Of a stretch of 64,000 nucleotides of DNA, positions 1 to 64,000 are shown in pieces. How positions within the stretch are numbered: position 1 is the stretch's first letter; every line of letters starts with the position of its first letter. The notes beneath the pieces are model-generated. The model was not told where the DNA came from. It saw only the letters and a program-made list of their open reading frames with translations, and searched no databases. The DNA comes from Lachnospiraceae bacterium 28-4 (GTDB lineage Bacteria; Bacillota; Clostridia; Lachnospirales; Lachnospiraceae), in contig KE159599.1 of NCBI GenBank assembly GCA_000403275.2, forward strand, positions 1,101,548 to 1,165,547, written 5' to 3'. Both the position numbers and the translations under genes were made by a program.

Positions 1-471
1 TATGACATAAACAGCAGCTTCCGCCCCTCTTACATCTTCATCCATAATCGGACGCCCTTCCGGCAGGGCAAATGCATTTGCCGCATACGCGTCAAATGGA
101 TTTTCCACATGCTTTGCATCCTCCAATATTTTTTTCTTCCATTCATTTCTTGCAGCATCATAGCATTTTCCATATTCTTCCAGCCATCCGCTGCTTACCA
201 AAACGGCGCCGATTTCTTTCATCCCCTGAAAAATAGAAATACTTTCCCGGCTATTCACGTCGCCGGACCCTGTACCCCCTTTGACAGTCTTTACCGCGCC
301 GCTTCCCAAAAGAGCCACAGGCATGGATGCGTCCAGCGGAAGCAGGCCGTCATTTTTTAAAAGCACCATTCCCTCCGCCGCTATTTTCCGCGCCAGTTTT
401 CCATGCTCTATTTCCCTCTGCGTAACACGGGAATCCAATGTTCCGCTATGCACCCGGATTTTCTTTTCCAT
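1..471 (-). CDS. GH3 beta-glucosidase, N-terminal part (runs off the window)
   Basis: The first 157 codons of a glycoside hydrolase family 3 protein are visible; the rest lies beyond base 1. The ATG at 469-471 follows AAAGGAG at a normal distance. The start of the protein is typical of family 3: a segment reading GMVLLKNDGLLPL, followed by VALLGSGAVKTVKGGTGSGDV, the substrate-pocket loop of the N-terminal TIM barrel. There is no signal peptide, so a cytoplasmic enzyme is expected. It would release glucose from the non-reducing end of imported beta-gluco-oligosaccharides. It is the last visible gene of an operon that begins with the solute-binding lipoprotein at 3858 and continues through two permeases. 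Linkage specificity cannot be read from this part. Confidence 0.85.
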   Translation of the reverse strand, partial: MEKKIRVHSGTLDSRVTQREIEHGKLARKIAAEGMVLLKNDGLLPLDASMPVALLGSGAVKTVKGGTGSGDVNSRESISIFQGMKEIGAVLVSSGWLEEYGKCYDAARNEWKKKILEDAKHVENPFDAYAANAFALPEGRPIMDEDVRGAEAAVYVI

Positions 472-508
472 AATAGTTCTCCTTTTATTTAGTCCTTATA
501 TGCTCATT

Positions 509-583
509 ATGCCTCCTGGCGTATTGCAACAGCATATGAGCCGATTTTGCAGGCATACATATCCAACAATACGCCGGAGGCAT
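509..583 (-). other. Intercistronic hairpin between permease and GH3 genes
   Basis: The gap between the permease stop (613) and the GH3 start (471) contains two arms, ATGCCTCC-GGCGTATTG and its complement, separated by about 35 bases and paired over about 17 positions with one bulged base. There is no U-run directly after it, so it looks more like an mRNA-stabilising or attenuating structure than a full terminator. It could set different expression of transporter and hydrolase. Confidence 0.5.
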
Positions 584-612
584 TTATAACAGCTTATAAC
601 AGCAATTATACC

Positions 613-1458
613 TTATTCTTTTACACCGCCAAGAGTTACCCCTGCGATAATATATTTGGAAAGAAGCAGATAAATAATAACAATCGGAACAATCGCCACC
701 ATGATCATCATATAAATTTTTGCGCTGTCAAAATTCATATAATCCGCCCCCCTGAGCGTTGCGATCAAAATTGGCACCGTCATTTTATCCTTTGACTGAA
801 TAATCAACGCAGGAACAAAATAGTTATTCCATGAACCTACAAAAGTGAAAATAGCCTGTACCGCAATAGCCGGTTTCATGATCGGAAGCACGATCTGGTT
901 AAAGGTCCTGAACTCCATGCTTCCGTCGATCCTCGCCGCTTCCACCAAAGACAGCGGAAGGGATGACTGTAAATAGCTGTACATAAAGTAGAACACCGCC
1001 GGCGAAGCAATCGATGGAATAATGAGCGGGAGCAGCGAATCGTACATCCCCATCTTGGTAATCAACCGCAGGAATCCCATTGCCGTAACCTGCGTCGGCA
1101 TTACGAGGATTGCCATAATAAAAGTAAACGCAACTTTTTTCAGTTTAAAGTCATACGCATAAAGCCCATAAGCCGTCAAGGACGAAAAGTATGTACAAAG
1201 TGCAGCCGAGACACCCGATACTACCAAACTGTTTAAAATCCCCCGGAACATAGGGAAGGTTCCGTCATTCGCAACTTTTTTCAGATTGACCAGAAAATCC
1301 TTTCCCGGAAGCGCCGAAAACCCCTTCTGCAAATCTGCATGCGACCGGGTCGCATTAATAATTAAAATGTAGAAGAAGAACAGGCACATGATCGACAAAA
1401 TAATCAGCACTAAATGTGCAACAATGCTCCGCAAAGCATTTGGCTTTTTTGATTCCAT
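613..1458 (-). CDS. ABC sugar transporter permease (MalG/LacG type)
   Basis: This is a 281-residue inner-membrane permease of a carbohydrate ABC importer (CUT1, binding-protein-dependent transport family). Six hydrophobic segments are visible. The cytoplasmic EAA loop reads EAARIDGSMEFRTFNQIVLP, the contact site for the ATPase. The start at 1458 (MESKKPN) is chosen because GAAGGAGG precedes it at a good distance and because it avoids overlap with the upstream permease; an in-frame extension to 1536 is possible but would overlap that gene by 74 bases. It pairs with the permease at 1463-2422. No ATP-binding subunit lies in this operon, so a shared MsmK-type ATPase elsewhere is inferred. Confidence 0.9.
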   Translation of the reverse strand: MESKKPNALRSIVAHLVLIILSIMCLFFFYILIINATRSHADLQKGFSALPGKDFLVNLKKVANDGTFPMFRGILNSLVVSGVSAALCTYFSSLTAYGLYAYDFKLKKVAFTFIMAILVMPTQVTAMGFLRLITKMGMYDSLLPLIIPSIASPAVFYFMYSYLQSSLPLSLVEAARIDGSMEFRTFNQIVLPIMKPAIAVQAIFTFVGSWNNYFVPALIIQSKDKMTVPILIATLRGADYMNFDSAKIYMMIMVAIVPIVIIYLLLSKYIIAGVTLGGVKE

Positions 1459-1462
1459 ACCT

Positions 1463-2422
1463 CTATTTCCTCCTTCTCTTTTCTTCTTTTGCGCGCCGTT
1501 TTGCCGCCGCTTTTGATCCATCCTCGTCAGTTCCATTTGTCATCTTGTATACAACAAAGCACAAAGCCCCGCTGACAATAAACAGGTAAACGGATAACGC
1601 GCCCGCCATGCCATAGTTCTTGCTCTTTAAATGGCTGTTCAGGAACATGATGAGCGTCATGGACGTACGGTCCGGAGTTCCCTGGCCATTTGTCAGAATC
1701 TGTGGAACATCAAACATCTGAAGCCCACCGATAATCGCTGTAATCAATGTATAGGCAAGAATCGGCCGTATCAGGGGCAGGATGATGGAGAAAAACCTTC
1801 TTAGACCGCTGCATCCGTCTATTTCAGCAGCTTCAAAAACGTCCACGCTGATGCCCATAATGGCCGCCATCAACATAATCGTCGTATTTCCAAACCACAT
1901 CAGAAAGTTCATGAACCCTATCAATGACCGGGTGCCAAACGTCGATCCCATAAAATCAATTTTTTCATGGATTACTCCCAAAGACATTAAAATCGAATTA
2001 ATCGGCCCATTTGTGGAAAATATGGTAAAAAACAGCATGGCAAATGCGGATGCCATAATCAGGTTCGGCAAATAAATAACCACTTTAAAAAATTGTTTTC
2101 CACGTATTTTTAATCTGATATCCGTAAACCATACCGCCAAAAGCAGCGCAATCAGAATCTGCGGAATAAATCCTATTACCCATAAAATCAAAGTATTTGC
2201 ACCATACTTTAACATATCGGACTCCAGCAGACTTCCATAATTCTCCATACCGATAAAGGTTGGTCCGATTTCTTTGATTCCCGAACGATAATATTCAAAA
2301 AAGCTATACCGGATCGTATCCGCCAATGGAATCAACGAAAAAATGAAATAGCACAGGAAAAACGGAAGAATGAAAATGTATCCCCATTTCGCATAGCTGA
2401 TGCTTTTTTGCTTTTTCTTCAT
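1463..2422 (-). CDS. ABC sugar transporter permease (MalF/UgpA type)
   Basis: This 319-residue protein is the second membrane subunit of the importer. It has a basic N-terminus followed by about six transmembrane helices, and the EAA loop reads EAAEIDGCSGLRRFFSIILP. The C-terminus is long and highly charged (Lys/Arg/Glu rich), which is common in this subfamily. It ends four bases before the start of the partner permease, so the two are translationally linked. Together with the lipoprotein at 2488-3858 it should import an oligosaccharide into the cytoplasm, where the GH3 and GH94 enzymes encoded nearby can act. Substrate identity is inferred from context only. Confidence 0.9.
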   Translation of the reverse strand: MKKKQKSISYAKWGYIFILPFFLCYFIFSLIPLADTIRYSFFEYYRSGIKEIGPTFIGMENYGSLLESDMLKYGANTLILWVIGFIPQILIALLLAVWFTDIRLKIRGKQFFKVVIYLPNLIMASAFAMLFFTIFSTNGPINSILMSLGVIHEKIDFMGSTFGTRSLIGFMNFLMWFGNTTIMLMAAIMGISVDVFEAAEIDGCSGLRRFFSIILPLIRPILAYTLITAIIGGLQMFDVPQILTNGQGTPDRTSMTLIMFLNSHLKSKNYGMAGALSVYLFIVSGALCFVVYKMTNGTDEDGSKAAAKRRAKEEKRRRK

Positions 2423-2487
2423 AGCACATCATTCCTTTCTAACCAAGGCCACCGGCCAGGCCGATGACCTTGATTTTTTACATTCAA

Positions 2488-3858
2488 TTAGTCCGGCCAG
2501 CGAATTTCCGTGATATCCGGATAGCGTTCCTTGATTGCCGTTTCAAAATTTGTTTTTGCTTTGTCGTACTCAACCAGTCCCTGAAAATAATCACTGAATG
2601 CATTCTGGATCAGTTCCACGCATCCCTGGTCGTAAGCGGACAGCGGGGCAATTTTGATATTCTCTGCAACCGGCGCAAAGTACACGAACGGGTTCTGCCC
2701 GCCAAGGAATTCGGAAGAAAATGTATCGTCTCCGGCCGCCTTCTGCATACCGACTGTCGTATTCGTAAAATCGGAATAATCCCTGGAAATCTTTAATAAG
2801 TTATCTTCTGAAGCCGTTACCGCAAGAATGATATCTTTTACATGCTCAGGGTTATCCGTTCCGGTACATGCGTGGACATAAGAACCTCCCCAGTTATATT
2901 CCTGAGGGGGATTGGTTACTGCCCATGCCCCTGCATCGCCATCCCAGTTTGGCTTTAAAGTGAAATCAATTCCCCATGCCGGAAACAGGAATGCAAATAC
3001 TTTGGAAGCAGATCCCATGGATTTGTTCCAGTCGTCATTCCATTGCCCCTTCACGGTTTTATCCAGATAACCTGCATCCAGCCATTCTTTCGAGTCGCTG
3101 ATCCAATCCATGATTTTCTGGTCAACGTTGATCACCGTCTCTCCCTGTTTTACCCATGAATCTCCAATGCTGTTTCCATAAAGCCGGAAGGTATCCGCAT
3201 AAGAAGCAAAGGTATAATATCCTTTTGCCTTCAGCTCCTCTGCTGTAGCCTTCATTGTATCCCAGTCTTTTACCTTTTCTCCAATTGCCTCCGGATCATC
3301 CGTCCCAAATACGTCCATCGCAATATCGCGGCGGTATACCAACAGTCCGGGGCAGCATTGCCATGTGGAACCCCTCTGCACTCCGTTCATATCAGAAGCC
3401 GTTGCTTTCGTAAACTCATACTGGTCTTTCAAATCTGTAGCCGGATCAATTCCAAGATCAGCAAGCGGCATAGCCACATCCGCATCCGCATCTGTATATT
3501 TATTTACATAATCCGTCTCGGATAAGAAAATGTCTATCTTATCATCCGCCGCCGCATCTGCCTGATTCAAAAGCGCCTCATCCAGTTTCTGCTGGTAAAC
3601 TCCATCCTGGTTCGGGTTAATAATCCAGTGGATCTCCGTTCCGTCCTTTAATGTCGTTACAGTTCCGTCTTCAGATGTTTTCTCCACTTCAGGATAAACC
3701 GCTTCTACTCTCTGCCGGAATTCATCATTCCATGAATAAATATTGATTACCTTCCCCTCTCCTGTCGTTCCTGACTGTCCTGAATTGCCGCATCCGGCTA
3801 ATGTCCCGGCACACATGCTTGCAATGAGCAGGGCAGCGATTGCTCTTCTCTTTATCAT
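2488..3858 (-). CDS. ABC sugar-binding lipoprotein
   Basis: This is a 456-residue extracellular solute-binding protein (family 1 type). The start at 3858 follows AAGGAGG; a longer ORF to 3897 exists but lacks the site. The signal sequence is lipoprotein-like, MIKRRAIAALLIASM and then a lipobox LAGC with Cys at residue 23, so the mature protein should be lipid-anchored outside the membrane. A Gly/Ser-rich linker follows, then the two-lobed binding domain. Aromatic residues that usually stack on sugars are plentiful, for example in WGGSYVHA and FPAWGIDF. It is the first gene of the operon leading to the permeases and GH3 enzyme. Its promoter lies in the 253-base region shared with the GH94 operon. 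Confidence 0.92.
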   Translation of the reverse strand: MIKRRAIAALLIASMCAGTLAGCGNSGQSGTTGEGKVINIYSWNDEFRQRVEAVYPEVEKTSEDGTVTTLKDGTEIHWIINPNQDGVYQQKLDEALLNQADAAADDKIDIFLSETDYVNKYTDADADVAMPLADLGIDPATDLKDQYEFTKATASDMNGVQRGSTWQCCPGLLVYRRDIAMDVFGTDDPEAIGEKVKDWDTMKATAEELKAKGYYTFASYADTFRLYGNSIGDSWVKQGETVINVDQKIMDWISDSKEWLDAGYLDKTVKGQWNDDWNKSMGSASKVFAFLFPAWGIDFTLKPNWDGDAGAWAVTNPPQEYNWGGSYVHACTGTDNPEHVKDIILAVTASEDNLLKISRDYSDFTNTTVGMQKAAGDDTFSSEFLGGQNPFVYFAPVAENIKIAPLSAYDQGCVELIQNAFSDYFQGLVEYDKAKTNFETAIKERYPDITEIRWPD

Positions 3859-3907
3859 ACTTTTCTCCTCCTTAATTTTGTGAGCTGTCTCCCTCACGTT
3901 TTCATGT

Positions 3908-3936
3908 ATTATAGTCTACTTGCCACTGTTGATATA
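3908..3936 (-). promoter_or_regulatory. Promoter of the lipoprotein-permease-GH3 operon
   Basis: On the minus strand there is a perfect TATAAT at 3908-3913. The sequence 17 bases upstream (3931-3936, TATATC) is a poor -35 box, as expected for a promoter that needs an activator. It lies about 50 bases ahead of the lipoprotein start. Confidence 0.55.
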
Positions 3937-3950
3937 TTATAATTTTTAAC

Positions 3951-4017
3951 AAAATATCAGATTCATGACACGAATTAAAGTTTCTTCTTAGATTTAATGT
4001 CATGAATCTGATATTTT
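3951..4017. promoter_or_regulatory. Symmetric operator: perfect 20-bp inverted repeat between divergent promoters
   Basis: Arms 3951-3970 and 3998-4017 are exact complements over 20 bases, separated by 27 bases; the core of each arm reads ATCAGATTCATGACA. The repeat lies midway between the two divergent promoters: about 71 bases from its centre to either TATAAT, and about 15 bases from each presumed -35 position. That geometry suits one regulator controlling both operons. The AraC-family gene at 9371-10189, at the end of the GH94 operon, is the likeliest binder (inference). Confidence 0.7.
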
Positions 4018-4032
4018 TCACATGGTTCTTAT

Positions 4033-4061
4033 TTCTTATTAAATATATGCCCCTGTATAAT
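4033..4061 (+). promoter_or_regulatory. Promoter of the GH94 operon
   Basis: TATAAT is at 4056-4061. The region 17 bases upstream (TTCTTA at 4033-4038) is a weak -35 box, again suggesting activation. It is the mirror image of the minus-strand promoter across the inverted repeat at 3951-4017. Confidence 0.55.
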
Positions 4062-4111
4062 AAACTCACATTAATCATATAGAAAAAGCAGCAAAGGAGG
4101 ACGATGCTATA

Positions 4112-6811
4112 TTGAAACATTTGCAATTTATTGATACAAACGGCAGTTTTACAATGGAGAATCCGGAAAACACCAGTTATCTGTACTTCCCGCTCGCTTC
4201 GGAAACAGGACTGAAAAGCGCCGTCACGCCAAATCTTGGCGGCGATGCCAAACTCAATCAGGACAGCTTCCTTCTGGAACCCGTCAGTGTTGAAAATCTG
4301 CACAACAACCGTTCCGTACGTAATTTCTGGTGCGCGATTGATGACGGCGGCATCTACTCGGCCGCCGGGACTTCCCCCGCACAGGAAGCCGCCAAGTTTT
4401 CCTCAGACCAGGATAAAAGCAGACTGACGGCCGGATTTATGTGGCATATTATGGAAAGAACCTCACAAACATTCCAGATTGCCTCTACGGTAACTTCTTT
4501 TATTCCTTATAACAATAACGTAGAAGTCATGCATGTGGCTATTCGGAACCAATCGGAAGCATGCCGGACGATAACCGCTTATTCTGCTATCCCTATATAT
4601 GGAAGAAGCGCAGATAACTTGCGGGACCACCGCCATGTCACTTCCCTCCTGCACCGCATCGAAGTAACGGAAAACAGCATACTGGTATGCCCTGCCATGT
4701 CCTTTGACGAAAGAGGGCATCAAAGGAACTACCGCACATATTACGTATCGGGATGCACAGGCAGCGGAGCCGCGCCTGTAAGTTTTTATCCAACCGTTGA
4801 GGATTTTATCGGCGAAGGCGGATCCTATACCCATCCCCGTTCCATATACGAACATCGGGAAGGATGTCCTGCTTTCCGCCGCTTTGACGGAAAAGAGGCT
4901 ATGGGCGCTTTCCGCTTTGGAACAATTACCCTTTCTCCCGGCGAAAGCGCAGAATACATTGTTCTTCTCGGCGCGGAGGATGATCGTGAAAAGATTTTTG
5001 ACATTTTATCTAAATACGATACCTCCTCCAAGGTACATATGGAGCTGGAAAAAACAAAAAAATATTGGGAGCAGAAAGTAAACGTCGCATTTCATACAGG
5101 CAATACGGATTTTGACCATCTGATGAAATGGATCAGCTTCCAGCCGTTTCTGCGCCGCCTGTTCGGTTGCTCCTTTCTTCCTCATCACGATTACGGGCGC
5201 GGAGGCAGGGGCTGGCGCGATCTCTGGCAGGATTGCCTATCCCTGCTTCTGATGGATCCCCAGAATGTCGGCGAAATGATTGTCAAAAATTACGGCGGCG
5301 TCCGAATCGATGGAACCAATGCTACCATCATCGGAAACGGGGACGGGAATTTCCTTGCGGACAGAAACGGCATTGCCCGCGTCTGGATGGATCACGCCCT
5401 CTGGCCCCTGATGACAACCAAACTCTATATAGACCAGACCGGTGACATTGATATCTTATATAAAGAAGCTCCCTATTTTAAAGATGCCCAGGCATTGCGC
5501 GGCACTGACACCGATACGCTTTGGCACGATGCATATGGCAGCCGGCAGCGGGCAGAAGACGGATCTGTCTATGCCGGAAGCATTCTGGAGCATCTTCTGA
5601 TCCAGCAGCTTACTGCTTTTTACGAAGTTGGAGAGCATAATATCTGCCGTCTCAGAGACGCGGACTGGAACGATGCCCTGGATATGGCGGCAGAACGCGG
5701 GGAAAGCGTCGCTTTTACCTGTGCATATGCCGGAAACCTGAGGGATCTCGCCTCCATTATACAATCGCTGAACCTCCGGCGACCAGGGCAGTCCGTAGAG
5801 CTTCTGGAAGAAATTACAACCCTGTTGGACATGGATGCCTCGGTCTTTGGCGATATAGCCGCCAAACAGAAGACTCTGGAAAAATATATGAATCAATGCA
5901 AACATCATATCAGCGGCAGGCGCATCCGTGTCGCCCTTTCCTCTCTGGCTTCCAACCTGATGCAAAAAGCCGTCTGGCTCACCGATTTTATCCGAAGCCA
6001 GGAGTGGATAGAAGGCCCGGACCGGGAGGGCTGGTTCAACAGCTATTACGATAACCACGGCCGCGCGGTGGACGGCTTCCAACCGGATCACGTGCGCATG
6101 ATGCTGACCGGCCAGGTCTTCTCCATCATGAGCCATATCGCCGACCAGGAGCAAATTGCCAAAATAACCAAAAGCGCCGACCACTATCTTTATTCACCGG
6201 AAATTGGAGGCTACCGCTTAAATACCGATTTTCATGAACTGAAATTCGATATGGGACGCATGTTTGGATTTGCATATGGAGAAAAAGAAAACGGCGCCGT
6301 ATTCTCCCATATGACCGTCATGTATGCCAACGCACTATACCGCCGGGGATTTGCCGCGGAAGGATGGAAGGCTCTGAAAGCTCTTGCGGACGCGGCCCTT
6401 CACTTTGAAACCAGCCGGATTTATCCGGGGATCCCCGAATATTTCCGCAGCGACGGACGCGGCATGTACCACTATCTAACTGGCGCTGCCAGCTGGTATA
6501 TGCTTACTATGATCACTGAGGCCTTCGGCGTACGTGGTTCTTCCGGCGATCTGGTACTATATCCGAAGCTTCTGGCCGGGCAGTTTGACACCGAAGGAAC
6601 AGCCTCGATCTGCCTTTCCTTCGCCGGCAAAAAACTATGCATTACCTATATCAACAAATCCGGCCTCGACTATGGTTCCTATACCGTATCCGCCGCTTCC
6701 TGCAATGGGATCAAACTGGATATCCGCGAGCATTCTTATGCCATAATCCCAAAAGAAATGCTCTCTGCGCTCTCCGACGGAACAAATAAAGTTACCGTGG
6801 CTCTTCTATAG
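4112..6811 (+). CDS. GH94 glycoside phosphorylase, 899 aa (oligoglucan phosphorylase-like)
   Basis: This cytoplasmic enzyme of glycoside hydrolase family 94 cleaves a beta-glucosidic bond with phosphate, giving glucose 1-phosphate. The start is TTG at 4112: AAAGGAGG at 4093-4100 precedes it, and the nearby ATG at 4104 opens only a three-codon ORF. The order is an N-terminal beta-sandwich, a linker, then an (alpha/alpha)6 barrel carrying HHDYGRGGRGWRDLWQD and the acid-bearing motif RDADWNDALD near residue 515. At 899 residues it is longer than cellobiose phosphorylase (about 810), and its N-terminus differs. It resembles 1,2-beta-oligoglucan phosphorylases and phosphorylase domains of cyclic glucan synthases. 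The neighbouring GH3 enzyme and importer match known beta-1,2-glucan loci (from memory of Listeria), but linkage cannot be proven here. Confidence 0.85.
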   Translation: MKHLQFIDTNGSFTMENPENTSYLYFPLASETGLKSAVTPNLGGDAKLNQDSFLLEPVSVENLHNNRSVRNFWCAIDDGGIYSAAGTSPAQEAAKFSSDQDKSRLTAGFMWHIMERTSQTFQIASTVTSFIPYNNNVEVMHVAIRNQSEACRTITAYSAIPIYGRSADNLRDHRHVTSLLHRIEVTENSILVCPAMSFDERGHQRNYRTYYVSGCTGSGAAPVSFYPTVEDFIGEGGSYTHPRSIYEHREGCPAFRRFDGKEAMGAFRFGTITLSPGESAEYIVLLGAEDDREKIFDILSKYDTSSKVHMELEKTKKYWEQKVNVAFHTGNTDFDHLMKWISFQPFLRRLFGCSFLPHHDYGRGGRGWRDLWQDCLSLLLMDPQNVGEMIVKNYGGVRIDGTNATIIGNGDGNFLADRNGIARVWMDHALWPLMTTKLYIDQTGDIDILYKEAPYFKDAQALRGTDTDTLWHDAYGSRQRAEDGSVYAGSILEHLLIQQLTAFYEVGEHNICRLRDADWNDALDMAAERGESVAFTCAYAGNLRDLASIIQSLNLRRPGQSVELLEEITTLLDMDASVFGDIAAKQKTLEKYMNQCKHHISGRRIRVALSSLASNLMQKAVWLTDFIRSQEWIEGPDREGWFNSYYDNHGRAVDGFQPDHVRMMLTGQVFSIMSHIADQEQIAKITKSADHYLYSPEIGGYRLNTDFHELKFDMGRMFGFAYGEKENGAVFSHMTVMYANALYRRGFAAEGWKALKALADAALHFETSRIYPGIPEYFRSDGRGMYHYLTGAASWYMLTMITEAFGVRGSSGDLVLYPKLLAGQFDTEGTASICLSFAGKKLCITYINKSGLDYGSYTVSAASCNGIKLDIREHSYAIIPKEMLSALSDGTNKVTVALL

Positions 6812-6844
6812 ATTTACTAAATAAAAAAGGACAGGTATGACAAT

Positions 6845-9256
6845 ATGAAATATGGATATTTTGATGATAAAAATCGGGAATATGTAATTGAACGGCCAGA
6901 CACTCCGGCTCCCTGGGTAAATTACCTTGGTTCGCCGGAATACGGGGCGATCATTTCCAACAATGCCGGCGGCTATAGTTTTGCCCAGTCCGGCGCAAAT
7001 GGACGGATATTGCGCTATGTATTCAATCATTTCGACCAGCCGGGACGCTATATATATATTCGGGATAACGATTCCGGAGACTACTGGTCTGCTTCCTGGC
7101 AGCCCGTTGGGAAAAATCTGGAACTCTATAAGAGCGAATGCCGCCACGGCATAGGATATACCAAAATGACAGCTGAATATGACGGGATTTCCTCCGAAGC
7201 GCTTTATTATGTTCCCTTCGGACAATCCCACGAAGTATGGTCGCTCACCGTCAGCAATCATTCCCGGAAAACGCGGAATCTTACTCTGACCGGATACGCG
7301 GAATTTACCAATCACAGCAACTATGAACAGGATCAGGTCAATCTCCAATACTCGCTGTTCATTACCCGGACGCTCTTTTCCCAAAACCGCATTATGCAGG
7401 AAATTCATGGAAACCTGGACGCGCTTCCCTCCGACCAGCAAGTGGACAGGAAAAATGTAACCGAACGTTTCTTCGGCCTCGCCGGTGCCGAAACGGATTC
7501 CTATTGTGGAGACAAATCCTCCTTTCTCGGCAAATACCGCGGATATGGCAATCCGCTGGGCGTAGAAGCCGGAAATCTTGGCAATATCACCAGCTATAAT
7601 GAAAATTCCTGCGGAGCCCTCTCCTGCCGCATTACATTGCTGCCGGGAGAAACAAAGACAGTCGCTTTTCTTCTTGGCATGAAGCCCTCAGAGCAGGCGC
7701 ATTCCATAATATGCTCCTATGAAAATACGGACCAAAGGATACGCAAGGAACTGGAAATGCTGAAAGAAGACTGGAACCAAAAACTGGAGAATCTATCAGT
7801 CAGCACCCCCAGCCAGGAATTTAACACCATGCTAAACACATGGAATGCTTACAATTGTTTCATGACCTTTATCTGGTCGCGGGCCGCCTCCTTCATCTAT
7901 TGCGGACTCCGCAACGGTTATGGCTACCGCGATACTGTCCAGGATATCCAGGGCATCATCCATCTGGCCCCTGAAATGGCATTGGAAAAGATTCGTTTTA
8001 TGCTTTCGGCACAGGTTGACAATGGCGGCGGGCTTCCACTGGTAAAATTTACCCATAATCCCGGTCATGAAGATACGCCTGACGATGCTTCTTATGTTCA
8101 GGAAACCGGGCATCCGGCCTACCGGGCCGACGACGCGCTCTGGCTGTTTCCTACCGTTTATAAATACATCGCGGAAACAGGAAATACGGCATTCCTTGAC
8201 GAAGTAATTCCATTTGCAAACAAAGGGGAAGGCAGCGTTTACGAGCATCTCAAGAGAGCCGTGCAATTTTCTTTTGACCATCTTGGAAGCCATGGAATGC
8301 CGGCCGGGCTATATGCCGATTGGAATGACTGCCTCCGCCTTGGCGCAGGAGGCGAATCCTCCTTCGTTGCTATGCAGTTTTATTACTCTATGATTATTTT
8401 AAGGCGTTTTTCCGATTATAAGGGTGATACGGATTACACCCGCTACCTGGACGAAAAGCTTTTAGAAACCGGCGCCCTTATTCAGAAGCTATGCTGGGAC
8501 AAAGACCGCTTTATCCGGGGGTATACAGAAGCCGGAGACAAGATCGGCGCAGCGTCGGACCCGGAAGCCAATATGTGGCTGAACCCGCAAAGCTGGGCGG
8601 TAATCAGCGGGCTTGCCTCCAAAGAACAGTCGGATGCCGCATTAAATAACGTATACCAATATTTGAACACGCCGTATGGGGCCATTTTGATGGATCCGCC
8701 TTATCATGCCCATGCCTTTGAGGGTGCGCTGGCGGTAATTTATAACCAGGGAACAAAAGAAAACGCGGGTATCTTTTCCCAGTCCCAAGGATGGCTTATT
8801 CTGGCGGAAGCGCTGTGCGGGCATGGAGAAAGGGCTTTTACCTATTTTATGGAAAACGCCCCTGCCGCCCAGAATGACAGGGCGGATATCCGTCGTCTGG
8901 AACCTTACTGCTATGGGCAATTCACTGAGGGAAAAGCCAGCGAACACTTCGGCCGTTCCCACGTCCACTGGCTGACCGGCACCGCCTCCACCGTTATGGT
9001 CGGATGCGTGGAAGGAATCCTCGGTCTCCGCCCTGATCTGCAAGGACTCCGCCTGGCTCCATCCATCCCAAAAAGCTGGAAAAAATTTGAAATTCATAAG
9101 AAGTTCCGGGGAAAACAGCTCCACATCCTGGTAGAAAATCCAAGCCAAAAAGAATCCGGCTTCACGAAGCTTATCCTGAACGGTACGGAACTTTTGGACA
9201 ATTACATTCCCGCAGAACTTTTGCAGGAAGAAAATGAAATTAAACTTATACTCTGA
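6845..9256 (+). CDS. GH94 cellobiose/oligosaccharide phosphorylase, 803 aa
   Basis: This is a second family 94 phosphorylase, with the classical length of about 800 residues. Its N-terminus, MKYGYFDDKNREYV followed by TPAPWVNYLG, matches cellobiose phosphorylase-type proteins. The barrel motif ADWNDC is at residues 491-496, the position of the general acid region in characterised members, and the C-terminal WLTGTAS motif is present. The product would be glucose 1-phosphate plus a shortened sugar, saving ATP. It lies 33 bases after the first GH94 gene. The ribosome site AAAAGGA is placed for a three-codon mini-ORF (6837-6848) whose TGA overlaps the ATG of this gene. Cellobiose, laminaribiose or sophorose are all possible substrates. 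Confidence 0.87.
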   Translation: MKYGYFDDKNREYVIERPDTPAPWVNYLGSPEYGAIISNNAGGYSFAQSGANGRILRYVFNHFDQPGRYIYIRDNDSGDYWSASWQPVGKNLELYKSECRHGIGYTKMTAEYDGISSEALYYVPFGQSHEVWSLTVSNHSRKTRNLTLTGYAEFTNHSNYEQDQVNLQYSLFITRTLFSQNRIMQEIHGNLDALPSDQQVDRKNVTERFFGLAGAETDSYCGDKSSFLGKYRGYGNPLGVEAGNLGNITSYNENSCGALSCRITLLPGETKTVAFLLGMKPSEQAHSIICSYENTDQRIRKELEMLKEDWNQKLENLSVSTPSQEFNTMLNTWNAYNCFMTFIWSRAASFIYCGLRNGYGYRDTVQDIQGIIHLAPEMALEKIRFMLSAQVDNGGGLPLVKFTHNPGHEDTPDDASYVQETGHPAYRADDALWLFPTVYKYIAETGNTAFLDEVIPFANKGEGSVYEHLKRAVQFSFDHLGSHGMPAGLYADWNDCLRLGAGGESSFVAMQFYYSMIILRRFSDYKGDTDYTRYLDEKLLETGALIQKLCWDKDRFIRGYTEAGDKIGAASDPEANMWLNPQSWAVISGLASKEQSDAALNNVYQYLNTPYGAILMDPPYHAHAFEGALAVIYNQGTKENAGIFSQSQGWLILAEALCGHGERAFTYFMENAPAAQNDRADIRRLEPYCYGQFTEGKASEHFGRSHVHWLTGTASTVMVGCVEGILGLRPDLQGLRLAPSIPKSWKKFEIHKKFRGKQLHILVENPSQKESGFTKLILNGTELLDNYIPAELLQEENEIKLIL

Positions 9257-9357
9257 CCGCCAAACAACGGATTCCAGGCTTTGTCAGCCATCCTTATGTC
9301 CGGCAAACGCTGCTACATTCCGTAAGTCAGCTTATTACAACAGAAATTGCTGCAAAA

Positions 9358-9385
9358 GGAGCTGCCACTTTCATGTGGCGGCTCC
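9358..9385. terminator. Bidirectional terminator between GH94 operon and araC gene
   Basis: The stem GGAGC(T/C)GCCAC pairs with GTGGCGGCTCC around a six-base loop. On the minus strand it is followed by TTTTG; on the plus strand the T-run is weaker. It separates the converging GH94 and AraC genes and overlaps the last codons of the latter. Confidence 0.65.
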
Positions 9386-10189
9386 TGTATCGTTTCCATT
9401 ATCCGGTATCCCCGTATTCCATTGTACCATATAATTTTCATCCCTGTATTTTTTCGGCGTTACTCCCACCGTTTCCCTGAATTGCTGTATAAAATGGCTC
9501 TGGGATGAGAAGGATAATCTGTTTGCAATCTCAATCATGGAATAATCGCTGAACCGCAGAAGGTTTTTGGCTATCGCAATCTTCTGCTCCCGGATATATT
9601 CACTTACAGATACGCCCGTCTCCTTCTTAAATAAACGGGACAAATAGCTGGCGGACACGCCAAACTCATCCGCCAGATCCTCGATGGTGATTCTGTCTTT
9701 AATATGGGAGTATATATATTCCTTACATGCATTAATATGTCTGGAATTTGTATCTTTCCTGAGGTATCTGTTCATTTTCTCTGTATAATCCAATACCATT
9801 TTATCATGCAGCTTCCGCACTCCCTGCACTGTATGAATATCATCCAGTTTCTGAATATAAAAATCACTCAGCCGAAACGCCTGTTCCAGCTCCATGCCGT
9901 TCTGTCTGCATAAGCGAGTCACCATTGCCGTTGTAATAACGAAATGGTACTTCAGATTTACTACCGGGTCTTTCGACAAAATCCCTACGCCGTCGCTCTC
10001 TACAAACCTCCCCATTTCGCAGTTTTCCCTTACTGCCCCCACATCTCCTCCGGCTACCGCATGATAAAACAAAAATTCTTCCGACGGCTGTCTGTGTTCC
10101 ATTTCATCTATATCGTCTCCGGACTCAAAAAGAAGCCATTCATTCCCATAACCCATATATGACAGCACCTCCACATAATCTACAGGCAA
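9371..10189 (-). CDS. AraC-family transcriptional regulator
   Basis: The protein has up to 272 residues. The C-terminal 100 residues hold two helix-turn-helix motifs of the AraC/XylS type (ITIEDLADEFGVSASYLSRLF and, later, SMIEIANRLSFSSQSHFIQQF, ending in GVTPKKYR). The N-terminal half has no cupin signature I recognise. The start is uncertain: TTG at 10189 has no clear ribosome site, whereas ATG at 10156 has GGAGGTG 11 bases upstream. The frame stays open up to a TAA near 10250 without another usual start, so an unusual start or a truncated N-terminus is possible. Position next to the GH94 genes suggests that it binds the inverted repeat at 3951-4017. Confidence 0.82.
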   Translation of the reverse strand: MPVDYVEVLSYMGYGNEWLLFESGDDIDEMEHRQPSEEFLFYHAVAGGDVGAVRENCEMGRFVESDGVGILSKDPVVNLKYHFVITTAMVTRLCRQNGMELEQAFRLSDFYIQKLDDIHTVQGVRKLHDKMVLDYTEKMNRYLRKDTNSRHINACKEYIYSHIKDRITIEDLADEFGVSASYLSRLFKKETGVSVSEYIREQKIAIAKNLLRFSDYSMIEIANRLSFSSQSHFIQQFRETVGVTPKKYRDENYMVQWNTGIPDNGNDTGAAT

Positions 10190-10354
10190 ATTTTTTAAGG
10201 CAAAACCCCTGATTGTGCTGCATATACTTTCAGGAGTTCCGCTTTTGCCGCAACAGACTTTTTATTTTCCTGTCTGATGCCATTATGTCATATGCTGTTC
10301 TTGATTACAAGATGTATTTCATATGCTTTTTTTTTGAAAACATTCGGTTATCTC

Positions 10355-11191
10355 TTATTCAAAAACCCCCATCCTTTTCAACTCATAGTAAACGCCGTCT
10401 TCCTCCACACATTCACAGACGATATCCGCCGTTTCTTTCAAATCGTCACAGGCATTCCCCATCGCCACGCTGACATGGGCATATTTCATCATTCCATAAT
10501 CGTTCATGCTGTCTCCAAACGCGATCGTATCTTTTCTGTCCGCCCCCAAATACCGGCATACCAATTCCATCCCTTTGCACTTATCGATCCCTTTGGGGAT
10601 GATCTCCCCGTTAAAGCAGGAAGAACTGTTTCCATACATATGCACCGCATATGCAAACCGGCCTTCGAGATATGGCTTCGTTCTTTCAATGGCTTCCAGG
10701 GTCGTACTCGTAAAACAGATTTTATATGCTCCTTTCCCGGGATATTCCTCATAAGGTAAAATGCCGATACCTTTTTCGATCTCTTTCTGCATGCGGATCA
10801 ATTCCGAATTCCTTTTATCCGGCTTCGCGCTTTTTAAAAGAGCTTCCATTTGCAGATCCATGTATATCCCTTCCCGCGTTTCTATCCTGCAATATACGCC
10901 GTGATCGTGAAATACATCCAGGCATTCCTGTACCGTTTCTTCCGGCAAAAGGCTGTCGAACAATATTTCCTCTCCGACCTCCACATGCCCCCCGGCACTG
11001 GATATTACCCCGTCAAATCCGATTTTCAGAATATCATCCCCAATGATAGCCATATTCCTTCCTGTGCAAAGAAATACTTTATGCCCCATTTTCCTCGCTC
11101 CTCGCACCGCCGCCGTTGCAAGGGCAGAAGGTTCCGACATAGCGGCAATCAACGTTCCGTCAATATCCAAAAAAATTATTTTTCTATCCAT
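10355..11191 (-). CDS. HAD-superfamily phosphatase (Cof/IIB type)
   Basis: This 278-residue haloacid dehalogenase-like hydrolase has motif I FLDIDGTL with the nucleophile Asp and acid Asp, motif II CTGRN, a conserved Lys in PKGIDKCKGM, and motif IV FGDSMNDYGMMKYA. The large insert between motifs II and III is the IIB cap typical of Cof/YidA sugar phosphatases. It starts five bases after the PTS gene stop on the same strand, so it is co-transcribed with the EIIBCA at 11197-13158. A role in dephosphorylating an excess sugar phosphate brought in by that PTS is a reasonable inference; the substrate is unknown. Confidence 0.9.
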   Translation of the reverse strand: MDRKIIFLDIDGTLIAAMSEPSALATAAVRGARKMGHKVFLCTGRNMAIIGDDILKIGFDGVISSAGGHVEVGEEILFDSLLPEETVQECLDVFHDHGVYCRIETREGIYMDLQMEALLKSAKPDKRNSELIRMQKEIEKGIGILPYEEYPGKGAYKICFTSTTLEAIERTKPYLEGRFAYAVHMYGNSSSCFNGEIIPKGIDKCKGMELVCRYLGADRKDTIAFGDSMNDYGMMKYAHVSVAMGNACDDLKETADIVCECVEEDGVYYELKRMGVFE

Positions 11192-11196
11192 ATATG

Positions 11197-13158
11197 TTAC
11201 CTTGCATTGTATACAACAACCGCCCGTACATCCGGTTTCACCGAACCGGGTTCTTCCTTCTCCAATACTCTCCCCTCCTGCAAATCCGTAAATATCATTG
11301 GGATAACCGTATCGTACCCAGCTTTTTCAATTTGCTCTCTGTCAAATTCTATCATAAGCTGTCCCTTTTTTACAATATCTCCATCCTTTACATGAGCCGT
11401 AAAATATTTTCCTTTTAAATTCACCGTATCAACCCCGATATGAATCAAAATTTCCGTTCCGCAGCTGCTTTGGAAGCAGACCGCATGCCTGGTATCGAAT
11501 ACGCTGAGTACTGTCCCATCTGTAGGAGCATATACCTTTCCTTCAGAGGGGATCACCGCAATGCCGTCACCTAATACTTTATTGGCAAAGGTCTCGTCTT
11601 TTACGTCCTCCATGGCGATAAGCCGCCCCTCCTCATATCCATAAAAAGTTTCTCTTTCCGGCACTTCCATCTGCATTCCGCTTTCCGCCGGTTCTTCCCC
11701 GATCTCCTGCCTGTTCACGCCGCTGTCTGTCGCGCCTGATACTTTTTCCTGCGGCTTATCCATAAATTTTCCTAATACCAGCGTCATCACAAACCCGCCC
11801 GTAATAGCCACTCCGTGGGCGATGATATAATTGATATAACCGTTTCCGGCCGGATCTGCCAAGGCAATGCCCGGAACCACCGTGGTACCGAAGCCTACGG
11901 CCGCAAGATTTGTAAGATAAACTACGATGCCCCCCAACGCGCCTCCGATACATCCCCCGATGATCGGAAAGCGATACCGGATATTAATACCGAACAACGC
12001 CGGCTCCGTAATGCCGAACAATACGGAAACAAAGCTGGGAATGCACAATTCCCTTACCTTTGCATTTTTCTTATGGAGAAAAAGATACCCCAATACCGCG
12101 CCGCCCTGGGCGATAATCGCTACCGACATCAACGGATTCAGGAAGTTCCTTCCCGTATCCGCCAAAAGCTGTGCCTCAATAGCTCCAAGAATATGATGGA
12201 GACCGGTAATGACTACCAACTGCTGCAACCCGGAAAACACGCTATATCCCACTACCCCAAGATTTTGTGTCATCCAGACAAGGGCATTTGTAATCCCCGA
12301 AGAAAGCCCACGCCCAACAGGGCCGATCACGGTAAACAAAAGCAGCGCCCCCACCAGTGTCGTCAAAAGAGGGGATAGGAGCAGACGGATGACCTCCGGC
12401 ACTTTCTTTTCAAAAAACTGATCTAATTTTGCCGTCACAAACCCCATCAATAACGCTACAATAATGCCTCCCTGAAAACCTACCAACTCCACACCCAGGC
12501 CAAATATATGTAAAGTTGTGACCTCAACGGCTCCCTGTGCCGCCGCATAGGCATCGGCAAGGCTGTTGCTTAACATAATGCATCCAATGACAATACCAAG
12601 GATCGGCCGGCCGCCGAATCTTTTACAGGCGCTATACGCAACCGCAAGGGGCAGAAAACCGAAGATCGCGCCGGAAGCGATATTGATCAGCGTATTTATT
12701 CCATATAAAGTATCATTCCCTTTCACAAACTCCATATTCCCCAATACTCCTGAAAGCCCCGTAAGCAATGCCGCTGCCAGGATTCCCGGCATAATATCCA
12801 CAAATACATCCGACAAAGCCTTAATGATTCTCTGGAGAGGATTCATCTTCTTGTTCGCCTCTGTTTTTAAGTCGCTCAAACTCATATTTTTCATGTTATT
12901 ATTTTCTGCAAACACTTCATAAACGTCATTCACCAAACCGGCTCCGAAAATGATCTGAACCTGATCGCCCGCTACAAATACCCCTTTTGCAAGGTCAACG
13001 TCCTCCATCGCCTTCAGATCTGCCAGATCGTTGTCCTTCAAAACGATTCTAAGGCGTGTTGCACAGTGCGCTACCCCCTGAATATTTTCTCTCCCCCCAA
13101 CCAATTTCGTAAGCTCCTCAGAAATTTTATCATACCTCTGCCGCTTGCTCGCATCCAT
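11197..13158 (-). CDS. PTS EIIBCA transporter, glucoside/sucrose family
   Basis: This 653-residue three-domain PTS permease takes up and phosphorylates a sugar. An N-terminal EIIB carries the active Cys in VAHCATRLR. The EIIC part has about ten membrane helices, with the conserved loop TGLHHILGA and the substrate motif GITEPALFGIN. The C-terminal EIIA domain of the glucose type has its active His in ILIHIGVDTVNLKGKYF. The start ATG at 13158 follows AAAAGGAGG. It lacks a linked glycosidase, so the exact sugar (sucrose, trehalose or a beta-glucoside) is not clear. It is divergent from an AraC gene, with promoters in the 115-base gap, and is followed by the HAD phosphatase. Confidence 0.9.
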   Translation of the reverse strand: MDASKRQRYDKISEELTKLVGGRENIQGVAHCATRLRIVLKDNDLADLKAMEDVDLAKGVFVAGDQVQIIFGAGLVNDVYEVFAENNNMKNMSLSDLKTEANKKMNPLQRIIKALSDVFVDIMPGILAAALLTGLSGVLGNMEFVKGNDTLYGINTLINIASGAIFGFLPLAVAYSACKRFGGRPILGIVIGCIMLSNSLADAYAAAQGAVEVTTLHIFGLGVELVGFQGGIIVALLMGFVTAKLDQFFEKKVPEVIRLLLSPLLTTLVGALLLFTVIGPVGRGLSSGITNALVWMTQNLGVVGYSVFSGLQQLVVITGLHHILGAIEAQLLADTGRNFLNPLMSVAIIAQGGAVLGYLFLHKKNAKVRELCIPSFVSVLFGITEPALFGINIRYRFPIIGGCIGGALGGIVVYLTNLAAVGFGTTVVPGIALADPAGNGYINYIIAHGVAITGGFVMTLVLGKFMDKPQEKVSGATDSGVNRQEIGEEPAESGMQMEVPERETFYGYEEGRLIAMEDVKDETFANKVLGDGIAVIPSEGKVYAPTDGTVLSVFDTRHAVCFQSSCGTEILIHIGVDTVNLKGKYFTAHVKDGDIVKKGQLMIEFDREQIEKAGYDTVIPMIFTDLQEGRVLEKEEPGSVKPDVRAVVVYNAR

Positions 13159-13192
13159 TTCCTGCTCCTCCTTTTCATTTCTTGTAATTCTT

Positions 13193-13210
13193 ATTATATT
13201 CCTATATAAT
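13193..13210. promoter_or_regulatory. Back-to-back -10 boxes for the PTS and araC genes
   Basis: A TATAAT on the minus strand (13193-13198) serves the PTS gene and a TATAAT on the plus strand (13205-13210) serves the AraC gene. They are only six bases apart, so polymerase can occupy just one at a time. A directly repeated TGTGAC lies downstream near 13230 and 13250 and could be an AraC half-site pair. Confidence 0.5.
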
Positions 13211-13273
13211 GAGAATTATATGGATATATGTGACCCCTGTATTGGTTTCTGTGACGAAATGGAGGTTTTGAAT

Positions 13274-14092
13274 TTGCAGGATTATATTTTTTCCAACGAC
13301 TTCACAAGAAATATTGATGCCATGATCTATACCTGTGGTTATGAAAACTGCGCCCCGGGGCACAGTTACGGGCCAGTCATGCGCAACGGCTACCTGATCC
13401 ACTATATATTAAGCGGCTGCGGCATCTACAAAGCAAGGGGGAAAATCTTCCATTTAAAAGAAGGAGACGCTTTCCTGATCTGCCCTGAAGAACTGATCTA
13501 TTATGAAGCCGACCGAAAGCAGCCATGGAGTTATACATGGATCGGCATGCAGGGAATCAAGGTCAAAGGTTATCTGGAGCGGACCTCCCTCCTGAAAAGT
13601 CTTGTATTCCATTACGACCAGGATGACCGAATGCGTTTATGCCATGAAAAAATGTTTGAAGCAGATCAAATAAAAAACAATAAGGATCTAATCATGAACA
13701 GCATCATGTATGAATACCTTTTCCTTTTAGCGCGCAAATTCCCCGGCGGCCTTCCCGAAGAGAACAAAAAGAAAGCCGGTTATGTTGACGAAGCCCTCAA
13801 ATATATTGAAAGCGCCTACTGCGATCCTATTACCGTACAGGATATTGCGGATCGCCTCAACATCAACCGCTCCTATCTCTCCCGTCTTTTCAGAACAATA
13901 ACCGGCATTTCCATTCAGGATTATCTTCTGGATTACCGGATACGCCAGGCATGCATCCTGTTAAAAAACAGCGATTTATCCATTCGCACGATCGCCCATT
14001 CGGTCAGTTACATGGATGCTCTCTATTTTTCCAGGCTCTTCCACAGAAAAAAAGGAATGACTCCCAGCGAATACAGGAAATATATTCGGTAA
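13274..14092 (+). CDS. AraC-family regulator with N-terminal cupin
   Basis: The domain order is a sugar-sensing cupin (YLIHYILSGCGIYKARGK through GDAFLICPEE) followed by two AraC helix-turn-helix motifs (ITVQDIADRLNINRSYLSRLF, then the C-terminal GMTPSEYRKYI). I choose the TTG at 13274, giving 272 residues starting MQDYIFSNDF, because GGAGG lies eight bases upstream and because a -10 box at 13205-13210 puts the transcript start just before. ATG codons at 13220 and 13259 in the same frame are alternatives. It is divergent from the PTS EIIBCA and HAD genes and probably activates them when the sugar is present. Confidence 0.83.
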   Translation: MQDYIFSNDFTRNIDAMIYTCGYENCAPGHSYGPVMRNGYLIHYILSGCGIYKARGKIFHLKEGDAFLICPEELIYYEADRKQPWSYTWIGMQGIKVKGYLERTSLLKSLVFHYDQDDRMRLCHEKMFEADQIKNNKDLIMNSIMYEYLFLLARKFPGGLPEENKKKAGYVDEALKYIESAYCDPITVQDIADRLNINRSYLSRLFRTITGISIQDYLLDYRIRQACILLKNSDLSIRTIAHSVSYMDALYFSRLFHRKKGMTPSEYRKYIR

Positions 14093-14150
14093 ATTATACA
14101 AAACATATGCGCAATATTTTCTCCAAATCTCCAAAAATGCGCCTGACTTA

Positions 14151-14179
14151 TTGACAATTTTTGTTCATTATGATATTGT
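14151..14179 (+). promoter_or_regulatory. Promoter of the bgl operon
   Basis: A perfect TTGACA at 14151-14156 is followed after 17 bases by TATTGT at 14174-14179. It lies about 30 bases ahead of the antiterminator sequence. Confidence 0.55.
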
Positions 14180-14209
14180 CATATCAGAAATAAACGAATG
14201 GCTCCTTCA

Positions 14210-14237
14210 GGCTTGTGACTATTTCATAGGCAAGACC
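14210..14237 (+). promoter_or_regulatory. Ribonucleic antiterminator (RAT) for the BglG/LicT-type protein
   Basis: The 28-base stretch starts GGCTTGTGACT and ends AGGCAAGACC, matching the bgl/lic RAT pattern (GGATTGTTACT...GGCAAAACC) at most positions. Its last bases are also the first bases of the terminator at 14232-14285, so the two RNA folds exclude each other. This is the standard BglG/LicT attenuator layout. Confidence 0.85.
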
Positions 14238-14285
14238 TGATATTACATGCTTATTATGCTATGCATGTAATGGGGGTCTTTTTTT
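14232..14285 (+). terminator. Conditional terminator in the bgl leader
   Basis: AAGACC pairs with GGTCTT, and ATTACATGC with GCATGTAAT, followed by a run of T. Bases 14232-14237 are shared with the RAT, so protein binding to the RAT prevents this stem from forming. Confidence 0.88.
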
Positions 14286-14357
14286 ATTGAACATAAAGGC
14301 AGTCTGCCCATTGTTTTTCATCCGCAGGTTGATATGTATACAGAAATGAGGGAAAGT

Positions 14358-15218
14358 ATGAACCCAAAAAAGTGGAGGATCAAAAGTCCAATCAACAATA
14401 ACGTAGTATGCGCCAGAAATGAACGCAACCAGGAAAGGATTCTGGTCGGCAAAGGCATCGGTTTTAAAGTGAAGGCCGGCGACGAAATAGATTCCTCCAG
14501 GGTGGAAAAGGAATATTTTTTAAAATCCAAAAATATCACCGGAAAATTATATGCCCTTCTGGCGCAAACGCCGGAGGTCTATATGGAAATCGCAGACAAT
14601 ATTATGAAACGTGCCCAGGAAACCCTTGGAAGCGAGTTGGATGAAGCCATTCTTCTGCATCTGATCGACCATATCTCCTTTGCCGTTTCCCGTATGAAGC
14701 AGGGCCTGGATTTTAAAAATGCATTATTGTGGGAAATTAAAACCTTTTATCCCAAGGAATTTGAAGTTGCCCGATACGGCCTCTCACTGATCGAAGAAAA
14801 GACAGGGGCATCCCTCCCCGAAGACGAGGCGGGTTCCATTGCCATGCACATATTGAATGCGGAATTCGATTATAAAGACATCCATGACTCCGTCCGTATG
14901 ACGGAGCTCATCCATAAAATTGTCAATGTGGTGCGCTACCAGCATCATATGAATTTCGATGAGGAATCCTTACATTTTGTGCGCTTTATCACCCATCTGA
15001 AATTTTTTGCCAAGCGCCTTTTTACCGATTCCATGCTGGACGAAGATGATTTGGATTTCCATGATCTGATAAGGGGCCAATATGCGACAAGCTATGAATG
15101 TGCGGAAAAAATTGCCAAGTTTATCTGGGATGACTATCAGATTGCAGTTCCGGAAGAAGAGCTGATTTATCTGACTGTTTACATCCGAAGGATGACCACT
15201 ATGGGAACAGAGGACTGA
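14358..15218 (+). CDS. licT: BglG/LicT-type transcription antiterminator
   Basis: This RNA-binding antiterminator of about 286 residues controls the downstream PTS and phospho-beta-glucosidase genes. The N-terminal CAT domain (INNNVVCARNERNQERILVG, GKGIGF) binds the RAT at 14210-14237. PRD1 contains its two conserved histidines (LIDHISFA and IAMHILNA). PRD2 has the first (RFITHLKFFAKR), but the second is replaced by Tyr in the motif YLTVYIRR, where LicT has His. Loss of one phosphorylation site could change the response to HPr or EII. The start at 14358 (MNPKKW) has GAGGGA upstream; ATG at 14346 is also possible. The gene regulates its own leader. Confidence 0.88.
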   Translation: MNPKKWRIKSPINNNVVCARNERNQERILVGKGIGFKVKAGDEIDSSRVEKEYFLKSKNITGKLYALLAQTPEVYMEIADNIMKRAQETLGSELDEAILLHLIDHISFAVSRMKQGLDFKNALLWEIKTFYPKEFEVARYGLSLIEEKTGASLPEDEAGSIAMHILNAEFDYKDIHDSVRMTELIHKIVNVVRYQHHMNFDEESLHFVRFITHLKFFAKRLFTDSMLDEDDLDFHDLIRGQYATSYECAEKIAKFIWDDYQIAVPEEELIYLTVYIRRMTTMGTED

Positions 15219-15280
15219 CGGCTTACTGCAGGAGCCGGATTTCCTTTCCAACTATATAAAAAAGTGATTTATGGAGGTAA

Positions 15281-17161
<1,881 letters not shown>

Positions 17162-17184
17162 TTCTCCTGCCATGGCCGGAATGA

Positions 17185-18624
<1,440 letters not shown>

Positions 18625-18640
18625 CCATCATAACTTTGAC

Positions 18641-18674
18641 AAAAGGGCATTTCCCGGAAAGGAAATGCCCTTTT
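18641..18674 (+). terminator. Rho-independent terminator of the bgl operon
   Basis: A perfect 14-base stem AAAAGGGCATTTCC / GGAAATGCCCTTTT surrounds a six-base loop and ends in TTTT, 16 bases after the bglA stop. Confidence 0.88.
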
Positions 18675-18826
18675 GCTCTCTGGCGTACATAAAACAATTT
18701 ACAACAATAATTCGTAAAATATCATTTTTAACAACAAATACTTGCACATATACCTCTCATGTGTTAGACTATATACAACAAAATATTGTTTCAGAAAAGC
18801 AGAAATAGCAACCGGTAAAACAACTG

Positions 18827-19039
18827 TCAGAAAATATTGTCATCATCGAAATGCTCCATAATATCTTCCACCCGGCAGTGAAGGATATTGCAAAGCTTAT
18901 CGATAGTGTTCATTTCCACATTTTTATTATGTCTTAACCTGTTGATCTGGGAACGGTTTATATTATGGTACGTATATAACGCATATTGGGTAACCCCTTT
19001 TGCTTTCATGGTCTCCCAAAGCCGATCATATCTTATCAT
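18827..19039 (-). CDS. Small XRE-family DNA-binding protein
   Basis: This 70-residue protein consists almost entirely of a Cro/C1-type helix-turn-helix (LWETMKAKGVTQYALYT, NRSQINRLRHNKNVEMNTID, LCNILHCRVEDIM). Such short YozG-like regulators occur widely in Firmicutes. It is read away from the BlaI-like gene; the 290 bases between them hold two palindromes with the same core (19119-19144 and 19262-19287). Its target is unknown. Confidence 0.8.
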   Translation of the reverse strand: MIRYDRLWETMKAKGVTQYALYTYHNINRSQINRLRHNKNVEMNTIDKLCNILHCRVEDIMEHFDDDNIF

Positions 19040-19118
19040 ATATTTTCCTGCCCGCTTTCAAAGGAACAATCATTGATACTTGTATCCTTCTCAATTATCA
19101 ATGCAAAATCAGCGCAGC

Positions 19119-19144
19119 AATAGTGTTCGCATATCGACACTATT
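19119..19144. promoter_or_regulatory. Palindromic operator, distal copy
   Basis: Perfect 8-base arms AATAGTGT and ACACTATT surround a 10-base spacer TCGCATATCG. The left half and spacer share TAGTGTTCG-ATA with the second site at 19262-19287. Likely bound by the BlaI-like or XRE protein encoded on either side. Confidence 0.55.
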
Positions 19145-19261
19145 TGATGCAGGAAAAAATACAAATGGTTTGTTAAAAATATGAAGAAAATTTTTTATTT
19201 TTTTAAATATTTTTGAAAATAGACTTGTATTGACACAATTATCAATGTAGAATAGTAAGAT

Positions 19262-19287
19262 GGTAGTGTTCGTATACCCATACTACC
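19262..19287. promoter_or_regulatory. Palindromic operator, proximal copy, before the BlaI-like gene
   Basis: GGTAGT and ACTACC flank a 14-base spacer, with the internal sequence TAGTGTTCGTATACC resembling the upstream site. BlaI/MecI proteins bind TACA/TGTA-type palindromes close to their own start; the position 44 bases ahead of the gene fits autoregulation. Confidence 0.5.
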
Positions 19288-19330
19288 GTCAAACCGATTT
19301 CAGAATTCAGAAAGGGGATTTTTAAAGAAT

Positions 19331-19750
19331 ATGTCGAATACGAAAAGCCAATACCAGCTCACGCCCCGTGAAATTGATATCCTGTATACCATATGGGATG
19401 CAGACAGACCTCTGATGGCATCCGAGATGGCCAGCGAAGAATTAAAGCTGGCAACCGTGCATACCACTTTAAAAAGAATGCTGCGGAAAAACCTTCTGGA
19501 AGTTGTCGATTTTGCTAAAAGCGGCAACGTGTTCGGCCGGTGCTACCAGCCTACTTTCACAATGAAAGAATTCGAGCTCGACATGCTTTCCACCGCTTTT
19601 AAAAACAGAAGATGCAAGGAAATCACCGTCGCCAATTTTATCGAAGAGCTGCTGAAAGACATGGATGCGGACGAAGCTCTGGTCATGCTGGACGAACTGG
19701 AAAAAGCGGTAAAAGAATTGCGGGAGAAAATTGTTTCCAAAGGAGCATAA
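19331..19750 (+). CDS. BlaI/MecI-type transcriptional repressor
   Basis: This 139-residue winged-helix protein of the penicillinase repressor family has an N-terminal helix-turn-helix (LTPREIDILYTIWDADRPLM, then LKLATVHTTLKRMLRKN) and a wing with CYQPTFT. The C-terminal helices needed for dimerisation are present. It is longer and more acidic at the C-terminus than classical BlaI. No BlaR1-type membrane protease is encoded nearby, so its inducer and target genes are unknown. It converges with the large secreted protein gene, with only 23 bases between them. Confidence 0.82.
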   Translation: MSNTKSQYQLTPREIDILYTIWDADRPLMASEMASEELKLATVHTTLKRMLRKNLLEVVDFAKSGNVFGRCYQPTFTMKEFELDMLSTAFKNRRCKEITVANFIEELLKDMDADEALVMLDELEKAVKELREKIVSKGA

Positions 19751-19773
19751 TACGGCTCACATATATCCATATT

Positions 19774-22170
19774 CTATTTGCCGGCCTCCATTTCCTCCCA
19801 CTGCAGTTCCTTCCGCTCCATCCATTCTTCCCTGATGCCAAGCTGCCTTATTCTTTCCCTTAATATTTCGATGTTCCAGTTTTCATCCGCCTCAAAGATC
19901 ACATTTTTTTTGCAATCAGCATCCAAAAATAAATTACCAAAACCATAGTTGCCCGCTCCGCTGTCCACCAATCCATAATAGTAGAGTTCTGCCCAGCTTC
20001 CGCACCCGGTTTCGAATGTATTGCACAGTTCCAGCCTTCCGCTTTTACAGGAAATAAGAAGCGTCAGGCCGCTGTCATCGGCCATTCCACATATCTCTGT
20101 TCCTGAAAGCCTGACGGCCAGCTCCCGAAAGCCGTCTCCTCCGCAATCCAAATAAGCATATTCTATTTTTGCTATCCCTTGCTCTTCTCCCCCTCCGTCC
20201 ATCCAATAGTACAGCTCCAGTAGATTCAGAATATCTTCCAATGTATACCTGTCCCATACCGAAAAATAACTTGCTCCTCTGCACAGAGAACCCATCCTTA
20301 CATATAACCCCCGTTCTCCTCTCAAAAATTCTTCATAAACTTTCATTTCATCGGCGGCCGCTTCGTTCTCCTCCCCCTCCAACGCTTCTTTCTCCTGGTA
20401 TTCTTCCAAAGAATAAAGTTTTACCATGTCTTCTCCGGCATCCTCACCAGCAAAGATTTTTCTCTCCACTGCTCCCCCTGTTCCATACCCCCAAGCTTCC
20501 CAGCGTGCCTCGGAGGATCCCTGTTCTCTCTCTCCATTTAACAACAGTTTGCACCTTATCCCGCCGCCTTCCTTCCATTCAAAAACTACCGTCTGAAATC
20601 CGCGGAATACCTCCCCGCCTTCTCCCGTTATCACTATTTGATTTCCCAGAATACTGATTTCCGAATGGTAGAGGCATTCATCGTCCATCATAGACAGACT
20701 CTCTGTGAAATCTTCCGGCAGATTCCTTCCTAAGCCTTCCATTCCATCCGTTTCCTCCGCTTTGCCCATATAAATATGAAGCCCGTATCCTCCCTTTTTC
20801 CTCATTTCTATTACAGCCCTATCCTCCGCGCCATCGCCGTCCAGATCTCCAAAAGCCGCCCGATGTACCATGATTTTCCGTTCCTGGTCGTATTCATCCT
20901 TTCCATCCCGCCTCGGCATATTCGTAAAGACTGCCAGATATTCTTCCCTGTTTATTTCAAACCCTTCCTCCGACTGCAGCAGCTTTTGGGCAAATTCTAT
21001 CTTCCTTTCCATTTCTCTTTGTATTTCTTGCTCCGTGGCTTTCCTTCTTTTCTCTTCCGTTCTCCTCCCTGCGGCTTCCTTCCGCACATTCGTCCAATCT
21101 TTATCCAACCGCTGCAATGCTTCATTTCCTGACGGGGAGCCAGCCACAACATAATATTCCATATTTCTCCATTTCGGATAAAGATGATTCCACAGCCAGA
21201 CCCCTTCCTGCCCGGGAGAAGCTTCGAATACGCCCGCCGTATATTCCTTTGGATTCCCATAATCCCTGCGCTTACGGAAGATTCTGACAATTTTTTCCCT
21301 CCCGTCTTTACAAAATACCAGTTTTAACGATTGATCCGGTATCAGATCCTGCAAAATGACCTGTCCGCCTCCCGCCTTGCATTCCCACCAGATACGGAGT
21401 TCTGCCTCATCCGCCAGTCCGCTCCAGAAAATATCTTCATAATCCTTCTCATCTTCAAAATCCTCTTTCCCGCTCCTGCCCCACGAGCCTTCATAGAGAA
21501 TTTCCCCGGATCTGCCATCCATGATCGTCTGGCTATGCGCTCCTTCATCAATTTCCCACCAGCGGAGCTTATCCAGCTTCCCTTCCCCGTCTATCCTATA
21601 GAGCACCCGTTCTTCCACATCACCGCCGCGGATAACGGCACGGAACATTTTTTGCTCTTCCGCTTTTTCATACTCCATAGGAATACATATCTTTTCCCCG
21701 CTGAATTTCCCCTCTTTTGTATCCCAAAGATACACGCTGCAATAATTCGTGTCATTTTTCCAATTCGAATACCCTATTTTCAGATCCGGAAATCCATCAA
21801 AATTCAAATCATCAAATCCCAAGCTCACCACATGTCTTACCGGTACTTTACAGGCAAATTCCTGCACGGCATCCCCTGCCCCGTTCCTCACGCAAACCCT
21901 GAAAATGCCATACTCCCCGTCTTCTTCCCGGCAAGTCTCCCTGGTGTCCACTGCCGTCACCGTATAAGCCTTCTGTTCCTGCAAAAACTCTGCGCTGTAC
22001 TTTTTGCCGGCTCCTATCCTTTTGACTTCCTTTTCGCTTCTCTCTTCCTCTTCATAAACCCGGCCGCCCGACCCGGCAGGAAAAACAACTCTTTCCTCCC
22101 ATCCCGCCGCCGCGTAATATATCATTGCCAGACACAATAATAATGCAAACACGCTGTTACTTCTCTTCAT
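19774..22170 (-). CDS. Large secreted protein with Asp-rich VCBS/FG-GAP-like repeats, function unknown
   Basis: The protein is about 798 residues. A basic start and hydrophobic stretch (MKRSNSVFALLLCLAMIYYA) form a signal peptide or signal anchor. The rest is extracellular, very rich in Glu and Gly, and has repeated segments of the form FGDLDGDGAEDRAVIEM, LGFDDLNFDGFPDLKIGY and YLDCGGDGFRELAVRL, which resemble calcium-binding blades of VCBS/FG-GAP propellers. ATG at 22170 has GGAGG five bases upstream; ATG at 22182 also has GGAGG and cannot be excluded. No enzymatic motif was recognised. It may sense or bind something at the surface; that is a guess. Confidence 0.75.
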   Translation of the reverse strand: MKRSNSVFALLLCLAMIYYAAAGWEERVVFPAGSGGRVYEEEERSEKEVKRIGAGKKYSAEFLQEQKAYTVTAVDTRETCREEDGEYGIFRVCVRNGAGDAVQEFACKVPVRHVVSLGFDDLNFDGFPDLKIGYSNWKNDTNYCSVYLWDTKEGKFSGEKICIPMEYEKAEEQKMFRAVIRGGDVEERVLYRIDGEGKLDKLRWWEIDEGAHSQTIMDGRSGEILYEGSWGRSGKEDFEDEKDYEDIFWSGLADEAELRIWWECKAGGGQVILQDLIPDQSLKLVFCKDGREKIVRIFRKRRDYGNPKEYTAGVFEASPGQEGVWLWNHLYPKWRNMEYYVVAGSPSGNEALQRLDKDWTNVRKEAAGRRTEEKRRKATEQEIQREMERKIEFAQKLLQSEEGFEINREEYLAVFTNMPRRDGKDEYDQERKIMVHRAAFGDLDGDGAEDRAVIEMRKKGGYGLHIYMGKAEETDGMEGLGRNLPEDFTESLSMMDDECLYHSEISILGNQIVITGEGGEVFRGFQTVVFEWKEGGGIRCKLLLNGEREQGSSEARWEAWGYGTGGAVERKIFAGEDAGEDMVKLYSLEEYQEKEALEGEENEAAADEMKVYEEFLRGERGLYVRMGSLCRGASYFSVWDRYTLEDILNLLELYYWMDGGGEEQGIAKIEYAYLDCGGDGFRELAVRLSGTEICGMADDSGLTLLISCKSGRLELCNTFETGCGSWAELYYYGLVDSGAGNYGFGNLFLDADCKKNVIFEADENWNIEILRERIRQLGIREEWMERKELQWEEMEAGK

Positions 22171-22306
22171 CCCAACCTCCATACCGCCTCCGGCATCCTT
22201 GATCTCCCATGAAAAAATGCCCTGATTCCGGTCTTTTTAAGAATAACGCATGTTTGCATCATATTTGCATCTTTTTTATTATTTAAAACAATAGATTCAT
22301 AATCTC

Positions 22307-22513
22307 TTATAAAAACCAATCCGTATAAAAGAATATGCCAACTAAGAATATCAGAATAACATCAAGCCATTTCCTCCACTTTTCGTATTTGTCTCTTAAA
22401 ATCAAACCAATAGAAAATACCAAATACAAAATACTTTTTAAGATATTACCTTGAAAATAAATTGCCAAAAACAAATCAATGACTGATATAAACAAAATTA
22501 TTTTATAAAACAT
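22307..22513 (-). CDS. Small membrane protein, unknown
   Basis: The protein has 68 residues with about three hydrophobic helices (FYKIILFISVIDLFLAIYF, ILYLVFSIGLIL, WLDVILIFLVGIFFYTDW) separated by a basic loop. It is read just after the 117-residue protein gene, with 24 bases between them, in the same direction and divergent from the sensor kinase gene. Its position in an agr-like region suggests a part in peptide signalling or immunity, but nothing in the sequence proves it. Confidence 0.6.
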   Translation of the reverse strand: MFYKIILFISVIDLFLAIYFQGNILKSILYLVFSIGLILRDKYEKWRKWLDVILIFLVGIFFYTDWFL

Positions 22514-22537
22514 ATCCTCTCCCCCGGTAGCTTTTTG

Positions 22538-22891
22538 TTATTCTACCACCCAATAATAATTAGTTTTATTATATTGATGGTACTGATAAGAGTTGGGCGG
22601 ATACGGATTTGTTATTCCTCCACTTACCGAATATAATTTCATTGTTTTTGCTGCCTCATAAAAAGGAATTATTACATTTTCTCTGGCCCATTCTTTTGCG
22701 TCAACTCCTGTAAGAAGATATGTCACATCTACTACCAGTGTAATTGCGCCATATGCTGTGAGTGCAGTCATTATCCACGCCGGTACAGCTCTCTGTTTGC
22801 TGTCTATCCCTAAAATTTGACTTTTTCCAACAGAGTGTTCACCCAGCTTCACAGCAAAGTTTCCGATAAAATTTGTGACTTTTTCTTTCAT
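22538..22891 (-). CDS. 117-aa protein with an AgrD-like N-terminus and one membrane helix
   Basis: Residues 1-35 (MKEKVTNFIGNFAVKLGEH, then SVGKSQILGIDSKQ) look like the amphipathic leader and core region of clostridial cyclic-peptide precursors (pattern S-x-x-K-S-x-x-x-G). A hydrophobic helix (AWIMTALTAYGAITLVVDV) and a Tyr/Asn-rich tail ending YYWVVE follow, which AgrD peptides do not have. It has a good Shine-Dalgarno region (GAGAGGGGG) and a TATAAT upstream on the minus strand near 22935. Divergent from the kinase gene 23104-24414. The likeness to AgrD is by eye only. Confidence 0.55.
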   Translation of the reverse strand: MKEKVTNFIGNFAVKLGEHSVGKSQILGIDSKQRAVPAWIMTALTAYGAITLVVDVTYLLTGVDAKEWARENVIIPFYEAAKTMKLYSVSGGITNPYPPNSYQYHQYNKTNYYWVVE

Positions 22892-23016
22892 CCCCTCGTA
22901 CCCCCTCTCTTTTGTATTCTGTTATCCTGATTATAATATACTTTAATGCTTAACGAACAAATTCGTCGTAAAAGGCAGAAATTGGAGAATTTTCGTATAC
23001 CCGTAAAATGTTTTGC

Positions 23017-23028
23017 AACGTTTATTAT
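23017..23028. promoter_or_regulatory. Candidate LytTR-regulator binding site ahead of the kinase gene
   Basis: AACGTTTATTAT starts with a 9-mer (AACGTTTAT) that fits the published LytTR half-site pattern exactly. The identical 12 bases recur ahead of the response-regulator gene at 24920-24931. Confidence 0.45.
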
Positions 23029-23103
23029 GAATAATCGTTGCTTTTCTGCTTTGTTTATATTATAATCCTGAATGCAAACGCTATGAAAAGGTGAAACGAT
23101 ATT

Positions 23104-24414
23104 ATGGCGCTGATAAATTCTATTCCTTTACTAACACTGAGTGTACTTGGTTACTTTATACCCACCTGCTGTTTTTTACCTTCCAAACTTACCTTAAAAC
23201 AAAAAGCAGGTTTTTTTTGTATTCTTCTTGTTAATCTGTTTTTTATGATGCACGGTTTGGGGAATGCAGGAGTTGTTTTTCTACTTCTCAGTTCCTGCAT
23301 TTATTTTGCTCTTATTTTCAAAAACCGCTTATTAAATATCTGTGCTTTTATCGCTATTTATTTATTTTGTGTTCTTTGTGATCATGTGTTTTCTCTGTTT
23401 TGGAACACTTTGATTTCTTCTTTTTCCAATTTTCAGACTTTTACAATGGATTATTTTCTATATGTGTTACTTTATGTCATCCTGATGGCCATCATCTGCC
23501 CGCCTTTAGGGAAACTGACTCATCGTTTTACTATAAAGATAATTTTCGGTATTCCGAAACAGGTTCTTGCATTGATTACAGCAAATTTACTGGTTTGCCT
23601 GTTTATTTTCCTGTTTAATATTATCGTAGGGCAATACATTGGCTACAGTGATAAAATAATTACTTTTAACTGCATTTTATTCGGCTGCTATTGCATCATC
23701 AGCACGGTACTAATTGTAAATCTTTTAAAAACACATATGGCTAAGATGGAATTAGACATGCGCCAGGAAAGCTATAAGAGGCTTCAGGAATACACAGATC
23801 AAGTAGAAGAAATGTACTCCTCTTTACGTTCTTTCAAGCATGACTATCGAAATATTATGCTTTCTATGTCGGGATATATCGAAGCAGAAGATATCAAAGG
23901 ATTGCGGACTTATTTTCATAATGAAATTCTTCCCCAGAGCCAGTCCCTCTCTAAAAACACCGCTCAGTTAAATCAGTTAATGAATTTAAAAGTGACAGAA
24001 TTAAAAAGCATTGTCTCCTCAAAGCTTTTGTATGCCATAGAATTACATATTGCAGTCACAATCGAAATGACTGAAGAAATTTCAGAAATCTCTGTAGATG
24101 CGCTGGATTTATCAAGGGTTCTTGGTATTTTCCTCGATAATGCCATCGAAACCGCTTTAGAGACAGAGCATCCTTCTATCCGCTTCGCAGCTATCAGTCT
24201 GGATACGGAATATTTATTTATCATTTCCAATACCTATATCGACCATGGTTTGTCTCTCGCTTCCCTGCGCCAACCGTTGATTTCTTCCAAAGGAACTACC
24301 CGCGGCATCGGACTGTATAATGCGCAGAAAATCCTCTCAAAATATCCCGGCGTTTTATGGAATACTGCAAAAGATGAAACTTCCTTTACCCAGCAGCTCA
24401 ATATTGCAAAATAG
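23104..24414 (+). CDS. AgrC-like sensor histidine kinase (GHKL type)
   Basis: This 436-residue membrane kinase has an N-terminal half with six or seven hydrophobic helices, as in AgrC/ComD peptide receptors. The cytoplasmic half has the phospho-acceptor His in SFKHDYRNIM, an N-box FLDNAIETAL and a G-box STKGTTRGIGL-like region (SSKGTTRGIGLYNAQKIL). It probably senses an extracellular peptide and phosphorylates the LytTR regulator at 24992-25726. Between kinase and regulator, on the opposite strand, lies a truncated agrB gene, so the peptide producer of this locus seems damaged. Base composition is lower in GC than in the sugar operons. Confidence 0.88.
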   Translation: MALINSIPLLTLSVLGYFIPTCCFLPSKLTLKQKAGFFCILLVNLFFMMHGLGNAGVVFLLLSSCIYFALIFKNRLLNICAFIAIYLFCVLCDHVFSLFWNTLISSFSNFQTFTMDYFLYVLLYVILMAIICPPLGKLTHRFTIKIIFGIPKQVLALITANLLVCLFIFLFNIIVGQYIGYSDKIITFNCILFGCYCIISTVLIVNLLKTHMAKMELDMRQESYKRLQEYTDQVEEMYSSLRSFKHDYRNIMLSMSGYIEAEDIKGLRTYFHNEILPQSQSLSKNTAQLNQLMNLKVTELKSIVSSKLLYAIELHIAVTIEMTEEISEISVDALDLSRVLGIFLDNAIETALETEHPSIRFAAISLDTEYLFIISNTYIDHGLSLASLRQPLISSKGTTRGIGLYNAQKILSKYPGVLWNTAKDETSFTQQLNIAK

Positions 24415-24459
24415 CCTCAGTACTTCTTTCTGAATTTTTCTGGTAACAGTGAAACCGCT

Positions 24460-24744
24460 TCAAACGCCACTGAAAATAAATAACCCTGTACTGAAAAGGC
24501 ATTGATAGCTTTTTTGAAAATGAACTCCCCCAGCAGTCATTTTTAATATTCCGAAAGTAGCAAAAAGTACCGCCGAATTCTTAAAAATTCCCAGAATTTT
24601 CGCAAACATTAAAATCAACCCAATCATAAAAATATTGTGGAACAGCACCTGCACGCCTAATTTCATTTTCATCAATTCCAACTCTGTCCACTCGCTGTTC
24701 TCAGTCACAATGTAGGTTACAATTTTATCTGCCAGTAATTCCAT
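24460..24744 (-). pseudogene. agrB: Truncated AgrB-like peptide protease
   Basis: The 94 residues match the first half of AgrB, the membrane endopeptidase that matures autoinducing peptides. The catalytic His and Cys are present in the motif AGGVHFQKSYQC. Normal AgrB has about 190-210 residues and four or more membrane helices; here the frame stops soon after the active site (FIFSGV). Shifting the frame by one base adds only FSVAFEAVSLLPEKFRKKY before the next stop, next to the kinase gene end, so the C-terminal half is missing rather than merely shifted. It lies between and opposite to the kinase and regulator genes. Confidence 0.72.
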
Positions 24745-24860
24745 CTTTTTGCTTATCCTTTATCTGATTTTATTAATGCATCCTGCTTCTATATAAATCA
24801 ACAACAGTAAGTATTTATATTCATTTTATCACGAAATCATCCTCTTGCTTCTATTTTATC

Positions 24861-24931
24861 ATAAACGTAAAATTTACTATAATTTTCGTCATAAAACGTT
24901 CGTTTTTCAAGCAAAATAAAACGTTTATTAT
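24861..24931. promoter_or_regulatory. Cluster of LytTR-type half-sites before the response-regulator gene
   Basis: Three 9-mers fit the LytTR half-site pattern: TACGTTTAT on the minus strand (24861-24869), AACGTTCGT (24895-24903) and AACGTTTAT (24920-24928). The last two are direct repeats 25 bases apart, slightly wider than the usual 21-22. They fit autoregulation by the LytTR protein. Confidence 0.5.
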
Positions 24932-24991
24932 TTTTCTTTCCATAATCGCACAAATTTCTGTATAATAAGTATATCTAAGGGGGAAAATGCC

Positions 24992-25726
24992 ATGCTCGAT
25001 GTTTATGTATGTGAAGACAATTTAAAACAGTTAGAACTTATTACAGACCTTATCAAAAAATCCATTTTAATTGAGGAACTAGATATGCAGATTGCATTGT
25101 CCACCAGAGACCCTCATGAAGTACTCAAGGCTTTAGATACTGCGGAGCATACAGGTCTGTTTTTTCTTGATATTGATTTAAAGTCGGATATGGACGGTCT
25201 GACGCTGGCGCAGCGCATTCGAACCATACAGCCCCGCTGTTTTATTGTTTTTATCACCTCTCACTCTGAAATGATCTTTTTAACCTTTCAATATAAAGCG
25301 GAAGCTCTCGATTGTATTATCAAGGATACGCCGGAAAAAATGCAGCCGAAAATTCATGACTGCCTGTTAAACGCTACCGAAAAGCACCTTGCCCAGAATG
25401 GCCCGGCGAGAAAAAACTTTATCATTCATTACGGGGAGCGGTGCATGACGGTCAGTTATGATGATATCTATTTTTTTGAAACTTCTAATCAGATTCATAA
25501 GATTATCCTTCACGGGAAAAACAAGGTTCTTGAATTTCATGGACAGCTCAAGGACATCGAACCGGATTTGGATTATCGGTTTTACCGCTGCCACCGCTCC
25601 TACATCGTTAATACTAATATGATTGACCATGTGGATTTTACAGAAATGGTTATCTATTTTAAAAATGGTGAATCCTGTCCTATCGCTGTCCGCATGAAAA
25701 GGGGGCTTAAAAAAATATTAAAATGA
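24992..25726 (+). CDS. AgrA-like response regulator with LytTR DNA-binding domain
   Basis: The protein has 244 residues. The N-terminal receiver has an acidic pocket (VYVCEDN), the phosphorylated Asp in FFLDIDL, and a conserved Lys in CIIKDTPEK. The C-terminal LytTR domain (YFFETSNQIHKIILHG, FYRCHRSYIVNT, IAVRMKRGLKKIL) binds direct repeats in promoters. The ATG at 24992 follows AAGGGGG. With the kinase at 23104 it forms an agr-like two-component pair. Target sites with the right 9-base pattern lie before both genes. A hairpin of the form GGCGT..TTCG/CGAA..ACGCC follows the stop near 25750. Confidence 0.9.
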   Translation: MLDVYVCEDNLKQLELITDLIKKSILIEELDMQIALSTRDPHEVLKALDTAEHTGLFFLDIDLKSDMDGLTLAQRIRTIQPRCFIVFITSHSEMIFLTFQYKAEALDCIIKDTPEKMQPKIHDCLLNATEKHLAQNGPARKNFIIHYGERCMTVSYDDIYFFETSNQIHKIILHGKNKVLEFHGQLKDIEPDLDYRFYRCHRSYIVNTNMIDHVDFTEMVIYFKNGESCPIAVRMKRGLKKILK

Positions 25727-25832
25727 CGCAGCCCGGAAGCCCCACCACCGGCGTTTCGTTGTCGAAATACGCCAGACAGAAATGAGCAAAGGAGCAACCA
25801 GCATGACCGAAACAAAACAGCCGCCTTTTCGT

Positions 25833-27482
25833 TTATCCTCTTTCATATAAAATCAAGGCTTCATACGGCCTGAGCCTCATCTCTTCTTTCACTTCACACC
25901 TTTCATAATTTCCCAACAGTCTTTGGAAACCTTGAAGGCTGACAGGGCTTTTCCAATCCCTCTCTTTTTCATAAAAATTGCATATTACCGCAAGTTTCTG
26001 CCCTTCATATTCCCGCATGTATGCCAGCACTGAAGGATTCCCTTCATCCAGCGCCTGAAAACTACCATACGAAATAACATCATACTCTTTTCTCAAACGG
26101 ACCAATTCCCGGTAATAATGGAAAATGGAGTCCTTATCCTCTATCTGCTGCGCCGCATTGATCTCTTTGCAGTTCCCATTCACTTCGAGCCAGGGAGCAG
26201 AGTCCGTAAAGCCTCCGTTTTCTCCTGCTTCCCACTGCATCGGCGTGCGCCCGTTATCTCTGGAATGAACTTGCAAGATACGGTAAGCGTCTCCTTCGGT
26301 CAGCCCTTTTTCCTGTAAAATACGGAAGTGGTTCAGGCTTTCCACGTCCCGGTACTGGGAAATATGGGTAAACCCCGCATTCGTCATCCCCAGCTCTTCC
26401 CCCTGGTAAATATATGGCGTTCCACGCATTCCATGAATAACTGTGGCAAGCATCTTCGCGGATTCCTTCCAATATTTCCCTTCGCTGCCAAACCGGGAAA
26501 CCACTCTCGGCTGGTCATGGTTGCACCAGAAAACGGCGTTCCATGCGTTATGCCTCTCCATTCCTTCCTGCCAGCCAAACAATATCTTTTTCAGCTTCAT
26601 AAAATCCGCAGGAACAAGCACCCACTTTTCATTCCCCATAAAATCCACTTTCAGATGATGAAAGCTGAATACCATGGATAACTCCCCGCTGTCCTCCCCG
26701 GCATATTGGAAACAATTTTCCATGGACGTGCTGGACATCTCGCCTACTGTAACAATTTCCGCATCCCTGCCAAAAGTCAGTTCATTTAATTCCTTCAGAT
26801 ATCGATGGATGTTCGGCCCGTCCGTATAGAATCTTCTTCCGTCCCCTTCCGTATCGTCCGCGAACTCTCCCTTGCTTATAAGGTTTACCACGTCGAACCG
26901 GAAGCCTTTCACACCCTTGTCCATCCAAAACAGGAGAATCTTTCGGATTTCCGCCCTTACTTCTTCATTATCCCAGTTCAGATCCGGCTGGGAAACATCG
27001 AACAAATGAAGATAAAATTCATCCATCTCCGGCACATATTCCCATGCGCCCCCTCCAAATTTGCTTTCCCAATTCGTCGGCGCCTCTCCGCCCCCTCTGC
27101 CTTTCCTGAAAATATAATAATTTTTATATTTCTCATCCCCGGCCAAAGCCTTCCGGAACCATTCATGGCGGCTGGAAGTATGGTTAAACACCATATCCAG
27201 CATCAGGCGGATTCCTCTCCGGTCCGCCTCGCGAACCAATTCCTCAAAATCACCCATCGTCCCATAGCGCGGATCGATCCGGTAATAATCCTCCACATCA
27301 TAGCCATTATCATTTTGAGGCGATACGAAAAACGGCGTCAGCCAGATGTAATCCACCCCCAATTCCCTGACGTAATCCAGCTTTTCTATCACTCCCCGCA
27401 GATCCCCCAGCCCATCGTGATTACTGTCATAAAATGATTTTGGATAAATTTGATATACCACACTTTTTTTTAAATCTGCCAT
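25833..27482 (-). CDS. treC: Trehalose-6-phosphate hydrolase / alpha-glucosidase, GH13
   Basis: This 549-residue cytoplasmic GH13 enzyme would split trehalose 6-phosphate into glucose and glucose 6-phosphate. It starts VVYQIYPKSFYDSNHDGLGD, and carries the GH13 boxes DMVFNHTSSRHEWF, GFRFDVVNLIS (nucleophile Asp), EIVTVGEMSS (acid Glu) and FWCNHDQPR (third carboxylate). The length is that of TreC/TreA. The start at 27482 (MADLKKSVV) has GAGGT at a good distance; a longer frame to 27653 runs into the treB gene and is rejected. It follows treB, with a stretch of hairpins between the two. Confidence 0.9.
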   Translation of the reverse strand: MADLKKSVVYQIYPKSFYDSNHDGLGDLRGVIEKLDYVRELGVDYIWLTPFFVSPQNDNGYDVEDYYRIDPRYGTMGDFEELVREADRRGIRLMLDMVFNHTSSRHEWFRKALAGDEKYKNYYIFRKGRGGGEAPTNWESKFGGGAWEYVPEMDEFYLHLFDVSQPDLNWDNEEVRAEIRKILLFWMDKGVKGFRFDVVNLISKGEFADDTEGDGRRFYTDGPNIHRYLKELNELTFGRDAEIVTVGEMSSTSMENCFQYAGEDSGELSMVFSFHHLKVDFMGNEKWVLVPADFMKLKKILFGWQEGMERHNAWNAVFWCNHDQPRVVSRFGSEGKYWKESAKMLATVIHGMRGTPYIYQGEELGMTNAGFTHISQYRDVESLNHFRILQEKGLTEGDAYRILQVHSRDNGRTPMQWEAGENGGFTDSAPWLEVNGNCKEINAAQQIEDKDSIFHYYRELVRLRKEYDVISYGSFQALDEGNPSVLAYMREYEGQKLAVICNFYEKERDWKSPVSLQGFQRLLGNYERCEVKEEMRLRPYEALILYERG

Positions 27483-27542
27483 TGCCGACCTCATTTCCGC
27501 GCTGCTTCCGGCGCATAACTTTTCTTTTTCCGCCAACCCCCA

Positions 27543-27644
27543 TGCCGCTGCTTCACAGCGGCACAAACCATCAGTAGGGAAAAACTTGCAAGCAAGTCTA
27601 GAAGTTCTTAGCGAAACGCCCTCTGGCGTGAGCTTTAGAACTTC
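27543..27644 (-). repeat. Cluster of three small palindromes at the treB-treC junction
   Basis: Three stems follow each other: TGCCGCTG/CAGCGGCA (27543-27563), ACTTGC/GCAAGT (27584-27597), and GAAGTTCT...ACGCC/GGCGT...AGAACTTC (27601-27644). The last lies inside the final codons of treB, so the end of that protein is encoded by palindromic DNA. They look like inserted REP-type units and may separate or stabilise the two messages. Confidence 0.55.
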
Positions 27645-29616
27645 TTTCCACACTAACTACCACCGTCTTTCCTGCCACGGCATCTATTCCCGTATGAAAA
27701 GATGCTTTTCCCCCGTTTCCCTGCTCGGTTATAATACATACTGTCGTATCCGGGTGCCCGGCCGCTTTGATTTTATCCCTGTCAAACCGGATCAGCGGGG
27801 TCCCTGCCGCCACGTCTTCCCCCTCTTTTACCAAATATTCAAATCCGTCGCCCTTCATATCCACCGTATCAATTCCTACATGCAGCAAGATCTCCATGCC
27901 GTTTCCCAGCCTCATTCCGCATGCATGGCGGGAGTCCTCCATTAAAATAGCGATCGTGCCGTCCACCGGCGCATAAAGGATATTGTTCTCAGGTATGATC
28001 GCAAGCCCCTCCCCCATAACGCCTTCGGAAAATACACCGTCTCCTACTTCTTTCAACGGAATCGCTCTTCCGCTCAAAAATGCTTTCCATTCTTTCGCAC
28101 TGCTTTTCACATCACCTTTTTGTCCGTCGCCTTTATCCGAATTTCCTTCCCCTCCGTTTCCATCTACGGAAAAAGCAGAATGTGCCGCCTGTGCCTGTGC
28201 CATTTCGGCAAATTTCTTTTTTCCAACCATAAAAGTAAGGATAAACGGCACACCTGCCGCAATCGCCATGCAGATTGCAAAGCTGACCATATATTTTGGC
28301 TGGATGGACAAGATTCCGGGAAGCCCTCCCACGCCGATCGCATTCGCTGTCGTTCCGGTAGCCACGCACACCACCGCCGCACAGGCCGAACCGATCATAC
28401 CGCATATAAAAGGATAAGCAAACTTTAAATTAACACCGAAAATAGCCGGTTCCGTTACGCCAAGATAACAAGAAATACAAGCCGGAACGTTCACCTCCTG
28501 TGCTTCCGCATCTTTTCTCTGGAGGGCAATCATTCCTAATACCGCAGAACCCTGGGCGATATTGGATAATGCGATCATCGGCCACAGCATCGTTCCGCCG
28601 TAATCCGCAATCAACTGCAAATCAATAGCATTTGACATATGATGAAGCCCCGTGATTACCAAAGGTGCATAAACAAAACCGAACACTGCCCCGAAAATAA
28701 CTTTAAACGAACCCGTAATCCCTGCATACACTACGGAAGAAATCACAGAACCTATTTTCCAGCCCACCGGCCCGAGAATAAAATGCGCTGCTATTACCGC
28801 CAGAAGCAGACTGCAAAACGGAACGACTATCATCGAAACCACCTGAGGCGTTATCTTCCGGAAAAATCTTTCCAAATATACCAACGTAAACGCTGCCAGT
28901 ATCGCCGGGATTACCTGCGCCTGATAGCCGATCATGTTCACCTGGAAGCCTCCGAAATTCCATACGGGAATATCCCCTGCCGCAGTCCCTGCCACAGCGT
29001 AAGCGTTCAACAACTGTCCTGACACTAATGTTAGTCCAAGTATAATACCTAACATCTGTGTCGTTCCCATCTTTTTTGTCACCGACCAACAGATACCCAC
29101 CGGAAGCATATGAAAGACCGCTTCTCCGATCAGCCATAAAAAGCTGTCGATCCCCGCCCAAAACTGGCTGATATCGCATAACGTCTTCGTTCCGTTTTCA
29201 AACAAATACAGACTATCGATACAATTTCTGAATCCCAAAATCAAACCGCCCGTAATAATAGCTGGAATCAGCGGAGCAAAAATCTCCGCCAGAGCGGTCA
29301 CGATTCTCTGAAGCACATTCTGGTTCTGCTTTGCCGCCTGCTTTACCGCATCCTTGGAAACCCCTTCGATTTCTGCCACAGCAACAAAATCATTATAAAA
29401 ATCTGCTACCGTATTCCCGATAATCACCTGGAACTGCCCTGACTGTGTAAAGCTCCCTTTTACCGCCTTCATTGCTTCAATCTTCTTCACATCCGCCTTT
29501 GCCGGCTCGTTCAAAACAAAACGCATACGCGTCATGCAATGCGATACCGCCGCAATATTCCCTTTACCTCCCACCAAACCGAGAAGCTCTTTCGCATCCT
29601 CTGCATACTTGCCCAT
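27598..29616 (-). CDS. treB: Trehalose PTS EIIBC with fused EIIA
   Basis: This 672-residue PTS permease has EIIB with the active Cys in VSHCMTRMRF, an EIIC membrane domain with TGLHHMSNAID and GVTEPAIFGVNLK, as in TreB proteins, and a C-terminal EIIA domain with the active His in ILLHVGIDTVDMKG. TreB of enteric bacteria lacks EIIA; fusion is common in clostridia. The last 18 residues (SVERSSKAHARGRFAKNF) are basic, lie within palindromic DNA and look unlike an EIIA tail, suggesting that a repeat has altered the end of the gene. The promoter has a TreR operator between -35 and -10. Substrate call rests on treC and treR next door. Confidence 0.9.
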   Translation of the reverse strand: MGKYAEDAKELLGLVGGKGNIAAVSHCMTRMRFVLNEPAKADVKKIEAMKAVKGSFTQSGQFQVIIGNTVADFYNDFVAVAEIEGVSKDAVKQAAKQNQNVLQRIVTALAEIFAPLIPAIITGGLILGFRNCIDSLYLFENGTKTLCDISQFWAGIDSFLWLIGEAVFHMLPVGICWSVTKKMGTTQMLGIILGLTLVSGQLLNAYAVAGTAAGDIPVWNFGGFQVNMIGYQAQVIPAILAAFTLVYLERFFRKITPQVVSMIVVPFCSLLLAVIAAHFILGPVGWKIGSVISSVVYAGITGSFKVIFGAVFGFVYAPLVITGLHHMSNAIDLQLIADYGGTMLWPMIALSNIAQGSAVLGMIALQRKDAEAQEVNVPACISCYLGVTEPAIFGVNLKFAYPFICGMIGSACAAVVCVATGTTANAIGVGGLPGILSIQPKYMVSFAICMAIAAGVPFILTFMVGKKKFAEMAQAQAAHSAFSVDGNGGEGNSDKGDGQKGDVKSSAKEWKAFLSGRAIPLKEVGDGVFSEGVMGEGLAIIPENNILYAPVDGTIAILMEDSRHACGMRLGNGMEILLHVGIDTVDMKGDGFEYLVKEGEDVAAGTPLIRFDRDKIKAAGHPDTTVCIITEQGNGGKASFHTGIDAVAGKTVVVSVERSSKAHARGRFAKNF

Positions 29617-29656
29617 AAGTTATCCTCCTTCAACTATATATGAACCCGCTCCAACA

Positions 29657-29709
29657 TGTTTAAACAAGTGCTATAATCCATTTATATCATACTTGTTTAA
29701 ACATGTCAA
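29657..29709 (-). promoter_or_regulatory. treB promoter with two TreR operators
   Basis: On the minus strand, TTGACA (29704-29709) and TATAAA (29681-29686) are 17 bases apart. The palindrome TGTTTAAACA fills the spacer at 29694-29703, and a second copy lies downstream of the transcript start at 29657-29666. Both are extended to ACNTGTTTAAACANGT. Binding would block polymerase directly. Confidence 0.85.
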
Positions 29710-29747
29710 CCGTTTTTTATTTTCTTTTTCATGATAATATGAGGCTG

Positions 29748-30070
29748 TCATATGTGGAAAGTTTGGAGGCCGGCAGGGCGGGGAATGGGATGGAGGCAGC
29801 CGGGAGCGGGGGTGGGATTTTCGGACTGTTGCGCACAATCAGCTATTTTACTTATGAAATGATCGATAGACAGGGAAAATCGCCAAGGAGGGCGATTTTA
29901 GGAAACGCAGGGCAGGATGCCCGTTGTTTCCGTCCCGTCCGGTTTGAAACGCTTACCCCATTTCATTAGTAAAATCTGATTGGAAGCTCCAGTCCGAAAA
30001 TCCCACCCCCGCTCCCGGCTGCCTCCATCCCATTCCCCGCCCTGCCGGCCTCCAAACTTTCCACATATGA
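29748..30070. repeat. Fold-back element A: 80-bp perfect inverted repeat with conserved core
   Basis: Bases 29748-29827 and 29991-30070 are exact complements over all 80 positions; I compared them base by base. The left arm is G-rich. The 163 bases between contain further stems: ATTTTACTTATGAAATG pairs with CATTTCATTAGTAAAAT (one mismatch), AAAATCGCC with GGCGATTTT, GGGC with GCCC, and GGAAAC with GTTTCC. The core edges, GTTGCG(C)ACAATC and CTGATTGGAAGCTCC, recur in element B at 63849-63896, where the arms have quite different sequence. It lies between the divergent treB and treR promoters. Confidence 0.85.
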
Positions 30071-30095
30071 TTTCCACATATGATCCCCGCCCTTA

Positions 30096-30143
30096 TTGAC
30101 ATCTTTCTTCTGCGTATTATAATAAATTTGTAATGTTTAAACA
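30096..30143 (+). promoter_or_regulatory. treR promoter with one TreR operator
   Basis: TTGACA (30096-30101), a 16-base spacer and TATAAT (30118-30123). The palindrome TGTTTAAACA at 30134-30143 sits just after the expected transcript start, which fits autoregulation. Confidence 0.82.
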
Positions 30144-30187
30144 AATACCACCATTCCAAAGATTTTACTTTTTTCAGGAGGTTTTTT

Positions 30188-30919
30188 ATGCCAAAAGCGA
30201 AGTATGATTTCATATATAAGGATTTAAAAAGCCGCATTGAAAATGGCGAATACGAGTTCCAGGAACTCCTCCCTTCGGAAAACCATCTCGTCCTCACTTA
30301 CGGCTGTTCCCGCAATACCGTCCGCCGGGCCGTTGCGGCTCTCGTTACGGACGGCTATGTCCAGACGATGCAGGGGAAAGGCGTGCGCAATATATTCGAA
30401 CCCGCGCAGCAGACTTCTTTTACTTTAGGAGGCATCGAATCTTTTAAAGAATCCGCCCTCCGCAACCGGCAGACGCCGAGAACAAAAGTCCTTTGCTTTA
30501 CCGAACTGACCGCCGATGAAAAAATTTCAAAAAAAACCGGATTTCCCCCCGGTTCGCAGCTTTACTATCTCCAACGGCTCCACTATCTGGATGATAAAGC
30601 ACTGATTCTCAACCACAATTATTTTTTAAAGGATATCGTGCCTTCCCTGACTCCGGAAATCGCTGAAAATTCCATCTATGAATATTTGGAAAATACGTTG
30701 CGCATTTCCATCGTTACAAGCAAAAGAGTCATGACTGTGGAAAAAATGACGCAAATAGATGAAAAATACCTGGAGCTTGGGGATTATAACTGCCTTGCCG
30801 TCGTCAGCAGCCAGACATATAACAGCGACGGCATCATGTTCGAATATACCCAGTCCCGCCACAGACCGGACTACTTTCGGTTTCAGGATAACGCAACGCG
30901 GCGGCCAGCATCACACTGA
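30188..30919 (+). CDS. treR: GntR-family trehalose operon repressor
   Basis: This 243-residue regulator has an N-terminal GntR winged helix (IYKDLKSRIENGEYEFQEL, LPSENHLVLTYGCSRNTVRR) and a C-terminal UTRA ligand domain (YYLQRLHYLDDKALILNHNY, and the end FEYTQSRHRPDYFRF). This is the TreR/FarR pattern; the expected inducer is trehalose 6-phosphate. AGGAGG lies upstream of the ATG at 30188. Three TGTTTAAACA palindromes, two at treB and one at its own promoter, are the obvious operators. It is divergent from treB, with fold-back element A between. Confidence 0.92.
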   Translation: MPKAKYDFIYKDLKSRIENGEYEFQELLPSENHLVLTYGCSRNTVRRAVAALVTDGYVQTMQGKGVRNIFEPAQQTSFTLGGIESFKESALRNRQTPRTKVLCFTELTADEKISKKTGFPPGSQLYYLQRLHYLDDKALILNHNYFLKDIVPSLTPEIAENSIYEYLENTLRISIVTSKRVMTVEKMTQIDEKYLELGDYNCLAVVSSQTYNSDGIMFEYTQSRHRPDYFRFQDNATRRPASH

Positions 30920-30958
30920 CCGCCACCGGATCCAATCTCTAAAAAAGCATCGGGCTTT

Positions 30959-31930
30959 CTATTCTATCCCTCTCTCTAACCAGTATTGCCATACTCCTGC
31001 ATCTTCGCCAAGCCACAAGTTCTCCTGCCGATCAGGGCATTCCAATACTCTGCCCGCCGTTTCCGATTCCTCGTATTTGCTCCAGAATTCGGATTCCGTC
31101 TGGTACGGCTCCACATCGCTCCAGGGCAAAATAACGCTGTAAACATTGTTTTTCGGCGCACTTCCGGTAATTCCCTCCGGTTTCGGATCCACCGACAAAC
31201 CTATGGAAAAATTTTTCTCGGACGTAATGTGGAAAAAAGGCCGGAAATCATAAGATTCGCCCTCTTCGCCGCCCTCCCCAGAAAACCATTCCAGCAAATA
31301 ACGCCTCATTTCTTCCTCATACGGCATTTCTTCTCCGTATTTCCTGTTGGCGGCCTGAAGCCACAAATCAATAAAATCTTCATCGATCCGCAAGATATCT
31401 GCCAATTCGTATACTTCTCCCGTCATCAAATCCAGATTTATTCCCCGCTCCGCACTGTAAACGTAGTAAACCGGATCGATAGGCGCATATATTTCCTTGA
31501 AATCCACGCTCAACAAATATTGGCTATGATAAGCCACGTCGCATCGCACGTCGCTGCTGAAAATTGTATACTCTTCCTGCAATTTGCGAACCTCTTCATC
31601 CGGCTCAAAATGCCAGTAATTCACCCTGTCCATGGCAGTATCATACAATAACTGGTTTATCAGCGTCTGTGTTTCCTCTTCCGTTCCCTCCAGTCTGGGA
31701 TATTCCACTGTCAGCACTTCCAAATAGTCATACTGCTCCGAGTACTGCACATAATACTGTTCCTTCTGTACCGTATAATCGCCCTGCCCCTTCGGAGAAT
31801 GTTCTGCCAGCATCGTATATGCTTTGATTCCTATGATCAAGGCAATACAGACGGAAAAAATCAGAACAACAAGCTTTTTCTCCTTCTTTCCCTCCGACTG
31901 CCCCTTTCCTTCCAGATCCATTTCATTCAT
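30959..31930 (-). CDS. Membrane-anchored RsiV-like protein (DUF3298/DUF4163 type)
   Basis: The protein has 323 residues, with a short charged cytoplasmic N-terminus, one membrane helix (LVVLIFSVCIALIIGIKAYT) and an extracellular domain. The outer part has the features of the RsiV/DUF3298 family: VEYPRLEG, TLINQLLYDTA, YLLSVDFKEIYA, GINLDLMTGEVYELADIL. RsiV is an anti-sigma factor that binds lysozyme, but the cytoplasmic part here is short and no sigma factor gene lies beside it, so that role is not assured. The start at 31930 follows GGAGG; an upstream frame to 31975 lacks one. A small stem with six T follows on the minus strand at its 3' end. Confidence 0.75.
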   Translation of the reverse strand: MNEMDLEGKGQSEGKKEKKLVVLIFSVCIALIIGIKAYTMLAEHSPKGQGDYTVQKEQYYVQYSEQYDYLEVLTVEYPRLEGTEEETQTLINQLLYDTAMDRVNYWHFEPDEEVRKLQEEYTIFSSDVRCDVAYHSQYLLSVDFKEIYAPIDPVYYVYSAERGINLDLMTGEVYELADILRIDEDFIDLWLQAANRKYGEEMPYEEEMRRYLLEWFSGEGGEEGESYDFRPFFHITSEKNFSIGLSVDPKPEGITGSAPKNNVYSVILPWSDVEPYQTESEFWSKYEESETAGRVLECPDRQENLWLGEDAGVWQYWLERGIE

Positions 31931-32002
31931 ACCAGCCTCCATGATATCGCCGCGCGGCATCCCAAATCTAAGCAAGAAATACCATTTTTCAGGTATTTCC
32001 CC

Positions 32003-33433
32003 CTATAAGTCGTAGTACATCTTGAACTCCGCCGGATTGGGGATCTGTTCCATCTTTTTCAGTTCTCCCCGTTTGCGGGCAATCCACACATCGATCAGGC
32101 GCTGAGGAAATACACCGCCCTTTGTCAAATATTCATGATCCGCCTCCAGCGCATCCAAGGCCTCTCCTAAAGACTTTGGCAGCCCTTTGATCTTCTTCTG
32201 CTCCTCTTCGGACAGAGAATAAAGGTTGAAATCATAAGGCCCCCATCCATTTTTTTCCGGGTCAATCTGATTCTCGATCCCATCCAGCCCCGCCATAAGA
32301 ATTGCGGCATATGCGTAGTACGGATTTGCCGTCGCATCCGGGTTGCGCAGTTCAAACCGTTTCGTCTCCGGTGTCTTGGCATAAGCAGGAATACGGATTA
32401 CCGCGCTGCGGTTAGAAGTCGCATAACCCACTGTAACCGGCGCTTCGAATCCCGGAACCAGCCTTTTGAAAGAGTTGGTGGAAGGATTGGTAAATGCGCA
32501 CAAGGACGCAATATGTTTCAAAAGTCCTCCGATAAAATAATGCGCCGTGCGGCTCAATCCCGAATAACCTTTTTCATCGTAAAACAGCGGTTCTCCATCC
32601 TTCAGCAGCAGCATATGCACATGCAGGCCGCTTCCCGCTTCCTGATAGATCGGCTTTGGAAGAAAAGTCGCCGTCTTCCCTTCTTTCGCCGCCATATTCT
32701 TAATGATATATTTAATGACCATCGTATTATCCGCCATCGCGGGCATATCCGCCAGTTCCACTTCGATCTCCATCTGGCCGGGGCCGCCCACCTCGTGATG
32801 ATGGTATTTTACTTTGATCCCCCAGTCTTCCATCATCATGCACATCCGGCTGCGCAAATCGTATCCTACATCCTGCGGGGAAGCCACATGGTATCCCCCT
32901 TTATAGGGTACTTCATAACCATTATTTCCTTCCGTATCCAGACTACAGTTCCAGTCAGCCTGTTTCGTATCTATCCGATATCCGCACTGCTGAGGAGTCA
33001 CCTCATAGCGGGCGCTGTCAAATAAATAAAATTCAAACTCCGGCCCGATGATCATTCTGTCCGCGATCCCGCTTTCCTTCATATATTCCAACGCCCGCAG
33101 ACTCACATTTTTCGGGTACTGGTCGAACGGCTGATTCTCCCCCTTCCCGATCATACATACGTTGCCGCACATTGTCAGCGTTGGCACCTCCGCAAACGGA
33201 TCCACATAAGCCGTGTCCGGATCGGGCAAAAATACCATATCGCTCTTTTCGATCGGAGCATACCCATAGTTGGAACCGTCGAAGCCGATCCCGTAGGTAA
33301 ACGTGTCCTCGCAAAACCGCTCTACCGGAATCGTAATGTGCCTCCACCGGCCGTCGATATCCGTCATTTTAAAATCGATCATACGGATATGCTTCTCCTC
33401 ACATAATTTTTTAATTTTTTCCATCTTGTCCAT
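32003..33433 (-). CDS. glnA: Glutamine synthetase, type I
   Basis: This 476-residue enzyme makes glutamine from glutamate, ammonia and ATP in the cytoplasm. Family motifs are clear: the N-terminal FKMTDIDGRWRHITIP, the beta-grasp FDGSNYGYAPIEKSDM, the metal-binding GPEFEFYLF, the glutamate site GSGLHVHMLL, the ATP site KPIYQEAGSG, and the C-terminal NPYYAYAAILMAGLDGI. There is no Tyr in a recognisable adenylylation loop, as in Firmicutes GSI-alpha enzymes, which are controlled by feedback and GlnR. A TATAAT lies upstream on the minus strand near 33470. No GlnR gene is nearby. Confidence 0.95.
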   Translation of the reverse strand: MDKMEKIKKLCEEKHIRMIDFKMTDIDGRWRHITIPVERFCEDTFTYGIGFDGSNYGYAPIEKSDMVFLPDPDTAYVDPFAEVPTLTMCGNVCMIGKGENQPFDQYPKNVSLRALEYMKESGIADRMIIGPEFEFYLFDSARYEVTPQQCGYRIDTKQADWNCSLDTEGNNGYEVPYKGGYHVASPQDVGYDLRSRMCMMMEDWGIKVKYHHHEVGGPGQMEIEVELADMPAMADNTMVIKYIIKNMAAKEGKTATFLPKPIYQEAGSGLHVHMLLLKDGEPLFYDEKGYSGLSRTAHYFIGGLLKHIASLCAFTNPSTNSFKRLVPGFEAPVTVGYATSNRSAVIRIPAYAKTPETKRFELRNPDATANPYYAYAAILMAGLDGIENQIDPEKNGWGPYDFNLYSLSEEEQKKIKGLPKSLGEALDALEADHEYLTKGGVFPQRLIDVWIARKRGELKKMEQIPNPAEFKMYYDL

Positions 33434-33685
33434 AATTGGAACCCCCTTCCCATAACGTGTTTTTTATTATAACATATCGGCTTCTTCCGCACTACTTTTT
33501 TTATTTTTAATGTCCGCCGTACCTGCCAGCCCATCCCTTGCCTTCCAACAGTAACTATTCCCGTTCCTCTTTCATATTTATATCATATAATCGGCATAGA
33601 GGTTTGCGGAAATGATGGATTTGCAGAATATCCTCCCTGCCCCCTATCCCCCCTCTATCCCCATCAAAAAAGGAGAATCACAATC
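33434..33685. other. Intergenic region between glnA and the split SpoIID/LysM gene
   Basis: Besides the glnA -10 box (near 33470) and a ribosome site for the plus-strand gene (AAAAGGAG at 33668-33675), I see a pyrimidine-rich stretch and no RNA or repeat. A CATATAAT at about 33580 might be a -10 element, but no matching sporulation-type -35 box lies at the proper distance. Confidence 0.4.
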
Positions 33686-34372
33686 ATGGCTATCGGTTAT
33701 CTAACCATACAGACACGGACAGCCCAGGATGCCGTTCCATTAAGCGGTGTACAAATCCGCATCATGGACAACCAGGGAAATCCTGTCTACTCTCTGACAA
33801 CGGATGAAAACGGTGAAACACAAAAGGTTCCCCTGGAAACGGTCAGCAAAAGTTTTTCCCAGAATCCATATTATACGGGAACGCCGTACAACAGCTATTC
33901 CGTTCTTGCCCGGGCGGCAGGTTTCAATTCCCTTTATGTTTCGGATATCCCTATATTTGAGGAAGAAACAGCCATTCTTCCGATCGCCCTTATACCGATG
34001 CAGGAGTCTCAACGCAGCCCCATACAGGCCGAGATTTCTATCGGGAAACCAGCGGTCGCCATGCAGACCCAGCGCCAGCAGGAAGGAACGGTAGCAGAAC
34101 CCTATGTGCTGCGGCAAGTGGTTATTCCCAATCCTATTACTGTCCATCTCGGCCCGCCAAGCGCATCCGCTTCCAATGTCCAGGTTTCGTTTCCTGATTA
34201 TGTAAAAAATGTAGCCAGCAGCGAAATCTATCCTACCTGGCCGGAAGCCTCTCTGAGAGCTAACATTTACGCCATTATTACGTTCGCGCTGAACAGGGTC
34301 TATACGGAATGGTGGGGAAACCACCGCCCGTATCATACAAACTCCTTTCCATTAACTCTTTTCCCGCCATAG
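33686..34372 (+). CDS. N-terminal part of a split SpoIID-domain protein
   Basis: This reads 228 residues, of which the first 209 belong to the host gene and the last 19 (from 34313) to the inserted element. Residues 1-100 look like a beta-sandwich (YLTIQTRTAQDAVPLSGVQI). From about residue 168 a SpoIID domain starts (FPDYVKNVASSEIYPTWPEA, then LRANIYAIITFALNRVYTEW) and is cut in the middle. The rest of the domain resumes at 36214 (YRNQGYSFDITNSTAYDQYF). There is no signal peptide, so a mother-cell protein is likely if it is a sporulation gene. Removing 1901 bases joins TGG-T to AC in frame and restores a 605-residue protein. Confidence 0.85.
   Translation: MAIGYLTIQTRTAQDAVPLSGVQIRIMDNQGNPVYSLTTDENGETQKVPLETVSKSFSQNPYYTGTPYNSYSVLARAAGFNSLYVSDIPIFEEETAILPIALIPMQESQRSPIQAEISIGKPAVAMQTQRQQEGTVAEPYVLRQVVIPNPITVHLGPPSASASNVQVSFPDYVKNVASSEIYPTWPEASLRANIYAIITFALNRVYTEWWGNHRPYHTNSFPLTLFPP
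34302..34325 (+). other. Left attachment site (attL) of the intervening element
   Basis: Host sequence ATACGGAATGGT is followed by element sequence GGGGAAACC. The predicted crossover is at GT, 34312-34313. The rejoined site would read GGAATGGTACCGGAACC, with the palindrome GGTACC at its centre. Confidence 0.65.
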
Positions 34373-34457
34373 CTTACCCATTTCCCGCATCTTCCGAATG
34401 CAATTTCCATTCCCTGCATAAAATGCAGTAAATAATAGAAAAACCAAAGGACAGCAT

Positions 34458-34613
34458 ATGTTCTCACAATCATTTATCTATCCATTCCAAAACCAAGAAG
34501 TTAGGGTCACTATCCAATCCCCCAAACAGCCAAACCCCAAAAATGAACAAGATCTGATCCGGTACCTGAAAGAAATTTACCTGCAAAAAACAGAGGAAAA
34601 TTTCCATGCGTAA
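34458..34613 (+). CDS. 51-aa protein of the intervening element, possible recombination factor
   Basis: This is a short ORF starting ATG at 34458 with AAAGGA six bases upstream. The product begins MFSQSFIYPFQNQEVRV and ends YLQKTEENFHA; it is hydrophilic and has no known domain. Its last codons overlap the recombinase start (ATG at 34606) by eight bases, so translation of the two is coupled. Being the only other gene of the element, it could be the directionality factor that lets the serine recombinase excise. That role is inferred from position alone. Confidence 0.6.
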   Translation: MFSQSFIYPFQNQEVRVTIQSPKQPNPKNEQDLIRYLKEIYLQKTEENFHA

Positions 34614-36201
34614 AAAAGTAAGAACTCTCTTAAGAGTATCTTCCAGGCAGCAGCTTCGCGATAACGATATTCCCATCCAAAGAGCGGAAGCGGAGCAATA
34701 TATTTTAAGCCGCCCCGACTGGCAATTCGACAAAGAATATATGGAAAAAGCCGTATCCGCTTATAAAAACGGCGTGGAAGACCGGAAAGTCCTTCAGGAT
34801 ATCATGGCCGATGCACAGAAACATGAGTTTGACGTGCTGCTCACTTATATGTCCGACCGAATCGGCAGACAGGAGGAATACAGCTTTTACGTAGCAGCCC
34901 TGAACAAACTTGGCATCGAGGTATGGACGATCAAAGACGGCCAGTTGAAAACCGGCGACCACGTCGATAAACTGCTCAACTACATACGCTTCTGGCAAAA
35001 CGAAGGAGAAAGCAAAAAAACCGGCATGCGGGTACGGGATCATCAGATTGAGCTGGTAAAATCAGGAAAATTTGTAGGCGGCAAAGCCCCCTTTGGCTAC
35101 CGGCTGATTCCATCCGGCATCATCAGCAGCCATGGCAGAGCATTGAAAAAGCTGGAAATTGTGGAAAAGGACGCCGAAATCGTCAGAAAAATATACTTTT
35201 TAGCAACTCATTGCGGCATGGGCTATGGAAAAATTGCAAATGCCCTGAACGAAGACGGGATACCCGCCATTCTCGCAACCCAATGGAAACCTTCCACTAT
35301 AGCCAGTATCTTGAAAAATCCGATTTATATGGGATACTATGCCTTGAACCGCAGAGTCAATCACGGCAGTTTTACGAGATTGGACCGCAAAGACTGGATC
35401 TATTCGAAAGAACAAATACCGGAATTGGTAATTATCCAAAAACAGGACTGGGAAAAAGCCCAGCAAATCCGGGAAGCCAGGAAGGCAAAGCTGCATTCCC
35501 ATGCAGCAGGAACATCCTGCGACGCCCCTTTTTCCTTTCCCCTCCGCACCTCTGGCAGACTCGCCTTAATAGGACTGGCCTATTGCGGTTACTGCGGGAG
35601 CAAATTAAAAAACGGAAGCTATTATCAACACCGAACCGGAAAACCGTGCCAGGAGCAGCCCGCTTTTACCGGAAGATACCTCTGTCCCCAAAAATGCCCG
35701 GCCCGTTCCTGCTACTCCCAGAACTATCTGGAAAGCGCCGTCTTCTGGGCCGCAGAGCAGATTCTGGAACAAATACAAAGCATAGATATTTCGGAAGATC
35801 TGCATCAAATATATGTACAAAAGCAAAAAAAGCTGCGCCAGGAAGCGGATATGCTTCAAAAAAAGAAGCAGCAGCTCCGGCTCGACATATCCTCCCTGGA
35901 GGAAAAAATACCCGAAGCTATTCGAGGAGACTACTTTTTCAGTGCGGAAAAGCTATCCTCCATATTGTCAGAAAAAGAACTGTCTTTTTCCGCTTTACAG
36001 GAACAGGAACGATCATTGCTCGCCGAACTCCGCCGGGCAGAACGTGAGCAAAGCGAACAAACACCAAAGGAACCATATCTTCCCGACTGGAAAAAAGAAT
36101 TTCAAAACAGTGATACCGCAGCAAAACAAATGCTCTTATTTCACCTGATAGAAAAAATTATAGTAAAAGATAACGATATTACCATAAACTTGAAAATTTG
36201 A
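34606..36201 (+). CDS. Large serine recombinase
   Basis: This 531-residue site-specific recombinase has an N-terminal resolvase domain with the catalytic Ser in LLRVSSRQQ (Ser12) and partner arginines in LTYMSDRIGRQEE. The recombinase domain follows (GGKAPFGYRLIPSG, then IANALNEDGIPAI and ILKNPIYMGYYALNRR), then a zinc ribbon (YCGYCGSKLKNGSYY with later CPQKCPARSC) and a C-terminal coiled coil (residues about 405-490). This is the SpoIVCA/TnpX/phage-integrase type. The gene nearly fills the element, and its stop lies 12 bases before the crossover site. It starts inside the 51-aa ORF. Confidence 0.93.
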   Translation: MRKKVRTLLRVSSRQQLRDNDIPIQRAEAEQYILSRPDWQFDKEYMEKAVSAYKNGVEDRKVLQDIMADAQKHEFDVLLTYMSDRIGRQEEYSFYVAALNKLGIEVWTIKDGQLKTGDHVDKLLNYIRFWQNEGESKKTGMRVRDHQIELVKSGKFVGGKAPFGYRLIPSGIISSHGRALKKLEIVEKDAEIVRKIYFLATHCGMGYGKIANALNEDGIPAILATQWKPSTIASILKNPIYMGYYALNRRVNHGSFTRLDRKDWIYSKEQIPELVIIQKQDWEKAQQIREARKAKLHSHAAGTSCDAPFSFPLRTSGRLALIGLAYCGYCGSKLKNGSYYQHRTGKPCQEQPAFTGRYLCPQKCPARSCYSQNYLESAVFWAAEQILEQIQSIDISEDLHQIYVQKQKKLRQEADMLQKKKQQLRLDISSLEEKIPEAIRGDYFFSAEKLSSILSEKELSFSALQEQERSLLAELRRAEREQSEQTPKEPYLPDWKKEFQNSDTAAKQMLLFHLIEKIIVKDNDITINLKI

Positions 36202-37404
36202 TTGATTCCGCCGTACCGGAACCAAGGCTATAGTTTTGATATTACCAACAGCACCGCCTACGACCAATATTTCATCTATGGACGTCCCATTTACGAATCC
36301 ATCAGCAGGGTCGTAGACGATATTTTCAACGAATACGTGCGCCGCCAGGGGCAGCTCGCCCCCTATTTCACTTCCTTCTGCAATGGAACCACCGTTTCCT
36401 GCCAGGGCATGTCCCAATGGGGCACGGTTACTCTGGCAGACCGGGGGTACACACCTTTGCAGATCCTGCGTTCCTATTACCCCAACGATATAGAAATCGT
36501 GCAAACCGATATCATTACCAACGTTCTCTCGTCCTATCCCGGAACGCCTCTCAAACAGGGAAGCAGCGGTCTTGATGTACAGACCATCCAAACATGGCTC
36601 AACCGGATCCGGCGTAACTATCCGGCTATCCCTTCCATTACCGATCCCGCTGGAACCTTTGGAAGCAGTACCAAAGCGGCGGTTACAAAATTCCAAAGCG
36701 TCTTTAATCTGACACCCGACGGTATTGTTGGAAAATCGACCTGGTATAAGATATCCCGCCTTTATGCTGCAGTTACCCGGCTGGCGGAACTGGACAGCGA
36801 GGGAACGACTCTCGGAATCGGAACCGTTCCCCCAAACTCCGTACTCCGCCAGGGATCCCGGGGTCCTGACGTCATTACCCTGCAATACCTTCTGGATGTC
36901 ATATCCGAATACTATCCGGGCATCCCCGCCCCTGCCCAGGACGGCATCTTCGGCAGCGGAACGCGCCAGGCAGTTATCGCCTTCCAGCAGATCATGGGAT
37001 TGCAGCCGGACGGCATTGTAGGGAATCTCACATGGAAAGCCCTCTATGATGCCTATCTCGGAATCAATCAGAACATTCCTCCGCAAAAACCGGAGGGCGG
37101 AGCCGACACCTATGTTGTCCGGGCCGGCGACTCTCTCTGGCTCATTGCCCAGCGGTACAATACCACGGTGGATGCTATTAAACGACTGAACGGACTGACC
37201 AGCGACTTGATCAACGTAGGCCAGGTATTGAAAATACCCGCTTCCCAGGAGGCGTCCTATATCGAATACACCGTCCGTCCCGGAGATACTCTCTGGCTGC
37301 TCTCCAGGCGCTACAATACCACGGTGGATGCCATCAAAAAAGCCAGCGGGCTGACCAGCGATCTGCTGAGCATCGGGCAGATATTGAAAATACCGGCAAG
37401 ATAA
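36202..37404 (+). CDS. C-terminal part of the split SpoIID protein: peptidoglycan-binding and LysM domains
   Basis: This is open from a TTG at 36202, but the host frame really begins at the Tyr codon 36214-36216. It contains the rest of the SpoIID domain (STAYDQYF, RQGQLAPYFTSFCNGTTVSC, GMSQWGTVTLADRGYTPLQI), two PG_binding_1 units (LKQGSSGLDVQTIQTWLNRI and LRQGSRGPDVITLQYLLDVI) and two LysM units (YVVRAGDSLWLIAQRYN and YTVRPGDTLWLLSRRYN). SpoIID proteins cut peptidoglycan glycan strands during engulfment, and LysM binds the wall, so a spore cortex or wall enzyme is likely. As it stands it lacks a good ribosome site and is probably silent until the element is removed. Confidence 0.88.
   Translation: MIPPYRNQGYSFDITNSTAYDQYFIYGRPIYESISRVVDDIFNEYVRRQGQLAPYFTSFCNGTTVSCQGMSQWGTVTLADRGYTPLQILRSYYPNDIEIVQTDIITNVLSSYPGTPLKQGSSGLDVQTIQTWLNRIRRNYPAIPSITDPAGTFGSSTKAAVTKFQSVFNLTPDGIVGKSTWYKISRLYAAVTRLAELDSEGTTLGIGTVPPNSVLRQGSRGPDVITLQYLLDVISEYYPGIPAPAQDGIFGSGTRQAVIAFQQIMGLQPDGIVGNLTWKALYDAYLGINQNIPPQKPEGGADTYVVRAGDSLWLIAQRYNTTVDAIKRLNGLTSDLINVGQVLKIPASQEASYIEYTVRPGDTLWLLSRRYNTTVDAIKKASGLTSDLLSIGQILKIPAR
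36203..36226 (+). other. Right attachment site (attR) of the intervening element
   Basis: Element sequence TGATTCCGCCGT is followed by host sequence ACCGGAACCAAGG. The GT at 36213-36214 matches the GT of attL. The site begins two bases after the recombinase stop codon. Confidence 0.65.
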
Positions 37405-37411
37405 GCCAAAA

Positions 37412-37441
37412 CCGGGCAGGGAAAATATTTTCCCTGCCCGG
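37412..37441. terminator. Bidirectional terminator, perfect 30-bp palindrome
   Basis: CCGGGCAGGGAAAATATTTTCCCTGCCCGG is fully self-complementary if taken as the two 15-base halves CCGGGCAGGGAAAAT and ATTTTCCCTGCCCGG. It lies between the converging SpoIID/LysM and ahcY genes. Confidence 0.7.
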
Positions 37442-37473
37442 CACTGTTTACCGTCTCTTCTTATTCACTGTCA

Positions 37474-38721
37474 TTATACAATATAACTATTCAGATATTT
37501 CTCCTGTTCTTCCGTCAGAACATCGATCTCTTTTCCAAGGAACGAGAGCTTGCGCTTTGCTACATCCATATCCACTTCCCTCGGCACATCGATCAGTTTT
37601 TCATTCAATTCTCCGCCATGCTCCACCAGATATTTTGCGGAAAGCGCCTGAATCGCAAAACTCATATCCATAATCTCTGCCGGATGTCCGTCACCCGCCG
37701 CCAGATTTACCAGTCTGCCCTCTGCCAGCACGAAAATCCACTGCCCCGTCGGCAGCTTGTAACCCATAATATTCTTTCTCTGCTCTCTCGTTTCCACAGC
37801 GATCTCACGCAGCCTTGCCATATCGATCTCACAGTCAAAATGTCCGGCATTGCAAAGAATAGCCCCATCTTTCATGAGTGCAAAATCTTCCTCGTCAATC
37901 ACCTTGTCACATCCCGTTACCGTTACAAAGAAATCTCCCACTTTGGCCGCTTCTTTCATCGGCATTACGTCGAAGCCGTCCATAACCGCTTCAATCGCCT
38001 TGATCGGGTCGATCTCCGTCACGACCACCCTTGCGCCAAGCCCTTTGGCCCTCATCGCCGTGCCTTTGCCGCACCATCCGTAACCGGCAACTACCACGAT
38101 CTTGCCCGCCACGATCAGGTTTGTCGTTCTGTTGATTCCATCCCATACGGACTGACCCGTACCGTATCTATTGTCAAATAAATGCTTGCAATCCGCGTTG
38201 TTGACGCGCACCATAGGGAACTTTAATTCCCCGGCCTTATTCATCGCCTCTAGCCGGATAATGCCCGTCGTCGTTTCCTCACACCCGCCGATGATCGCGG
38301 GAATCAGTTCCTGCATATTGGTATGCACCATATTGACCAGATCGCCTCCGTCGTCAATAATAATATTCGGACCCGCTTCCAGCACGTGGCGGATATGTGT
38401 TTCATATTCTTCCGGTGTGCAATCATACCATGCATGCACTTCCAGGCCGTCTTTTACAAGAGCCGCCGCCACATCATCCTGCGTGGAAAGGGGATTGGAA
38501 CCCGTCACATACATTTCTGCTCCGCCCGCCTTCAGTACCTTGCACAAATAAGCCGTCTTCGCCTCCAGATGTACGGAAAGCGCTATTTTCTTTCCGGCAA
38601 AAGGCTTTGTCTCCGAGAATTCCTTTTCCAATGTACGAAGAAGGTCACAATTCCTTTTTACCCATTCGATCTTGCGTTCGCCGGATTCGGCCAAATTAAT
38701 GTCTCTGATTTCACTGCTCAT
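37474..38721 (-). CDS. ahcY: Adenosylhomocysteinase (or S-inosylhomocysteine hydrolase)
   Basis: This 415-residue NAD-dependent cytoplasmic enzyme splits S-adenosylhomocysteine into homocysteine and a nucleoside. Visible motifs: LSVHLEAKTAYL and TGSNPLSTQDDVAAAL in the catalytic domain, NNADCKHLFDNRYGTGQS, and the Rossmann NAD site VVVAGYGWCGKGTAMRAKG; GHFDCEIDM and LAAGDGHPAEIMDMSFA are also conserved. It lacks the 40-residue insert of the E. coli/eukaryotic-like branch and resembles the shorter archaeal/Thermotoga type. The gene upstream encodes an SAH/MTA deaminase, so the true substrate may be S-inosylhomocysteine, as in methanogens. Confidence 0.93.
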   Translation of the reverse strand: MSSEIRDINLAESGERKIEWVKRNCDLLRTLEKEFSETKPFAGKKIALSVHLEAKTAYLCKVLKAGGAEMYVTGSNPLSTQDDVAAALVKDGLEVHAWYDCTPEEYETHIRHVLEAGPNIIIDDGGDLVNMVHTNMQELIPAIIGGCEETTTGIIRLEAMNKAGELKFPMVRVNNADCKHLFDNRYGTGQSVWDGINRTTNLIVAGKIVVVAGYGWCGKGTAMRAKGLGARVVVTEIDPIKAIEAVMDGFDVMPMKEAAKVGDFFVTVTGCDKVIDEEDFALMKDGAILCNAGHFDCEIDMARLREIAVETREQRKNIMGYKLPTGQWIFVLAEGRLVNLAAGDGHPAEIMDMSFAIQALSAKYLVEHGGELNEKLIDVPREVDMDVAKRKLSFLGKEIDVLTEEQEKYLNSYIV

Positions 38722-38852
38722 TTCTTACCCTCCAATAAAATTATGAGATATATTCAGCCGAATTTTTATTATAGTGATGGTCGTCTGTCCTATCATCACT
38801 TTTATGCAAACCATAATGCCAGCCTCATTGGCAAACACTACGCAATTACATA

Positions 38853-40157
38853 CTATTCATATTCTTTTTTATCCAGCCCCATACGGACAATGATTTCATT
38901 AATCTTTTTATACACCAGCTCTTCGTCCATCGTCAATACTTTTCTGTCCTCCATGACTATTTTACCATCAATGATTACCGTTTCTACCTCAGACCCGTTC
39001 GCGGAATAAGACAGACCGGCAATCAGATTATTCCTCGGCGTTAAAGAAGGAGTATTCAAATCCAAAATAGCCAGATCCGCTTTTTTCCCCGCTTCGATAG
39101 AACCCGTTTCCTCTTCCAGCCCAAGGGCTTTTGCCCCATTTATCGTAGCAATGCGGAAACCTTCCCTCGCGCTGATGCATTGGGGCGTTTTATTTACTCC
39201 TTTATGGATCAGTGTCAGGAGCCCCAGTTCCCGGAACATATTCAAACTGTTATTGGATGCCGCCCCATCGGTGCCAAGGCATACGTTTACGCCCATTTCC
39301 ACCATCTTCCCAATCGGCGCAAAGCCATTCCCAAGCTTCATATTGCTGGCCGGATTGGTTACCACGCTGACCTTCTTTCCTTTCAGGATAGCGATATCCT
39401 CATCCGTAACCTGCACGCAGTGGGCAGCGATGGCCGGCACGTCAAAGAGTCCGTTCCGATCTGCCATTTCAATAGGCGTGAGACCGTACTTCTCGCGAAT
39501 CTGTTCGATTTCGCTGACGCTTTCCGACAAATGTACGTGTATCCGCATTCCGTTTTTCTTTGCTTCCTCCGATACCACCCTCATAAACTCGTCGTCACAA
39601 GTATAAGGAGCGTGCGGGCCTAACATAAAACTCAGCCTGTCGCAGTCTTTTGCCGCGTCCCGCTCTTCATAAGCCTGCCTCAACCTCATCTGCCCGGCCT
39701 CGTCGTGTCCGCTCCCGATTAATCCTCTGCTGATAACAGCTCTCATGCCGGACTCTTTCACCGCTCTGGTCGTCTGGTGGATATTCATCTGCATATCATT
39801 AAAGCAGGTCGTACCGCTTTTTACCATCTCTATAATAGCAAGACAGGCTCCCCAATAGGTATCCTCATCCGTCATCTGCTGCTCGATTGGATCGATCGTT
39901 CCGAAAAGCCAGTCCATAAAAGACAGATCGTCGGCTACATTTCTCATAAATGCCATATAAGAATGGGTATGGCAGTTGATCAGCCCCGGAATTACCAGTC
40001 TGTCCTGTCCATCGATCACTTTATCCTCCCGGAATCCCTTCGGTTTTTCTCCTACCGCGGCAATCCGGTTTCCCTCAATATAAATACACGTCTTCCTTAC
40101 CTCGTCTTTCTCTCCGTTCGGCAGAATTGCCAGTATATCTTTTAAAACGATTCCCAT
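38853..40157 (-). CDS. mtaD: 5-methylthioadenosine/S-adenosylhomocysteine deaminase
   Basis: This 434-residue amidohydrolase of the MtaD/SsnA family removes the amino group of the adenine in SAH or methylthioadenosine. Metal-site motifs are present: VIPGLINCHTHSYMAFMR, IHVHLSESVSEIEQ, IAAHCVQVTDEDI and LGTDGAASNNSLNMF. The start at 40157 (MGIVLK) has GGAGG eight bases upstream; a frame to 40172 would place the site inside the gene. It lies just upstream of ahcY on the same strand with a 131-base gap that contains a TATAAT on the minus strand, so ahcY may be read both from mtaD and from its own promoter. Confidence 0.9.
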   Translation of the reverse strand: MGIVLKDILAILPNGEKDEVRKTCIYIEGNRIAAVGEKPKGFREDKVIDGQDRLVIPGLINCHTHSYMAFMRNVADDLSFMDWLFGTIDPIEQQMTDEDTYWGACLAIIEMVKSGTTCFNDMQMNIHQTTRAVKESGMRAVISRGLIGSGHDEAGQMRLRQAYEERDAAKDCDRLSFMLGPHAPYTCDDEFMRVVSEEAKKNGMRIHVHLSESVSEIEQIREKYGLTPIEMADRNGLFDVPAIAAHCVQVTDEDIAILKGKKVSVVTNPASNMKLGNGFAPIGKMVEMGVNVCLGTDGAASNNSLNMFRELGLLTLIHKGVNKTPQCISAREGFRIATINGAKALGLEEETGSIEAGKKADLAILDLNTPSLTPRNNLIAGLSYSANGSEVETVIIDGKIVMEDRKVLTMDEELVYKKINEIIVRMGLDKKEYE

Positions 40158-40196
40158 AAAAGTATCCTCCACACCTTTTTGTATGCCTTAAACCAG

Positions 40197-40249
40197 AAAA
40201 AGCTGGCCGTTGCATCGATTGTATCAAATTATCAATGCAATGACCAGCC
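40197..40249 (-). terminator. Terminator after the chemotaxis receptor gene
   Basis: On the minus strand a stem of about 18 pairs (GGCTGGTCATTGCATTGAT with its partner, three G-T pairs) is followed by TTTTT. It separates the receptor gene from mtaD. Confidence 0.65.
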
Positions 40250-40260
40250 CTATTGTCATT

Positions 40261-40342
40261 TTTTACTCCATTTCTGCGCAGCTTTATTGCGCAAAGCCAG
40301 CCTGGCTTTCAAGTTTGTGGATGCCGCGCAGACACAAACTTG
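40261..40342. repeat. Intergenic palindromic repeat, copy 1
   Basis: It shares TTTTACTCCATTTCTGCGC, GCTTT, TTGCGCA and then CAAGTTTGTGGATGCCGCGC plus AGACACAAACTTGG with copy 2 at 61620-61688. The second half folds as CAAGTTTGTG/CACAAACTTG. This copy has an extra AAGCCAGCCTGGCTT hairpin in the middle. Confidence 0.75.
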
Positions 40343-40359
40343 GTCTTTCTCTTATCCGT

Positions 40360-42180
40360 TTACAGCTGGAACTTACTTCCCTGCTCATTCAGAAGATGGC
40401 TTAATTTTACCAGCCCTTCCGTATCTTCGGTACATTCGCCCAACGTCTGGGAAAGAAGCGTCATGCTGGCGCTCGTTTCTTCCGTAGAAGCCGCGTTTTC
40501 CTGCACTACGCTCGCCAGGCTGTTGACAGAATCCGTAACAATCTGTTTCAAAGAACCAAGAATCTCCGTCTGGCTTCCGATTTCTTTCGTCACCTCTTCC
40601 ACCATAGCCACTTCTTTATTCAAATGCCCAAACGCTTCCCGCGTCTCATTCAGGCGGTTTTGCTGGTTTTGCACGTTGCGCGTTACTTCCTCCATCTTAG
40701 CCACGGAAACCTCTACATTGCCGACCAGTTCTTTTACAATGCTTTCTATTTCCTTGGCGTTGCCCGAAGACTCTTCGGACAGGTTCCTGATCTCTTCGGC
40801 CACAACGGCAAAGCCCTTTCCTGCCTCTCCGGCCCTGGCCGCTTCTATGCTGGCATTCAGCGAAAGCAGATTGGTCTGGTTCGCCAGCCCTTTGATGATT
40901 TCGATCGCCTTGGTAATATTTGCAGCAGAATCATTATTTTTGTTCGTCTGCTTGGATACTACCTCGATCGCCTCGATCGTCACTTTTGTGATCTCATCCA
41001 GCTCCTTAATGCTTTCGGAAGCCTCTGTGGAATGCTGCATCATAGCGGATACCGCTTCTCCAAGTTTATTTACACCGTTCTTTTCCACTTCAATGACGCT
41101 GCCAAGCTCCACAATCTTCTCATTCACTGTCTCCGTCTCGTTGGCCTGGTTGGTAGCTCCCTGCGCCAGATCATCGATAGCCTGGTTGGTATTTCGAATG
41201 CTGTCCGAAATATATCCGAACTTCTCGCTGAACTTTTCACTGCTCTGGTTCAAGCTTTCTCCCGTATGGATAACGCTGCCCAGCATATTTGCCAATGATT
41301 GGCGGACATTTTCCAGCGAACGCGCCATCCCGCCGATCTCATCGCCTCGTTTCAATAAAGCAGGACTGACCGTAAAACTCAAATCTCCCATAGCCGACTG
41401 GCGAAGATGGCCCTCCACCAGTTTAATGCCCTTCGTGATCCGCATACCGCTCCACGTAGAAATCGCAAAAGCCGCAATCAGCATCACCAGCGCAGTAACG
41501 CCATACATCATAAGCATACCGGAAAACTGCTCCTCGATATATACCTTCCTGCCGTCAATCTTTTCATTCATCTCATCCACATAATTCCCGGTAGCCACCG
41601 CCCATCCCCAGGGCTCAAACAATTCGCAGTAGGCGATCTTAGGCGCAACCGTAACACCGTCCGACTTCGTAAAGTAAAACTCGTTATACCCGCCTCCGGC
41701 CTTTGCCGTTGCCACGATATTCTGTGTCACCTTCACACCATTCTGATCCGTCAGGTCATATCTGTCATCCCCTTCCTGATCCGTCAAAATCGGATGTTCG
41801 ACCAGTATATAATCCGTTCTGTCTATCCATATGTACCCGGATGCATCATCCCTGTAACGCATAGCCCGAACCGCATCCGCCGCCATCTTCTGTGCCTCTT
41901 CTTCCGTCAGTTCTCCGCTCTGGCTCCGGTCATAATAGCTCCGTATCACGGAAAGCGCCGACTGAACCTGCGATTTAATCTCCATCGAATATCCATCTGT
42001 CATAGATTCTTCATACAACTCCATGGACTCGTTCATTGACTTACTCAGATCAAAAACACCCAGACATGCCAATCCGATCGTAGGAATAGCAACCATAACG
42101 CAGATAATTAAAATCAGCATAACCGTCAGGCTCCGAAATCCACTTGTCTTCTGTGTGCCAGCAACTGTTTTTTCTTTCAT
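40360..42180 (-). CDS. Methyl-accepting chemotaxis protein with single Cache domain
   Basis: This 606-residue membrane receptor has a first helix ([20 protein letters not shown]), an extracytoplasmic sCache_2-like domain ([40 protein letters not shown]), a second helix, a HAMP domain ([19 protein letters not shown]), and a signalling domain whose tip reads [20 protein letters not shown] with [17 protein letters not shown]. It senses a small molecule outside the cell and controls CheA. No che or flagellar genes lie nearby. The cytoplasmic rod ends soon after the second helical bundle, with no pentapeptide for methylation enzymes. Confidence 0.93.
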
Positions 42181-42237
42181 GTAACCCCACCTTCCAAATT
42201 TTTATTTCCGATGTTTCCTTATATGGATTCAGATACG

Positions 42238-42288
42238 AAAAGCCCTTTTTATGGATGCTGACAGACCGCATCCATAAAAAGGGCTTTT
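42238..42288 (-). terminator. Terminator with a 21-bp perfect stem
   Basis: AAAAGCCCTTTTTATGGATGC and its exact complement flank a nine-base loop; outer bases ATAC/GATAC extend the similarity. It lies downstream of the NucS-like gene and upstream of the chemotaxis receptor gene on the minus strand. Confidence 0.75.
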
Positions 42289-44204
42289 GATACTTGAATC
42301 TCATACATACTAATTTTATTATACACCTTTTACCATTGAAGTCAATAAATCGGAAACAAAAAAATGGTAAATTCGTACTATTCTTCATCTTCCTCATCAA
42401 AGCCGCCCACTAATAGCCAGCCGCTTTTATCCTTTAAATAGAGCTGTCCCGTTCCCCATCCTATTCCGTCTCCGCAAAAAACAGCACAGTCCGGGCACAT
42501 AATCCCCCAGGCAGATGTCCCCTTTATGCTGCCATCGACCATATATTTTCCATCCGCCAGTAAGCATCCGCACAAATCACATTCCGGCGAGGCTCCTATA
42601 TAATATTCCTTCAATCTCTTTCCTTTACTGGTATCCGCAATCTGATCCAAAATCCGTTCGGCCGAACTGCCATCCATAATGCCGTTATTATCTCTTGGCA
42701 ATATTTTACGGACAATTTGCCTTACCAACTTCTCATTCTTTTCAAGATATTCCCGATACATATTTATCGGATCATTCGGCTCGCATACCCTCCATCTTTC
42801 ATCCTTCCATGCGAAGAATGAACGTTCTTCCTCTTGCATATCACAGCGGAATGTACGGTACGCGCAGCCCAGATCCTCCGCAATATCCACATCCCGTTCA
42901 TCCCGCCCTCCCCAAGTCATACTCATTAATAATGCGCTAAGGCTGCCCTCATAGTATTTATCGAGGATTTCCCGGAATGGCAGGGACTGCCCGATATCCT
43001 GAAGTCCGCCATAATACACTCGAACCGGCTCCGGGTCATGGACTGTTAAATAATAAGACGGTATATACAGAATTCCGTTTTCCTTCGAGACTGTTAAATA
43101 TATTGTAAAAACTCCGGTAGCAGGATTATACACCGATATTTCAATCTTTGCTGTCGGAAATTCCTCCTCAATTTCATCCAGACATCTTAAAATATGGTTT
43201 CTCCAAACCGCATTTTCCGAAAGCGTCTCTTTCACTTCGTTGCGAAGCGATTCCATATGAACCCGATTACACACATCCGCTGTCTTTTTCAGCCTCTGTC
43301 CCGTCGACCCGTCTTCCGCAAAAAGTTCGGAAATGATCGTCGCATCCGATAATAAATTATTTTTTTCAAAAATCCCGTACCGCCGTATCTCCTGGATGGT
43401 ATGTCCCGTATCTTCTATAAAATCATGGATCTTTGCCGGATATCCAATTTCATAAAAATCCTGATAAAAAGATGGCTGTAGCGCCACTACGGATTCATGG
43501 AGATAACAGAGCGCCTCTCTTTCCTCCATATCCGAAATTATTTCCTGTCCTTCCCTATATTGTTCTTTGTCCGAAGATAAAATATCCAGGCACTTCTCTT
43601 TTGACAAAGTCTGCATCGCAAAATATGCCACGAATTCATAAACCGGCAATTCCACATCCGCTTTTACCTTCATCCCATTCTGACTGGCCATTTGCATAAT
43701 TGCCTCTTTCATTTCGGCTTCTTTTTTTGAAGTGACCGGATGAGCCAATCGGATTATCATAATGATAAAATCATCAATGCCTTTGGCTTTGCACGATTGT
43801 TCCATCGATTGAATGCCTTTCTGCAAGGCATCTTCATTCAAGTACCAACACATAGCATGCCATGGCGCTATGAACCGGCCATTCGTTATAGGAAGGACGG
43901 CCACCGGAAAGGTATTGATCCCTGCCGGACTGGCCATTTCAATCTGCAAGCCTTTTACATCCCACTTTGTATCACAAACAAACCGGGAAAAAGGAACGAT
44001 CAGTTCTTTCCAATCTGTCGAAGCCACAATCACCCTGATTTCATGATCCCTTGCCCCTAAATATGATTTCACGCCTTCTACATATTTAAACACTTCGTGT
44101 ATGGCCTCTCTGGCAGATGCATCGCTTTTTTTTAATTCAATAATCACATGGTTCCCTTTTTCATCTTTTGCATATAAATCAATAAACCCCTTTGTTCCTA
44201 AACC

Positions 44205-44470
44205 TCCATGCCCGCACACTTGGCACCACCATAAATGAAACTGTGCAGACGATAGGTTCTTGATTTTGTTTGTGCCGTTATTTATACTTATGGCAACGGC
44301 AAAAATCGTGTTTATTTTGGGCTGGAAGCCCGTTTTCTAAACTGATTTCAGGTACTCTCATTTGCACCACCACCTGTCCAGCCATTTAAGAACCCCGGTT
44401 CACGGCAAAAGGACGTATAGTAAAATGATAAGAGACAGAGTACCGTGCCGTAAATTCCACCAGGAGGTGC
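44205..44470 (+). ncRNA. Candidate bridge RNA region of the IS110 element
   Basis: The 5' non-coding part folds into several stems: TGCCGTT/AACGGCA around 44271-44316, GGGCT/AGCCC near 44320-44335, and ACGGC/GCCGT near 44402-44452. ATAGTAAA at 44417-44424 matches the sequence that would form when the two ends join in a circle (CATAG-TAA-ACC), as expected of a donor guide. The limits of the RNA and the target guides could not be fixed by eye. Confidence 0.5.
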
Positions 44471-44474
44471 CAGT

Positions 44475-45710
44475 ATGGATAGAATTTACGACAATTGTTG
44501 TGGTATTGATGTTCACAAAAAACTTATCGTTGCCTGCTTCCGATGCGGCAAAAAGCAGGACGTGCGTGAGTTTGGCGCAACAACCAGAGAACTCCTCTCA
44601 TTGGCTGACTGGCTCAAAGAAGGCGGCTGTGAAATGGTCGCTATGGAGAGTACAGCCTCTTATTGGAAGCCTCTGTACAACATCCTTGAATCTTCTGACT
44701 TGAATGCCATGGTGGTCAATGCCCGCCATATGAAAGCTGTTCCAGGTCGAAAAACAGACGTAAAAGATGCGGAATGGATCGCTGACCTTTTACAGCACGG
44801 TCTGCTTCAGCCCAGTTACATTCCCGACAAAGACCAGCGGGAACTGAGGGAATTAGTCCGTTATCGCAAAAGCCTTGTAGGTGAACGTACCAGAGAATTG
44901 AACAGGCTCCAGAAGATGCTGGAAGGAGCCAACATCAAGTTGTCCGGGACCGTATCTGACATCAATGGCAAAAGCGCCCGCAGCATCCTGGAGTATCTCC
45001 TTACCGGGGAGCCCATCGATGAGGCAAAATACGATGAGATGTATAATCAGAAGGTCATTGCCCATAATCTCAAAGCCACCAGGGAGCAGATCATTGATGA
45101 TCTCAATGGTGTCATGTCATCTCTCCAGCGCCGGATGATGAAGGAACTTCTCATCCATTTGGACGAACTGAATATTCACATCAGAAATCTGGATGATGAG
45201 ATTGACAACTTCATGAAACCGGAGGAAAAGCAAGCTTCCCAGGCAATCCAGGACGTGACTGGCATAGGCAATACCAGTGCCCAGGCCATCATTTCTGTCA
45301 TTGGTACGGATATGGAGCGTTTTCCAACGGATAAACACATTTCATCCTGGGCAGGGTTGTGTCCTGGAGACAATGAAAGCGCCAAAAAGAGAAAATCTGG
45401 AAAGACCAGAAAAGGGAACTCTCTACTACGGACAACATTGATCACCTGTGCGCATGCAGCTGTAAAAAACAAGAAGTCTTACTTCCATGCTCAGTTTATG
45501 CGGATAAGTGCCCACCGAGGGACAAGGCGTGCCTATGTGGCCGTTGCCCATTCCATGCTCATTGCGATATACCACATCCTCAAGGATGGTGTTGTTTTCA
45601 AGGATCTGGGAGCTGATTATTACAACCAGTTCAACAAGGAACGCAAGATCAATGCATACCTTAAAAAGTTAAAAGCGCTTGGTTGGGAAGCTCCAGTAGT
45701 TGCCGCATAA
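44475..45710 (+). CDS. IS110-family transposase
   Basis: This 411-residue recombinase has an N-terminal RuvC-like DEDD domain (YDNCCGIDVHKKLIVACF, MESTASYWKPLYNIL, GRKTDVKDAEWIADLLQHG) and a C-terminal transposase_20 domain with VTGIGNTSAQAIISVIG, WAGLCPGDNESAKKRKSG and the conserved Ser region GNSLLRTTLITCAHAA. GGAGG precedes the ATG at 44475. The gene is intact, so the element may still be active. It is read opposite to the gene it interrupts. Confidence 0.95.
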   Translation: MDRIYDNCCGIDVHKKLIVACFRCGKKQDVREFGATTRELLSLADWLKEGGCEMVAMESTASYWKPLYNILESSDLNAMVVNARHMKAVPGRKTDVKDAEWIADLLQHGLLQPSYIPDKDQRELRELVRYRKSLVGERTRELNRLQKMLEGANIKLSGTVSDINGKSARSILEYLLTGEPIDEAKYDEMYNQKVIAHNLKATREQIIDDLNGVMSSLQRRMMKELLIHLDELNIHIRNLDDEIDNFMKPEEKQASQAIQDVTGIGNTSAQAIISVIGTDMERFPTDKHISSWAGLCPGDNESAKKRKSGKTRKGNSLLRTTLITCAHAAVKNKKSYFHAQFMRISAHRGTRRAYVAVAHSMLIAIYHILKDGVVFKDLGADYYNQFNKERKINAYLKKLKALGWEAPVVAA

Positions 45711-46032
45711 ACCTGTCAGTTAAGTTTAAAATCAGCTTTTTTGAGTTTGACAGGGGCAGTCTGCGCTTTTTGGGCTACCCGGAAGGTTGTGTTTCATAGT
45801 AATGAATTGGGTATATACTTCTCTTTTTTCAGTAAAACCAAGCCATTCTCCAATACTTCAATATGATCCGCAATCCTATCCCTTAATTCCGCTTCTTTCA
45901 TTACCTATCTCCTTTTTCGAATAACCGCTTTTCTTCTGTTTTCTCTTTTTTATTGTATCACCAGCCAGTACGCCTGTCATGTATGATCAGAATTTCCTGC
46001 CCGTAAGCATTTATTTCTAACCGGCCAAAAAT

Positions 46033-46053
46033 GAAAAGGCGCAGAGCCTTTCT
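46033..46053 (-). terminator. Terminator after the sortase gene
   Basis: On the minus strand AGAAAGGC and GCCTTTTC form a stem around a five-base loop, followed by ATTTTT. It ends the surface protein-sortase operon. Confidence 0.6.
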
Positions 46054-46100
46054 TATGAAAGACTATGCACCCTTCCATTTATTTTTCTTTTATCATTTTT

Positions 46101-46961
46101 TTACTCTGCCAGCTTCGCTATTTCCAGCCCTTTCTCCTGCACTTTTGCTGATGGCAATTCCTCCGGTACTTCCGCTATCAGTACTTCTTCTGTCAATACT
46201 GCTTCCACCAGAAGCCGGCGCTCATCCCTGCCGGCATAGCAAGTGGATAATACCAGGATCTTCGGTTCCTCCGGCAATTCCGTTTCCGCCCTAAAATTCC
46301 CTTCGCATTTTCTCACATCTTCCAAATGTTTCTGAACCTCGGCATTTTTTGTAAAATCATACTCATAGGGCAGGAGATCATCGGAAAAATCTATTGCGGC
46401 AAAGATCTCATAAGTAAATGTCTTCTCCGGCGTATAAATAATGACCTGGCTGTTCCGTTCAAAAAAATCTTTGTCCGCAAAATCATGGAGATCGCTGAAC
46501 ATTCCTCCATTTTTCAAGTTATGCCCGTACAACACCGTAACAGCATCCATAAAGTCCCGGCGATTGACAGGCTGGGAATAAATGACTCCGGGAAACCCTT
46601 CCGACAAATCCACCTGATGGTTGAGATAATAATTATCATAGGGGTCTTTGGCATCGCTCTTCTGTAAAACCGGATAATCGATTCCAGTCCCCGGAACACT
46701 AATCCATGCATAAATATCCGGATTCTGCGCCTTTAATTGTTCGAAATCAACCTTTGCTCCGCCGGGTTCACTATCATTTCCCACCGCATCAGCAGCACGC
46801 TCGGACGGATCCTGCGCATCCGCCGCATCTTTCGTGGCACCGGCGTTTTCCATATTTACTGCATCCTCTGTCCTCCCTGTATGCAAACCAGCCAGACAGA
46901 CCGCCACACCAAAAACAAGGACTGCAAAGATTGACCATATTTGTTTTTTTCCAAACTTCAT
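46101..46961 (-). CDS. srtB: Class B sortase
   Basis: This 286-residue membrane transpeptidase attaches surface proteins to peptidoglycan. It has an N-terminal helix (IWSIFAVLVFGVAVCLAGL), a Glu/Asp/Ala-rich linker, and then the SrtB fold (YAWISVPGTGIDYPVLQ, VTVLYGHNLKNGGMFSDL). The catalytic His is residue 147 (LYGHN), Cys 241 (LSTCYAG) and Arg about 248-249 (DERRL). It begins six bases after the stop of the 1215-residue surface protein whose last residues are SPKTGE, a motif like the SPKTG sequence used by clostridial sortase B. The two genes are in the same reading frame. Confidence 0.92.
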   Translation of the reverse strand: MKFGKKQIWSIFAVLVFGVAVCLAGLHTGRTEDAVNMENAGATKDAADAQDPSERAADAVGNDSEPGGAKVDFEQLKAQNPDIYAWISVPGTGIDYPVLQKSDAKDPYDNYYLNHQVDLSEGFPGVIYSQPVNRRDFMDAVTVLYGHNLKNGGMFSDLHDFADKDFFERNSQVIIYTPEKTFTYEIFAAIDFSDDLLPYEYDFTKNAEVQKHLEDVRKCEGNFRAETELPEEPKILVLSTCYAGRDERRLLVEAVLTEEVLIAEVPEELPSAKVQEKGLEIAKLAE

Positions 46962-46967
46962 CTTTTC

Positions 46968-49900
46968 TTATTCTCCTGTTTTTGGACTCTTTAGTCTGTC
47001 AGTGTCATTCTTTTGTTCCGCCTCGGCAGCAGGAAGCATATCGTCCTCCGCCTTTGCGACGGAAATTACTTCCTGTCCACTGTTGCCCTGGCCGCTATTG
47101 GAACTGCCGCTTCCGCTGGCATTTCCGTTATCATTGTTATTCTCATTGTCATCTTCATTTTCGCTGTCATCGTCCTCTTCGCTGTCATCTTCTTCCTCGC
47201 TGTCCGGCAAAGTTTTGTCGATCACTACCACATACTCCGACGCATGGGAGAAGGACAGGCTGATATTTCCATCCTCCCTTATCTCCCCGGCATCCATGAA
47301 TATCAGCTTCCCGGCGCTGTCATAATAGTATAAGTTCCCCTTGCAGCCGCTGTTCTCCCTGCCCAGGTTCACGGTAAGGTCTGCCCGGAACCCAAATTCT
47401 CCGTTATGAACCAGCGTGATCTGGGTGGAAGGTTTTCCTTCCGCAAGAGCCTCCACAATCGTCGGAGGGATATCGTCCGTATCCACGATCACCTCCAGGT
47501 CAATGTCCTTCAAGTCGGAGGCAACTACTTCATTCCCTCCGATCGACCAGCTGTAAGCGCCCATGTCAAGCACAATGTTGACTTCCTTCCCTTTGATGGC
47601 CTCCAGGACTTCCTTCGGCACCACGGTAACTTTCTTCATGTCCACATGTACCGTCCCGCCGCTTCCGCTTTGTTCTATATCCGTTATGATTTTATCAATC
47701 TCCTCCTCCGTAAGTTTCCCATCGGAAGGCTGCTCCGGTTCCTCTATGTCTCCGTCCTTCGGTTTCGCTTCCGCCACGAGGAATTCCTTGTCCTCAGTAA
47801 TCCTCACGGTTTCGCCCATGCTATGGCCCTGCCACACAATGTCCATATAATTTTCATTCTCTACAGGCAGCGTAAAATCAGAATTCTTCTCCACGACTAC
47901 GTACTCACAGACACCCTCGGGGTATTTCAGGATAACCGCACAGTTAGCATACTCTGCCCGTATATTCATTTTCTTGTATCTGGCAATGTCCGTGCCGCCT
48001 GTCACTCCTGTCCACTTTGCCAGCACAAGCCCTTCCAAGTGTTCCAGTTCTTTCAGAACCCCTTCCACTTTTTCCATGGCTGCGGGATAAGTGAGGTCTT
48101 CCCCGTCCAGAGCCATCAGCCTGTAGCCGGAGGCCAGTCTCCCGTCCGCCCCCCGGTAGGTATAGGACACCTCAGCCGTAGTCTTTCCCTGGTATACGGC
48201 GATCACCTCCAGGTTCGTCATCTCATGGAGCAGTATTTCCTCCCCGCTGATCCCCGGCAGGGCCCACTGTTCAAACTCAAGCCCCTCCGGCGCCGGCTGA
48301 CCCTCCAGCTCTGCCAGGGCATCTTTGACTTTAGTCCCTTTCGCATACGTCCTGAAAACAATTTTTGAGACTTCCCTTCCATTTTCGTCCAGGTATTTCA
48401 CATCCCACGCCACCACGCAGTCACCATATTTCCCCACTACGCCGACATAGGCTGTGTCTTCCACCTGCGCCGCTTCCTCTTCCCCCTCCAGCTGGTATTC
48501 CACCAGGAGGTCCGTATCCGCATCCGCCGGAGCTACAAAGGCAGCCAACATTTCCCCGTATGTGGCATCCTTGTCCACAAACTGCGGCACCACCGCCATT
48601 TTCATTCCTTCGTCTTTACTTAGATAGGTAAGAACCACGTTGACGCAGCTCTTGTCATACACTGCCTGGAAATCATAGGACGGGTTTGTCGTATTTCCGA
48701 AAAATATCTCCGTCTCCCCGTCCATCTCCCTGCCGGAGACTGTATCCAGAAGTTTCATGTTCACTCCTTCTGCCGGCAATGGCGGGCATAGGCCGAGTCC
48801 TTTTAAGGAATCTCTTCTTCCCACCTTCACTGTTTTATTTTCCATAAAATAACCATATTGATAGCTGCCGTCTCCCTGACGCACTAATCCGTATATGGAA
48901 AAAGTGGCATCTTTCACATCTTCCCGGTAAGTATCATCGGTTTCTACCCTGTAATACCATGGGCAGGTGTCCCTCCAGTCCGGTTTGAAGTTGTTCAGGT
49001 ATGTGTAGTGTCCTTTGATATCAGATACATACAATTCGGTAAGCATCCATTCACAAGGATATGTATTATCAGTTATAGAAATAGTTCCCTTATACTCTTT
49101 TGTATCATCATTATAATACAGCGTAATCCTATGGGAACTGGAGACATTTGATACCTGTGGATAAAAATAAGCAGTTCCCGTATTGGATGGATTTTCTTCA
49201 TCTACTTTCACAGTAATGGTAACGGTGTCCCCCGGATAAACCCATTCCCCATTTTTATCAATGGTAATGCTTTCAATAACAGGTGCCTTCGTATCATCCA
49301 GATACCCTTCCGGATCCACGTTATAATACCACGGGCGGGTCGTATTCCAGTCCGCCTGGAAATCAGTCAGGGATGTACTATTTCCATTTGCATCAGACAA
49401 GCTTATAGAGGTAAGCTCCCATTTCGTAGGATAAGTATCCCTTGTAATATTTATTGTTCCTGTATACTCCATAGTATTTTTATTTAAAGATAAAGAACAA
49501 TAATTACTTCCAATGCCCGAAGCCTGTGGGGTAAAATATACTGTCATTGAACTGGAAGGATTTTCTTCCTCCACTTTTACCTTAACGGTAACTTTTTCCC
49601 CTACCTTTACCATTTGTCCGTTCTTATCAATGGTAATGCTTTTAATGACAGGTTTTTGCTTATCATAATTAGCATTTACGACTGTATAAGTCAAATCTTT
49701 ATTCGGCTCAATATTGCTTGGGTAAAAATACTGATAACCATTTGCCACATATGTCCTAATATAATTCAACTTCCATTTTGACGGATATGTAGTATTTTCA
49801 ATGGTATAGGTACCTGTCAGCGTCTTAGTTTGCGCATTATATTGCATAGATACGGATTTGCTGCGTGTAACGCTGCTGTCCACCGTTTGCATATACATAT

Positions 49901-50615
49901 ACGTACTTCCCAGTTCTGCCCCTTCGCATTCTACATGCGCCGTATATGTCACCGTATCTCCTGGTTTCAGGGTTCCATCCGCATTGGAAGCATTCTTTTG
50001 TATTTGGAAATCGGAAATAGATACCTTTCTGTTATTACTAATCGTAAATGTATAACGGTATTTTCCATTTTCTTGCACATCCCAATCTATATAATTGTTT
50101 CTTCTGTCTTCCAGGCGAATCTGTCCAATATAATATTCTCCTTCATAGCCCGTAAACCTGCTGCATGGAAGTGTCCCAGTATACAGGTTTCCGCCTTTAT
50201 TTTGGAGCGTTACTGTCTGTGTATTACTGGAACCGCTTTTTCTATATATCTTAAGAGTAATGGATTTGATCTGGTCGTCTGCATCATAGGCTGACATGTT
50301 AAAGTGAAGAGTACCATCCTTTGTCAATGTCTGCCCATTTTCCTCAAATTCAAAACTTTCTATAACCGGCTGGTTAATGTCATAAGAAAACGGCGCAACC
50401 AGGAAATCTTCCAATTCCGCTTCCGGCAGTATATTGGCCGAAACCGTTGGTTCCGGCACCTTCCCCTGTGTTGCGTTTTCTTCTTTCTGTTGCACCTCAC
50501 TTTTTACTCCACGGTCAATTTCTTCTGCCGCCGTACCCTGCATTGGAAATACCGTCGCCGCTATGATGGACGCTGTCAGCAAAATTCCTAACAATTTTTT
50601 CCTGGACTTTTTCAT
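46968..50615 (-). CDS. Large surface protein with Ig-like repeats ending in SPKTGE
   Basis: The protein has 1215 residues. The signal peptide is KKLLGILLTASIIAATVF with cleavage near GTAAEE. Several related segments of about 110-120 residues follow, each with SITIDKNG, VTVKVKVEEENPSS and a closing block such as TYPTKWELTSISLSDANGN; these look like bacterial Ig-type domains. A region of small repeated beta-domains and a highly acidic Asp/Glu/Asn/Ser linker follow. The last residues, RLKSPKTGE, match a sortase B-type motif, but the usual hydrophobic helix and basic tail are missing. The start at 50615 is chosen because AAAGGAGG lies eight bases upstream and because the signal peptide then begins properly. 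Confidence 0.88.
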   Translation of the reverse strand: MKKSRKKLLGILLTASIIAATVFPMQGTAAEEIDRGVKSEVQQKEENATQGKVPEPTVSANILPEAELEDFLVAPFSYDINQPVIESFEFEENGQTLTKDGTLHFNMSAYDADDQIKSITLKIYRKSGSSNTQTVTLQNKGGNLYTGTLPCSRFTGYEGEYYIGQIRLEDRRNNYIDWDVQENGKYRYTFTISNNRKVSISDFQIQKNASNADGTLKPGDTVTYTAHVECEGAELGSTYMYMQTVDSSVTRSKSVSMQYNAQTKTLTGTYTIENTTYPSKWKLNYIRTYVANGYQYFYPSNIEPNKDLTYTVVNANYDKQKPVIKSITIDKNGQMVKVGEKVTVKVKVEEENPSSSMTVYFTPQASGIGSNYCSLSLNKNTMEYTGTINITRDTYPTKWELTSISLSDANGNSTSLTDFQADWNTTRPWYYNVDPEGYLDDTKAPVIESITIDKNGEWVYPGDTVTITVKVDEENPSNTGTAYFYPQVSNVSSSHRITLYYNDDTKEYKGTISITDNTYPCEWMLTELYVSDIKGHYTYLNNFKPDWRDTCPWYYRVETDDTYREDVKDATFSIYGLVRQGDGSYQYGYFMENKTVKVGRRDSLKGLGLCPPLPAEGVNMKLLDTVSGREMDGETEIFFGNTTNPSYDFQAVYDKSCVNVVLTYLSKDEGMKMAVVPQFVDKDATYGEMLAAFVAPADADTDLLVEYQLEGEEEAAQVEDTAYVGVVGKYGDCVVAWDVKYLDENGREVSKIVFRTYAKGTKVKDALAELEGQPAPEGLEFEQWALPGISGEEILLHEMTNLEVIAVYQGKTTAEVSYTYRGADGRLASGYRLMALDGEDLTYPAAMEKVEGVLKELEHLEGLVLAKWTGVTGGTDIARYKKMNIRAEYANCAVILKYPEGVCEYVVVEKNSDFTLPVENENYMDIVWQGHSMGETVRITEDKEFLVAEAKPKDGDIEEPEQPSDGKLTEEEIDKIITDIEQSGSGGTVHVDMKKVTVVPKEVLEAIKGKEVNIVLDMGAYSWSIGGNEVVASDLKDIDLEVIVDTDDIPPTIVEALAEGKPSTQITLVHNGEFGFRADLTVNLGRENSGCKGNLYYYDSAGKLIFMDAGEIREDGNISLSFSHASEYVVVIDKTLPDSEEEDDSEEDDDSENEDDNENNNDNGNASGSGSSNSGQGNSGQEVISVAKAEDDMLPAAEAEQKNDTDRLKSPKTGE

Positions 50616-50642
50616 CCATGATACCTCCTTTGTAAAATACAT

Positions 50643-51006
50643 TATTTGAAATTATACAGGGAAGATCCCTGTCTGCCGCGCGAAGCACATGCTGTATTCA
50701 CCAGCAAATTCCTTCATGCACCTCTATGCGCCATAAAAAGTGTACATCCTTATGTATATCCGTACTAAGGCAAAGCTGTTACAACATACTCCTTTCCTTT
50801 GCATCGATCTGCACGATGCATTTCACGCATAAAAAAGGAAACAAATGCGGGTAATCCCTCACGTGTTTCCGTTACAATCCATTCTCCCCCCTTCCTTTTT
50901 GGAATAATATACTTATATATTATGATTATACATTCTTTTTCCAAAAATAAAAGTGGTTTGCAAATATTTTTTTATTATTTTAATTTTATTTTATAACATA
51001 ATCAAG
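50643..51006. other. 364-bp intergenic region
   Basis: It contains the promoter region of the surface protein gene (minus strand), the terminator at 50837-50870 and AT-rich sequence near 50940-51000. I see no additional ORF with a ribosome site. Confidence 0.4.
50837..50870 (-). terminator. Terminator after the TIR-like gene
   Basis: On the minus strand GGAAACA pairs with TGTTTCC, with GGG/CCC inside the loop, followed by TTTTTT. Confidence 0.65.
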
Positions 51007-51714
51007 CTAATTTATGAAATTAATATTCCTGGCATTGGATACATGTCCCCAATTATTAAGATCGCTTACTTTTGTCACTTTAAATCTTACTATTTCTCCA
51101 ACCTTATAACGCGGTTCCTGTCGGTTCCAGTCCGCCAGCCAATGGCTTTCATCCGGGATATGGGAATCTGCCCCTTTTAATTCGGACAACGGCAGTAATC
51201 CATCCAGCTTATAAAAATAATGCCCCTTATTTTTATTGCAATATGTATCAAGAATAGCAACTTCATAAAATCCATTATTCGGATGAAGAATATGGCTTAA
51301 TCCATTTCCGATATGTAGACGGGCCGATACGGCCCTTAGCGTTGCAGACAGATCCGAAGACAGTTTTCTGTCCCATCCAATCCCGCCGGAATTATATTGC
51401 AGATAGCGATAGTGACGATAATCAGACGGAACATCTTCTGAATTGGATGTAATAATAATTACCTCTTTATCCAAAGCATGGGCTATTCCCAATTCATAAT
51501 TGACATTCGGATTGCGCCCTGTCACTTCTGCCAGAATGATATCGGCATTTTGTATTGACTGTTTGATATCCTGTATAATGGGTCGGTTATCGTAAATATC
51601 ATCCGCCCGAAGCGGTTTTAGTCCCATCGCTTGAATGGCCGGTTTATAAATTTCATGATATATCTCGTCAAACTGCCCGCCAAAGGGCATAACAACAAAG
51701 CATGTTTTTTCCAT
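51007..51714 (-). CDS. TIR/nucleoside deoxyribosyltransferase-like protein
   Basis: The protein has 235 residues. Residues 1-120 have the flavodoxin-like fold shared by bacterial TIR and nucleoside 2-deoxyribosyltransferase-like domains: CFVVMPFGGQFDEIYHEIYK, a middle strand AMGLKPLRADDIYD, then IQNADIILAEVTGRNPNVNYELG and AHALDKEVIIITS. The Glu in NYELG is where the catalytic Glu sits in such NAD- or nucleotide-cleaving enzymes. The C-terminal part is not recognised. It begins 16 bases after the HipA-like gene on the same strand, so they form a likely two-gene unit. A defence function by nucleotide depletion is inferred. Confidence 0.75.
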   Translation of the reverse strand: MEKTCFVVMPFGGQFDEIYHEIYKPAIQAMGLKPLRADDIYDNRPIIQDIKQSIQNADIILAEVTGRNPNVNYELGIAHALDKEVIIITSNSEDVPSDYRHYRYLQYNSGGIGWDRKLSSDLSATLRAVSARLHIGNGLSHILHPNNGFYEVAILDTYCNKNKGHYFYKLDGLLPLSELKGADSHIPDESHWLADWNRQEPRYKVGEIVRFKVTKVSDLNNWGHVSNARNINFIN

Positions 51715-51730
51715 GTGTTTTTTCTCCCTT

Positions 51731-52879
51731 TCATGAAAGTGCCATATCTTGTAATTCTTCCACTCTGCCAGTTACAGCATTCGCCAGCGCCTCTATGCGT
51801 TCCTCATCAATAAATTCTGTGGGCATAAAAATTTCTTTTATATCATCTTCTAAATGCCTTAACTCTTCAAACGGAATCCAACTAAAATCTGAAACCAATT
51901 TCATCTGTTTTGAAATATTGGAATAGAACGGCTTTGTTTCCATTTCCTCTAACGGATTAATTGCTCTCGTAAGTTTATCATGCCAAAGGCTTGTTCCACT
52001 GTCAAACACTGGTGCCGGTCCTATCCATTCCAAAGTTTCTACATTTCGTATCGCTCCCAAATTTCCAAAATGCCGATCCGTATTTGCCATTAAATAATCA
52101 AATACCAACATATAATCAACAAATTCTTTCATACCTGGGATGCCAAGTCTCTGACAAGCATTCAGAAAATGCTCATAAGAAGAAAACTGATTGCTCTTTT
52201 TCATGCTGCGATTAATACTTACTGCACTTACCAATTCCGTATTATGATTGATAAAATTTTCGCATACGCTATAAGGGATGTCCCCCTCCAAAAGCACTTT
52301 ATAAGATACATAATTTTTACAGCCAAGTCTTTGATGGAGCCTCGTTCCGAATACTTCATTAATTGGTTCCTGCATATAAGGATTGCTGCCAGCCTTCACC
52401 AAATATCTCTTCGAGTCAATCATGACCCACTTCTTTTTCAACCATCCGTCTGAAGTATTACATGGAGACATTAGATCAATCCCCTCTGCTACAGGTCTGC
52501 CAAACAGAATATTGCCTACATCATCCGAAAAATCATTTTCAAAAAAATTGATATTTTTCCACTTCAATTCGCTATCCACAGGTTTCATCCAGTATTGGTC
52601 AGAGAGACTCAGCCCATAACATCTTAGCAGCAGCTGCTCCGAATATCGAACCCCCAGTTGCTCCAATGCAGGTGTGATTCCTGATCTGCTTGCAGGAATA
52701 CATCTGCCAAACCACCACTCATTCAGTTCCTTTTTATTCGGAATACCTGTTTTTACATCTATTCCAATCGGCAGGAAATCCAATTCGTAATTCTTCATTA
52801 CTTTTAATATTGTCGCCGTATCATCATCCAGTTCCACCTCTACTACAGGCACATTTTTATTCATCAGTATACACCGCAT
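51731..52879 (-). CDS. HipA-like kinase domain protein
   Basis: The protein has 382 residues. The C-terminal half has HipA-type Ser/Thr kinase features: a putative lysine region DSKRYLVKAGS, the catalytic segment FDYLMANTDRHFGNLGAIRN (D...N), and the metal-binding APVFDSGTSLW. The N-terminal part is not the usual HipA_N and no HipB-type antitoxin gene lies beside it, so it differs from classical HipBA. ATG 52879 has GGAGGTGG nine bases upstream. It is followed directly by the TIR-like gene, which it might activate or regulate by phosphorylation (speculation). Confidence 0.78.
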   Translation of the reverse strand: MRCILMNKNVPVVEVELDDDTATILKVMKNYELDFLPIGIDVKTGIPNKKELNEWWFGRCIPASRSGITPALEQLGVRYSEQLLLRCYGLSLSDQYWMKPVDSELKWKNINFFENDFSDDVGNILFGRPVAEGIDLMSPCNTSDGWLKKKWVMIDSKRYLVKAGSNPYMQEPINEVFGTRLHQRLGCKNYVSYKVLLEGDIPYSVCENFINHNTELVSAVSINRSMKKSNQFSSYEHFLNACQRLGIPGMKEFVDYMLVFDYLMANTDRHFGNLGAIRNVETLEWIGPAPVFDSGTSLWHDKLTRAINPLEEMETKPFYSNISKQMKLVSDFSWIPFEELRHLEDDIKEIFMPTEFIDEERIEALANAVTGRVEELQDMALS

Positions 52880-53064
52880 TGGATTTCCACCTCCCTGATT
52901 CTATGCTGAAAAAAATTTGTATTTATTATATCCAATGCGTGTTAAAAAGTACAGAAATAAAATTCATTTTGAATATGAAATGATTTTAATTATTCTTCTG
53001 TTGCATTTTCTTATATTGGCTAAAAATTTTACAACAGAACGAGCAATATATAACCTCACTCTAT

Positions 53065-53943
53065 CTATTCATTTACCCCTATAGTTGCCCTTATTCTTCT
53101 AACAAGCTTGTCTTTCAAGCTCTGTTCATCTTTCCAAAAAATAGTATTAATTTGTGCAACATCAAAATGAGGATTTTCTCCATCTTTGCAGCAAAGAATC
53201 AAATCTTTACCTTTGGCCACTGCATAGCCAGCCTCATAATATACTCCACCCCGTTGACCTGTCAGATCTGCAATAACAAATATACTGTCACTTATCTCTT
53301 TATATATTTCAGGTACAATTTGATTATTATGCTCTTTATTATCTATTAACATTGGATCATAATTAAAACTCTTAATAGCATCTACTATAGCATTTCTAGC
53401 TTTTTTCATAGAATCATCAAAATTCATAGCAATAAAAACTTTCTTCTTTTGTTCTCTTCCTATCATATCTATTACAGAAAACAATTCATATTCCTTTAAC
53501 CCTTTATGCAACTTTTTTACGAACTCTGTATATAAGCTACAATCTATGTCTACACCCCTTACAACAGATAAAACTGCATAACTAAATTCTACATTATCCT
53601 CTACTGTTTGGATTTTTTCATATATATCTGGAAATGCGACACCACAATACAAGAACCCTCCTTTATCATAGAAATTTTCTGCCCCTTTCATTTTTGCATC
53701 CCATTTCCATCCCATTTCAGAATATGCCAGCATGACATCATCATAATATATACTTTTCCAACTATGTTCCAAATTCTCCATCTTTTTAGAACCCGAAGCA
53801 AAAGCCATCGCTTGTGATTTTTCCAAATCATAATTCTTTTTATAGGAATTATAACAGTTCTCTACCCATACGCGAAACAATTTGAAGTTTTCCTCACTGT
53901 TCTCCCATGTACTTACAATTTCCTTAAATTTTCCTATATTCAT
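53065..53943 (-). CDS. TIR-like (deoxyribosyltransferase-type) protein with unknown N-terminal domain
   Basis: The protein has 292 residues. Residues 1-165 are of unknown type, Lys/Glu rich. From about residue 167 a domain like that of the 51007-51714 gene follows: KKVFIAMNFDDSMKKARNAI, then NYDPMLIDNKEHNNQIVPEI and DSIFVIADLTGQRGGVYYEAG with a Glu where the catalytic one is expected, ending YAVAKGKDLILCC. It is AT-rich (roughly 35% GC by eye), unlike the sugar genes, suggesting transfer. A 48-codon ORF ends three bases before its start. A defence or nucleotide-sensing role is inferred from fold and island. Confidence 0.7.
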   Translation of the reverse strand: MNIGKFKEIVSTWENSEENFKLFRVWVENCYNSYKKNYDLEKSQAMAFASGSKKMENLEHSWKSIYYDDVMLAYSEMGWKWDAKMKGAENFYDKGGFLYCGVAFPDIYEKIQTVEDNVEFSYAVLSVVRGVDIDCSLYTEFVKKLHKGLKEYELFSVIDMIGREQKKKVFIAMNFDDSMKKARNAIVDAIKSFNYDPMLIDNKEHNNQIVPEIYKEISDSIFVIADLTGQRGGVYYEAGYAVAKGKDLILCCKDGENPHFDVAQINTIFWKDEQSLKDKLVRRIRATIGVNE

Positions 53944-53946
53944 TTT

Positions 53947-54093
53947 CTACGTCCTTTCCACCAGATCCTGCAGTAATTTAGATTCTATCGTCTTTGTACT
54001 TCTGCCAATTTTTCTTACCAATTCATCTTGTCCAACAGCTTTTACAATATTTGCTTCATCCATTCCACAATTATAAACATAAGGTTTAAGCAT
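53947..54093 (-). CDS. Small 48-aa protein, possible helix-turn-helix
   Basis: This is a short ORF starting ATG at 54093 (MLKPYVYNCGMDEANIV), with an in-frame extension to 54129. The last 30 residues, DELVRKIGRSTKTIESKLLQDL, could form a helix-turn-helix. Its stop (53947-53949) lies three bases before the next gene, and GGAAAGGA at its end could serve that gene. No clear ribosome site precedes it. Confidence 0.35.
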   Translation of the reverse strand: MLKPYVYNCGMDEANIVKAVGQDELVRKIGRSTKTIESKLLQDLVERT

Positions 54094-54364
54094 TATATTT
54101 ATTTTATATTTTCTATATATTCCTGTCAACTAATTTCAATATGCTCTTCCATTATTTCACGGAATATAAAAGAGTACTGGAAACTGAGATGACCAAGCTT
54201 TTTATAACACTTATAGCTAATAAAATTCGTTTTCATGAGGACATTATCGTAGGATAATGCCGCCCATTCCGCACCACAAAAGTGCCAGAATGAACCATCT
54301 ACGGAGCATATATGACACCTTTAAACTCCAGATAAGGCATTTTGTTTCCAGGCGGTTCTCTCCC

Positions 54365-54394
54365 TTGTATTGCACAGTAAAAATCTGCTATAAT
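54365..54394 (+). promoter_or_regulatory. Promoter of the toxin-antitoxin pair
   Basis: TTGTAT (54365-54370), an 18-base spacer and TATAAT (54389-54394). The transcript would start within about 10 bases of the toxin ATG, so the leader is very short. Confidence 0.55.
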
Positions 54395-54408
54395 AAACGA
54401 AATAGAAG

Positions 54409-54678
54409 ATGGATAAAGAGAGAATTGGGTATGCGAAAAATGCTGTAAAGTATATCGAATCTTTAGACAGGCCGACAAAACAGCAAATCAAAGCTGGCAT
54501 CGAAGGGCTGGCGGAGACTCCCCCAAAAGGCGACATCAAGACCCTGCAAGGTTATCCGAATGGCAGGAGACGGTTAAGGATAGGAAAATACAGAATCATA
54601 TATAATTATAGGCAGGATGGGGGAATTGAAATACTGTATATTATGAACGTTGACACCAGAGAGGACATCTGCAAATAG
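54409..54678 (+). CDS. RelE/ParE-type toxin
   Basis: The protein has 89 residues of the RelE/ParE fold: YAKNAVKYIESLDRPTKQQI, then the loop DIKTLQGYPNGRRRLRIGKYR and the closing strand IIYNYRQDGGIEILYIMNVD. The basic/Arg and Tyr residues in the middle and the end are as in ribosome-dependent mRNA nucleases of this family. The ribosome site is weak (GAAATAGAAG), which suits a toxin. The antitoxin gene follows after 16 bases, the reverse of the usual order but known for HigBA-like pairs. Confidence 0.82.
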   Translation: MDKERIGYAKNAVKYIESLDRPTKQQIKAGIEGLAETPPKGDIKTLQGYPNGRRRLRIGKYRIIYNYRQDGGIEILYIMNVDTREDICK

Positions 54679-54694
54679 GAAAGGAGTGTTTTAT

Positions 54695-54907
54695 ATGAGC
54701 GGAACAGTCAAGAAGGCAATAAGCCTTATGGAGATGTTGCCGGAATCCGGCCAGAACTTTGCCCTTGAGTTTATTAGGAAGCTGGTAGCTGCATGGGACC
54801 CGGATTTTACGAAAGTAACACCCGCAGAAAGAAATGCGCTGGAAAAGGCAGAAAAAGATATGAAAGAAAACGGCACTGTTCCCCACGATTCCATCAACTG
54901 GGATTGA
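54695..54907 (+). CDS. Antitoxin partner of the RelE-type toxin
   Basis: This is a 70-residue protein starting MSGTVKKAISLMEMLPE with a strong AAAGGAG site before the ATG at 54695. It has a helical middle (GQNFALEFIRKLVAAWD) and an acidic/basic tail ending VPHDSINWD, typical of antitoxins that wrap RelE proteins. It lacks a DNA-binding motif I can name. A stronger ribosome site than the toxin's agrees with excess antitoxin. A longer frame starts inside the toxin gene and is not preferred. Confidence 0.72.
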   Translation: MSGTVKKAISLMEMLPESGQNFALEFIRKLVAAWDPDFTKVTPAERNALEKAEKDMKENGTVPHDSINWD

Positions 54908-55357
54908 CAGAGACAGCATGAACTGCTATCAGAAAACCATCCAAAAGGCTACCCCCTTCTCGGCTTAAGCCCCTGTGAACTTCCTGTAGGCTCAAATCCC
55001 CATTTATTTATATGCCGCCACTTTTTGACGTCACTTCTTCTATCTGCCTCCACTTTTCAACCCCATTTCTCCAACGGTACAGATTACTGTCTACCATTGC
55101 GATTGCCGCTTCGGCATCCTCCATCTACACAATGACCGCTGGAACGGTATCCAGCCCTGCCCATTTGCCGGCGGCTTTTCTTCTGCGTCCTGCAATAATT
55201 TCATACCCTGAACCAGCCGGATCCGGCCTTACAATTAAAGGAACCAATATCCCCTTTTCCCTAATCCGCCCGCTTCACCCTTTGTAGACAACACACGACT
55301 TCAGCATGTTCATCGTTGTCCAAACTCAAATTTTTACCAACCTCTAAAAAGGCTCTT
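54908..55357. other. Intergenic region carrying a parB remnant
   Basis: About 450 bases without an intact gene. The minus strand from about 55272 to 55008 translates to a broken ParB-like sequence (separate entry). No promoter or RNA was recognised in the rest. Confidence 0.5.
55008..55272 (-). pseudogene. ParB/Spo0J-type nuclease-domain remnant
   Basis: Minus-strand translation gives [15 protein letters not shown], then [20 protein letters not shown] and DTVPAVIV, the ParB motif around GRRR. A TAG follows directly, then in the same frame MEDAEAAIAMVDSNLYRW, which is the next conserved ParB block. The N-terminal start and the whole DNA-binding part are missing. This is probably left from a plasmid, phage or integrative element. 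Confidence 0.7.
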
Positions 55358-56386
55358 TTATGGAAGCCAATTCTTACCGTTTTTCTTTACTGTACTGTGA
55401 ATATTTTTAATGCTTTCCAAGTATTCTTCTTCAACTGGCGATAAGTTCTGCATCTGATATTTCTTATATTCTTCTGTTGCTTTTTCAATTGCCTGTGCAT
55501 GACTGATCGTTCCGGCTCCTTGCAACACTTTTTCACCTGTAGTTTTTAAAACATTGTCAAGGTGTTCCACATAATCTGCCATATACATAGGATTGTGACG
55601 CATAGCTTGAATCTCCGCGAAATCAAAATATCCTGATACAATATTATTTAGGATTTTTAACTCATCGTCATCAAGATAATTCTTTGCAATACTTATATCT
55701 TTTAGTGCGGGGAAATCACCAGAAAAACTTTTCAACCCCATAAAAGGCTGATCGGCGTCCGCACGCTCATATATAACCTCCGCCGCTGTATGTCCATGTG
55801 CAGCATAATGTAATTTATTTTGTACCATTTTGAAAAATGCAATGGATTCTCTACTCTTTGGATCATAATCAACACTTGTTGCATACAAATCCAGTACCTG
55901 TCGATACATGACCTTTTCAGATGAACGAATATCACGAATACGATCGAGTAACTCTTTCCAGTAATTACCGCCACCCAGATTTTTCAGTCGTTCATCATCC
56001 ATTGTAAAGCCTTTTATCATGTACTCTTTTAATCGTTCAGTAGCCCATCGACGGAAATTTGTGGCAATTTTAGATTTTACTCTATATCCAAGAGAAATAA
56101 TCATATCAAGATTATAATGTGTTGTATTATAATTTTTTCCGTCAGCAGCAGTTGTTCGGAATTTCCGAACAACTGCATTTTCTTCTAACTCTCCTTCTTC
56201 AAAGATATGCTTAATATGCTCACTAATATTGGATTTACTCGTTTGAAAAAGTTCACCTAATTGTATCTGTGTAAGCCAAACAGTTTCGCCTTCCATCTTC
56301 ACATCAATTTTAGTGTGTCCATCTTCCGTTTGATAAATAAGAATTTCATTCTCAACAATATTTGAACTATCTTTGCTATCCTCCAC
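55358..56386 (-). CDS. RhuM-family protein
   Basis: The protein has 342 residues. The N-terminus has a winged-helix-like motif VWLTQIQLGELFQTSKSNIS and EHIKHIFEEGELEE, followed by the RhuM signature TTHYNLDMIISLGYRVKS and FRRWATERLKEYMIKGFTMD. The C-terminal half has HAAAEVIYERAD-like HTAAEVIYERADAD and YLDDDELKILNNIVSGYF, a Fic/DOC-like helical region. The start is GTG at 56386 with AAAGGAGG eight bases upstream. RhuM proteins are found in phages, pathogenicity islands and defence islands; their activity is not established. Confidence 0.85.
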   Translation of the reverse strand: MEDSKDSSNIVENEILIYQTEDGHTKIDVKMEGETVWLTQIQLGELFQTSKSNISEHIKHIFEEGELEENAVVRKFRTTAADGKNYNTTHYNLDMIISLGYRVKSKIATNFRRWATERLKEYMIKGFTMDDERLKNLGGGNYWKELLDRIRDIRSSEKVMYRQVLDLYATSVDYDPKSRESIAFFKMVQNKLHYAAHGHTAAEVIYERADADQPFMGLKSFSGDFPALKDISIAKNYLDDDELKILNNIVSGYFDFAEIQAMRHNPMYMADYVEHLDNVLKTTGEKVLQGAGTISHAQAIEKATEEYKKYQMQNLSPVEEEYLESIKNIHSTVKKNGKNWLP

Positions 56387-56439
56387 CTCGCAGCCCTCCT
56401 TTAACCGTTCTATTAGTTTTTACGTGAATATGTTCATAA

Positions 56440-58815
56440 TCATTGCTTTATCAACTCATAAAATTGTTCTCGTCTTTTCTTTACTTGTTTTTCTTTTCCC
56501 CTACGTATAGCTCCTTTACTCCAATTATTGTCAATTTTTGTAATGTCCAGTTTGAGAACAATCATACCGAAAATTTCGCTATCTATAGCTTTTATCAATT
56601 TTAAGAATTTCAAAAAATATTTCTCGTCAAAATCCAACGCAGTAATAGAATTTATTCTTTCAATAATTTGAGAAACACCCTCCAAAAGTATTTCCTTGGC
56701 TTTCTCTACATCTGTTTTATTCAATCCTTGTAACGCATATAAACTAACACTCCACCAGTGTTCAGTTAACAAATCAATCTTAATCCCTCTATCAAAGGCT
56801 TCTATAGCACATTTAGGTGACATCATTATAAATGACGAATACATTGTTTGAATATTATCTAAATTACTTTTAATGAATCTCTGTGCCACATTATAATTAC
56901 CAATGTAAAGGATGTCACATAGTTCTGTTATTTCATGGCTCCTTCTCCAACTATCCTTTGTCCTCTCTGCAAGACTACTCACATCGACAATGTCAATGAT
57001 TCTCTTTGCTTTCTCTCTGTCATAACGACCTATAAGATCCATAATTGGATGTACAGTATGCCAATCTCTAGGCCGGCATTTCATAATAACCTCCGCAAAT
57101 TCTTTTTCCGGGATTACTGATACTATCAACTTTGCAGATTTCTTTTCTACACTTGTGGTTCGGTGTCCACCTAACAAGTTCAAACCACATACATACCCCA
57201 AAAAATCAAAGTCAAATAAATAAATTGCCTGCGACATATCTTTTTTGAAGTAAGTGGCATATATTGGAATCAATTTTTCCACTGTTTTATGAACATAATC
57301 CGAGTTTATATGCATAACAGAACAAAGAAAGCATGTTAAATCTTCAATATTTAAAACTGAAACTGAATCACAGAATTTTTCAATAGCATTTTCCAACATT
57401 TTTCCTACTGACAAATACTCCTTTTTAGGAAGTGAATATAACAAACGATTATATAATTTTCCCCACGAATACAAATTAGACTTATTTTCTTGTATCATTG
57501 ATTCTTGTAATCTTGTCCAATTTATTTGCCGTACAAATTCTCTATGTAGCTTAATATCTGTATTTATCAAAGTGTTAATAAATCGAGAATATGCATATGC
57601 AGTTTCACTATCCGCATTTTGAATCCATTCAAGAAATATTTTTTTATGCTGTAAAAAAAAGTATTTCCCATTTTTCTCGTATGGTGTATCAAAAACCTTT
57701 TCTATAAAGCTTAATAGTACCTGCTTCTTACTCTCAGAACTACCTTTAAAAAATAATGCAATAATTATCTTCGCGCTTTCCATATGTACAATACGTACAT
57801 CGTCTTCTGAAAGCACAATCATTCTATCTACCAAATGACGCAAGTCTTCTTTGCTCCATATTAATGAATGTCTTTCAATTGGATGATCCAAAAAATTCAT
57901 TCCAATACTCTTATCAAACTTATGTACAATCGGAACTATTTCCTCTTTTTTCTTCACGAAATCAGAATAAATGAGTTCAACTGCTTCTTTATTCGAAAGT
58001 AAAATTGTATCCTGTTTAACCACCGATGAAATCGTCTTTGCAAATAAAATTTTTGCATTTGGTCTTGCCTGCTTCTTTAATGCATCAACTAATTTCTCCG
58101 ATAATTGTTGTGCATCATCAATTATGTATAATGACAACTCTGTATTGTCTCGAATACTTTTCGAATCAATAGTTTCTGTCTCTTTACACTGATACACCCT
58201 CCAGCCATCCTGGTAAAAATCATAGGCTGCTTGATAAATAGATATCGATTTTCCACATCCGGTTTCTCCTTCTATTACTGTGTAATCAACAATTGACAGT
58301 AGTTTTTTAATTTTTTCTACTTGAGGAAAACGAGGACACACCTCAACATCCGCCGGAGTTAAGCGATATCCCATTATTGCATGAGACAAATCTCGTTGAT
58401 AGGAAAAATCTATTTCTTCCCAAATCCCGGTATAGACCGGTTCATAAAAAGTTTCCTTTGTTTCTTTTAAACCTTCAATTATTTTTAAAATCTCTGCAAT
58501 ATGCCCACGTACTTTTTCATGATAAAAACGTAAATTAGAGGATGTGAATATTCGATTAGTTTTGCCAATGTTACATGCCGGATAGGACGGCAAATAATTT
58601 TCAATTGAATCTACAACAAAACCTTTTTCCTGTAACTCTATAAGGTAATCCCTCACTTCATCATCAATTTTTTCTTGCCTATTAGAGGGAATAATATGAT
58701 CTATATGCATATCACGTTGTTGAATTGTTCTCCCACAATATGCACACTTTTCTTTATATGACTTGAATATAGCTGCACGCAAATATGAACTATCTTTTCT
58801 ATATGGGTGAAACAT
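56440..58815 (-). CDS. HNH nuclease fused to a P-loop ATPase (STAND-like), candidate defence protein
   Basis: The protein has 791 residues. Residues 20-90 form an HNH nuclease: CAYC at 24-27, MHIDHIIPS (His37, Asp39, His40), Asn73 and PACNIGKTN with only one Cys of the usual second pair. Residues about 175-330 form a P-loop NTPase with Walker A GETGCGKS (183-190) and Walker B LYIIDDAQ (229-236). The remaining 450 residues are helical and without a known motif, as in sensor regions of STAND proteins. ATG 58815 follows GGAGGAG. It is one gene alone, AT-rich, at the border with rlmD. Effector-ATPase-sensor order suggests an Avs-like antiphage protein. Confidence 0.8.
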   Translation of the reverse strand: MFHPYRKDSSYLRAAIFKSYKEKCAYCGRTIQQRDMHIDHIIPSNRQEKIDDEVRDYLIELQEKGFVVDSIENYLPSYPACNIGKTNRIFTSSNLRFYHEKVRGHIAEILKIIEGLKETKETFYEPVYTGIWEEIDFSYQRDLSHAIMGYRLTPADVEVCPRFPQVEKIKKLLSIVDYTVIEGETGCGKSISIYQAAYDFYQDGWRVYQCKETETIDSKSIRDNTELSLYIIDDAQQLSEKLVDALKKQARPNAKILFAKTISSVVKQDTILLSNKEAVELIYSDFVKKKEEIVPIVHKFDKSIGMNFLDHPIERHSLIWSKEDLRHLVDRMIVLSEDDVRIVHMESAKIIIALFFKGSSESKKQVLLSFIEKVFDTPYEKNGKYFFLQHKKIFLEWIQNADSETAYAYSRFINTLINTDIKLHREFVRQINWTRLQESMIQENKSNLYSWGKLYNRLLYSLPKKEYLSVGKMLENAIEKFCDSVSVLNIEDLTCFLCSVMHINSDYVHKTVEKLIPIYATYFKKDMSQAIYLFDFDFLGYVCGLNLLGGHRTTSVEKKSAKLIVSVIPEKEFAEVIMKCRPRDWHTVHPIMDLIGRYDREKAKRIIDIVDVSSLAERTKDSWRRSHEITELCDILYIGNYNVAQRFIKSNLDNIQTMYSSFIMMSPKCAIEAFDRGIKIDLLTEHWWSVSLYALQGLNKTDVEKAKEILLEGVSQIIERINSITALDFDEKYFLKFLKLIKAIDSEIFGMIVLKLDITKIDNNWSKGAIRRGKEKQVKKRREQFYELIKQ

Positions 58816-58880
58816 TTCATCACTCCTCCATTATAATTCTCGTCCAAAAATTTCAAATCATTTTCATCTGATATAAATTT

Positions 58881-60671
58881 TTAAATCATACGAAAATATT
58901 CCAATGCTCCTCTTATAGCGGCTTCTTTCTCTGGCGAACATTGCGGCTGTTTGACATTTTCAGATTTTGGCCTATTGTAATTCTCACGCTCAATAATCCC
59001 ACATTTCTCCTTGACCTGTGCGATATATAAATTGCTAACCTTCAATCCCGTATGCTCCAACACATAATCCTTAATTTCTTCATAAGTGGCTTTGCTCTCT
59101 GCCACCGTCAAATCAAGCTCATTCATCTCTAATTCCACATTGATATGCTTCAACTTATTTGATTTAAGTTTGGAAAGCAAGGCGATACTTTCAACATGCA
59201 CCGTCCCCCCAAACTGATCAACAGCCCTCGCCCGCTTCAACTCATACCCCCCGTCGCACAACACCCTGAGGTCTCTCGCCAGCGTCGCCGGATCGCAGCT
59301 CACATATACAATCCTTTCCGGCCGCATCTTCAGCATTGTTTCCAGGCACGCCTCGTCGCACCCCTTCCGCGGCGGGTCCACCACGATGACATCCGCCCGG
59401 ATTCCTTCCTTTTCATACTTCTCCGGCAGAATTTCTTCCGCTCTCCCCGTAAAAAACTCCGCATTTTCTATCCCATTATATGCCGCATTCTCCCTGGCAT
59501 CCTCAATCGCCTGTGAAACTGCCTCAACACCATAAACTTTCTTTGCCTCCCCTGCAAGAAAAAGAGAAATCGTTCCGATCCCGCAATACAGATCCCACAC
59601 CGTTTCCCTGCCGGTCAGCCCTGCGTATTCCAATGCCAGGCTATAAAGCCTTTCCGTCTGCACCGGATTCACCTGATAAAAAGAAAGCGGCGATATATGA
59701 AAAACAATTCCCTGATCCGTGCGGGAAAAGTCTTTTATATTTCTCCTGTGGATAGTATCACATATCTTATCCTTTCCCCATATCGTATGCACCTCTTCGC
59801 CCATGATCACATTCGTTCTATCCCTATTGATGCATACTGACACGCTTGTCATTCCCTGTATTTTTATTAACTCTCCGATCAGTTCCTTCTGAAAAGGGAG
59901 AAATTCCCTCCCTTCCCCAGCCGCTGCCCGTTTCCCAAATTTCCCTTTTCTTCCAACCTTCCCCTTTTTCCCATCTTCTTCCCTGTAATTTATCACCATG
60001 CATACCATAATTTCCCTGCTGGTAAACCCCTTGCGTATTAAAATATGCCTTACCAGCCCCGATCCCGTCTTTTCATCGTATGCCGGAATATGATATTTCC
60101 GCATATGGGCAAGAATAATTTCCAATATCTCCTGATTCTCCTCTGCACCCAGGGCGCAGTCCGTATTGGCAATAATATCATGTGTTCTGCCCGCATAAAA
60201 ACCGGCGATTAAATTGCCCTCTTTATCCGTTCCCACCGGAAACTGCGCCTTATTCCGATAGCGGTATGCATTCTCCATTCCGATGACCGGCTCCGTCACC
60301 TGCTCCACAAGTTCTTCGGCAAAGCCTCCGATCCTCACCAGATCATTTTTTACTTTTTTCTCCTTATAGGCCAGCTGCGCCCGATAATCCATCGCCTGTA
60401 TCTGGCAGCCTCCGCACTGCCTGTGGTATTTGCATACAGGCTCCACCCGCACATCCGACGGAACTACAATTTCTTCCAGCTTCGCATAGGCATACTTCTT
60501 TTTTGCCTTCATGACCTTGCATCGCACCACATCGCCAATTACGGCATCTTTTACAAAAAGGGTATAGCCGCCCGCTCTGCCTATACCCTCTCCGCCGTTT
60601 CCGATATCTTCAATTTTTACTGTAAAAACATCATTCTTCTTATAAAGAATGTCATTTTTTTCATGCCCCAT
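58881..60671 (-). CDS. rlmD: 23S rRNA (uracil-5-)-methyltransferase with C-terminal extension
   Basis: This 596-residue RumA/RlmD-type enzyme has a TRAM domain (FTVKIEDIGNGGEGIGR), an iron-sulfur cluster with Cys in CKYHRQCGGCQ and CALG, a SAM-binding site VWDLYCGIGTISLFLAG, the catalytic Cys in VYVSCDPATLARDL, and VVDPPRKGCDEA. Two oddities: a Lys/Arg/Gly-rich insert near residues 232-256 (KKGKVGRKGKFGKR), and about 95 extra C-terminal residues after the methyltransferase domain (from ELDLTVAESKATYEEI to the end). From memory, a similar tail occurs in other clostridial RlmD proteins. It overlaps closely with the yhaM gene. Confidence 0.92.
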   Translation of the reverse strand: MGHEKNDILYKKNDVFTVKIEDIGNGGEGIGRAGGYTLFVKDAVIGDVVRCKVMKAKKKYAYAKLEEIVVPSDVRVEPVCKYHRQCGGCQIQAMDYRAQLAYKEKKVKNDLVRIGGFAEELVEQVTEPVIGMENAYRYRNKAQFPVGTDKEGNLIAGFYAGRTHDIIANTDCALGAEENQEILEIILAHMRKYHIPAYDEKTGSGLVRHILIRKGFTSREIMVCMVINYREEDGKKGKVGRKGKFGKRAAAGEGREFLPFQKELIGELIKIQGMTSVSVCINRDRTNVIMGEEVHTIWGKDKICDTIHRRNIKDFSRTDQGIVFHISPLSFYQVNPVQTERLYSLALEYAGLTGRETVWDLYCGIGTISLFLAGEAKKVYGVEAVSQAIEDARENAAYNGIENAEFFTGRAEEILPEKYEKEGIRADVIVVDPPRKGCDEACLETMLKMRPERIVYVSCDPATLARDLRVLCDGGYELKRARAVDQFGGTVHVESIALLSKLKSNKLKHINVELEMNELDLTVAESKATYEEIKDYVLEHTGLKVSNLYIAQVKEKCGIIERENYNRPKSENVKQPQCSPEKEAAIRGALEYFRMI

Positions 60672-60673
60672 CT

Positions 60674-61618
60674 CTATTCCATCCTCGTTGCCCTTAAATT
60701 AGATTCAAACAAACGGTTGAATCCCAGCCAGCCCGTTTCCTTTGCATGATTCAGGATTTCCGTAAAAGTCTGCATTTTAGCGTCCGTATTGTCCGCAAAA
60801 TTAAGCGCCATCGCCTCCATGATCGCCGGCTTTTTCGGGGAGCCGAATTCATATTCCCCATGATGGGCCAGGATGCAATGTTTCAATTCCCCGGCAAGTA
60901 CGGTCGGAAACCCTTTGATCTCCCTGATCTTTTCCCCCACCATTTCCGTTCCCATCACAATATGGCCCAAAAGCTGGCCGTCATCCGTATAATCGTTTTC
61001 GGGAAACAGAGACAACTCCTTTACCTTTCCGATATCATGGCAGATCGCCGCACTGATCAGCAAATCTTTTTTCAACAGCGGATACGCCTTGCAATAATAT
61101 TCGCATAACTTCGTCACGCTCAACGTATGCTCCAGCAATCCGCCCACAAAACCATGATGTACCGTCTTCGCAGCCGAAGATTGTTTAAATGTTTTGGCAA
61201 AATTTTCATCTTTTACAAAAAAAGCTTCCAGCAGCGCCCTCAAATACGGATTTTCCACTCCTTTTATGTAACCCAGCAGCTCTTCGTACATTTCCCCGAT
61301 ATCCTTCCCACTGACTGGAAGATAATCCGCAGGAACATATTCCCCTTCCTGGCATTTCCGTATACGTTTCACATTGACCTGAAGGGCATTTTGAAAACAT
61401 GTCACATCGCCGTACACTTCTATATAGTCCAGCGAATCAAACTCTCCGATCCCCGGATTATGGGGATCCCACACTTTTGCATCCAGCGTGCCTGTCTTAT
61501 CCTGTAAGATCACATTATCATAAGCCTTCCCGTTCTTTGTTACCGCAGACTGCTTATGCTTGCATAAATAAATATCAAATATTCTGTCGCCTTCTTTATA
61601 GTCCTTAATATACTTCAT
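60674..61618 (-). CDS. yhaM: 3'-5' exoribonuclease YhaM-like (OB fold plus HD domain)
   Basis: The protein has 314 residues. The N-terminal OB-fold is VILQDKTGTLDAKVWDP, and the HD phosphohydrolase domain carries HHGFVGGLLEHTLSVTKL, ICHDIGKVKEL, GHIVMGTEMV and HCILAHHGEYEFGSPKKP, as in YhaM/CBF1. YhaM degrades RNA and DNA from the 3' end. It ends two bases before the rlmD start (GAATAGAGATG). Its ribosome site GGAG lies inside intergenic repeat copy 2 (61620-61688). Confidence 0.92.
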   Translation of the reverse strand: MKYIKDYKEGDRIFDIYLCKHKQSAVTKNGKAYDNVILQDKTGTLDAKVWDPHNPGIGEFDSLDYIEVYGDVTCFQNALQVNVKRIRKCQEGEYVPADYLPVSGKDIGEMYEELLGYIKGVENPYLRALLEAFFVKDENFAKTFKQSSAAKTVHHGFVGGLLEHTLSVTKLCEYYCKAYPLLKKDLLISAAICHDIGKVKELSLFPENDYTDDGQLLGHIVMGTEMVGEKIREIKGFPTVLAGELKHCILAHHGEYEFGSPKKPAIMEAMALNFADNTDAKMQTFTEILNHAKETGWLGFNRLFESNLRATRME

Positions 61619-61619
61619 C

Positions 61620-61688
61620 TTTTACTCCATTTCTGCGCGGCTTTTTGCGCATATCAAGTTTGTGGATGCCGCGCAGACACAAACTTGG
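61620..61688. repeat. Intergenic palindromic repeat, copy 2
   Basis: About 69 bases almost identical to 40261-40342 but without the middle AAGCCAG hairpin. Stems are TGCGCGGC/...TTGCGCA and CAAGTTTGTG/CACAAACTTG. On the minus strand it ends in AAATGGAGTAAAAG directly before the yhaM ATG, so the repeat supplies that gene's ribosome site. Confidence 0.75.
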
Positions 61689-61766
61689 GATTGAAAATTT
61701 TCAATTTTCAATCTTTTATTCCCTTTCTTTGCCCGCCTTCATATCTTACCGGCAAAATCATTTCTG

Positions 61767-63125
61767 TCATTCCAAATTTCCCAATGTCACATCCACTTCC
61801 ATCCGCACATACTCTTCCGGCCCCTGACGCATCAGAACAATAGCCGCAGTCTCATTTGGCTGTCTCTCTGTCAAAGCATTTACCAAGTCCCCATAAGTGT
61901 GAATTTCCTTTTCCCTGATTCCCACAATCACATCGCCGCTCTGGATCCCGGCCTCCATAGCGGGCGAATCCATCTCTATTTCCGTAATATAAGCTCCATA
62001 CGGCACTCCGAGGCTCTCGTTTGCCTCCGGCGTCACATCAATTCCATGCGTTCCAAGATAAGCCTGTTTTCTGCCGTTGCTCATTCGCTCGATCACCCTC
62101 CGCAGTTCCGTAATCCCTATCGCCGATACAAGATTTTTCATATCGTCGCTGTTATGGGAGCCGTCAATGATGCCAAGCATCTGCCCTTTCAGATTAACCA
62201 GAATCCCCGACGCTTTCTGGCTTCCGTAAATATCCGTGGTGATCAGTTTATAATAAGAATCCGTCATATTTATGCTCATATTATTGGAGGTCACCATTCC
62301 ATAGCAGACCGAATTCCCGTTTCCCAAAGGACTGCCGAGAGCAATCACTGGATTGCCGACGATCGCACTATTGCTGGAACTGGCTGTCAAATCCGCAGCC
62401 TTCACCAGTTCCGCAGTTCCTTTTGCCACTTCCTCCAGCTGAACGGAAATAACCGCCAGTTTTGTATTCACGTCTCTTTCCTGTATCTGCGCTTTCCCCT
62501 GTGTTCCATCGCAAAATGTTACCACGATGCTTTCCGCATCAATTACCTTCTCATAATTCACAAGAATCAATATTTCCTTCGGCAGTTTTGCCACAATCAC
62601 TCCCGAAGTCTGCCCCTTACTTTCATACGGATTGTTAAACCAGTCCACATTCGACACGGAACCTGTCACTGTAACTACCGCCTTCCCTGCCTCCGCAGCA
62701 ATCCCGGACAACGATCCGTACATCTTGGCATAGTCTTCCATATCTAATTGTATTCCGTTCAATATTTTCTCAATCTGCTCATCCTGGATCACGGTCTCCG
62801 CCGGCGGCTCCGGTTCCGGCTCCATTTCCGAATCGTCCGCAATCATATCCTCCGGCAGAATCTCCTCCGTTTCTTCCGGGAACTCGATGGGTTCCGGCTC
62901 TTCCTCCGGATATAGCCAGTTACTGATCACCGGCTCCAGCAGAAGAAAGGTCAGACACGCCACCAGGGAAAAAACTACCGCCATTGCCGCCGTAATCAAA
63001 GTGCGTCTGAGCAGTTTCTTTTTATTAATCGGGCGCTGCCTGATCGTTTCCGTTATAAAATCCGAATCCTGTTTCTGTATTTTTATCTCCTGATCAATAT
63101 CCTTTTTTTGCTTCCCACTATTCAT
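61767..63125 (-). CDS. HtrA-like membrane protein with degenerate catalytic triad
   Basis: The protein has 452 residues. It has a cytoplasmic start, one membrane helix (LITAAMAVVFSLVACLTFLLL), a Pro/Glu-rich linker, an S1C protease-like domain and a C-terminal PDZ domain (GAYITEIEMDSPAMEAGIQSG). In active HtrA the triad is H in TNxHV, D before LAVL and S in GNSGGPL. Here the equivalents read LVNYEKVI, VNTKLAVISV and SQKASGILVN, so all three catalytic residues appear replaced. It may be a binding or regulatory pseudoprotease. The start at 63125 (MNSGKQKK) is chosen over an upstream extension to 63263, which shows no membrane-protein logic. Confidence 0.85.
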   Translation of the reverse strand: MNSGKQKKDIDQEIKIQKQDSDFITETIRQRPINKKKLLRRTLITAAMAVVFSLVACLTFLLLEPVISNWLYPEEEPEPIEFPEETEEILPEDMIADDSEMEPEPEPPAETVIQDEQIEKILNGIQLDMEDYAKMYGSLSGIAAEAGKAVVTVTGSVSNVDWFNNPYESKGQTSGVIVAKLPKEILILVNYEKVIDAESIVVTFCDGTQGKAQIQERDVNTKLAVISVQLEEVAKGTAELVKAADLTASSSNSAIVGNPVIALGSPLGNGNSVCYGMVTSNNMSINMTDSYYKLITTDIYGSQKASGILVNLKGQMLGIIDGSHNSDDMKNLVSAIGITELRRVIERMSNGRKQAYLGTHGIDVTPEANESLGVPYGAYITEIEMDSPAMEAGIQSGDVIVGIREKEIHTYGDLVNALTERQPNETAAIVLMRQGPEEYVRMEVDVTLGNLE

Positions 63126-63252
63126 AAAAACACCGGTCTTCCTTATATTTACAGGGTTTAAGTGAAGCGTATGCTTAGCTTTATTAGTATAGCCTGTTTT
63201 ACGGGGAATGTAAATGGCGATATAAAATATAATGCCAATAGCAAGTTCGGCA

Positions 63253-63390
63253 AAGGAATCCATTTCACGAATCCGACACGGGAAGCCATTCCCACCCCGT
63301 TCCCTCCGCGGTTCCTTTCCTGCCGTTTCCCCCTGCCCGCCGTCCGCCGCTCCTTTTCCGCCCCTCCCAGCCGGGTAAAATGGATTCCTT
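63253..63390. repeat. Inverted 13-mer flanking a C-rich block
   Basis: AAGGAATCCATTT (63253-63265) and its exact complement (63378-63390) enclose about 110 bases that are strongly pyrimidine-rich on the plus strand. The composition resembles the right arms of fold-back elements A and B, but no matching left arm or core is present. It lies just ahead of the truncated EIIA domain. Confidence 0.5.
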
Positions 63391-63410
63391 CACAAATTTA
63401 ATAAAAATTC

Positions 63411-63779
63411 TTGACAAAAAGTACGGACGGATTTGCGGTCTATCCTGACTCTCCAAGGATTGTATCGCCGATCGACGGCACCGTTACGGTGGTATTTCCC
63501 TCCGGTCATGCCTATGGGATAGAAAATGACAAAGTGGAAATCATTGTCCATATAGGCATCGACACCATCCAACTCGGCGGCAAAGGCTTCCATAGTTTTG
63601 TAAAACAGGGAGACACCGTGAAAAAAGGGGATTTGCTTGCAGAAGTGGATTTTAAACATATAGAGGAAAAAGGGTATGATCCGACAACAGTTGTCATTAT
63701 ATCCAATGGGTTAGTTCCTGAATTGTTAAAATCGGACGTAATAGTTGAAGAGGGCGAAGATGTCGCCATTATAAAATAA
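63411..63779 (+). pseudogene. N-terminally truncated PTS EIIA domain (glucose type)
   Basis: The frame encodes about 122 residues of a glucose-type EIIA: GFAVYPDSPRIVSPIDGTV, then the active His in IIVHIGIDTIQLGGKGF, and a normal C-terminal end (GDLLAEVDFKHIEEKGYDPT). A complete EIIA or EIIBCA would begin about 35-50 residues earlier (including the G-D-G region), but a TAA lies three codons upstream of the only start (TTG 63411) and no ribosome site is present. The upstream DNA is the C-rich inverted-repeat block, so the front seems lost to rearrangement. Confidence 0.7.
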
Positions 63780-63805
63780 GCATGTGTTTCTTATGACAGA
63801 GAAAC

Positions 63806-63950
63806 GCAAACGAGGGGAAAAGGGGCTGGCAGGGGAGTGTTTTTTGCTGTTGCGTACAATCGGCTATTTCATTAGTGAAATCTGATTGGAAGCTCCAGCA
63901 AAAAACACCCCACTGCCAGCCCCTTTCCCCACCGCTTCAAACTCGTTTGC
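63806..63950. repeat. Fold-back element B: imperfect long inverted repeat with conserved core
   Basis: The left arm 63806-63848 and right arm 63897-63950 pair over about 40 positions with two mismatches near the core and a 12-base bulge; outer ends are GCAAACGA/TCGTTTGC. The 48-base core (63849-63896) begins GTTGCGTACAATCGGCTATT and ends AATCTGATTGGAAGCTCC, as in element A, while the arms differ from those of A. The inner part folds as TATTTC/GAAAT. It follows the truncated EIIA. Confidence 0.8.
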
Positions 63951-64000
63951 CTCCCTCCGCCATGGCACTTATCAAAATGGATTTCCGCGTCCCCCATCCA

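Follow-up and report, generated by a model that had tools for sequence, protein, structure and literature searches.

What is a 323-bp fold-back doing between the treB- and treR-like genes of a Lachnospiraceae bacterium, and what keeps its long arms complementary? The structure lies in a stretch of 64,000 nt from Lachnospiraceae bacterium 28-4 (GCA_000403275.2, contig KE159599.1, positions 1,101,548-1,165,547 of the forward strand), which we call the window; the genome from which it comes (G000, here the own genome) is 4.28 Mb in 7 contigs. A preliminary description had placed two 80-nt perfect arms at 29748-29827 and 29991-30070, with nested stems between them, and had named three possible reasons for their perfection: recent origin, gene-conversion-like correction and selection. 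We call the neighbouring genes treB and treR by inference from their Pfam content. The features of the locus are as follows.

27598-29616, minus strand: PTS EIIBCA gene (treB-like), from Pfam
29733-30085, no strand: entire inverted-repeat element with imperfect outer arms, from an inverted-repeat search
29748-29827, plus strand: left arm, 80 nt, perfect complement of 29991-30070; it is rich in G and forms the 5′ arm on the RNA strand
29829-29989, plus strand: loop, TwoAYGGAY RNA (RF01731) with a type A core; 81.6 bits, gathering cut-off 43, model positions 1-168 of 168
29876-29899, plus strand: first hairpin inside the core; its stem is AAAATCGCC/GGCGATTTT and its loop AAGGAG, so not strictly AYGGAY
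29901-29931, plus strand: second hairpin inside the core, GGAAAC...GTTTCC topped by GGGC AGGAT GCCC
29991-30070, plus strand: C-rich right arm, complementary to the left arm at every position
30058-30083, plus strand: tandem duplication of 13 bp, TTTCCACATATGA, at the right arm's outer end
30096-30101 and 30118-30123, plus strand: sigma-70-like promoter upstream of the treR-like gene, -35 TTGACA and -10 TATAAT, by eye
30188-30919, plus strand: GntR/UTRA regulator gene (treR-like), from Pfam

The hairpin and its loop

The fold-back is reproduced at exactly the coordinates first given. Its perfect arms enclose a loop of 163 nt, for which folding predicts the nested stems, and the inverted repeat extends outwards to arms of 115 nt (29733-29847 and 29971-30085) that are 90% complementary. 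Folding of a 351-nt stretch gives -258.4 kcal/mol, compared with -120.0 ± 5.4 kcal/mol for 100 dinucleotide shuffles (z = -25.8). The perfect run of 80 nt is long, not extreme; among the 105 hairpins of the arm analysis below the median is 48 nt and the maximum 128 nt.

An Rfam scan of the whole window returns a single match, which is the loop itself: TwoAYGGAY (RF01731) at 29829-29989, scoring well above the gathering cut-off and thus a member of that family. The own genome has at least 62 further RF01731 matches, all above the cut-off, and 14 control genomes have none. RF01731 matches together with blastn, which adds diverged copies, give a set of 78 copies including that of the window, and the terminal sequences described below give 3 more. 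Long arms are present in 78 of these 81, i.e. the window and at least 77 others; the 3 copies that are devoid of arms were left out of the arm analyses. An absence of related copies would have counted against the preliminary description, and the search had the opposite outcome. With 77 further long-armed copies, a chance origin of the window hairpin is excluded.

There are two types of core, A (that of the window) and B, found in 56 and 21 of the own-genome hairpins, respectively; C3:333827 and two hairpins of genomes G001 and G002 are neither, and were left out. Some copies are irregular. L174, L177 and L181 in the own genome appear by eye to be solo halves of the element ending within the core, the form that deletion of one arm would leave. 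L168 (1024-1442) has type B-like arms that are 99% complementary over 120 nt and an unrelated loop of 179 nt, and its palindrome extends 18 nt into the flank.

RF01731 is present in 12 of 16 genomes of the genus and, under stricter filters, in 25 of 150 of the family. The arms vary between lineages. Median arm lengths in the own genome and its sister species G009 are roughly 90-105 nt, while four copies read in G004 have arms of ~70 nt with a common sequence, and 12 copies in G001 and G002 have only 33-65 nt. Arms in other genera run from 30 to 97 nt with more mismatches (22 copies), and four of these genomes inspected by eye have different outer sequences, TGTCAAAAGG. Since the arms differ by lineage, long near-perfect arms are a lineage trait. 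G004 also contains core-less mini-hairpins of 67-86 bp that retain the family tips (L233-L235). Several draft contigs stop at or just past an element (L192, L196 and L208, at contig ends of G009), so assemblies tend to break there.

A mobile family, and its place between treB and treR

Elements of the family are ~230-460 bp in size and carry shared tips, CACGGAAATCAATTTT, that occur at 93 places in the own genome with up to 2 mismatches, compared with 2 for the reversed pattern. The target site duplications (TSDs) outside these tips were initially judged by eye and afterwards tested against shuffled pairs, using the 53 elements with both tips from the own genome, G009 and G004. The 9-bp flanks match at a fraction of 0.629 (0.269 ± 0.022 when shuffled), and in 17 of the 53 they differ at no more than one position; the best of the other lengths tried, 10, reaches 0.343. 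The family thus has terminal inverted repeats and a duplication of fixed length, 9 bp only. The window copy itself has neither the canonical tip, compared by eye, nor a recognizable TSD. A stray tip-like sequence, CGCGGAAATCCATTTT, lies near the end of the window at 63974-63989 on the minus strand.

The preliminary description had stressed that the hairpin stands between two divergent, TreR-controlled promoters. This setting looks incidental, given some 80 dispersed copies. L088 is a close relative whose TreR is 97% identical; there the gap between treB and treR is present and the element is not. No match to the element was found in the treB-treR stretches of 22 relatives, 2 of which include N and a few of which have other genes upstream. 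The promoter boxes of the treR-like gene are intact beside the element, and L088 has similar boxes. Repeats around GTTTAAAC, which we take to be TreR operators, fall outside the element. In favour of a cis-regulatory function in the trehalose operon, exerted together with TreR, are the position between divergently transcribed genes and an outer end that lies ~10 nt upstream of the treR -35-like box. Yet the family is dispersed, its RNA strand has a mixed orientation to neighbouring ORFs, and the 22 stretches, 2 of them with N, yielded no match, so that we give such a function almost no credence. The element is probably a passenger at this locus, with no role there.

Orientation was counted for 78 copies using rough ORF calls, setting aside ORFs that overlap the element. 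The RNA strand is divergent from the neighbouring ORF in 29, antisense in 23, sense in 18 and convergent in 8. Rfam assigns RF01731 to the type Cis-reg; a fixed orientation upstream of one class of gene was not found among these copies, and in the passage concerned PMC2864571 scores TwoAYGGAY as probably not cis-regulatory.

One site is filled in one species and empty in another (L205/L181), the flank having diverged. Together with the tips, the 9-bp TSD, the element-free site of L088 and the mixed orientation, this makes the element MITE-like. There is strong evidence that the window hairpin is a mobile palindrome built around TwoAYGGAY. As the TSD is strictly 9 bp, the enzyme that moved the element into the gap between treB and treR would be a DDE transposase.

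Search for a mobilizing enzyme

No autonomous partner bearing the family tips was found among the tip pairs of the own genome, the one candidate of G004, or the genus tip matches listed. The own genome has 25 convergent tip pairs with spacings of 34-441 bp, and none at 700-4000 bp. The G004 candidate, a tip-bounded stretch of 1.45 kb (L228), contains a 381-aa ORF that by eye looks like a ROK-type regulator, and it was rejected as an autonomous element. We compared the transposases matching PF06782 and PF01609 in G000 and G004; the ends of the ISLre2-like (PF06782) and DDE_Tnp_1/IS4-like (PF01609) elements differ from the family tips, and both were rejected as mobilizers.

The IS4-family element has a different relation to the hairpins. 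It is 1591 bp long with ends TAATGTCATTAAGTTAGGCTTTG and a 10-bp TSD, and encodes a 440-aa transposase (NF033592, above cut-off). We examined 8 copies (L256, L258 and L260-L265) from the 20 PF01609 matches of the own genome. Six of them, one a fragment, sit in type A elements, within the loop of the first AYGGAY-type hairpin, the equivalent of the first inner hairpin loop in the window; for L261 and L265 only one end was read. The remaining two have TSDs CGGAGGAAGG and GGCAGGAACC. Its ends differ from those of the hairpin element, of which it is not the mobilizer.

How the arms change and remain complementary

The arms were analysed in 105 hairpins, 77 from the own genome and 28 from G009, the latter drawn from 30 regions among 53 RF01731 matches. 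Within a copy the two arms agree at 9587 of 10056 aligned columns, or ~95%. Between copies of one type the left arms have median identities of just 0.53-0.64, compared with 0.79-0.89 for the cores.

The preliminary description had proposed looking for compensatory changes between strains, and we made that comparison with the sister species. Four type A sites are common to G000 and G009, with flanking stretches 82-91% identical and cores that rank 2, 1, 2 and 1 of 56 as mutual matches. In these orthologous pairs the arms have 93 paired and 38 unpaired substitution columns, together with 98 paired gap columns and 32 others. The pair L213/L074 contains an unpaired block, as expected if correction proceeds by tracts. 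At L210/L007 the arms are no longer mutually closest (rank 47 of 56). In one of the four pairs, L215/L063, the loop is inverted relative to the flanks, a single case.

The same pairs bear on the idea that complementary arms are made anew at each transposition, by fold-back synthesis of one arm, so that perfect arms mark young copies. Arms do differ among copies, and some TSDs are perfect over 9 bp. Yet in the four orthologous pairs the arms are 85-99% complementary within a copy and nevertheless different between the species. We regard fresh synthesis as very unlikely, and it is disfavoured.

Mismatches within the arms are informative in their own right. Those in the interior are clustered, with 114 close neighbours compared with 73.9 ± 5.8 expected, and the rate rises from 2.9% beside the core to ~7% outward. 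Read on the RNA strand they comprise 128 G•U and 124 A•C, i.e. there is no excess of G•U. In 3 of 64 copies the palindrome continues past the tips, by 18, 12 and 11 nt; the shuffled mean is 0.19, and a count of 3 was also reached by shuffles at least once in 500. Beyond its first 25 nt the 5′ arm is 46.8% G and 18.5% C. The GC skew of this arm is positive or zero in 104 of the 105 hairpins, despite widely differing arm sequences.

Could selection on an RNA maintain the arms? On this account the element encodes an RNA, either a long double-stranded sRNA or a substrate of RNase III, and the arms are kept paired by ordinary compensatory mutations. Its core is conserved and structured, the paired changes are numerous, and the G-richness of the 5′ arm sets the two strands apart in a way for which an RNA could account, although PMC8794818, in the part dealing with this bias, attributes G-C over C-G to template switching. 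Against it, the arms lack the G•U excess, the mismatches are clustered in tracts, and complementarity persists where the core has been replaced (L168) or is absent (the mini-hairpins of G004). We consider RNA selection on the arms unlikely.

Paired changes, clustered mismatches, the lack of G•U excess, the loop inversion, the palindrome extension and L168 together point to template switching at the level of DNA. Paired, tract-like change with no G•U bias is seen in the arms, and inversion of the spacer between fixed arms in the one case of L215/L063. After insertion, the arms would gather changes quickly. DNA synthesis that switched template across the hairpin would copy one arm onto the other; this would keep the arms complementary, sometimes flip the loop, and sometimes lengthen the palindrome into the flanking host sequence. 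At the level of sequence, the arm pattern fits such hairpin-templated correction better than it fits RNA-level selection, and that template switching keeps the arms complementary is well supported, if not proven. Of the origins first proposed, it is gene-conversion-like correction that is best supported, because the arms of copies predating the species split have diverged and yet stay complementary, with clustered mismatches and no surplus of G•U; recent origin is not needed. Taken as a whole, we think it likely that the hairpin is a non-autonomous, MITE-like element lodged between treB and treR, with arms kept by template switching.

Conservation of the core

The core behaves differently from the arms. 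Its stems have 54 G•U and 25 A•C mismatches (P = 0.0015). A single base pair contributes 19 of the 54, and when it is removed the counts become 35 and 22. Because the excess shrinks in this way, the case for RNA selection is no more than suggestive even in the core. The core nonetheless seems to be conserved for its own sake, either because it is expressed as an RNA or because mobility depends on it.

A passage of PMC4333381 suggests that TwoAYGGAY has a CsrA-titrating role, and the copies might then be CsrA-titrating RNAs spread by a mobile element. The AYGGAY-type hairpin loops are conserved and csrA is present in the own genome. However, within the genus the two do not occur together consistently: G006, G007 and G015 have csrA and lack the RNA, while G003, G005 and G012 have the RNA with no csrA match (these are drafts, G003 and G012 being incomplete). 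The loops in the window are AAGGAG and AGGAT, at which binding is putative. We judge this role rather unlikely.

Possible turnover at fixed sites, and neighbouring copies

Some sites are occupied by different elements. A type B element, L198, and a type A element, L169, share the same left flank to the same base; their TSDs are CTGCGATTT/CTGCGATTC and CTGCGTTTT/CTTCCATCC, the second poorly matched. A further site is occupied by L197 and L019, both of type B yet unlike each other; the arms of L197 have a similarity of 0.90 to a different G009 copy and of 0.56 to L019. Either case could reflect replacement in place or a hot spot. Four shared or candidate type B sites were rejected as orthologs; their cores rank 5, 10, 21 and 20 of 21, and because of these poor ranks the pairs were not counted.

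Where two copies lie no more than 600 bp apart, they are divergent (-/+ order), in 17 of 17 pairs. Six are in the own genome, where all 6 of 6 among the 78 copies listed follow the rule (e.g. G000:C3:653045/653430), and 11 of 11 are in other genera (9 in G086 and 2 in G021), a count that covers 83 of 92 matches in five genomes. The cores of own-genome pairs are mutual best matches in 4 of 5 tested, the fifth ranking 7 of 55, with arms at background; in the G009 pair L216 the core ranks 9 of 9. An origin of the pairs as one duplicated composite is rejected for G086, where the members of the 9 pairs are not closest relatives.

We raise as a tentative possibility that hairpins are rewritten in place, the arms being self-templated and residents overwritten by another subfamily at the same site and TSD. 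If true, a mobile family would spread in two ways, by transposition and by hairpin replacement, its structured loop RNA being strand-ordered in neighbouring copies.

Comparison with known systems

TwoAYGGAY, whose full model the window loop matches, has been an orphan RNA. It now gains a context, as the loop of a mobile palindrome and not the leader of particular genes. In the literature consulted, passages on TwoAYGGAY do not present it as the centre of a palindrome that moves and duplicates its target; the name is absent from PMC8040213 by term search, and among the titles listed in literature searches no paper on the hairpin element was found. The family also holds a caution for covariation-based discovery of RNA. 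Covariation of a stem would otherwise count as proof of a functional RNA, and the covarying arms here need not mean RNA selection.

Bacterial MITEs such as Correia/NEMIS, RUP and bcr are short elements with terminal inverted repeats and TSDs, present in many dispersed copies, and the hairpin family shares all of these properties. It differs from them in being almost wholly palindromic, in having arm sequences that are mostly private to each copy, and in carrying a named structured RNA as its loop, with no autonomous partner found among the tip pairs.

REPs and REPINs are likewise dispersed palindromes. Insertion sequences reportedly target REP sequences, much as the IS4-family element targets the hairpins. 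To our knowledge REPs have no TSDs, and the RAYT enzymes are of the HuH/Y1 class. The hairpin family, by contrast, has the strict 9-bp duplication that points to a DDE transposase, and an identity with REP/REPIN is rejected on the ground of that TSD.

The closest parallel for the behaviour of the arms lies in quasipalindrome correction by template switching. In the parts that bear on this, PMC8604942 describes arm homogenization and spacer inversion via template switching in short repeats, and PMC8794818 the maintenance of hairpins by template switching in RNA genes; tract-wise homogenization of the arms and inversion of the spacer are found here too. More than 100 hairpins, some of them orthologous, provide natural replicates with which to measure template-switch correction of long bacterial palindromes. 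While the examples in those passages are short repeats or RNA genes, here the process would act on arms of ~100 bp, in a mobile family, and over the time that separates species.
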